From NCBI GenBank assembly GCA_023246415.1, contig JAHFIK010000004.1, forward strand, positions 13,563 to 46,536: DNA of 32,974 nucleotides, in the 5' to 3' direction. The translations under genes were made by a program, and so were the position numbers. The notes below the pieces were generated by a model that was not told where the DNA came from, ran no database searches, and saw only the letters and a list, made by a program, of their open reading frames with translations. This DNA comes from Candidatus Uhrbacteria bacterium (GTDB lineage: Bacteria; Patescibacteriota; Patescibacteriia; 2-12-FULL-60-25). Below are positions 1 through 32,974 of this stretch, in pieces. How positions within the stretch are numbered: position 1 is the first letter of the stretch; the number at the start of each line of letters is the position of its first letter.

Positions 1-79
1 ATGCCTGCCCCACTTGACCTGCCCTAAAATCTCTGCTAGCTTGAGCGTACTGGTCCTTAGACATGGGAAAGGCACCCAC

Positions 80-805
80 ATGGCACAACAAAAGACGACT
101 CACTGTGAGCCCGCAACGCTCAATATCTTGTATGAACACCTGGAAGTCGGCGGCGTCACGCTCGAAGCCATCAACCTGCGTCGAAACGCGCTGCAGCAGC
201 TCGTTCGACAGGCTGAAATCGGCAACCGGATCGCGATCCGACTCCTGACGCGAGCGCTCAAGCGCTCACTCATCCAGCGCGCGCTGATGACCTGGACGGT
301 TTCGAACGACATGCTCATCGCGCACAGCGACGAAGCAACGACGCACGAGATCTGCGTTCTCCTCTATAAGTCCTGGCTACGAGCTGGATATTACAGAGCG
401 GCACTCAGCTGCGTCTCGAACGCCCTCTTCGCATTTGTCGACACCTCTCGGCAATACATTGATCGGCAATATCGCGCGATCATCTGCTATGAGCTCGGCG
501 AGTACGAACGTGCGATCGACCTCATCCAAGACCTCGTCGGAGATCTGCAAAAGATGAGTCGCAACGGAGCAACCTGTCTCCCGCTGTCGCCTGAATCTCA
601 GCTCCATCTCCATCTGCTCAAGTGCAAAGCATTTGAAGCCATCGGTCGGCCAAATTGGGCCGAAACCTACTACTGCAATACGACGACTGAATTCGCCGAG
701 CGCGCCGGTCTCAATCTTCCAGATTGGCTCCCGACGAACTTGCGCGATCGCGTTTCACAGGTCGTCTGCACGTCGCCCGAGCAACTCGCTCAGGCCGCCG
801 TCTAA
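80..805 (+). CDS. hypothetical protein (helical, possibly TPR-like)
   Basis: ORF 14..805; internal ATG at 80 (MAQQKTTHCEP...) is preceded by the purine-rich stretch gggaaagg. Helical pattern such as YRAALSCVSNALFAF / YERAIDLIQDLV is TPR-like. No family recognised. Confidence 0.6.
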   Translation: MAQQKTTHCEPATLNILYEHLEVGGVTLEAINLRRNALQQLVRQAEIGNRIAIRLLTRALKRSLIQRALMTWTVSNDMLIAHSDEATTHEICVLLYKSWLRAGYYRAALSCVSNALFAFVDTSRQYIDRQYRAIICYELGEYERAIDLIQDLVGDLQKMSRNGATCLPLSPESQLHLHLLKCKAFEAIGRPNWAETYYCNTTTEFAERAGLNLPDWLPTNLRDRVSQVVCTSPEQLAQAAV

Positions 806-885
806 CCTTTTGGTGCCTTCCCAGTCCTGACAACGTCCGCGTCTGATCCACGAGCCTCGTGATCACCGCGGACGTTTTCTCATTT

Positions 886-973
886 TAGGTGAGTATGCGA
901 GTGGGTGAGTAGGTGAGTATGCCGGATCCAGATCCGACCTACTCACCTACTCACCCACTCGCATACTCACCTA
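886..973. repeat. long inverted repeat (34-bp arms), possible bidirectional terminator
   Basis: Left arm 886-919 taggtgagtatgcgagtgggtgagtaggtgagta is the exact reverse complement of 940-973; the centre contains cggatc-ca-gatccg. It lies between convergent ORFs and ends right at the Sua5 stop codon. Confidence 0.9.
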
Positions 974-1633
974 TTACGAAATCCGTATTCCGCCCTGACG
1001 TACGATCTCAATCACCCCCGCATCTGAAATGCGAACGACCGTCGTCGGCTTCCGTCGTGGACGTGCGCCCGCATCAATCAATAGATCCGGCCGCGTATGC
1101 GAAGAGACTCGTGTCGATGTATTCACGTTTTTAAATGCACGGACGACGCCCTTCCCAGATGATGCAGGTATCTTTCCGCTCTGATTCGCACTCGTTGCGG
1201 CGATCGGTGAACCGAATGCGAGGATGCATTCCTGTAAAAATCGATCTGACGTCACACGAATCCCAATGACGCGCTTTGGATTGACGCGTGACGCCAGCGT
1301 TTTTCCTTTTTTGAGATGCGTGAGGAGTGTGAGCGGTCCCGGCCAACAGACCTTCGCAATTTTTTCTTCAAAACAATTTAACGCCGCAATCGACGTGGCC
1401 TGTTTCATTGATCCGGCGATCAGCTGGATCGGCTTCTTCTCGTCTCGACCCTTGATGGCAAAAAGCCGCTTCACGGCCTTCACATTTTTCGCATCACACC
1501 CGATGCCATACACCGTCTCCGTCGGAAAGGCGACAACCTCCCCGCGCTTCAGCGCCTTCACCGCACTTGCAATCGCGAATGCACGGGTCTTTGAAGAAAG
1601 AGGGATGATGATCATACTCGGAAATTTTTTCAT
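974..1633 (-). CDS. Sua5/YciO/YrdC family threonylcarbamoyl-AMP synthase
   Basis: ALKRGEVVAFPTETVYGIGCDAKN, KGRDEKKPIQLIAGS, WPGPLTLL, IGIRVTSD and SPIAATSANQSGKIPAS are hallmark YrdC/Sua5 motifs. Start could be the internal Met at 1615. Confidence 0.93.
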   Translation of the reverse strand: MKKFPSMIIIPLSSKTRAFAIASAVKALKRGEVVAFPTETVYGIGCDAKNVKAVKRLFAIKGRDEKKPIQLIAGSMKQATSIAALNCFEEKIAKVCWPGPLTLLTHLKKGKTLASRVNPKRVIGIRVTSDRFLQECILAFGSPIAATSANQSGKIPASSGKGVVRAFKNVNTSTRVSSHTRPDLLIDAGARPRRKPTTVVRISDAGVIEIVRQGGIRIS

Positions 1634-1669
1634 AACGTAGGGGCGGGGCCTGGCCCCGCCCCTACGTTA
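1633..1669. repeat. GC-rich palindrome (18-bp arms, 1-nt centre)
   Basis: taacgtaggggcggggcc-t-ggccccgcccctacgtta, perfect inverted repeat between the epimerase stop (1677) and the Sua5 start (1633). Confidence 0.9.
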
Positions 1670-1676
1670 GATTTTT

Positions 1677-2657
1677 TTAGAGAAAACACCTGAGCGCAGC
1701 CATGACACCCTTCTTCGGCTTCCAGTTTGCCTCGAACCAAATAATCGTTTGTCTCAATCCATCATCGATCTTCACCTTTGGCTTCCAACCGGTGACCTGA
1801 TGGAGATGCGACGCATTTAAGACACTTCGCATTGGCGCATTTTTATCCGCTGGCCCTTTCTTCGCCTTCTTCCGGTAGCAGGTAATCTTCGCCATCTTCT
1901 TATACAGCGTTGCAATGTCTGTTTCTTTTCCGGTTCCAACATTAAACGTCCCAGTGAGTCCCGGCTTCGCGATAACCGACATGATGGCACCGACGACATC
2001 TTCAACAAAAACAAAATCACGCGTCTGTTTTCCGGTTCCATTCACCTGGAGCGTTTCGTTCATGAGCATCCGAGAGGCAAAAATGGAGATGACCCCCGCC
2101 TCCCCTTCCGGATTCTGGCGTGGTCCATAGACGTTCGCGAATCGCATGGAGACAAACGGCAACCCATACTGTTCTCGATAGAATGCGCCGTATCGTTCAA
2201 TCGTGTACTTCGCAATGGCATACGGACTCAGCGGTTCCACCGGATCCGTCTCTTTCGTTGGGAGATACTGCTCATTCGCCAACGCCCCACCGCTTGAGGC
2301 GAACACGAATCGCTCGACGCCCGCACGGCTGGCGGCATCGATCAACCCAAGGGACGCCATGACGTTCGTTTCCGCATCACGGATCGGCTCTTTAATCGAC
2401 GTATTCACGCTGATCTGCGCCGCGAGATGAAACACCGCCTTCGGCTTCATCCGAAGAATCCATTCGCTCACCTTTGGACTGGCGATATCCTGTTTAATAA
2501 ATGCGGCCGCCGGATGAACAAACTTTCGCTTTCCGCTGGAAAGATTATCGATCACGACCACGTGCCAACCGGCCGTAAGTAACGCTTCAACGAGCTGTGA
2601 ACCGATAAATCCAGCGCCGCCAGTGACGAGTGCAAGAGGCTTGTGAGAGTGAGGCAT
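1677..2657 (-). CDS. NAD-dependent epimerase/dehydratase (SDR; UDP-glucose 4-epimerase-like)
   Basis: Start taken at MPHSHKPLALVTGGAGFIGSQLVEALL (Rossmann GGxGFIG); FASSGG, YAIAKYTIERYG (YxxxK) and RFANVYGPRQNP. The ORF extends to 2762 but that extension overlaps a repeat. Confidence 0.92.
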   Translation of the reverse strand: MPHSHKPLALVTGGAGFIGSQLVEALLTAGWHVVVIDNLSSGKRKFVHPAAAFIKQDIASPKVSEWILRMKPKAVFHLAAQISVNTSIKEPIRDAETNVMASLGLIDAASRAGVERFVFASSGGALANEQYLPTKETDPVEPLSPYAIAKYTIERYGAFYREQYGLPFVSMRFANVYGPRQNPEGEAGVISIFASRMLMNETLQVNGTGKQTRDFVFVEDVVGAIMSVIAKPGLTGTFNVGTGKETDIATLYKKMAKITCYRKKAKKGPADKNAPMRSVLNASHLHQVTGWKPKVKIDDGLRQTIIWFEANWKPKKGVMAALRCFL

Positions 2658-2715
2658 AGAAAGATGAGGGTAGTATAGCAAATTTGAGCGGCGAAATATA
2701 AAAACGCCTTCACAA

Positions 2716-2838
2716 TTTCCCGAGGAGTCATCGACGAGGGATTCCTTAGAAATGACTCCCACCAGAGAAGTTGTACCTCCATCATCCAGATCTCGCTTCC
2801 AATCCGCCTAGGCGGATCGTCGCGGACTCCTCGGGAAA
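2716..2838. mobile_element. short inverted-repeat element, related ends to the GIY-YIG-flanking repeats
   Basis: Left end tttcccgaggagtcatcgacgagggattcctt (2716-) and right end gatcgtcgcggactcctcgggaaa (2815-2838) are inverted relative to each other and match the 31716/32208 ends; contains the palindrome atccgcctaggcggat. Mobility is not demonstrated. Confidence 0.5.
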
Positions 2839-2853
2839 GTAAAAAATCAGTCA

Positions 2854-3990
2854 CTACAGCGACTCCGCATTCAATTTTGCTGGGATGTCCCGCTCTCCGG
2901 CCCGCATGCGGAGATACCCTTCGACAAAGCGATCAAGATCTCCATCAAGCACCTGCTCCGCATCAGATGTCTCCACATCCGTGCGAAGATCTTTGACGAG
3001 CTTGTAGGGGTGAATCACGTAGCTTCGAATCTGACTCCCCCACTCTGCACTCTTAAACTCTCCGCGCAATTCTTTTTTCTCGTTCGCAAGTTCTTCTTCT
3101 TTCAAGACGAACAGCTTCGCTTTCAAAATCTTCATCGCGGTCGCCTTATTCTGTTGCTGCGATCGTTCATTCTGACAACTCACCACGATCCCCGTCGGAA
3201 GATGAACGAGACGAACTGCGGAATACGTCGTGTTCACCGACTGACCGCCTTTGCCGCCGGACATAAAGGTATCAATCCGCAAATCATCCGGTTTAATTTC
3301 AATATCCACGCTCTCATCAAATTCCGGAAGCACCTCGACGAGCGCGAACGAGGTCTGCCGCAAATGATCTGCATTGAATGGTGAGAGCCGTACAAGTCGA
3401 TGGACGCCCGCTTCGCTTTTCAACGTACCATAGGCATATCGCCCTTCGATAAACATTGTCGCGGATTTGATTCCGGCCTCCGTCCCACGGCTCTCATCAA
3501 GCACCGTGACCTTCCATCCCTTGCGTTCCGCGTATCGGAGATACATGCGCATCAGCATTTCTGCCCAGTCCTGCGCATCCGTTCCGCCGGCACCCGCATG
3601 GATCCCCATCACGACGTTCTTCGCATCATGCGCGCCCGAAAGGAGCATCGCGAATTCCATGTCTGCATACCGTTTTTCAAATGCCGCAATCTGCGATTCT
3701 GCATCGCTGAGCATCGCGGCTTCCCCGTCGTGAATCGCGATCTCAACGATCTCCATCAGTTCGGTCGTCTCAGATCGTAATGCCGTCCACGCGTCGACCT
3801 CCTTCTGCAATTCTGAAAGCGCTTGACTCTCGCGGCGTGCACGATCCGGATCGCTCCAAAAATCAGGCGCAGAAACTGCCGTTTCGAGGGCTTCGATTTC
3901 TTTTTTTCGCGCATCCAAATTCAAAATCGCCCAAGCTTCATGAATCTTGGTCAGAAGAGATTGGAGACGATCGTGAAGGGGGTGGGACAT
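2854..3990 (-). CDS. prfB: peptide chain release factor 2 (RF2)
   Basis: GGKGGQSVNTTYSAVRLVHLPTGIVVSCQNERSQQQNK (GGQ motif), RLSPFNADHLRQTSFA (SPF tripeptide typical of RF2), SQIRSYVIHPYKLVKDLRT. Confidence 0.95.
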   Translation of the reverse strand: MSHPLHDRLQSLLTKIHEAWAILNLDARKKEIEALETAVSAPDFWSDPDRARRESQALSELQKEVDAWTALRSETTELMEIVEIAIHDGEAAMLSDAESQIAAFEKRYADMEFAMLLSGAHDAKNVVMGIHAGAGGTDAQDWAEMLMRMYLRYAERKGWKVTVLDESRGTEAGIKSATMFIEGRYAYGTLKSEAGVHRLVRLSPFNADHLRQTSFALVEVLPEFDESVDIEIKPDDLRIDTFMSGGKGGQSVNTTYSAVRLVHLPTGIVVSCQNERSQQQNKATAMKILKAKLFVLKEEELANEKKELRGEFKSAEWGSQIRSYVIHPYKLVKDLRTDVETSDAEQVLDGDLDRFVEGYLRMRAGERDIPAKLNAESL

Positions 3991-3998
3991 AAAAAGGG

Positions 3999-4076
3999 AA
4001 ACGGTAAACGGTGAGCGGGAAGCGGGACAGAATCGTCGTCCCCGCTTGCCGCTTCCCCTTTACCGTTTACCGCTCG
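3999..4076. repeat. imperfect word-type inverted repeat upstream of prfB
   Basis: aacggtaaacggtgagcgggaagcggg versus reverse complement of cccgcttgccgcttcccctttaccgtttaccgct. Confidence 0.75.
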
Positions 4077-4086
4077 TTGCCTTCAG

Positions 4087-4446
4087 TCAAAGATTGACCT
4101 TGTTCCGATACTTCCCGATTCCCGGAATCTCCCAGAACTCGCCCTGGATCGCCTTAATGAAACAGATGATGCTCAGAATGAGTGTGACGAGATTCCCGAT
4201 CGGCGCGATGATCGTCCACCCAATGAATGGAACGGTTCCCAGAATCCACACGAGCACTTCGACACCGAACAGAACGACCCCCTGCTTCGCGTGCTCTTGC
4301 GTGAACTTTGAGTCCTTCTTTGAAAGGAGAATAATCACACTTAGGATCCCAACATAACTCAGCGCAGCAACCAGACTGTTCGCACTAACGTCTTTCGGGT
4401 CGAACTTCGGGATCACGGTGCCCTGCGTGGCGTTTGGGGTATCCAT
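4087..4446 (-). CDS. small membrane protein, DUF4870/Tic20-like
   Basis: SANSLVAALSYVGILSVIILLSKKDSKFTQEHAKQGVVLFGVEVLVWILGTVPFIGWTIIAPIGNLVTLILSIICFIKAIQGE; 3-4 TM helices and FxxxHAKQ pattern typical of DUF4870-like proteins. Confidence 0.75.
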   Translation of the reverse strand: MDTPNATQGTVIPKFDPKDVSANSLVAALSYVGILSVIILLSKKDSKFTQEHAKQGVVLFGVEVLVWILGTVPFIGWTIIAPIGNLVTLILSIICFIKAIQGEFWEIPGIGKYRNKVNL

Positions 4447-4500
4447 ATGCAAGGAGGATACCGAAAATCAGTGGAAAGGGCAAAGCCGGAGACCCTCCCC

Positions 4501-4526
4501 GGCACGGCGGTCGCGACCGCCGTGCC
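4501..4526. repeat. 26-bp perfect palindrome
   Basis: ggcacggcggtcgcgaccgccgtgcc; followed by ccttcggcaagctcagggcaggctg. Confidence 0.85.
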
Positions 4527-4597
4527 CCCGGCCCTCCCCTTCGGCAAGCTCAGGGCAGGCTGTTGGCAGGGAGAGAGGACGCGATCCTGAGGCCCCT

Positions 4598-4620
4598 AAA
4601 AAAAGAACGGTCCCGTTCTT
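4598..4620 (-). terminator. intrinsic terminator
   Basis: Minus strand: aagaacgg-ga-ccgttctt followed by a T run; lies downstream of the stop of the minus ORF ending at 4655. Confidence 0.65.
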
Positions 4621-4654
4621 GGAAAAAGGATCGTTCTCTTTGAGAGAGCTGTAC

Positions 4655-5401
4655 TTATGCAGCCCGCTCGTTTTCTTGTGATGTTGGGGCCTGGTCTGCC
4701 TGAACCGTTGGCTTTTCGATCAGCCGACCATACTCATCTTCATCCGGCTCCATCACCGATGGAGTGTACGGCGGCTTGCTTCGATCGTCCCACCCTTCAT
4801 CCAATTCTGCCTCAGTGATGTCGTTTTTTGTCAGACGAATTTCCTTCGGTTGCGTCATCGTCGAAACGGGCGCACTCTCGGGCTCACGTTCCGATGGAGT
4901 ACTTTCTGCTTCGACGGGCGACGCTGATTCGGACGGCGCCTCTGTCACGTGCACATCCGACACGAGTTCTGACGAAGCACCTGATCGTTCGCTGTTTGGA
5001 ATCTCGAATGCGGGAAATCCGCTCTCAAGCGTAATCGGACCCCGCTCTTCAACATCAACCGCCGTTGAATGAATCCCGGATTCGATGGGGGTCGAGGACG
5101 ACGGAGCGCCTGGCACAGAGACGGATGAGTTGCCCGCGACATATCCACGAGGAATCTCTGTTTCAACATCAACCGCCGGGTTCATCGCATCAACAAATTG
5201 ACCGATCTCGCTTGAGGTGGGCGCAAACTCTTGCGCGAGTGCCGCACGTTCGCTCGAGGTTGGCTCGACCTCACGAACGGACATCACGCCAGATTGATCA
5301 GCGATGATCGGTTCGCCGATGGAGACATGGATTTCAGGCTCTGAAACGGGCGACGATGGCGGCTCCGGCGAAATGTGTTTGGGCTTAAAAATGTTAAACA
5401 T
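4655..5401 (-). CDS. hypothetical acidic Ser/Pro/Glu-rich (low-complexity) protein
   Basis: MFNIFKPKHISPEPPSSPVSEPEIHVSIGEP...; long acidic disordered composition. Start at 5401 rather than 5419 is assumed. Confidence 0.65.
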   Translation of the reverse strand: MFNIFKPKHISPEPPSSPVSEPEIHVSIGEPIIADQSGVMSVREVEPTSSERAALAQEFAPTSSEIGQFVDAMNPAVDVETEIPRGYVAGNSSVSVPGAPSSSTPIESGIHSTAVDVEERGPITLESGFPAFEIPNSERSGASSELVSDVHVTEAPSESASPVEAESTPSEREPESAPVSTMTQPKEIRLTKNDITEAELDEGWDDRSKPPYTPSVMEPDEDEYGRLIEKPTVQADQAPTSQENERAA

Positions 5402-5408
5402 ATCATTC

Positions 5409-5735
5409 CTAGATTTCACCGCGTTCCATGGCTGTAATCAATTCGCGAATAATCTGCTCACGGATCCGTTCTTGCTCAATCTCGTGTTCCAGTAAAGGAT
5501 CCTGCACTTCCACGACCTGCGGTTCAGGCTCACCAACGTTGCGACGAATCGCATTCGGGGTCTGTTCGGCCTGCGGAATCGCCGATCGATACTGTTCCAT
5601 CGCCGTCAACTTTGATCGAAGCTCGGGTAGTGAGTATTGCTTCAATTCCCGAACAATTCGGGCATTTGAAATGTCGTCCATCAATCGCGGGACTTGCTCT
5701 TGTGGCACTGGAGGGGTCTCAAAGGAAAATGACAT
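5409..5735 (-). CDS. hypothetical protein, paralogue of 5769..6119
   Basis: Shares PVxxxxRLMDDxxNAR and a C-terminal I.E.......GE. tail with the next ORF. Confidence 0.7.
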   Translation of the reverse strand: MSFSFETPPVPQEQVPRLMDDISNARIVRELKQYSLPELRSKLTAMEQYRSAIPQAEQTPNAIRRNVGEPEPQVVEVQDPLLEHEIEQERIREQIIRELITAMERGEI

Positions 5736-5768
5736 ACATGGTTAATGATGACGAATTACAAAGATGTC

Positions 5769-6119
5769 CTAGGCCGCTTCACCCGACTGAATCGCCGCCA
5801 GATACTCGCCGATGAGCGTACGGCGCTTTTCGCGCTTCTCGATTTCCGCAGTGAGTTCAGATGGCTTCATTTTTCCATACGTCGCCTTATCTTCTTCCCA
5901 CGTCAACGCCCCAAGGCCAAAGGGTCCAACGGGTTGCGGATCCGGCGTTAAGAACTGTTTGATGATTTCGATTTCATGCTCTAATCGTCCCACTTCATCC
6001 TGTAATTCAAAGGTGTCCTTTTCTTTGATCTGTTTAAGGGCACGCGCATTCGCTGGATCATCCATGAGTCGTGCATAGGTCTCCACGGGGGCAGGAGCTT
6101 TTTCACCAAAAAATCGCAT
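5769..6119 (-). CDS. hypothetical protein, paralogue of 5409..5735
   Basis: MRFFGEKAPAPVETYARLMDDPANARALKQIKEKDTFELQDEVGRLEHEIEIIK; same layout as its neighbour. Confidence 0.7.
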   Translation of the reverse strand: MRFFGEKAPAPVETYARLMDDPANARALKQIKEKDTFELQDEVGRLEHEIEIIKQFLTPDPQPVGPFGLGALTWEEDKATYGKMKPSELTAEIEKREKRRTLIGEYLAAIQSGEAA

Positions 6120-6190
6120 AAAAAATGGGATGAAATTGAATCTCCCAAAAAGGGTAACATTCGGTTCACAGACCTACAAACCGACCGGAT

Positions 6191-6230
6191 AAAAAATCAA
6201 TCCCCCGTTGCCGAAGCGTCGGGGGATTGA
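6191..6230 (-). terminator. intrinsic terminator downstream of groEL
   Basis: Minus strand: tcaatccccc-N14-gggggattga then ttttttat. Confidence 0.85.
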
Positions 6231-6252
6231 AATTCATTCTATCGTGTTCTGT

Positions 6253-7971
<1,719 letters not shown>

Positions 7972-7975
7972 TCAA

Positions 7976-8269
7976 TTATTCAATCACCGCGAGGACGTCG
8001 GATTCAGAGATGACAAGGAACTCCGTGTCATCCACCTTCACTTCGTCGGGTGAATATTTCTTAAAGACGATCTTCTGACCGACCTTCACATGCATCGGCG
8101 CAACAGATCCGTTGTCGAGGAGCCGACCTGGACCGATGGCGATCACTTCGCCCTGCTCCGGTCGTTCCTTGCTGGCCGTATCTGGCAAAATAATGCCAGA
8201 CGCGGTGACCTCTTCTTTCGTCGATGCCTTCACAATGAGGCGATCTCCTAATGGACGGAGAGTGGACAT
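7976..8269 (-). CDS. groES: co-chaperonin GroES (10 kDa)
   Basis: MSTLRPLGDRLIVKASTKEEVTASGIILPDTASKERPEQGEVIAIGPGRLLDNG...VGQKIVFKKYSPDEVKVDDTEFLVISESDVLAVIE. Confidence 0.98.
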   Translation of the reverse strand: MSTLRPLGDRLIVKASTKEEVTASGIILPDTASKERPEQGEVIAIGPGRLLDNGSVAPMHVKVGQKIVFKKYSPDEVKVDDTEFLVISESDVLAVIE

Positions 8270-8328
8270 AGAATAGAATGTTGAATTGAGAATTTGGAAT
8301 TTGGGTTAGCTCGCTAATCGCGAGGCGA

Positions 8329-8355
8329 CAAGCAGTCTCTCTTTGAGAGTGCTAA
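8329..8355 (-). promoter_or_regulatory. CIRCE-like operator (HrcA site) upstream of groESL
   Basis: Minus strand TTAGCACTC-N9-GACTGCTTG; the first half matches the CIRCE consensus exactly, the second matches GAGTGCTAA at 6/9 positions. About 60 bp upstream of the groES ATG. Confidence 0.75.
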
Positions 8356-8438
8356 CCGCGTAATCGATAGGTTGCCAGCGGCAACGCGCTGCGTCAAGAC
8401 GTCGAATCACCCGATATGTAAACGTCAAGTGTGCTCCT

Positions 8439-8480
8439 CTCAAAAAACGACACACCCCAGCAACACGATGCTGCTGGGGC
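8439..8480 (-). terminator. probable intrinsic terminator downstream of the MFS gene
   Basis: Minus strand: ccccagca-gcatcgtgt-tgctgggg followed by tgtgtcgtttttt. Confidence 0.6.
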
Positions 8481-8527
8481 GAAGTCGGAGTTAAAAAACC
8501 GCTTCAGACAAACTCGCGTTTTAAGCG

Positions 8528-9862
8528 CTATTTGTCTGCGGACGGAGCTGTGTGTGGAAACGGAACAAGGAACGAAACAATAATGGATGGGATCGCGACC
8601 ACCAGGGCATACAGGAAGAATGCTGGATACCCGAGGGACGCGGCGATCGTCCCACTCACCATTGCAGGAATCGAGACGCCCAAATTCATCAACGCCGTTC
8701 CATACCCGCAATGGGCCATCGCATACTTTCCGGGAGACAGCTGCTGCATGATGTAGTTGATGCATGCGATCATACCCATGCCGACACAGAACTGCTCGAT
8801 CGTTGCGCAGATACCGATCGTCCACATGTCCGTGGTGTGCGTCCATGCGAGATACGCAAAGAGCAAAATCGGAATGTTGAAAATCAGCACCAGAAACTTC
8901 AACGAACGTTCGAGGGAATAGCGTGACACAATCTTCCCCGCGATGAGCGAGCTCACCACGAGACCGAGCGTCGCAACCGTCCCATAGACGAAGCCGACTT
9001 GCTGAGTCGACAGTCCGGCGCCACCATTTTCGGGCTTGTCGCGAAGATACAGTTGCGCGATCGCGGAGACCTGACTCTCGGAAACGCGATAGAGGAAGAT
9101 GAATGCAATCATCCACCAGACTTTTGGTTTCTTGAAAAAGTCTGTAACCACGACGCCAAAAACCTTGATCGCTTCAGTCGCCGTCTTCGCATGCGCCTCG
9201 GACGGACTCCCCGGAGGGAGCATACGGGTGTGATACGCAGCGCTCACGGCCATGAATCCTGCCATGACCACAAAGACGAGCGTCCATCCCGCCTCAACGC
9301 CCATCAATTTTTCCAGATGACCGGCGAGGTACACAACCCCGCCCATGGCGATCACTTTCCCGCCCATCCATGCGGCGGACTGAACGCCGGAGAACGCGGC
9401 GAGCGTCGACTTATCGAGCGTCGTCACATACACCCCATCTGACGCAATGTCATGGGTCGCGGACGTGAATGCGAACACCCACAACACACCGAGAGTCGCC
9501 GGAAACCACATGGGCAGATGCGCCACGAACGCGAGTGCGCAAAAGAGCGCCGCAAGCGTAATCTGAGACCAGATGACGATCCGCTTTTTCACGCGAACGA
9601 GCTCACAGAACGGACTCCAAAGGGGCTTGAAGGACCACGTCATTCCCATGAGTCCCACCCAAAAGGTGATGACCGGAATCGCGATCCCTCGGCTCTTGAA
9701 ATACTGCTGTGAGACGAACAACGCAATGTTGTATGGCAAGCTCATCGCGATATACAGCGACGGAACCCACCACCAGGGATACTTGGCCTGATTTGGTTGT
9801 CGAAAAGACACGAAAGATACCTCCTGCGGACCTCGAACATCGAGGCGGGAAAAGCGTAGCAC
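8528..9862 (-). CDS. MFS-type transporter
   Basis: About 12 hydrophobic segments; SLPYNIALFVSQQYFKSRGIAIPVITFWVGLMGMTWSFKPLWSPF, FAFTSATHDIASDGVYVTTL (AmpG/PAT-like DxxxDG). True start may be internal. Confidence 0.8.
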   Translation of the reverse strand: MLRFSRLDVRGPQEVSFVSFRQPNQAKYPWWWVPSLYIAMSLPYNIALFVSQQYFKSRGIAIPVITFWVGLMGMTWSFKPLWSPFCELVRVKKRIVIWSQITLAALFCALAFVAHLPMWFPATLGVLWVFAFTSATHDIASDGVYVTTLDKSTLAAFSGVQSAAWMGGKVIAMGGVVYLAGHLEKLMGVEAGWTLVFVVMAGFMAVSAAYHTRMLPPGSPSEAHAKTATEAIKVFGVVVTDFFKKPKVWWMIAFIFLYRVSESQVSAIAQLYLRDKPENGGAGLSTQQVGFVYGTVATLGLVVSSLIAGKIVSRYSLERSLKFLVLIFNIPILLFAYLAWTHTTDMWTIGICATIEQFCVGMGMIACINYIMQQLSPGKYAMAHCGYGTALMNLGVSIPAMVSGTIAASLGYPAFFLYALVVAIPSIIVSFLVPFPHTAPSADK

Positions 9863-9897
9863 TCACTTTGCCACCGTCAAGTACGTAAAACGATCTG

Positions 9898-11313
9898 TCA
9901 TCCAACCTCCTCCTGCGCCCGCAAGACCGCAATCGCAAGTCCGAGGAGCACAATCCCCGACCAGAGGGTCACGAGGTAGTGATCCGTGAGGGCGATGCAC
10001 GTCAACGCAATGATGAGTGGGAGTCTCGCATCGAGAAGCGCGAGACGCGAGAATAGTCGATCCCATTTCTTCTGTCCCGCTTCCTGATTTCCGCTTCCTG
10101 ATTTTCGTGTTCGATATCGAACAACCACCGTCCCCAACAACGCCATCAGCGCCAGTATGCCCAAGAGCCCGGTCTCGAGCACAAACGCGGCGGGAGCGGC
10201 GTGTGGCGGCTCTGGGGCAATGCGAGCCCACTGCGTTCCTTTGCGAATTTCTGTGATTCCGAGCAGGCCTGCACCCGGACCCCATCCGGCAAGCGGACGC
10301 TTCTGAAACGCTTTCCATCCCTGTGCAAACGATTCTGTTCGCGAGAACAGCGACCACGCTTCAAGCCGATCCGTCGACACCACACGCGCACGAACGTGAT
10401 CCCACTGTGTCACGAATCCGAACGTTGCGGCCAACACACAGACAACGACAAGCATCACGACGGCTTGTCGATCTCCCGCATCGTGCGCTGAACTGAACGC
10501 GATGACGGCACCGGCCGCACACGCAAGTGCGGCTGCCACCCATGCGCCGCGGCTAAACGTAAAGATGAGGGTGATTGTTAACAGAAATCCGGATGCCAAC
10601 CATCCGTACGAGGCGAGTTTTGATTTCGTCGTCTGAATGAGCCTCGGGAGAAATCCGAGCGCAACCGCGATCCATCCCCCGAGAATGTTTGGGTGTGGAA
10701 ATCCGCCGTAGGAACGCAGGACGCGATACAGTCCGTGCTCAACCACGCTCGTCCCACTTGATGCGGCGTGATGTGTGGCGATCCCAAGCCACGTACTGCC
10801 GAGAATGTCCTGCGTTAGAAACTGAACAACCCCCAACCCCGCGTGCGGCAGCACCGCGATCACGATCCACGCCATGAGGGACGTGCGAGAAACGCGCAAG
10901 ACGCCAAGCGACCACACCAATGCCCCGATCACCGCGATAGCCACCCACCACATCACCGTCGCGGTCGCGTTCGCCGTAAAGAGCGATGCGGCAAGCAACA
11001 AAAAGAGCGCAATCTTCAAGAACCGTGTCTCCGTGTTTCGATGTTTCTGCGTCTCAAGAGATGAGTTGATGACCGAATCGTTTGTTGGCTGATCAATCTG
11101 CCCATCTGCCTTCCTCATCACTCGTGACTCGTGACTCGTGAGCAACCACGCGCACACCACGGTCGCCAACAGTGGGACCCAGCTCACATAAAACGAGACG
11201 GTGCCCTGCTCCCATGGAAACGTGCCGATTTTTCCATCCACAAAAATCCATCGCGTCTGCCATGGGAGGAGGAGGATGGTGATCCGCCAGAGGAGAGAGG
11301 AGATCCGTTTCAT
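9898..11313 (-). CDS. O-antigen ligase / Wzy-like polytopic membrane protein
   Basis: Multi-TM; FTFSRGAWVAAALA and RPLAGWGPGAGLLG...PEPPHAAPAAFVLETGLLGILALMALLG are typical of the O-antigen ligase (Wzy_C) family. Confidence 0.8.
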   Translation of the reverse strand: MKRISSLLWRITILLLPWQTRWIFVDGKIGTFPWEQGTVSFYVSWVPLLATVVCAWLLTSHESRVMRKADGQIDQPTNDSVINSSLETQKHRNTETRFLKIALFLLLAASLFTANATATVMWWVAIAVIGALVWSLGVLRVSRTSLMAWIVIAVLPHAGLGVVQFLTQDILGSTWLGIATHHAASSGTSVVEHGLYRVLRSYGGFPHPNILGGWIAVALGFLPRLIQTTKSKLASYGWLASGFLLTITLIFTFSRGAWVAAALACAAGAVIAFSSAHDAGDRQAVVMLVVVCVLAATFGFVTQWDHVRARVVSTDRLEAWSLFSRTESFAQGWKAFQKRPLAGWGPGAGLLGITEIRKGTQWARIAPEPPHAAPAAFVLETGLLGILALMALLGTVVVRYRTRKSGSGNQEAGQKKWDRLFSRLALLDARLPLIIALTCIALTDHYLVTLWSGIVLLGLAIAVLRAQEEVG

Positions 11314-11349
11314 ACGGGAAGCGTGAGCGAATGAGTTAAGAGTTGTGAG

Positions 11350-12303
11350 TTACGAGTTGAGATCAATGCCGAGTGAGTGGAGACGATCTTGATATGCGGC
11401 TCTGAAGGCGAGGCGACCGTCATCCGTATGAAACTTCAGCGTGTCATCTGACACGATCACCGTGGTATCCGTATTCATCCGCGTCTTGATCTGCGTCGGA
11501 AACCACCGCATTTGCGCCGCACGCGCCAGGGATTCGAATGCAGGCATCCGCGGGATGCGAAGACGCGGACGAGGAATTGTCAGCGCCGGCGGGACCATCC
11601 ATGCTGATGCACGCGGATGCGTTGCGAGAAGGGATTGATTCGCCCGCCATAACTGCTCCCCCACCCCGTCATCGTACAGTGGAAGCAATGAGAGGAACCA
11701 GTATCGGAAGTAGGGATCGTCCGGGGCTAGGGTGTGCGGAGAAAGATCGAGCCGAGCGTCTGTAACAAAATAGGAAAAACAGACCGCATCCGGTGCCGCG
11801 TCTGACGTGGCTAATTTTCCAAGCATGCGATACGGCGTCACCGCCAACCCACGCGTCAGCCAAAGATTTCCAGACGCCGTCACGACAAACAGATCCAGAT
11901 CTCCACCATCTCTGGCAAACCCCAGCGACGTGGTATTCGCAAGTGCAACAAATCGTACCGCATCAAGATGCGCAATGATCTGCGCCACGCGATGTGCACG
12001 TAACAATTTCCGTGATTGGATGGGCATGCGCTCGAACGCCGTTGTGAGATGACGCGCGAGCCGTCCGGCAAGCGCCAGCCTCCCCATCCCCATTTCAATA
12101 CGCTTCTGATCAACGAGCTGTGTTCGCGCGATCACGAGCTCCTCCCCGCTTGGAGGCGCACACTCCGATGCATTCATCGCCGACGGCATCCGCCACTCCA
12201 CATTCGTCAGACACTCGCCCCAGGTTGGTGCGACGTCGATCGCATCAAAAAACGCGACCGTTCGAAGGAGTGCGTTCTGAATGAGGATGTCGCGGGGAGA
12301 CAT
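11350..12303 (-). CDS. nucleotidyltransferase-fold-like hypothetical protein
   Basis: Start MSPRDILIQNALLRTVAFFD at 12303; VRFVALANTTSLGFARDGGDLDLFVVTASGNLWLTRG resembles the NTase GxS..D.DLFVV motif. Confidence 0.55.
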   Translation of the reverse strand: MSPRDILIQNALLRTVAFFDAIDVAPTWGECLTNVEWRMPSAMNASECAPPSGEELVIARTQLVDQKRIEMGMGRLALAGRLARHLTTAFERMPIQSRKLLRAHRVAQIIAHLDAVRFVALANTTSLGFARDGGDLDLFVVTASGNLWLTRGLAVTPYRMLGKLATSDAAPDAVCFSYFVTDARLDLSPHTLAPDDPYFRYWFLSLLPLYDDGVGEQLWRANQSLLATHPRASAWMVPPALTIPRPRLRIPRMPAFESLARAAQMRWFPTQIKTRMNTDTTVIVSDDTLKFHTDDGRLAFRAAYQDRLHSLGIDLNS

Positions 12304-12312
12304 GTTCGTTTT

Positions 12313-12388
12313 CGTTGCGTCGTCCGTCGTCCGTCGTTGCGTCGGGTCGGCCGGCCGAAAACGACGCAACGACGGACGACGGACGACG
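12313..12388. repeat. word-type inverted repeat, second copy of the groES-groEL element
   Basis: 12318-12344 and 12362-12388 are exact 27-nt reverse complements; 12313-12344 is identical to 7889-7920. Confidence 0.9.
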
Positions 12389-12395
12389 TCACGGA

Positions 12396-12710
12396 TTACC
12401 CCTCCCCTCGTTCTGATAATTGCGCGCCCGACGGTGTGGTCGCAGATGCGATCTGCGCAAAACTGCGTGCCCCTTCCGGAACCGCCGTATCCGCCACAAT
12501 CACCCGATCTGTTTTAATTTCAATCACCTGCGACCAATCCACCAAAAACTCCTCATTCAACAACCCTTGAATAACGTTCCGCGCTCGCACATGGATCGTC
12601 GCCAGTCGCCCAGAATCGCCATCCAGATCCGCACTTGCGACCTTTCCAAGCCCAGAACCGCCCTCTGTTTCAACCGACATTCCAATGAATTGCCGTGTAT
12701 TGATGCGCAT
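12396..12710 (-). CDS. PRC-barrel-like domain protein
   Basis: MRINTRQFIGMSVETEGGSGLGKVASADLDGDSGRLATIHVRARNVIQGLLNEEFLVDWSQVIEIKTDRVIVAD. Confidence 0.65.
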   Translation of the reverse strand: MRINTRQFIGMSVETEGGSGLGKVASADLDGDSGRLATIHVRARNVIQGLLNEEFLVDWSQVIEIKTDRVIVADTAVPEGARSFAQIASATTPSGAQLSERGEG

Positions 12711-12787
12711 ACTTGGGAAGAGCGTAAGACAAATGCGAAATGGCGTCTACGGGGACCCGGTCCGAAGACACGTCCGTATGACACCGG

Positions 12788-12826
12788 TAAAAAACAACAG
12801 ATCCCAGGGGTTCCTGGAATCTGTTG
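12788..12826 (-). terminator. intrinsic terminator downstream of yidC
   Basis: Minus strand: caacagattccagg-aacc-cctgggatctgttg then TTTTTTA; the single non-Watson-Crick pair is a G-U only on the minus strand. Confidence 0.9.
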
Positions 12827-12841
12827 GATAACAGCGATCCG

Positions 12842-13642
12842 TTAGACGAGTGGCGCAGGTGAAGATCCCTGGCTCGTCGGTGCATTTGGCGGAGGAATGA
12901 TCTCAACCTCGACACCCTTCTTTTCGCGGAACATGTACCACTGCTGGATGACCGTCAAAATGCTCATTGTGAACCAGTACAACATGAGCGCGCCCGGCAA
13001 GCTGAATCCGATAATCACGGTCATGACCGGAAGCATGTACATCATCTGCTTGTTCATCATGGCTGCCATGCTCTCATCTTTCGCTCCCGGCGTTTCAGCC
13101 ACATCTTTCGGCGGCGCTTTTGCGGCGCTCCGAGACATCATCTGCTTTGACTGAACGAACTGGACCGCACCCGCCAAAATTGCGAGTGGGATATTCGGCT
13201 TGGTCAGATCCAAGAATCCTAAAAACAAGGGCTGGATCGTTCCCGGTGCCGGGATGAACGAGTAGAGCAACGTGTGATCAAACGTCCCAATTACTTTCCG
13301 AAGGACGCCATAGAGTGCGATGAAGATTGGGAGCTGGATCAGCAACGGAAGACAGGACGCGGCTGGATTCACCTTGTCAGCCTTGTAGAGCGCCATCAAT
13401 TCGCGTGCCTGCGCCTCCTTATCATCTTTCAACCGCGCACGGACTTCATCAATCTTCGGCTGAAGGAGCTGAAGCGCGCGCTGCTGTTTGATTTGCTGTT
13501 TGAAGATCGGATGGAGAATCCCCTTCACGATAATCGTGAGGGCAATGATCGCGAGACCGATATCATGACCTGGAATCGTTTCGTACAACCACACCAAGAG
13601 GTTCAGAATGGGACGCGTCAGAATCGTTGTGAAGATATTCAT
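12842..13642 (-). CDS. yidC: YidC/Oxa1 family membrane protein insertase
   Basis: GHDIGLAIIALTIIVKGILHPIFKQQIKQQRALQLLQPKIDEVRARLKDDKEAQARELMALYKADKVNPAASCLPLLIQLPIFIALYGVLRK. Confidence 0.95.
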   Translation of the reverse strand: MNIFTTILTRPILNLLVWLYETIPGHDIGLAIIALTIIVKGILHPIFKQQIKQQRALQLLQPKIDEVRARLKDDKEAQARELMALYKADKVNPAASCLPLLIQLPIFIALYGVLRKVIGTFDHTLLYSFIPAPGTIQPLFLGFLDLTKPNIPLAILAGAVQFVQSKQMMSRSAAKAPPKDVAETPGAKDESMAAMMNKQMMYMLPVMTVIIGFSLPGALMLYWFTMSILTVIQQWYMFREKKGVEVEIIPPPNAPTSQGSSPAPLV

Positions 13643-13736
13643 GGATGGGAAAGGCTGTCGGTTGCCCGCGATCGACGTTCAGCCAGAACGATGTCTGGCG
13701 ATCGCACGATCGGACGCAAGCCTCCAGCAATAATCG

Positions 13737-15197
13737 TTACGCCTTAGCGGCCTTCTTCTTTTTGGTCTTTGGCACAGATTCGGCTTCTGGCTCCTCGGTT
13801 GCGGCAATGTCAGACGCCACGGCCTCGTCGGTATCACTCACCATATCCGGTTTTTCCGCACTCACATCCGCTTCATCTGATCGTTCCGCATGTTCCCCGT
13901 GTTCATCAAGGACGTCGCCGGCATCCGGCACGACTGGCGCAGGCGCCGCCTCAACGGGAGTCGGCTCATCCACTTCGTTCGATCCGGCTGAGACAGGGAT
14001 CCCAGACGCGATCTCGCCAACATCGGAATCTGCCATCACTGCACCACCTTCTTCTGCGATCGTAATCTTCCAGTTCGTCAGCTTTGCGGCAAGGCGAACA
14101 TTCTGCCCTCCCTTTCCAATCGCGAGCGAGAGCTGATCTGCCCCAACGGCAACGCGGGCAAGATGCGCGGCGTCATCAATATCCACGCGCAACACCTTTG
14201 CTGGTGACAATGAATTCGAGACAAACGTTGCCGGATCTTCCGACCACGCAATGACGTCCACCTTTTCACCGCCGAGTTCGCGGATGACGGCCTGGATTCG
14301 CGTTCCGCGCTGACCGATACAGGATCCGATCGGATCAATCGCATCATCGTTTGTTGTCACCGCCACCTTTGTGCGGCTCCCCGCTTCGCGCGCGATGGCC
14401 TTCATCGCCACAATCCCGTTCGCGACTTCTGGAATTTCCTGGCTGAACAGCGCGACCACGAGATCCGCATGCGAACGTGAGAGACGAATTTCCGGACCCT
14501 TTGGTGTCATCGTGACCTCGCGAAGCAAGGCCTTCAAGCGCGTCCCTGGATAGTAGCGTTCGGTCTCAATCTGATCTTCTGGCAACAAGATTCCCGTAGC
14601 ACGACCAAGGTCGATCAGAACGATGCGACCTTCGCGACGCTGAACCGTCACATTCATGAGTTCGCCTTCGCGTCCTTTGAAATCTTCGAAAATAACGTTC
14701 CGTTCTGCTTCGCGGAGCTTTTGCATGACGACCTGCTTAGCCGTCTGTGCGGCCATGCGTCCAAACGCGGTCGGAATGGAAAGTTCAACGCGAATCTCTT
14801 CTTCCAATTTTGCATCCGGCTTGATGTCGCGGGCATCGCGCATCATGATCATCGTTTTCGGATTGAATTTCGGCTCCTCGTCTTCGGCAGGAACTTCCAC
14901 CGGCGGCGCATCACGACGCGCGCCGAACGGACGAAACGGTTCATCCGGCACTTCCGGAATCCCATCTGGGAATTCCATATCTTCAACCACCGTCTTCACG
15001 TCGAAGACGCGAATCCCTTCCGTGAGTCCGTCGTATTTTTCCGGATCGAATTCGACCTGGATGTTCTGGTTCTTGTTCCCGAAATCTTTGCGATACGCGG
15101 CCGCAAGAGCGGTCTCAATCGTTTCGATCACGGAATCGTACGCGATATTTTTTTCATCGCAGATCTGTTTGATCGCTTGAGAAATTTGGCTTGCCAT
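13737..15197 (-). CDS. nusA: transcription termination/antitermination factor NusA
   Basis: AIKQICDEKNIAYDSVIETIETALAAAYRKDFG; DPIGSCIGQRGTRIQAVIRELGGEKVDVIAWSEDPATFVSNSLSPAKV; VGADQLSLAIGKGGQNVRLAAKLTNWKI. Confidence 0.95.
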   Translation of the reverse strand: MASQISQAIKQICDEKNIAYDSVIETIETALAAAYRKDFGNKNQNIQVEFDPEKYDGLTEGIRVFDVKTVVEDMEFPDGIPEVPDEPFRPFGARRDAPPVEVPAEDEEPKFNPKTMIMMRDARDIKPDAKLEEEIRVELSIPTAFGRMAAQTAKQVVMQKLREAERNVIFEDFKGREGELMNVTVQRREGRIVLIDLGRATGILLPEDQIETERYYPGTRLKALLREVTMTPKGPEIRLSRSHADLVVALFSQEIPEVANGIVAMKAIAREAGSRTKVAVTTNDDAIDPIGSCIGQRGTRIQAVIRELGGEKVDVIAWSEDPATFVSNSLSPAKVLRVDIDDAAHLARVAVGADQLSLAIGKGGQNVRLAAKLTNWKITIAEEGGAVMADSDVGEIASGIPVSAGSNEVDEPTPVEAAPAPVVPDAGDVLDEHGEHAERSDEADVSAEKPDMVSDTDEAVASDIAATEEPEAESVPKTKKKKAAKA

Positions 15198-15320
15198 AGG
15201 ATGAAGTCAAGAGTCGCGAGTCACGAGTGAGGAGCGAGGACCGCTGGAAGCGGTATTCGATAGGTCACGATGACTGGCTAAATAAAGAGACCTGTCCATC
15301 CGGATCAGGTCAATAGGGAG

Positions 15321-15349
15321 AGGATACGTCAGAGCGACGCGGACGTCAA
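15321..15349 (-). promoter_or_regulatory. sigma70-like promoter for nusA
   Basis: Minus strand TTGACG-N17-TATCCT, about 125 bp upstream of the nusA ATG. Confidence 0.55.
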
Positions 15350-15358
15350 GAGAGCCAG

Positions 15359-15430
15359 CAATACAACCATTTAACAATACAACAATCCAGTCAGCTGACT
15401 GGATTGTTGTATTGTTAAATGGTTGTATTG
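15359..15430. repeat. 72-bp perfect palindrome
   Basis: caatacaaccatttaacaatacaacaatccagtcag|ctgactggattgttgtattgttaaatggttgtattg; abuts the stop codon of the 15431..17260 ORF. Confidence 0.95.
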
Positions 15431-17260
15431 TTATTCGGCCGCTTCTGCCCGTGGTGCCTCAGCCGTCGTGTCATTTGCCGGCTTCTGCATATTCGCCTCA
15501 AGGGCGTTTCGCAGAATCGCGTCTGAGACGGCATTCATCTGCATGTCCACGTCGTAGAGATCCGCTTCCGCGCCAATAAACCCTTGCTGTGCAACCTCGA
15601 ACTGTTCAACGATCGTCGACTCGTCAAAATCCTGGGAGTGTTTGTTGAGAAGATACTCTCGCTGCTGCATCGCCCCCTGGTTCGCCTGTTGCTGCAATTC
15701 AATTCGTGCAATTTCGCTGTAGAGATCGCTTGCACGCTGTTCGAGTTCCTCGCGACGCTTGCGCATTTCAATCTTCCGCTGATCACTATTTCGCCAAAGG
15801 TTCAGTTCTCCTTTGAGGACCATCAGATTTTCCTCAGCCTCCTCTAAGTCTGCTTTTGCCGCCCCTTTGAAGACCTTCACCGTCTTGCGGGCACGATCAA
15901 CGCTCGCCTGTGCACGGTCGATATTCCACTGAATGCGGTCTCCATGCTCATCGACGTCCCCTTCTTTTAAGGCCGTCCGCGCGGCTTCGTACTTCGCGTT
16001 CAACTCCGCAAGTTTCTGCTGATAATTCTGTTCAAGCGTGCGGCCGGCTTCTTGTAATGCTTCGATGGCATCGACGATCTGCTGTCGCCCTTCAACAGCC
16101 CCGAGCACGGTGTCGTACATGGCGCGCTGTTTCTCTAATGCCCCCATGAGCTCTTTGCGACGCTTCCCGAGTGCACGGTACCGTTCGCTCAACACTTCGG
16201 CTCCACTCCGCTCAACATATTCCTGCGTTTCCACCGGAATCGCGTTCGCATCTGGTCGTTTATAGAATAGGTTCGCCACGGTCGCTTTTTCATCTACTCC
16301 CTTGTTTCCAACGATGCTCTGCTCGAGCATCGCCTGCTCTGACATGCGCGCCCACGTTTGGACATCTGCTTCTAAACGGCGCATGACGTCTTGGCGCCAA
16401 TTTCCACGTAAATTACTTTGCGCCCACGTGTGCTCCGTCTGCAACTTCCGAATCGCCGGCCCGGCCGCACGAAGGACATCGCCAGGCGTGACTTCAAAAT
16501 GATCTTGCCGCAAACCAATGATTTCCCCGGCCTGATTTCGCAAGAGCGCACCTGTCCGCTCGAGTTCAGCGAGCTCAATCTGTGCTTGCGCCTCCGGACG
16601 TGCCTCAGACAACCGAAAGGCCTCGAGATGCGCTTCGTGTTTTTCTGCATCGGCGAGGAGACGATCGATATGTGCCTGAGCATCCGCAGACATCTTTTCT
16701 CTCATCCCCTGCGTTTCCCGATTCAACCCTTCGATGGATTCTTTCATTCGCTTATTTTCCGCAACGAGCTCCGCCACCTTTTGCTTCCGCTCAAGAATCA
16801 ATTCCGTGAGCTTAAAGGCTTCTTGAGCCTCCTGCGCACTACGAGCTTTCGTTTCCTCTGCCTCTCGCAGGGCGCGCGCCCGATCTTCCTTCATGCGCTC
16901 ACGACCAACATGTTCCTGCTCACCACTCGTCCGATGTTTCGCTGCTTGAGCTCGCATCTGCTGAACCGCCAAACTCTCTTGTTTTCGTTGAAGCTTCGCC
17001 GCCTCACTCAAACGATACTTTCCTTGCGGAAGAATTTGAATTTCATCATCAGGAATTTCAGTCACACCTTCCTCATCCGGCTGAAGTACATCCTCCGCCT
17101 CGGTCAAATCTTCATAATCGTCCGTGATGATATCGTCATCAGTGAGCTCACGTTCAGCACCCTTTCCGCCGTGGATCACCTCTAATTTTGGCGATCCTTT
17201 TGGATGCTGTTCTGACGAGGGAGATGCATGTTGTCTTAAGCTGCCTTCAGAGAATTTCAT
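15431..17260 (-). CDS. hypothetical coiled-coil protein
   Basis: 609 aa, long Glu/Lys/Gln/Ala-rich helical stretches with heptad-like patterns (ELILERKQKVAELVAENKRMKESIEGLNRETQGMREKM). Confidence 0.75.
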   Translation of the reverse strand: MKFSEGSLRQHASPSSEQHPKGSPKLEVIHGGKGAERELTDDDIITDDYEDLTEAEDVLQPDEEGVTEIPDDEIQILPQGKYRLSEAAKLQRKQESLAVQQMRAQAAKHRTSGEQEHVGRERMKEDRARALREAEETKARSAQEAQEAFKLTELILERKQKVAELVAENKRMKESIEGLNRETQGMREKMSADAQAHIDRLLADAEKHEAHLEAFRLSEARPEAQAQIELAELERTGALLRNQAGEIIGLRQDHFEVTPGDVLRAAGPAIRKLQTEHTWAQSNLRGNWRQDVMRRLEADVQTWARMSEQAMLEQSIVGNKGVDEKATVANLFYKRPDANAIPVETQEYVERSGAEVLSERYRALGKRRKELMGALEKQRAMYDTVLGAVEGRQQIVDAIEALQEAGRTLEQNYQQKLAELNAKYEAARTALKEGDVDEHGDRIQWNIDRAQASVDRARKTVKVFKGAAKADLEEAEENLMVLKGELNLWRNSDQRKIEMRKRREELEQRASDLYSEIARIELQQQANQGAMQQREYLLNKHSQDFDESTIVEQFEVAQQGFIGAEADLYDVDMQMNAVSDAILRNALEANMQKPANDTTAEAPRAEAAE

Positions 17261-17331
17261 ATCGTTTGGAATGGTTCATCGCTATTGTAGCATGCTCGGA
17301 CCACAACACGCGCCATCTCTAAAAAGAGAAG

Positions 17332-17358
17332 AAAAAAGCGGGGGGACCCCGCTTTTTT
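17332..17358. terminator. bidirectional intrinsic terminator
   Basis: aaaaaagcgggg-gga-ccccgctttttt immediately after the giant ORF stop (17361). Confidence 0.9.
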
Positions 17359-17360
17359 CG

Positions 17361-20300
17361 TTAAATGGCTTCACCTGGTAAGAGGACGATGGATCCTGGA
17401 TACACGATCCATGGACGATCCGCGCTGTTACTGATCGAGAGTGTTGAGCACTCGTTCGGACCAATGGCCGTCGTGAAATCGATATTATTCCTGACGAGCG
17501 AGGCATCGTAACACCCGCCGTTCGGATGGAGGACCGGACTCTTCGAGACATCAACCAGCTTCCCAACCTGATTCGTGGCCCCGCGACATTCGCCGCTACA
17601 CCATCCCCAGTTGTCGATAATCATGACACGCGGGGTGAAGAGACAACGGTTATTTGCGGAGTCATAGCACCCACCCGGCGCAGACATTGTATCCACACAG
17701 GAGTCGGTTGGTCCGCATCCCGCGGCGCACGTCCGGCTATTGTCGCGTGAGCACCGTCCAACCACACTCGTCCCGCTCAAACTACACGCGGTGAGAACGT
17801 TTTGTGCATTCGCCGGACAGGAGAACGCGTGACGGAATTCAAGATACTGCTGTTCACACGCGTCACTTGAATTTCCGAAGTAGATGCGTTTTTCACAGGT
17901 TCCGGACTCACTGCCAATCGTACATTGCTTGTCGTTAAAGCACTTTGTGTTCGGATTATTTGAGCAGTTCCCGTAAGACTGACAGGACCCTCCGCCCGGC
18001 GGACAATCATTGTCCGTGTTACACGTCAGCCCCGGCGTATCCGTACATTCCTTGTTCGTATCGCAGAACGGCTTGCGGTTCTTCATGTAGGCATCCGGCA
18101 ATTCAGACGTCGATCCGTCTCCCCAATCCACAATCACGCGACGAAGCGGCATCTGTTCATGCGAAGCCCAGGCGTAGAATCGGAGTGCGGCCACGTGATT
18201 CCCAACGCCACCGTTCGCCAGTCCGCCGACGAGCCCATCCACCGACAGCGTGTCCAATCCCGCAACGCGGCACTGCTGTCCCTGACACGTTCGGATATCC
18301 GGAGCGGCCGTGTGTGGAGGCTGTGGCGAGTAATAATCGACGTAGTTGAACTTCAAGGTGGAATCTGGTGGATACGTCGCCGGGTTCAGGAATCGAGGGG
18401 TATACAGACCCGGGGTGACATCCGTTGGAAGCGGCACGGTATCCTTCACGCTATTTGAGACGTTTGTCAGATCGTATCCGAACAATCCGCAGTATTCATC
18501 ATTTGGATCAAGGCAGTAGTTCGGTCGTGGCCAGTATCCCGGCGGATGCGTACAGATATTTGAATCCTGTGCCGGATCGGTTTCAAGTCGAGGATTCTTT
18601 GGATTCGATGACGAGTAGTTCGGCCAGCAATCCGTATTCACACTCGTTCGATCGTACGAATTCTGTGGATTCGTCGTGTCGTTCCCAGAGGTCACCGGAT
18701 TACACCAGTTATCGGCATCGCTCAGCTTCACACCTGCCGGACGACAGTCTGAGTCTTGGCCACACCCGGCCCCCGCGCGTGTTCCCCCGCGGCAGGTGCC
18801 ACCGATCACGGTACTCGTGGTCTTCGAATCACGGAACATGAGCGCCACAGATTCACACGCACCGTAATGCGCAACCATGGTCGGCGAGACGTTGTTCGGA
18901 TCCCAGCTCGCATTCTTCGTGAAGTAGACAAACGGCGCCGCACTGTTCTGAACCTGATTCATGTCAATCTTCCCCGCACCGAAGTTTAGCTGGTTGTAGT
19001 CACTCCCGTTTGCACTCCAGAACACAAGTGGATTAAACCCTGGCATGAGCTGCATCAGACTCCGATCATCCCAGGAATCATAGGACAGGGTATGCGTCCA
19101 GACGGCACCAGACACCGACGGAGAGATCGCCGTAAAGAAGAGCTTCGTGCTTTCACCTGTTGGTCCGGTCCAGTTTCCTGCGGTGAGCTGCGTATCCCAT
19201 GAAACGGATGGATAGAAGGCTGCCTTGGCCGCGTCACGATTCTCGACCAAGCGAAGACCAAACTCTGATCCGAACCAGTCGGTCTGCGCATAATGGAAAT
19301 CATAGCTTCCGGACGGATAAGCCGTATTCCCAAGCGATTTATCACGGTACCCCAACGGCCAAGCGGACTCTTCACCCCATCCAGACACCATGAATCGATT
19401 GTTTCCATCGCCGGCTGGCCACCAGTTTCGAGCAAGGAACGTACAGTCTGCGCTCGTCTTGCACTGTGCCCATGGAGAACCGCCACACGTTCCAACCGTT
19501 TCGCCAGATTCAATGTTGCACTGCTCGGAGCCAGACGGCATGGCAAGCGGACACTCGTGACTGCGTGTCGACAATTTTGAACAGTAGCTCGCGTATGTCT
19601 CCCCCTGCCCAGCATAACTCTGATAGACCTGATCCGGACTCCGAACCGAACCCGCTTCACAGCGGAACGCACCCGCCTTCACCGCATCCGCCCGTGAGCA
19701 TCCATTCTGATTCGAACTTCCAACCACGCCATCCCACGTACAGTTGCTCAAGCTCCCCGTCGGACAGTCCTTCCCGGTACAGCGATAGTTCTTATTTACA
19801 CTCGTCCATTTCGCATCAATCGCAGTCCCATGCGACGCATCCGCCGGCGTATAGCCTTGGAACAGCGCACAAGCTCCAAACATCGGTGTCGGGACGCCAT
19901 CCTGCTCGGTCATTGGCGCAATGTGACAGATATCCGGATTCCCTGAACAATCCAATCCGCGATTCAATCCGCTGAAGGAGTTACACACCTTGCTTCCGAA
20001 CACGTTCCGCGCATCCAAGCTTCCCTTTACGCACTTGCCCGCATATCCGCAGTACTGTTCCGCAAGCGACTTCTTCTTCGCATCCGCATCCGACCCGCTC
20101 ACGAGATCCAGGTTCGGACACCACTGTCCAAACTGCGGGGACGCCCGGTTCGTACATGCCCAATCGCTTCGGCTCACAGAACGCGTGGAATACCCGTAGA
20201 TGCGGTAGATGCGCGCGAATACATTTGAAAGGAGCCCCCAGTTGCTCGTCGGATACGTTGATGACTGGAAATAGGTCTGGCCCGGGAAGGTGAATGTCGG

Positions 20301-23300
20301 CGGATTCAACGGGTTCACTTGAGACTGTTTAACCCCAGACATGTACAGCGGTTGTGTTCCTGCCTCCCCTGTTGCGAGCGATGCACCGAACGGAATATTC
20401 GTGGTGTTCCAAGTAAATCCATTCTTCAACGCGTATCCGCTCTGCGCCGAATTCCGATCCGTGAACACCGTTGAGTCGTGGCTGTCTTTCGAAATCGTTT
20501 CGACCAATTCTCGACAGACGTCCGCGCTGTTCATCTTCATCTGCATGTAGATGTACCGCGTCTGATCACCCGGCGCACATGCCGACACCCACAACCCAAC
20601 GAACTGGAACGGACCGGTGAGATGTTCCGGATTCACTTCAAGCGCGTCGAGATCGTTTTCTGATGAGGCGACATCCTCGAAGACGGCTCGGATGGAGAAC
20701 CATGGGTGCGAGGAATCGCACTTCCCATAGAGCGGATGCGTCGAAAGGCGGTCCAATGATTCGCGCCCGATATCCGGCGAGAATGCCAAGAACTTATCCT
20801 GACCTTGCGAGCGATAATCAATCTGCCAACTCTTGATAAAGCACTGCTGCGTTTCCGGAGAACGATCTGCATCGCCCATCACGCAGTCCACCTTTACCGG
20901 AATGCCGGTCGGACTCCCGTCTTCCGTGACGATCTGCGCATTCTTCCGATCAAGCATTCCACCACCTTCTTGCAGATACTTCTTGAAGTTCGCCTGCCAC
21001 GCATCGTCCTGTGGTTTCCAACTGTCGACATCTCCCCAATCTTTCACTGCCGCGTCGCCCCATTCCTGGCTATATCCGCATCCGATCTTTCCCGCCGGAA
21101 CGTTGAATTCGAAACTGGAGATTGAATCCTCGGTTGAAAAGTCCAAGACCGTTTCTGGATCTGTCGGCGTGTACCCAAGCGTCCCGTAGGCGATCTCAAC
21201 CGGGTTCATCATGAACGCGTATTCCGCGTAGGAACGATTCGTCCCTTGTCCGGTGGTCACCAGCCGCATTTCATCTGTCTTATAGATAAAGGCCTGGTCC
21301 TCATCGTCCACTTCTTCACAGATATTCCCCTGCTGCGTGCCGTCTGAATTCTGTCCATCGATGGACGCCCCGCTTTCGCCTCCTGTACATCCACCCACGA
21401 AGAGGAAGTTCACACAGCTCCCATCTGACGTAAACCAATCCGCGTAGAACAATGCGCTAATTGCGCCTGCGTAATTTCCTGAACTGTTCGGCATGAATCC
21501 GACACCTGCAATACAGGTCATGTCCTCACCGCATCCGACCGGTCCACCGATATTGTTTGCTCCAGCAATGTAATACCCCGTATCCGCACTCGCCTTGAAT
21601 TCCATATACGCCGGAACGTACATAGCGAGCGCAACAGCGGTCCAGCTAAACCCTTCTCGCGGCACATCATTCGGACGCCACGAGTATGGCCAGAGATACT
21701 GACTCCGCGGTCGACGAATCGGCGAGGAACAGTAATATCGTCCGGAAGACTGTGGAGGTTTGAAGCCTGATGTCGGTTCCCAGTGATACTGATCGCCCGG
21801 ACCGGTCAAAATCGGATTCGGATTCCACAGCAGACATTCGCTCTGCGACGAACCTGCACGCGGCCGCGAGATGTCATACTCCAAACACTGTCCGGTCATC
21901 CCTCGAACGAGCGTTGAATCGGTAATCGGAACACACTGGCCTGATCCGCACTGCTGAATACTGTCACCATGCGGCGCTTGATAGTTCACATTCGCCGTCC
22001 CGGTGGCTCCGCCGCCTGGCGGCTCACTTCCTGAAATCGAGACATCTGCCGTACATGGAAGACCATCGCGTGGACCGCCTTGGCAAACCGCATTCACCAC
22101 ATCTGTCGATAACGGTTCGTAATATTTGAGTGTCCCCTTATATCCGACCCGCTTATAGACACATTCACAATCTTCGCCGTATTCGCAGAAGGTCGCATTC
22201 GTGTACCCGTCCACCACCCGTTTCGGTTGCGGCGGATTCACCGAATCATCCCACTCAATCACATACGCATTTCCAAACGGAGCGGTCGCTTCTGGGGAGG
22301 CTTTACACTGCGTATTCGGGAAGGCACGCGACAACATCTGATCCTGACTCGGATTTTGATCTTGCGTAAACCGTTGATCCAGGAATGGAACCACGAGGTT
22401 ATCGGATACGATCGTTGTGGCCACCCCGCCGATCGCTGGCGGACGTTCCTGGTCCACCGCTTCCCAGCAGAGATCCGTCTGTGCCGCCGCAACCACGCTC
22501 GACGGATTCGCGGAATCATTCGTCTTCTTCAACAGACCGTCAGATGTCGTGAGGACGCCCATCGCTCCGGTCTGCTTCAAGATACAAACATACTTCGAGA
22601 GGAGCGGCACGGATGCGAGTGACGAGATATCTGCCGCACTCGGACTCACATTCACTAAGCCACTCGAAACCGGCACCGGCACGCCCAGACGATAATCTTT
22701 CTTGAGACTACTCTTCGTTTTCGGATCCAGCGTGAGCATGGAACCAATTGGCTTCAATTTTGCATCAATGATCTGGAAGTGATTCGGAATCGTGAGCCCG
22801 CTGTAGTCCACCGCACCGAATCCAACTTTTCGGGTTGCGTAGGTCATCGCATCGGTCACGGCATATGGCTTAAAGATCGTCTCGCCAATACCGGTTCGAT
22901 TCACATACCCCGTGCAGAACGGCACCCCTTCCGCGCCCGTTTCACCGGACGAGTTACACAACGCAAGATCAGAACAGATATTCTTATAGGCCCCGACGGA
23001 CGGATCATAGACCGTTTCACCAGTTCGACAGGCGAGCCATTGGGAACAGGCGCGATCCGGCTTCACCTTCACCACGAGATTCGTGTCATTTCCTGTTTTT
23101 GCCGCGGCGCCGGAACAGCTGATCATTGCCTGCTCGGGCGTCTGTCCTGCGGACCCGGCTCCGGCAAGACATCCGGTAAACCCACCATCCGTGGCGTGAT
23201 CCTCCGCATACGCTTTCGCATACGTCAGACGCGCTCTCACACATGACGGATGATCCGGCGTTCCGACACAGTCCACCGGACTCACCGGTCGGTACCCGCG

Positions 23301-26300
23301 CTCGCGATACGCATCTTGCGTAGCCGCTGAGCTGAATCGCATGGTGTTATCTGATGTATCACGGAACAAGACACATCCGTTTCCTGGATCCACTTGGCCA
23401 TTACAGCTCGCCGTATCAAGACGACTATCATTCACGATGTCGTATGGACGACCAGCTGGATGCGCAGGATCGCTGACATCATTTGGATCACGGAACTCTG
23501 TACATTCTGCCTGATCCTGTGGACACGTTGCCGTCCAACCGTGGTAGGTCTGATTCGTTCCATCGGCATTTTTTCCATAGAGGCTCTGATCCGCACCGAC
23601 CCAGGCGTTATATCCGGCATCACCGGTATATCGGAGACCGAAGACGCTTCCAGTGATCAACCGATCCGGGTAACACGGACAAGAGGTTCCGGTCTTATAC
23701 CACCCATCGTATGTCCTGCCGGAAAAACGAGACATATCCTGGCCGTCACACGTCGCCGGAATAACAACCCCCTGCTTCCATTCACAGACGTGATCACTTG
23801 GAGCGCGGAAATAGGCCGTTGATGATTGCCCATTTGCATTGTACGTGTACGCTTCACAGAACAATTCCGGCTGCGAACAAAGCGCATTGCTGTAATTCGA
23901 CGGATCGTCTTTGAGGTAGACCGTGGTAAACGGCGTATCCGTCTTCAGCGCAAGACGATCCTGCGTGAATTGCGGAAGACCGAATGCGCGACACCCCTTT
24001 GCTGAATCCGGACACATCTTTGCCTTTGATGGAATGTAGTATGCGAAATGATCCGCCGGTTTGACGGTCACCTCCGTGACGCCACCTGATCCCGGCTTTT
24101 CCCAACGTGATTCATACGGCGTATCCGTGTTCTCTGTATTCACGTACGCCTGACATCCGATCGCTGTTTCGCGACAGAGTCGACTGAACTGCCGTGCGTT
24201 CACCGTGACGTTTGATCGATTCGTATACGCCTCACACCCCAACATCGCGTGTGGCTCTGGAATCCCTTCCGGTGTTTGGTCACATGACGCCGGTGTCTGC
24301 CAGGAATCCTTCACGACATACGTCACGTCCGAAACACGCTCCACACGAATCTTATCGATGAAGAACGAAGCCGTCCCAAGCCCTTCCAACCGAATTTCGG
24401 TTGCGTTCGCATTCGGGTAGTTTGAATCACTGGTAAACGGACCGAGGCGGTACACGCGCCACTCCGATGACACTGAAACCGTTCCAATCGGGTTCCCGAC
24501 CCCCATCGCGCGCGTTGCCGGATCAGACCAAGTGTATGCCGACACCGCAACGTCCTGAGGCGGACCGGCTCGCTTCGCCCAGAACGTCAGTTCATACATG
24601 ACGCCAGACTCGGTCGGAACGCTGAAGTACATGTAAGACCCGTTCGTTGGAACCGCCTTCAACGAGCTGTCGCCAACCAAGACAGATTCCGTCGATCGCG
24701 ACAACCCAACGCTTGAAGCGCCTGGACCGACCTTCACCGTGCTCACGTCCGTATCAGTCGTGAAGTCATCGCTCCACACAAGCGTCTGCGATTTTCCAGC
24801 CGTACCGACATATCCACGACACCCTGCAGCTGCCGGCGTACAGGACTTCGATTTTGTCCCAAGCGCTTCATACGTACAGGCGTTCGTCTGTGCGTTAAAC
24901 GCCCCGCCAGTTAACCGACAGTCTGCTTCGCTCGACCGATCCAATCGGAACTGCTGACAGTTCGTATCTGAAAGCACGGTCTGTGACTCAAATCGATAGA
25001 AGACATTTCCCTGCGGATCGTAGAACTGACGACAGTCTGGATCGAATCCGCGAATATAGGTATCCGCATTACAATCGCCCGGCGTCTTCAATACGCCATC
25101 TGGACCCGGCTTCTGCACAACGAGCGGTCCCTGCGGCGCGGTGGCCGTCAGATCACGAACCATGCTCCAGGTCCGAAGTTGGAACCCAGTGTCTTCCGAC
25201 CCTTCCCACGTGTAGTACGTCTGTGCCGCATCGCTTGGCTGCTGACAGCTTCGAAGATAACTGTACGCTGCAGAGACATCGCCGCCATTTGCGGCTGCGC
25301 CAAGATTTGTAAACTGCTCACATCCAACATCTGCCGCTGTGCAGAAGCGCGCCGTATCCGGAACAAAGTACGCGACGGTTTCATCATTCGGATCATCCAG
25401 AAGCGGCTGCGATGGATTATGAACGTAATCAAACGTTGATGGCTGTTTTCGGAATTCTGAATAGCCGACACACTCCGACGGACAGGAATCAACCGCAGAC
25501 AGCACGGCTGGAATTTCAGGTGCCCCCGGCTGACGCGTTAATCGGTACCCATCACATCCGGCTTCATTTTCTCGACAGACTTTCGCATAACTGGCACAGA
25601 GCGGATTATCCGTACTTTCCCCCGTACATCCGAGTTCCGCTGGCGGGATCTTCATGTCCACCGTGTCCAAATTGGCATTCAACCCATCCGCAAATGGCGT
25701 GGCCACTTCAGACTCTTCGAGCTTGACCGCATCGATGAGCGGGGCAGACGCATTCCCCGCAACAACGAAGACCAATCCCCAAACCGCGTTTGCCGGAGCC
25801 GTAAACGAGCACTGCAAGCGCTGCCAGTTCGATCCAATCGTCGACGGAATACCGACATTCACGTTGGTATTCCGCGAGCCTGCAACGCTATTCGTGTCCG
25901 TGCATCCAGAGGTCTTAAAGAACGTTGTGTCCGTTGTCTGATTCGCTCCCTTTGATGGAACCAGATTTGGATCTCCGCCCTGGATTGGGAACATCTGAAT
26001 CGTCACCCCGGCCGCACTTGGTGCTCCAGCACCAGCGCGCGCGTAATACGAAATCGTATATTGATGAGATGGGGTCAACCGAACAAGCTGTCCAAGTGAT
26101 CCGGGTGGTGGTGGAACGATGGCGCGCGCACCATCCGCAGAGACATCACCGGTCGTCACCGCCGGAACCGCATACGCCAACGGATCAAAATTCTTTCCGC
26201 TCACGGATCGGTTCGTCCACCAGCGCCGCCATCCGACGAGTTCTCCGGACGCTGATGAATCATCCTCTTCAAAGGAGCCATTTTGAATCAAGTTAATCGA

Positions 26301-28415
26301 TGGTTGACCGGCAACAACGGACTTCAACTCCGTACACCCATCGTTCTTCGCATCACATGTTGATGCAGACGCATCGAAATACACTTTCCCAAGCGTTCCG
26401 GAATAGGTTGCGGTCCATGCATTATCTCCCGCGAGCGGATTACGCGTCGTGGCGTACCACATACACCCGACGTTCGACGCGCTGCAATTTCCGTAATCAA
26501 CAGAACTCCGCAAATACCCAATCGGCTTTGCGTTCGTCCCGCGTGGCGTAAACATGCGGCAGCTGACAAACTGCTCGCTGCACGACTGCCCTTGGAATTG
26601 CCAGTACGGCTGTTCCGCCAGACAGTATCCATACCCACCGATACATTTTCCATCCGCGTCCCGCTTCAAACAGGAGACGGAATCTTGGCATTCAAACTGT
26701 CGATCCGCTGTCCCGGTGAGCAACGTATTTCCGTACCCCTTCACCGTACACTTTGACGGGAAGGCATCGAGCACCCAATTCGGATCAATCAAGTGACACC
26801 ACGGATGTGCATCGTCCAAGGTCCCCCGGACGCTTCCGCCATTCGCGGTATCGTAATTACAATCGTCGAACTTTGAAACGACTTCACCGAACGTAATACA
26901 TCCGACACCGCTCGCGCATCGTTGGTTGTTAATTGAAGAATCTGCCGCCAATTCCCAGCCGATCGGAATGATCCGCGCGAGCCGCAACTTTCGAAGGTTT
27001 GCGACGCAGAATCGATCTCCATTCGAAGCGCATGAGGGATCCTGGTTCTGTTGGATATCGGACGCTGGAATCAATTTTGCATTCTTATTAATAAATCCCT
27101 TGTCCAAGGCTTCACGGACCGTCAGCCCGCCTTGGGTCAACGCGAGCGCGAGATTCGCATCAATCGCGCACGACCAGCGCGTGCGCGTTCCTCCGGTACA
27201 AGAGGCCTGAAGTTCCGCGAGCGTATTCTCCTCTTCAGCCGACGTCAGCTTCGGCGTCAGAATATCTTTAAATTGTTCTGAGAAAATTTGCTGCGGTTGC
27301 GTGGCCTGCGGTGGTGCCGCAAACGGATTCGTCAAATCCAACGTGGACCCCTTATCCGCCGACGGCTGGAACAATCCTTTCATCACCTTTGAAAGCAATT
27401 TGGACGTCAGCGTATTCACGAACGTCGCGATGGTTGCTTTTCCGATTTCCACGAATCCAAGTTGGAACGCGTTCATGACAATGCCGAGACGCGTCGTTTG
27501 CTCGTTCTCTGCCGGACCGCGAATCAGCTGCTGATCAAATTGTTCTTTCACGGTTTGTGACGGCGTCTTGATGCTCCCGGTGACATAATCTTTGACCGGC
27601 TTATATCCCATCCCTTCCAACCGATCGAGAATCGCCCCCTGCTCGCTTCCGGCAACGGCATCGAGAAGCGGCGTGTGCAACGCAACCGCATAGGACAAAT
27701 CATTCCCTCCGGTCTGGAAGGTGGCTCCAATATTCGCAAGCGCGTCGGCGTTTGAGAGGGATGCTGCAGCCGTACTCCAGTTCCGCGTCAGCTGTGCCCA
27801 AGGACATTTTGGTGTTGGCCGCTTCAGCGGAATCGCGATGTCTGGAATGGAAAGCGCGAGCGAGAGGTTGATGGCTTGCCAGCTTGGCGGCTTACACAAG
27901 TTGAGCCCGAACTTACTCGTGAAGTCTTCCGAAAGCGTCCCGACGAATTCACCAAGCGCATCCTTACTCACGTCCGTGATGTAGTCACCGAAACTCTTTC
28001 CGTAAAACAACGGTCCCCCGGCCGGTCCCCCATCCGCAATCCAGGACGCGGTGTCGTACGCGATGGTCTGAGCGAGGTACGTGGCCGCATTCAAAAATCC
28101 GTAGAGCGCGGCTGTCAATAAATGAAACTCAATCGCGTTCTCCACCCGATCAACCGTTCCCTGTGCCTGACCCGTATCCGTACACAACCCCAACCCCGGA
28201 GCGGCGAGCAAGAAATCCGTACATGGCTTCGGCTTCACGGGCGGACCGACCGTCGACTGCCACATCTCCTCCGCATGCGCCACCGGGATCCCGATGATCC
28301 CCATGAGGACCGGATTCGTAAACGTGATTGACGCGAGCAAAATCCCAAGGAGGATTGTGGCTCCGAATCGCGTGGTAAGCACTTTTGGCTTACGGTTGTG
28401 TTGGTGATCCAGCAT
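17361..28415 (-). CDS. giant (3684 aa) secreted Cys-rich protein
   Basis: Single uninterrupted ORF; N-terminal signal ATILLGILLASITFTNPVLMGIIGIPVAHA|EE; repeated C-x5-G-C motifs (CRENEAGC, CTAADVGC, CTPAAAGC, CRETAIGC, CPDSAKGC, CDAKNDGC, CSASNVGC); jelly-roll/CBM-like segments; PKD-like VDWGDGSTSE near the C-terminus. Confidence 0.9.
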   Translation of the reverse strand: MLDHQHNRKPKVLTTRFGATILLGILLASITFTNPVLMGIIGIPVAHAEEMWQSTVGPPVKPKPCTDFLLAAPGLGLCTDTGQAQGTVDRVENAIEFHLLTAALYGFLNAATYLAQTIAYDTASWIADGGPAGGPLFYGKSFGDYITDVSKDALGEFVGTLSEDFTSKFGLNLCKPPSWQAINLSLALSIPDIAIPLKRPTPKCPWAQLTRNWSTAAASLSNADALANIGATFQTGGNDLSYAVALHTPLLDAVAGSEQGAILDRLEGMGYKPVKDYVTGSIKTPSQTVKEQFDQQLIRGPAENEQTTRLGIVMNAFQLGFVEIGKATIATFVNTLTSKLLSKVMKGLFQPSADKGSTLDLTNPFAAPPQATQPQQIFSEQFKDILTPKLTSAEEENTLAELQASCTGGTRTRWSCAIDANLALALTQGGLTVREALDKGFINKNAKLIPASDIQQNQDPSCASNGDRFCVANLRKLRLARIIPIGWELAADSSINNQRCASGVGCITFGEVVSKFDDCNYDTANGGSVRGTLDDAHPWCHLIDPNWVLDAFPSKCTVKGYGNTLLTGTADRQFECQDSVSCLKRDADGKCIGGYGYCLAEQPYWQFQGQSCSEQFVSCRMFTPRGTNAKPIGYLRSSVDYGNCSASNVGCMWYATTRNPLAGDNAWTATYSGTLGKVYFDASASTCDAKNDGCTELKSVVAGQPSINLIQNGSFEEDDSSASGELVGWRRWWTNRSVSGKNFDPLAYAVPAVTTGDVSADGARAIVPPPPGSLGQLVRLTPSHQYTISYYARAGAGAPSAAGVTIQMFPIQGGDPNLVPSKGANQTTDTTFFKTSGCTDTNSVAGSRNTNVNVGIPSTIGSNWQRLQCSFTAPANAVWGLVFVVAGNASAPLIDAVKLEESEVATPFADGLNANLDTVDMKIPPAELGCTGESTDNPLCASYAKVCRENEAGCDGYRLTRQPGAPEIPAVLSAVDSCPSECVGYSEFRKQPSTFDYVHNPSQPLLDDPNDETVAYFVPDTARFCTAADVGCEQFTNLGAAANGGDVSAAYSYLRSCQQPSDAAQTYYTWEGSEDTGFQLRTWSMVRDLTATAPQGPLVVQKPGPDGVLKTPGDCNADTYIRGFDPDCRQFYDPQGNVFYRFESQTVLSDTNCQQFRLDRSSEADCRLTGGAFNAQTNACTYEALGTKSKSCTPAAAGCRGYVGTAGKSQTLVWSDDFTTDTDVSTVKVGPGASSVGLSRSTESVLVGDSSLKAVPTNGSYMYFSVPTESGVMYELTFWAKRAGPPQDVAVSAYTWSDPATRAMGVGNPIGTVSVSSEWRVYRLGPFTSDSNYPNANATEIRLEGLGTASFFIDKIRVERVSDVTYVVKDSWQTPASCDQTPEGIPEPHAMLGCEAYTNRSNVTVNARQFSRLCRETAIGCQAYVNTENTDTPYESRWEKPGSGGVTEVTVKPADHFAYYIPSKAKMCPDSAKGCRAFGLPQFTQDRLALKTDTPFTTVYLKDDPSNYSNALCSQPELFCEAYTYNANGQSSTAYFRAPSDHVCEWKQGVVIPATCDGQDMSRFSGRTYDGWYKTGTSCPCYPDRLITGSVFGLRYTGDAGYNAWVGADQSLYGKNADGTNQTYHGWTATCPQDQAECTEFRDPNDVSDPAHPAGRPYDIVNDSRLDTASCNGQVDPGNGCVLFRDTSDNTMRFSSAATQDAYRERGYRPVSPVDCVGTPDHPSCVRARLTYAKAYAEDHATDGGFTGCLAGAGSAGQTPEQAMISCSGAAAKTGNDTNLVVKVKPDRACSQWLACRTGETVYDPSVGAYKNICSDLALCNSSGETGAEGVPFCTGYVNRTGIGETIFKPYAVTDAMTYATRKVGFGAVDYSGLTIPNHFQIIDAKLKPIGSMLTLDPKTKSSLKKDYRLGVPVPVSSGLVNVSPSAADISSLASVPLLSKYVCILKQTGAMGVLTTSDGLLKKTNDSANPSSVVAAAQTDLCWEAVDQERPPAIGGVATTIVSDNLVVPFLDQRFTQDQNPSQDQMLSRAFPNTQCKASPEATAPFGNAYVIEWDDSVNPPQPKRVVDGYTNATFCEYGEDCECVYKRVGYKGTLKYYEPLSTDVVNAVCQGGPRDGLPCTADVSISGSEPPGGGATGTANVNYQAPHGDSIQQCGSGQCVPITDSTLVRGMTGQCLEYDISRPRAGSSQSECLLWNPNPILTGPGDQYHWEPTSGFKPPQSSGRYYCSSPIRRPRSQYLWPYSWRPNDVPREGFSWTAVALAMYVPAYMEFKASADTGYYIAGANNIGGPVGCGEDMTCIAGVGFMPNSSGNYAGAISALFYADWFTSDGSCVNFLFVGGCTGGESGASIDGQNSDGTQQGNICEEVDDEDQAFIYKTDEMRLVTTGQGTNRSYAEYAFMMNPVEIAYGTLGYTPTDPETVLDFSTEDSISSFEFNVPAGKIGCGYSQEWGDAAVKDWGDVDSWKPQDDAWQANFKKYLQEGGGMLDRKNAQIVTEDGSPTGIPVKVDCVMGDADRSPETQQCFIKSWQIDYRSQGQDKFLAFSPDIGRESLDRLSTHPLYGKCDSSHPWFSIRAVFEDVASSENDLDALEVNPEHLTGPFQFVGLWVSACAPGDQTRYIYMQMKMNSADVCRELVETISKDSHDSTVFTDRNSAQSGYALKNGFTWNTTNIPFGASLATGEAGTQPLYMSGVKQSQVNPLNPPTFTFPGQTYFQSSTYPTSNWGLLSNVFARIYRIYGYSTRSVSRSDWACTNRASPQFGQWCPNLDLVSGSDADAKKKSLAEQYCGYAGKCVKGSLDARNVFGSKVCNSFSGLNRGLDCSGNPDICHIAPMTEQDGVPTPMFGACALFQGYTPADASHGTAIDAKWTSVNKNYRCTGKDCPTGSLSNCTWDGVVGSSNQNGCSRADAVKAGAFRCEAGSVRSPDQVYQSYAGQGETYASYCSKLSTRSHECPLAMPSGSEQCNIESGETVGTCGGSPWAQCKTSADCTFLARNWWPAGDGNNRFMVSGWGEESAWPLGYRDKSLGNTAYPSGSYDFHYAQTDWFGSEFGLRLVENRDAAKAAFYPSVSWDTQLTAGNWTGPTGESTKLFFTAISPSVSGAVWTHTLSYDSWDDRSLMQLMPGFNPLVFWSANGSDYNQLNFGAGKIDMNQVQNSAAPFVYFTKNASWDPNNVSPTMVAHYGACESVALMFRDSKTTSTVIGGTCRGGTRAGAGCGQDSDCRPAGVKLSDADNWCNPVTSGNDTTNPQNSYDRTSVNTDCWPNYSSSNPKNPRLETDPAQDSNICTHPPGYWPRPNYCLDPNDEYCGLFGYDLTNVSNSVKDTVPLPTDVTPGLYTPRFLNPATYPPDSTLKFNYVDYYSPQPPHTAAPDIRTCQGQQCRVAGLDTLSVDGLVGGLANGGVGNHVAALRFYAWASHEQMPLRRVIVDWGDGSTSELPDAYMKNRKPFCDTNKECTDTPGLTCNTDNDCPPGGGSCQSYGNCSNNPNTKCFNDKQCTIGSESGTCEKRIYFGNSSDACEQQYLEFRHAFSCPANAQNVLTACSLSGTSVVGRCSRDNSRTCAAGCGPTDSCVDTMSAPGGCYDSANNRCLFTPRVMIIDNWGWCSGECRGATNQVGKLVDVSKSPVLHPNGGCYDASLVRNNIDFTTAIGPNECSTLSISNSADRPWIVYPGSIVLLPGEAI

Positions 28416-29064
28416 TATTCAAAAGAGTTTGTTTCTGAGCACTCCCCGCCGCCCCATTTCCATTTGCCGCCGCGTCGTATGCTTTGAGCAACGCCGCGTC
28501 CGAGTATTGTGCGAGGTCCGAATCCGTCATGCCACGCATTTTTAAGAACTGCCGAATGGACGCTGGATCGCGCGGCGGAACGCCCGGACCGCTTGGGGCG
28601 GTCGATGATGGGGCGCCGACAAAGTCCGATGCCGTAGGAGCCGTTGATGTTGAAAAATCCGTTCCGACAAATGACCCAGAACACGTTTGGCCTTCCGGAC
28701 AATTCGGATCTGTTCCGCGTGCGATTTCGATATTGTCCGGCACTCCGTCGGAATCCGTATCCGCGAGATACGGCGAGGTGTGATAGACATTCAGTTCCTG
28801 CCAGTCCGAAATCCCATCGCCATCCGTATCGGTTTCCTGCTGTTGCTGCATTTTCTGCGCATCACTCGGACCGAGCGATCGTTGAAACGCAACGAATTCA
28901 TCTAAGGATGCCGTGAATGGACGATTGAGCGCTCGGTTCACCTGAACGGCCGCGAGAACGAACGCGATCACCCCACAAACGAGTAAGACCCCCACCGTCA
29001 GTTTTTGCTCACGTGTGAGGGATTCAAGGAAACGTTTTCGCTCTCCGTGAGGTTGATCTCCCAT
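28390..29064 (-). CDS. membrane-anchored protein with thrombospondin type 3/EF-hand-like Ca-binding repeats
   Basis: Start MGDQPHGERKRFLESL at 29064; TM LTVGVLLVCGVIAFVLAAVQV; DTDGDGISDWQELNVYHTSPYLADTDSDGVPDNIEIARGTDP. Its 3' end overlaps the giant ORF start by 26 bp. Confidence 0.85.
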   Translation of the reverse strand: MGDQPHGERKRFLESLTREQKLTVGVLLVCGVIAFVLAAVQVNRALNRPFTASLDEFVAFQRSLGPSDAQKMQQQQETDTDGDGISDWQELNVYHTSPYLADTDSDGVPDNIEIARGTDPNCPEGQTCSGSFVGTDFSTSTAPTASDFVGAPSSTAPSGPGVPPRDPASIRQFLKMRGMTDSDLAQYSDAALLKAYDAAANGNGAAGSAQKQTLLNNAGSPTQP

Positions 29065-29126
29065 AAGGATGGGACGATTCAGAGTATAGCATGGGCGATG
29101 CACGAGGTCAGTCGCCTCTCTGCAGA

Positions 29127-29201
29127 AGTCACGAGTCAAGAGTCACGAGTCAAGAGTTTGGATCCGAAACTCATGACTCATGACTCGTGACTCGTGACTT
29201 T
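29127..29201. repeat. word-type inverted repeat
   Basis: agtcacgagtcaagagtcacgagtcaagagtttggatcc / ggatccgaaactcatgactcatgactcgtgactcgtgact, imperfect arms around ggatcc. Confidence 0.85.
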
Positions 29202-29254
29202 CAACCTTCCTGACCGTGACTTCCTGGCCAATTCGGGTTACCATAGGGAACGAT

Positions 29255-29635
29255 ATGTTCGCCCCATCCACCCAATCCATCCCAGAATGGTCCGGTCCGC
29301 TTGAAGAAGGACAGCTCTCTGTCGATGTCTTCCGCGATCAGGACGATCTCGTGATCCGGTCCACGGTTGCGGGCGCAAAACCCGAAGACCTCGACATCTC
29401 CGTGCATGGCGACCTGCTCACCATCCGAGGAAAGCGCGGGATGGATCGTGAAATCTCAGAAGATGACTGGTACTATCGTGAATGCTACTGGGGCGCGTTC
29501 AGCCGATCTGTCGTCCTTCCGTATGAAGTAAAGACCGGGCAAACGGAAGCCTTTCTAAAAAATGGCGTGTTAGAAATTCGACTCCCCATCTCAGAAAATG
29601 CAGGGAGGAATATCAAGGTTAATGTAAGGGAATAG
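29255..29635 (+). CDS. Hsp20/alpha-crystallin family small heat shock protein
   Basis: LSVDVFRDQDDLVIRSTVAGAKPEDLDISVHGDLLTIRGKRG...YRECYWGAFSRSVVLPYEVKTGQTEAFLKNGVLEIRLPI. Confidence 0.93.
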   Translation: MFAPSTQSIPEWSGPLEEGQLSVDVFRDQDDLVIRSTVAGAKPEDLDISVHGDLLTIRGKRGMDREISEDDWYYRECYWGAFSRSVVLPYEVKTGQTEAFLKNGVLEIRLPISENAGRNIKVNVRE

Positions 29636-29639
29636 GTTT

Positions 29640-29705
29640 GAATTTGGAATTTAGAATTTGGAATTTGGGTCTGGATCCAAATTCCAAATTCTAAATTCCA
29701 AATTC
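29640..29705. repeat. word-type inverted repeat (29-bp perfect arms)
   Basis: gaatttggaatttagaatttggaatttgg (29640-29668) is the exact reverse complement of 29677-29705; lies between hsp20 and the vanW-like gene. Confidence 0.95.
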
Positions 29706-29775
29706 CGCTTCCTCACGTGACATTTCTTTAAAGGAACGGTAACGTTTATCTCTATCATCCTGTCCCGCCCACCCT

Positions 29776-31665
29776 ATGTCTGAAAAAGAACATCCAAAGG
29801 AGAAAGAGCATAAAGAGCACATCGCAAAAAGCGTGGACAAAGCCGCAGTCAAGGCCGCGATCACTTGGACGCTTGTCGCTGCAGGGATCTTTGCGGTCGT
29901 CGTGGGACTCGGGGCGCTCGCCTTCTTTGGATATGATCGACTGTATTCGAATCGGATTTTTCCCGGCGTCCGTGTCTTAGGCGTGCGGATGGATGGACTC
30001 ACGGCAGACGAGGCACGAACCACCCTGCACGCATCCATCGACAGTGCCCTCACGAATGGCGTCCGGTTTTCCTATGCCGGTCGTGAGGTCGCACTCGGAA
30101 GCGCAACCGTTGCACAAGATCCGGATCTCTCACGCGACTACGTCACCTATAATGTCGACGATGCCGTGAATGCCGCGATGGGCGTTGGCCGAAGCGGAAA
30201 TCCGATTCGCGACACGCTGGCGCGCTGGATTGCCCGCGCAAAACCGATCCAACTCGCCGTGGCAACAAATATTGATACCGACGGGATCAAAAGCGCGGTC
30301 ATGAAATCGCTCGGCAATGACATTTCACCGGCTCAAGACGCACGCATCATTGTGCACTGGGATGCCGCCGCACAGGATGCCCGTGTGGACGTGCAGGATG
30401 CGAAATCTGGAAAGAGCATTGTCTGGGATGGCGCCATGGAAGCGCTCCGGCGTCAGGCGGCCACGCTCAAATTCGCCCCGATCCCCCTCCGCGACACTGT
30501 GACCCAGCCAACGCTCCTCTCAAAGGATGTCGAGCCATTAAAAAATGATGCAGAAGCCCTGCTCGCACGCGCACCCATCACACTCACCTACGTCGACAAG
30601 GTCTATCCGATTTCAAAAGAGCAGTTCGCCGGATGGGTGAATGTCGTGAAGACGAATGGCAAGCTGTCCGCAACGATTGATCCAGACATCTTCGCAAAAC
30701 AGATCCGCGAGATCGCTCCGATTGAAGTCCGCGCACAAAAAGGGACGCTCGAAGTGAAAGATGGAAAGATCACAAACTTCACCGCAGGGAGCGTCGGCAT
30801 CTCCATTGATGATGCCGCCACGCTCAAGGGCATCACCGATGGGATCTTTACAACCTCCACCTTCCCAATTATCGCGAACAAAGTTGACGCCTCCCTTGAT
30901 GGGAGCGACCCGGAAAAACTTGGGATTAAAGAGATTATTGGAATCGGCACCTCGGACTTCTCCGGGTCACCGACGAATCGCCGAAAAAATATTGCGAATG
31001 GCGTCTCGAAAGTGAACGGAACGATCATCGCCCCCGGCGAAGAATTTTCTCTCCTCAAAACATTGGGATCGATTACCGCAGATCAGGGCTGGTATCCAGA
31101 ACTCGTCATCAAAGGAAACGAGACGACTCCGGAACTCGGCGGCGGCCTCTGCCAAATCGGCACGACCGCCTTCCGTGCGGCGCTCAATTCCGGCATGAAA
31201 ATCACGGAACGGCGCAACCACTCCTATCGCGTGCGCTACTACGAACCCGCCGGCACGGATGCAACGATTTACGATCCATCGCCAGACTTCAAATTCGTCA
31301 ACGACACGAAGACGTCCATCCTCATCAACGCGTACATCAAAGGCGATATCATCACCTACGAATTCTGGGGAACGAAGGATGGTCGAAAAGTCACAGTCGG
31401 TCCATCGCAAATTTCAAATATCACGCCTCCCCCACCAAAGAAGACGATTGAAACGTTGAGCCTCAAACCCGGTCAGACGAAATGTACGGAAACGGCACAC
31501 GCGGGGGCAGATGCAGCACTCCCGTATCATATCGATTACGCAGACGGTACGGTTCACGACGAAGTCTTCCATTCCCACTACCGACCATGGCAGGCGGTGT
31601 GCTTAGTCGGCGTGGAGAAACTGTCGGATCCGGCAGCGGGGGCAGCGAGCAGTACGACGCCGTAG
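29776..31665 (+). CDS. VanW/YoaR family protein (PG_binding_4 + VanW domains)
   Basis: N-terminal TM; NRIFPGVRVLGVRMDGLTADEARTTL; VNGTIIAPGEEFSLLKTLG...GGGLCQIGTTAFRAALNSGMKITERRNHSYRVRYYEPAGTDATIYDPSPDFKFVND. Confidence 0.93.
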   Translation: MSEKEHPKEKEHKEHIAKSVDKAAVKAAITWTLVAAGIFAVVVGLGALAFFGYDRLYSNRIFPGVRVLGVRMDGLTADEARTTLHASIDSALTNGVRFSYAGREVALGSATVAQDPDLSRDYVTYNVDDAVNAAMGVGRSGNPIRDTLARWIARAKPIQLAVATNIDTDGIKSAVMKSLGNDISPAQDARIIVHWDAAAQDARVDVQDAKSGKSIVWDGAMEALRRQAATLKFAPIPLRDTVTQPTLLSKDVEPLKNDAEALLARAPITLTYVDKVYPISKEQFAGWVNVVKTNGKLSATIDPDIFAKQIREIAPIEVRAQKGTLEVKDGKITNFTAGSVGISIDDAATLKGITDGIFTTSTFPIIANKVDASLDGSDPEKLGIKEIIGIGTSDFSGSPTNRRKNIANGVSKVNGTIIAPGEEFSLLKTLGSITADQGWYPELVIKGNETTPELGGGLCQIGTTAFRAALNSGMKITERRNHSYRVRYYEPAGTDATIYDPSPDFKFVNDTKTSILINAYIKGDIITYEFWGTKDGRKVTVGPSQISNITPPPPKKTIETLSLKPGQTKCTETAHAGADAALPYHIDYADGTVHDEVFHSHYRPWQAVCLVGVEKLSDPAAGAASSTTP

Positions 31666-31710
31666 TGAGGGAGGTAAGGCGATACAGTATGGAGAGGTAA
31701 AAACGTTCTC

Positions 31711-32213
31711 TCCATTTTCCCGAGGAGTCCCCGACGAGGGATCCCTTGGAAGTGGCATTTGGAATAGGCGACGCCTCATGAATACCTATCCCAAAACCTC
31801 GCCAAATCACACCATGTTGGGTTCTGCCCTGCGATAAGACGCTCCTTCTTTTCACGGCGCCACGATTTAATTTGATATTCGCGAGCACGAGCCTCACTAA
31901 GCTCTGCATATTTTTCATAATAGACGAGCTTGTGACAACGATATTTTGATGAAAATCCTGGCATCGTATTTGCCTTATGCATACTCACTCTCCCAACGAT
32001 GTCGATCGTCGAACCGATATAGAGCGTACCGGAGATACTCGCCATGATGTAGACGCAAAATTCTTCAGATTGCATATCTGTATTCAGTGATCTACCGCGA
32101 GATGCAAGTCAATATTTCGAATTTTTGCTAAATCAAAATATTTTTTGTGGCCGTTCCGTTTCAAGAAGTCCCTTCCAAGGGATCCCTCGTCGGGGACTCC
32201 TCGGGAAAGTGGA
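31711..32213. mobile_element. inverted-repeat-bounded unit carrying a GIY-YIG gene
   Basis: 31716-31752 (tttcccgaggagtccccgacgagggatcccttggaag) is the exact reverse complement of 32172-32208; homology extends outward (tcca) with one mismatch. Mobility is inferred. Confidence 0.6.
31776..32075 (-). CDS. GIY-YIG nuclease family protein
   Basis: FCVYIMASISGTLYIGSTIDIVGRVSMHKANTMPGFSSKYRCHKLVYYEKYAELSEARAREYQIKSWRREKKERLI. Confidence 0.92.
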   Translation of the reverse strand: MQSEEFCVYIMASISGTLYIGSTIDIVGRVSMHKANTMPGFSSKYRCHKLVYYEKYAELSEARAREYQIKSWRREKKERLIAGQNPTWCDLARFWDRYS

Positions 32214-32282
32214 TAAAAAAAGCGCGTTTTCAAAAGCATCTCCTAACTCGCTAGAACGCTTCCGCCCTACCTCCCTAAACGA

Positions 32283-32310
32283 AAAACACCTCCCGCGGGA
32301 GGTGTTTTTC
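32283..32310. terminator. bidirectional terminator (28-bp perfect palindrome)
   Basis: aaaaacacctcccgcgggaggtgttttt. Confidence 0.85.
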
Positions 32311-32316
32311 TCTGCA

Positions 32317-32441
32317 CATAAAAAAGCCTTAAGCAATCCGTCTCCAAGAAATCTTATGACAGGAGAGTGCGAGTCCGTAGACCTGCGTCTTCCTGCAATT
32401 AGATCCCATGCTTGTCGTGGAAACGGACTGCTCAAGGCTTT
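32317..32441 (-). ncRNA. candidate structured small RNA (6S-like rod architecture; family unassigned)
   Basis: Minus-strand RNA: AAAGCCUUGAGCAGUCCGUUUCCA (32441-32418) pairs over all 24 positions with UGGAGACGGAUUGCUUAAGGCUUU (32346-32323), including 3 G-U pairs; central bulge; CAGGA/UCCUG helix; apical hairpin GGUC-UACG-GACU; ends GGCUUUUUU. Confidence 0.55.
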
Positions 32442-32571
32442 GACCCTGATTGGTCCTTATTTCGAAACGAACACGCGAGAATGATGAACGGAACCTTTTT
32501 TGTTCGCTTTTTACTGCTTTTTGTGTTGGGCCTAAAAAACCGGTTCTCTCCGGCTTCAAGGATCTAGCCGG

Positions 32572-32600
32572 TTTATACGTGATTCGAGAGATCCTGTCAA
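32572..32600 (-). promoter_or_regulatory. near-consensus sigma70 promoter
   Basis: Minus strand TTGACA (32600-32595), 17-nt spacer, TATAAA (32577-32572). Confidence 0.75.
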
Positions 32601-32911
32601 GGGCCTCTGGCCAAAATTGAGGTCCATAGAGCAGAAAGCCAATGATTTGAAGGGTTCTCAGTTTGAGTGAGACGTTCGGCAATCGGCGTTCGGCCATGTT
32701 CCCAATCTCGCGAGACGCGTGTTAGAGACCCGTTTTCACGAGACCTGAGATGGGAAATACGATGATCGCAAGGCGTCCGCGCGATGGCGGGACCGCTTTG
32801 CCAAAGACCTCCCGGATGGCCGATGGCGAATTGTCGAACGTCGAAACGTTGAGATAGAGGGGGCCTATTTATACTACGGAGCTGGAGACGGGAGTGGTGC
32901 ATCTCAGATGC

Positions 32912-32974
32912 AGGTGCGTGGTACGTGGTGCGTAGTGCGTGGGATTCGGAACGATCCTACGCACCACGCACCAC
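32912..32974. repeat. word-type inverted repeat truncated by window end
   Basis: ggtgcgtggtacgtggtgcgtagtgcgtggg ... cctacgcaccacgcaccac; right arm runs off the window. Confidence 0.7.

Follow-up and report, generated by a model that had tools for sequence, protein, structure and literature searches.

Inverted REP arms around a minimal GIY-YIG nuclease gene in Candidatus Uhrbacteria: a candidate partner enzyme for CGTC-class REPs

The closest described parallel to the locus reported here is the partnership between RAYT (TnpA_REP) and the GTAG-tagged REPs and REPINs, also termed the REPtron. In both systems, an enzyme gene is flanked by inverted REPs of its own family, gene-less dimers are numerous, one enzyme is found per REP family (here, within the host genome), and REP abundance correlates with presence of the gene. 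The two differ in enzyme and in repeat: RAYT is an HUH Y1 transposase, whereas the enzyme here is a GIY-YIG nuclease in a host genome in which no Y1 gene was found; and the REPs here are of the CGTC/TGTC class (GTC tag) rather than the GTAG class, with a window arm that reads CACTTTCCC. Unlike insertion sequences with terminal inverted repeats, the window unit lacks any known type of transposase.

The GIY-YIG domain is the classic homing-endonuclease fold. GIY-YIG homing endonucleases (I-TevI, I-BmoI and the Seg proteins) share the catalytic core and a selfish presence/absence pattern with the nuclease studied here, but the latter has no added DNA-binding domain, and its gene is intergenic, bounded by REPs, and located outside introns and conserved genes. 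The nearest solved folds are instead those of the minimal proteins UPF0213 and Slx1, and UPF0213 likewise consists of the domain only. Stand-alone GIY-YIG genes that fall outside the subfamily described below differ, however, in being REP-flanked at only 2 of 29 loci.

The CGTC-tagged REPs, of which dRS3 of Neisseria and the rickettsial RPE-4 and RPE-6 are members, share with the present repeats the GTC tag, the AT-initial stem, the stem-loop and the inverted dimers; these features are found in two repeat families of the host genome (C8 and C20) and at most loci elsewhere, although the tag of the window arm itself has diverged (PMC3733652 for the class). The main survey of this class, from 2013, reported that CGTC REPs "apparently lack a dedicated transposase", with neither a dedicated enzyme nor an associated transposase (PMC3733652); here, a GIY-YIG gene adjoins them. 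A survey of GIY-YIG proteins does not mention palindromes (PMC1564403), and no paper linking GIY-YIG with REPs, RAYT, REPIN, MITE or dRS3 was found in the open-licence literature.

The window unit and the repeat families of its genome

The window, which is the whole stretch of 32,974 nucleotides analysed here, contains the following features:

31716 to 31752, plus strand: left REP arm, 37 bp, with a perfect inverted partner at 32172-32208; its 25-bp core has 48 genome copies.
32172 to 32208, minus strand: right REP arm, the exact reverse complement of 31716-31752.
31706 to 31764, no strand assigned: left 59-bp half of a longer, imperfect inverted repeat, with 86% complementarity to 32160-32218.
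32160 to 32218, no strand assigned: right half of this longer repeat, pairing with 31706-31764.
31776 to 32075, minus strand: stand-alone GIY-YIG nuclease gene, 99 aa; Pfam PF01541, E=1.4e-14.
About 2717 to 2839, no strand assigned: short-form REP dimer without a gene, belonging to the family of the window arms, its right arm partly degenerate.

The original prediction described perfect inverted repeats of about 37 bp with a 99-aa GIY-YIG protein as the only gene inside them, and both parts of this description are accurate. The arm at 31716-31752 is TTTCCCGAGGAGTCCCCGACGAGGGATCCCTTGGAAG, its exact reverse complement lies at 32172-32208, and the single gene-sized ORF between them is 31776-32075 on the minus strand. 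Both arms are nested in the 59-bp inverted repeat, and shuffles of the window give an expectation of 0 matches to the arm core. The GIY-YIG domain covers most of the protein (P0001), for which PF01541 is the sole Pfam match and NCBIfam has no family. No Rfam family reaches the gathering threshold in the window, and no known transposase (DDE, HUH, serine or tyrosine) is present in the unit, which encodes GIY-YIG only. Elsewhere in the window, an ORF of 3684 aa (17361-28415) has no Pfam match at E<=0.001.

The window arm family reads CACTTTCCC and has no terminal CGTC, TGTC or CCTC tag. It retains, without the GTC tag, the core CCCGAGGAG...CGACGAGGGATC that is common to CGTC REPs, and this arm (CCCGAG...CGACGAGGGATC core type) is similar to the arm of another locus, L110 (TGTCATCCCGAGTGAGCGAAGCGACGAGGGATC). 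Judged by these sequence features, the window arms are a divergent member of the CGTC/TGTC REP class.

At least 99% of the 141 subfamily members keep the catalytic-type residues Y9, Y19, R29, E66 and N85 of the protein, and H33 as well; nuclease activity is therefore probably under selection. The AlphaFold model has a pLDDT of 89.7, and the solved folds nearest to it are those of UPF0213 (BH0048 and EF2693) and of Slx1, a structure-selective nuclease. Pfam places no NUMOD or other DNA-binding or target-recognition domain in the 99 residues, which hold the nuclease domain only.

Allowing up to 3 mismatches, pattern searches, from which all host-genome copy numbers derive, detect 48 copies of the 25-bp arm core in the host genome (1.26 Mb), compared with 0 for a reversed control pattern. 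The majority of these copies form inverted pairs 80 bp apart, yielding gene-less elements of 119 bp that fold very stably (z=-11). At a variable dinucleotide within the arm, the two arms of a dimer match in about half of the cases. Genome-wide, the 37-nt end is thus dispersed and mostly nuclease-free, although a rare nuclease-bearing form does exist. The proposal of a minimal transposon with 37-bp ends of its own is incorrect in that form: most copies of the end have no nuclease, the ends are a REP family, and the gene-bearing form is its rare form. A MITE-like origin of the short form, by internal deletion of the gene-bearing unit, is not supported: homology beyond the arms is not significant (the best of four comparisons of internal sequence gave p=0.036, not significant after correction).

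The host genome has seven GIY-YIG matches, among which the window gene, C8 and C20 form one subfamily. Each of these three is enclosed by a perfect inverted pair of arms, respectively 37, 38 and 26 bp long and different in sequence; the window arm type surrounds only one of the three, the window gene. Each arm type is itself dispersed, with 48 copies for the window type and about 45 and 15 for the other two, and the family of about 45 copies reads TGTCATTCTGAG...GAAGAATC. The C8 and C20 arms, TGTCATTCTGAGCCTGCGAAGAATC and TGTCATTCCGCGCAGCGGAATC, are typical CGTC/TGTC REPs in their tag, AT-initial stem and inverted dimers. No such arms accompany the remaining matches (UvrC, C6, C32 and C50), of which C50 runs off the end of its contig and C32 sits within a region of tRNA-like repeats. 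A Y1 transposase (PF01797) has no match in the host genome.

The second of the genome's REP families (L212-L221) forms dimers of about 175 bp with a further long palindrome in the spacer (CAACCGAATTCGCAAACGGTCTCGTAGAG...), as if dimers were nested. At C32:3882-4091 (L034), a different stand-alone GIY-YIG ORF sits amid repeated tRNA-like sequences (CATTCCGGGGTAGCGCAGCGGTAGCG), as if it had been inserted into a tRNA gene.

REP flanking and co-occurrence across phyla

With a profile built from the three host-genome proteins, relatives turned up in the majority of 57 related genomes and at 80 loci in public genomes from many phyla; in the protein tree, the subfamily is close to one clade. Flanks were defined as lying within 200 bp, and REPs were recognized by a structured motif: GTC, a 5-nt stem, a loop, the matching stem, and C. 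Inverted repeats were evaluated against dinucleotide shuffles and other-gene controls; a null of mispaired flanks was dropped as contaminated by the shared motif.

Flanking inverted repeats are significant in the shuffle test at 45 of 60 subfamily loci, compared with 3 of 29 other GIY-YIG loci from the same genomes. REPs of the CGTC/TGTC class lie on both sides, within 200 bp, at 95 of 138 subfamily loci versus 2 of 29 other GIY-YIG genes; the association of GIY-YIG genes with such ends is specific to the subfamily. The both-flank loci span 16 named phyla plus CPR relatives. REP density is highest less than 100 bp from the gene, and the GTC tags of the nearest REP pair point outward in 69 of the 95. 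Among the multi-phylum loci, REPs on both sides accompany 57 of 78 GIY genes versus 33 of 245 other ORFs, and outward tags 50 of 78 versus 12 of 245. Genes for Y1 (RAYT-type) transposases have REPs on both sides in 1 of 20 cases.

Left and right arms have a 5-nt stem in common at 53 of 98 loci, where 13.6 are expected from shuffled pairs. Across phyla, REP similarity tracks protein similarity (rho 0.27), a value reached in 0 of 1000 permutations and in 1 of 1000 when permuted within phyla. Such co-variation alone is no proof of recognition, as joint inheritance by itself could explain it. It does show gene and ends travelling together. REPs are absent at 2 of 8 plasmid loci (L260 and L264), and phages gave two weak matches only. 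One subfamily member, in Neisseria gonorrhoeae (L263, NZ_CP119140.1), is embedded centrally in a dRS3 array, with 16 ATTCCC-N8-GGGAAT matches in about 1.6 kb.

Co-occurrence was assessed in 145 genomes across the phylum, with REP-rich defined as at least 10 REPs and with relatedness partly controlled. Genomes that carry the subfamily are REP-rich in 32 of 45 cases, compared with 6 of 100 that lack it (OR 39, p=7e-16). A sample of 57 genomes agrees, and 10 of the 13 families that hold both states point in the same direction. For the Y1 transposase, the odds ratio for REP-richness is 2.6, and the effect disappears on conditioning on the subfamily; the rve integrase control gives 1.3, which is not significant. 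Y1 is also found in about 60% of GIY-positive genomes (association OR 3.1). The Y1-positive, GIY-negative genomes are REP-rich in 4 of 35 cases, and of the 17 of 45 GIY-positive genomes without a Y1 match, 13 are REP-rich. RAYT was accordingly rejected as the mobiliser: the host has no Y1 match, Y1 genes are not REP-flanked, and the effect is null after conditioning. Some subfamily-positive genomes have zero matches to the REP pattern searched. Conversely, G107 (61 REPs) and G062 (17 REPs) are REP-rich with no detected subfamily gene, which may have been lost, missed, or replaced in its role by another enzyme.

Orthologous sites without the unit

In Azospirillum lipoferum 4B, REPs and the GIY-YIG gene lie between sufB and sufC. 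Three related species, with flanks 95.5-96.5% identical, have sufB-sufC with neither gene nor REP. As no such REP occurs within 50 kb around the site in any of the three, the comparison speaks to presence and absence only, and the exact insertion junctions cannot be read. Short extra matches, apparently REP dimers, occur, among the matches listed, only on other replicons of 4B. Sphingobium plasmids present several states: some have REP-GIY-REP, others a single REP, and another neither. The outer borders of the REP-only allele coincide with those of the gene-bearing allele, and the former may represent either a target or the scar of a deletion. Presence of the unit differs in Shinella as well. 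Within the window genus, VanW runs straight into the next feature in two relatives that lack the unit, and a third relative (G001) has REPs without the gene at the orthologous VanW site; identity in this comparison is about 70%, too low for an exact junction.

Unit-free alleles, by which a homing gene is recognized, are thus present in the window-genus, Azospirillum, Sphingobium and Shinella comparisons, and the empty sites anticipated by the original prediction exist, for example in Azospirillum at 95.5-96.5% flank identity. Target-site duplications, also anticipated, were not found, either by eye in the genome's own copies or at the inexact junctions of the relatives. Ends without a nuclease and at conserved syntenic positions had been named as evidence against a mobile unit; the ends are indeed mostly nuclease-free, but conserved syntenic positions were not seen, the unit being missing from the orthologous site in relatives. 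Taken in aggregate, the cross-phylum recurrence, matched arms, arm-protein co-variation and unit-free sites strongly support the proposal that the nuclease and its ends form one unit.

Beyond the unit, window positions 32318-32442 contain a conserved long-hairpin sequence that recurs downstream of VanW in genus and family relatives. In five homologues, 9 of the 42 predicted pairs are kept with changes on both sides, and the covariation term is slightly unfavourable; no Rfam family matches this hairpin at threshold. It may be an undescribed structured RNA.

Proposed mechanism and alternative explanations

The window unit is probably a gene-bearing REP dimer of REPIN-like organization (REP arm, GIY-YIG gene, inverted arm), with the subfamily as partner enzyme of the CGTC/TGTC REPs. 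The best reading, by analogy, is that the GIY-YIG subfamily would fill for CGTC/TGTC REPs the place that RAYT fills for GTAG REPs. If so, inverted REP dimers would likely extrude from single-stranded or supercoiled DNA to form hairpins or cruciforms; the minimal GIY-YIG nuclease would cut at the REP or next to it; and host repair would copy the dimer to a new place or convert the broken site. The gene-bearing dimer could be the cis substrate of its own nuclease, with the gene-less dimers as substrates in trans. Known GIY-YIG enzymes hydrolyse DNA, and none is known to join strands; the integration step would therefore have to come from host repair. The association and its specificity, the outward-facing tags, the matched arms, the co-occurrence at genome level and the variable presence of the unit at orthologous sites are observed; we infer REP cutting by the enzyme, dispersal driven by that cutting and the involvement of host repair, and the integration step is the weakest.

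Homing that leaves the REPs unmobilised would account for some of these observations. The nuclease would target REPs or nearby sites, the gene would enter existing REPs by repair, and the REPs would spread otherwise. Consistent with this, the fold is that of classic homing endonucleases, the Sphingobium REP-only allele lies exactly where relatives hold REP-GIY-REP, and G001 has REPs without the gene at its orthologous VanW site. However, the REP-only allele could also be a deletion scar, and no REP occupies the empty site in the Azospirillum relatives. Gene-less dimers far outnumber gene-bearing ones, the window protein has no NUMOD or other DNA-binding domain, and homing alone does not predict the dependence of REP abundance on gene presence; this explanation is considered unlikely. 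It is still less probable that the gene is a passenger, carried or tolerated between REPs that RAYT/Y1 or an unknown enzyme spreads. The overlap with Y1 in about 60% of GIY-positive genomes (OR 3.1) would fit, but Y1 has no match in the host genome or in 17 of the 45 GIY-positive genomes of the phylum sample, 13 of these 17 being REP-rich, whereas Y1 without GIY coincides with REP-richness in 4 of 35. Strong constraint on the catalytic residues also argues against a passenger, as do the REP-flanking of Y1 genes in only 1 of 20 cases and the 2013 survey, in which no tyrosine transposase gene was flanked by CGTC repeats (PMC3733652).

A role in host upkeep, in which the nuclease trims REP hairpins or cruciforms, or REPs regulate its expression, and the gene is kept because REP-rich genomes need it, draws on the similarity to the structure-selective nuclease Slx1 and on the very stable folding of the dimers (z=-11); the co-occurrence is compatible with a need created by REPs. 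This would leave unexplained the position of the gene between inverted, matched, outward-tagged REPs, its patchy distribution and absence at orthologous sites, and the low REP numbers where it is absent, and upkeep is accordingly judged improbable. Coincidence, in the form of convergent terminators or chance palindromes beside a small gene, has very little to recommend it: intergenic DNA often contains REPs, which may act as terminators, but REP flanking is less frequent for neighbouring ORFs, for Y1 genes and for other GIY-YIG genes, and the genome-level odds ratio is 39, so that the controls contradict it.

On the preferred reading of a gene-bearing REP dimer, the window unit belongs, as a divergent member, to a widespread REP/GIY-YIG partnership whose population-level behaviour is like that of RAYT and REPINs, with an unrelated enzyme. 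We lean slightly towards the broader proposal that CGTC-type REPs, present in at least 16 phyla and including dRS3 of Neisseria, are spread by minimal GIY-YIG nucleases, as a second and independently evolved REP-enzyme system. In this proposal, a plain nuclease aided by host repair takes over the task of a transposase, and the balance tips just as modestly in favour of that part. Few bacterial repeats are as widespread as the CGTC REPs, for which the subfamily supplies a specific, testable candidate enzyme with strong statistical support; any host that carries the two partners could serve directly for tests. The finding also suggests a role for a very common stand-alone family hitherto annotated only as "GIY-YIG nuclease family protein", and suggests that REP-enzyme partnerships originated at least twice, with unrelated enzymes.

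Follow-up and report, generated by a model that had tools for sequence, protein, structure and literature searches.

Our analysis of the window, that is, the whole 32,974-nt stretch of DNA, indicates that its minus strand carries the gene of a structured non-coding RNA that is conserved in most members of a bacterial class, the GTDB class ABY1 of Patescibacteria. Taken as a whole, the data are best explained by a standalone structured RNA that acts in trans, forms part of the ABY1 core gene set and would serve as an RNA-protein scaffold, a reading to which we assign a probability of roughly 0.5.

The minus strand of positions 32317-32441 folds with a minimum free energy (MFE) of -61.1 kcal/mol, as compared with a mean of -30.1 kcal/mol (sd 3.4) for shuffled sequences (z = -9.2), and this value was matched by 0 of 200 shuffles, whereas the plus strand reaches only -45.0 (z = -4.95). 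Covariance model R1, built from 30 sequences that all come from the window's own family, gives this copy a score of 127.1 bits. The features of the locus are listed in Table 1. As in the original prediction, the closing stem is fully paired over 24 bp and contains exactly three G-U pairs (32433/32331, 32428/32336 and 32422/32342), and the predicted asymmetric bulge and C(UACG)G tetraloop were both located, the former as the 10-nt 5' bulge CGACAAGCAU at 32417-32408 and the latter at 32379-32376. The tetraloop does not characterize the RNA as such, because the apical loop differs among homologues. The 5-bp helix and 4x4 internal loop that had been drawn inside the stem are replaced in the MFE structure by a 7-bp helix above the bulge, followed by short helices separated by small internal loops. 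A second palindromic terminator had been placed at 32283-32310; the palindrome does exist, shifted by one base, and probably ends transcription in both directions as an intrinsic terminator 3' of the RNA.

Table 1 Features of the RNA locus and its neighbour, in window coordinates
Feature	Position	Strand	Basis
ABY1 non-coding RNA, 122-nt structured core	32320..32441	-	Covariance model R1/R2 positions 1-122; MFE and z-score; homologues
Closing stem, 5' arm, 24 bp	32418..32441	-	Pairs 32441-32418 with 32323-32346
Closing stem, 3' arm, running into the U-tract 32320-32325	32323..32346	-	Pairing with the 5' arm
Conserved motif CACGACAAGCAUGGG (15 nt), 10-nt bulge and flanking pairs	32405..32419	-	Near-invariant in 75 sequences
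UUCUUG facing the bulge, near-invariant	32345..32350	-	Its C-G and A-U pairs never vary in 75 sequences
Apical hairpin GCAGGUC-UACG-GACUCGC with conserved G-U wobble	32369..32386	-	G-U in 68/75 at that pair
Perfect 28-bp palindrome AAAAACACCTCCCGCGGGAGGTGTTTTT, likely bidirectional intrinsic terminator 3' of the RNA	32282..32309		Hairpin of -17.2 kcal/mol
VanW / PG_binding_4 protein gene, convergent with the RNA	29776..31665	+	Pfam PF04294, 1.8e-41

A DNA search detected a homologue in 38 of the 41 genomes of the window's GTDB family, one per genome and with 72-84% identity, and with R1 the RNA was recovered from 240 of the 286 class genomes (209 of the 241 high-quality ones). When named GTDB genomes were scanned by pattern, matches came from Uhr-, Falkow-, Magasanik-, Kerfeld-, Buchanan- and Komeilibacteria. 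Among the 46 class genomes without an R1 match, 32 of which are of high quality, is G060, where the RNA was missed only through stricter filters or a longer arm; within the family, the weak match of G025 results from a masked stretch. Two single-contig ABY1 genomes, covered over ~0.95 Mb each, contain a single copy each, and what matches next best is noise. Family f32, which is Buchananbacteria-like, has two tandem, diverged RNA copies (L108, L111 and the Buchananbacteria contig L179). The outlier forms L242 (G060) and L243 (G233) both keep GACAAGCAUGG; one has a long apical-arm insertion and the other a closing stem of only ~8 bp. A clear ABY1 copy is also found on JAACEG010000018.1 (L183), labelled Lysobacteraceae. 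This label looks wrong and probably reflects a mislabelled bin, since the 8,765 bp and the match position are identical to those of the ABY1 contig G178:C78 (L117). Weak matches in G000:C28, G366:C17 and Verrucomicrobiaceae L189 were rejected as unrelated inverted repeats, a terminator or chance, and phage, plasmid and viral collections yielded no match to the RNA.

Outside ABY1, the relatives picked up by covariance model R2 are diverged; they come from a small class (G389, G402 and G363, with G429 weaker) and from G471. These relatives keep the closing stem, the promoter and, where enough flank is present, RuvB or VanW neighbours; in the small class the bulge is shorter, with CACCUC or CACC before GGG. 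Therefore, the locus is older than the ABY1 motif.

Covariation was examined in two alignments. In the MAFFT alignment of the family (30 sequences, 124 columns), compensatory double changes occur in 18 of 41 predicted pairs. In alignment A3, which comprises 75 sequences from 51 family-level groups and was fitted to the R1 structure, so that its counts lean toward that structure, such changes are found at 35 of 41 base pairs, standard pairs fill 94.4% of pair cells (66.1% after shuffling), 868 cells carry double changes (232 +/- 17 in shuffles), and the covariation score is 0.748, as against 0.208 for shuffled alignments and at most 0.173 for slid structures. The family-only MAFFT alignment gave the same covariation pattern as A3. 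In the closing helix of the class-wide alignment, double compensatory changes affect 21 of 23 pairs. Moreover, the 75 homologues contain 374 G-U or U-G pairs versus 58 A-C or C-A mismatches, which fixes the RNA strand. This asymmetry also bears on whether the locus might be a palindrome acting at the DNA level, as a recombination or replication site, instead of an RNA gene. A large inverted repeat present once per genome would suit such a site, but the excess of G-U pairs on one strand and a promoter that points into the repeat leave it next to no probability.

Coding does not explain the region either. Competing ORFs are present in the window, but no frame is kept across homologues: the distance from AUG to UUCUUG in the 75 sequences takes every possible value modulo 3, and every given frame contains a stop codon in 50-63 of the 75, in line with the earlier statement that no convincing ORF accounts for this stretch. 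The RNA signal is not a product of chance, as conservation, covariation and strand asymmetry all indicate.

The sequence of the helices drifts freely in the 75 homologues; CACGACAAGCAUGG on the 5' strand, which makes up the first 14 nt of the conserved motif, and the facing UUCUUG are almost invariant. The bulge is 10 nt long in 74 of the 75, and a G-U wobble beside it is kept in 73. Spacing on the 3' strand is similarly constrained, with 12 nt from CCU to UUC, toward the upper helix, in 66 sequences and 23 nt to the CU of the apical hairpin in 63, and the closing arm measures 24 nt in 60-65 of them. UUUU is found at the 3' end of the RNA in 43 of 75 homologues, compared with 16 of 75 in the control. 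We also considered a pairing switch at the bulge, between CCA:UGG and CAAG:CUUG. The alternative is weaker by 1.4-6.6 kcal/mol (median 3.2) and ~1% populated, so that such a switch is possible but minor. Binding modules on a structural RNA usually show themselves by an unpaired motif that is frozen, by wobbles that are conserved and by spacing that is fixed within otherwise variable helices, and we infer that the new RNA carries modules of this kind.

An unpaired, invariant bulge on a stable scaffold could alternatively be the seed by which a base-pairing sRNA recognizes mRNAs or rRNA. We consider this unlikely, because the pairs flanking the bulge and the strand opposite are invariant as well, which would be an unusual property of a seed, complementarity to 16S rRNA does not exceed chance, with 20% of shuffles as good, and the full 10-nt complement occurs 0 and 1 times outside the gene in the two single-contig genomes (~0.95 Mb each), which share no antisense target of the bulge. 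A 10-of-11 match of the bulge to the h34/h35 region of 16S rRNA was discarded, being at chance level overall and differing between genomes. Base pairing of the bulge is therefore a less likely mechanism than an RNA-protein scaffold.

Upstream of most RNA loci lies a promoter pattern of the sigma-70 type (TTGACA/TATAAT). Of 74 loci, 53 have TTGAC-N16-20-TANNNT in the 120 nt preceding the RNA, compared with 3 in antisense orientation and 0.9 expected; no clear TTGACA/TATAAT promoter was found for the window's own copy. A VanW gene adjoins the RNA in 62 of the 74 loci. Counted over 63 gene matches, with one locus counted twice, it is convergent with the RNA in 48 cases; in the other cases it shares the strand of the RNA, lying downstream of it 8 times and upstream of it 7 times. 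On its far side, the RNA often has RuvB, in divergent orientation (17 loci), or ClpP, on the same strand (16 loci). Because VanW occurs in several orientations, mostly convergent, the RNA is a standalone gene and not the leader of one gene. The frequent company of VanW might suggest that the element is a cis-regulatory leader of this gene, or part of its 3'-UTR or terminator. However, the orientation varies, no fixed position upstream of one gene was found, the RNA has its own promoter, and a terminator would not retain an invariant bulge, all of which makes this explanation very improbable. Covariation, promoters, standalone synteny and the asymmetry of G-U over A-C together bear out the minus-strand structured non-coding RNA of the original prediction; the homologue search and stem covariation analysis proposed with it yielded homologues and a covarying stem.

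Two further features of the window were observed. A GIY-YIG endonuclease gene (31776-32075, minus strand) lies within 31706-32218 and is flanked by 59-nt inverted repeats that are 86% complementary, and a third copy of the repeat core is present at 2718-2744; the segment 31706-32218 has the appearance of an element, mobile or repeat-associated, that was inserted into the interval separating VanW from the RNA. In addition, a single ORF of 3,684 aa occupies 17361-28415 on the minus strand (11 kb, one third of the window), and its product seems to be a giant protein that is secreted or located at the surface.

It had been suggested that the RNA might be a divergent 6S RNA. Like 6S RNA (RF00013, ssrS), it is a single-copy rod with a closing stem, an unpaired internal region, an apical arm and its own promoter, and its fixed arm lengths and the strength of that promoter would also fit an ABY1 version of 6S RNA, that is, a promoter-mimicking decoy of RNA polymerase. 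In contrast to this expectation, RF00013 gave no match to the window, either at the gathering score or at E <= 10, and none in 19 relatives (0/19) even at E <= 10. The model does detect 6S RNA in other Patescibacteria, where four genomes exceed the cut-off, as well as in the ABY1 genomes G274 and G279, both of which have the new RNA elsewhere. Model R3, built from Patescibacteria 6S RNAs, identified 6S-like RNAs in 25 of 144 ABY1 genomes. Matches reached E < 1e-6 in eight of them, from eight families (G045, G093, G144, G096, G048, G168, G177 and G138), and all eight carry the new RNA at another place. The folds of these eight loci mostly show the GGGA...CCCACCU core of 6S RNA; Rfam's own 6S model is not significant on them. 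No credible 6S RNA was found by R3 in G185 and G205, and 6S detection in ABY1 is patchy. Since a 6S-like RNA coexists elsewhere in at least eight ABY1 genomes, the new RNA is separate from 6S RNA.

The two RNAs also differ in structure. The new RNA is ~122 nt long, compared with ~140-160 nt for the 6S-like RNAs of Patescibacteria, and it has a one-sided 10-nt bulge in place of a two-stranded bubble and lacks the GGGA...CCCACCU core. As the 10 nt face ~1 nt on the opposite strand and the adjacent helix covaries, there is no open two-stranded bubble. Membership of the 6S family is thus already largely refuted, and the decoy explanation has become improbable. The Patescibacteria 6S RNAs themselves (L255-L274 and L275-L283) are ~140-160 nt long, have the GGGA...CCCACCU core and mostly fall below Rfam's 6S cut-off, and could seed an improved 6S model; one of them, L273, adjoins two tRNA genes.

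Action on RNA polymerase does not require 6S ancestry. Ms1 RNA of mycobacteria, a housekeeping RNA specific to its lineage, is not part of the 6S family, and the new RNA might act on the polymerase as 6S or Ms1 RNA does while belonging to neither family. Its likeness to Ms1 lies in this general description, with no recognised similarity in sequence or structure. The ruler-like spacing between the bulge and the apical hairpin and the abundance expected from strong promoters would be consistent with such a role. However, the RNA has no promoter-like bubble, and many ABY1 genomes already have a 6S-like RNA, so that we regard this idea as doubtful.

The bacterial small signal recognition particle (SRP) RNA (RF00169, 4.5S) is likewise a hairpin rod, of ~110-120 nt, with a conserved apical region, and the size, rod shape and apical conservation of the new RNA are SRP-like. 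Moreover, the new RNA and SRP RNA have CAGGUC in common. Unlike 4.5S RNA, the new RNA has no recognisable Ffh-binding loops, and its tips are of UNCG type and varied. The host lineage differs as well, Ffh and FtsY being undetected in 19 genomes. In these 19 relatives, which are ABY1 genomes of seven families, RF00169 had no match at E <= 1 (0/19), and the Ffh M domain (PF02978) was found in 0 of 19 but in 14 of 14 control genomes. The search for the Ffh/FtsY GTPase (PF00448) returned only short P-loop fragments in the relatives, whereas all 14 control genomes were positive for this protein too. Because SRP RNA, the Ffh M domain and the Ffh/FtsY GTPase all went undetected in the relatives while the controls were positive, we rule out that the new RNA is the 4.5S RNA of ABY1, for which the chance now appears slight in the extreme. 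The SRP itself may have disappeared from ABY1.

At the gathering score of Rfam 15, only tRNAs matched in the window and 17 homologous loci, and below the gathering score there was no credible match to the RNA at 32317-32441. In the literature searched, chiefly open-access and without preprints, the motif string appeared in no relevant paper, and no paper on 6S or structured RNAs of Patescibacteria was found. The alternative offered in the original prediction, an undescribed sRNA, receives strong support from this absence from Rfam as well as from the covariation, the promoters and the standalone synteny. As far as can be judged from sequence, the RNA would represent a new family, although its mode of action may turn out to be that of a kind already known. 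It appears to be a new structured RNA of the housekeeping type, and probably the scaffold of an RNA-protein particle.

Such a scaffold RNA would be transcribed from its own sigma-70-type promoter, and the transcript would end near or in the closing stem, where this runs into the U-tract, or at the following terminator. It would form a rigid rod consisting of a closing helix of 23-24 bp, the frozen 10-nt one-sided bulge, an arm of fixed length and a small hairpin with a G-U wobble. Helices of irrelevant sequence would keep two recognition modules, namely the bulge with the facing UUCUUG and the apical hairpin, a fixed distance apart. By binding a conserved ABY1 protein or machine, these modules would make the RNA the scaffold of a particle; RNA polymerase is a possible, if so far unsupported, candidate for this machine. 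The scaffold RNA would act beside 6S RNA and would not replace it. In this form, the proposal is that ABY1 has a class-wide housekeeping RNA, of which a small related class has diverged versions at the same locus, and that this RNA assembles into an RNA-protein particle not known before, in a lineage in which no SRP was detected; we hold the odds of this to be about even.

The alignment of 75 sequences, the consensus structure and the invariant motif provide a ready model with which to search for transcripts, perform pull-downs and set up an Rfam family. Few RNA genes occur class-wide and once per genome, and those that do are usually core components, among them RNase P, SRP, tmRNA and 6S RNA. 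A hitherto undescribed RNA of this kind in genomes of ~1 Mb would therefore point to an unknown core process of Patescibacteria.
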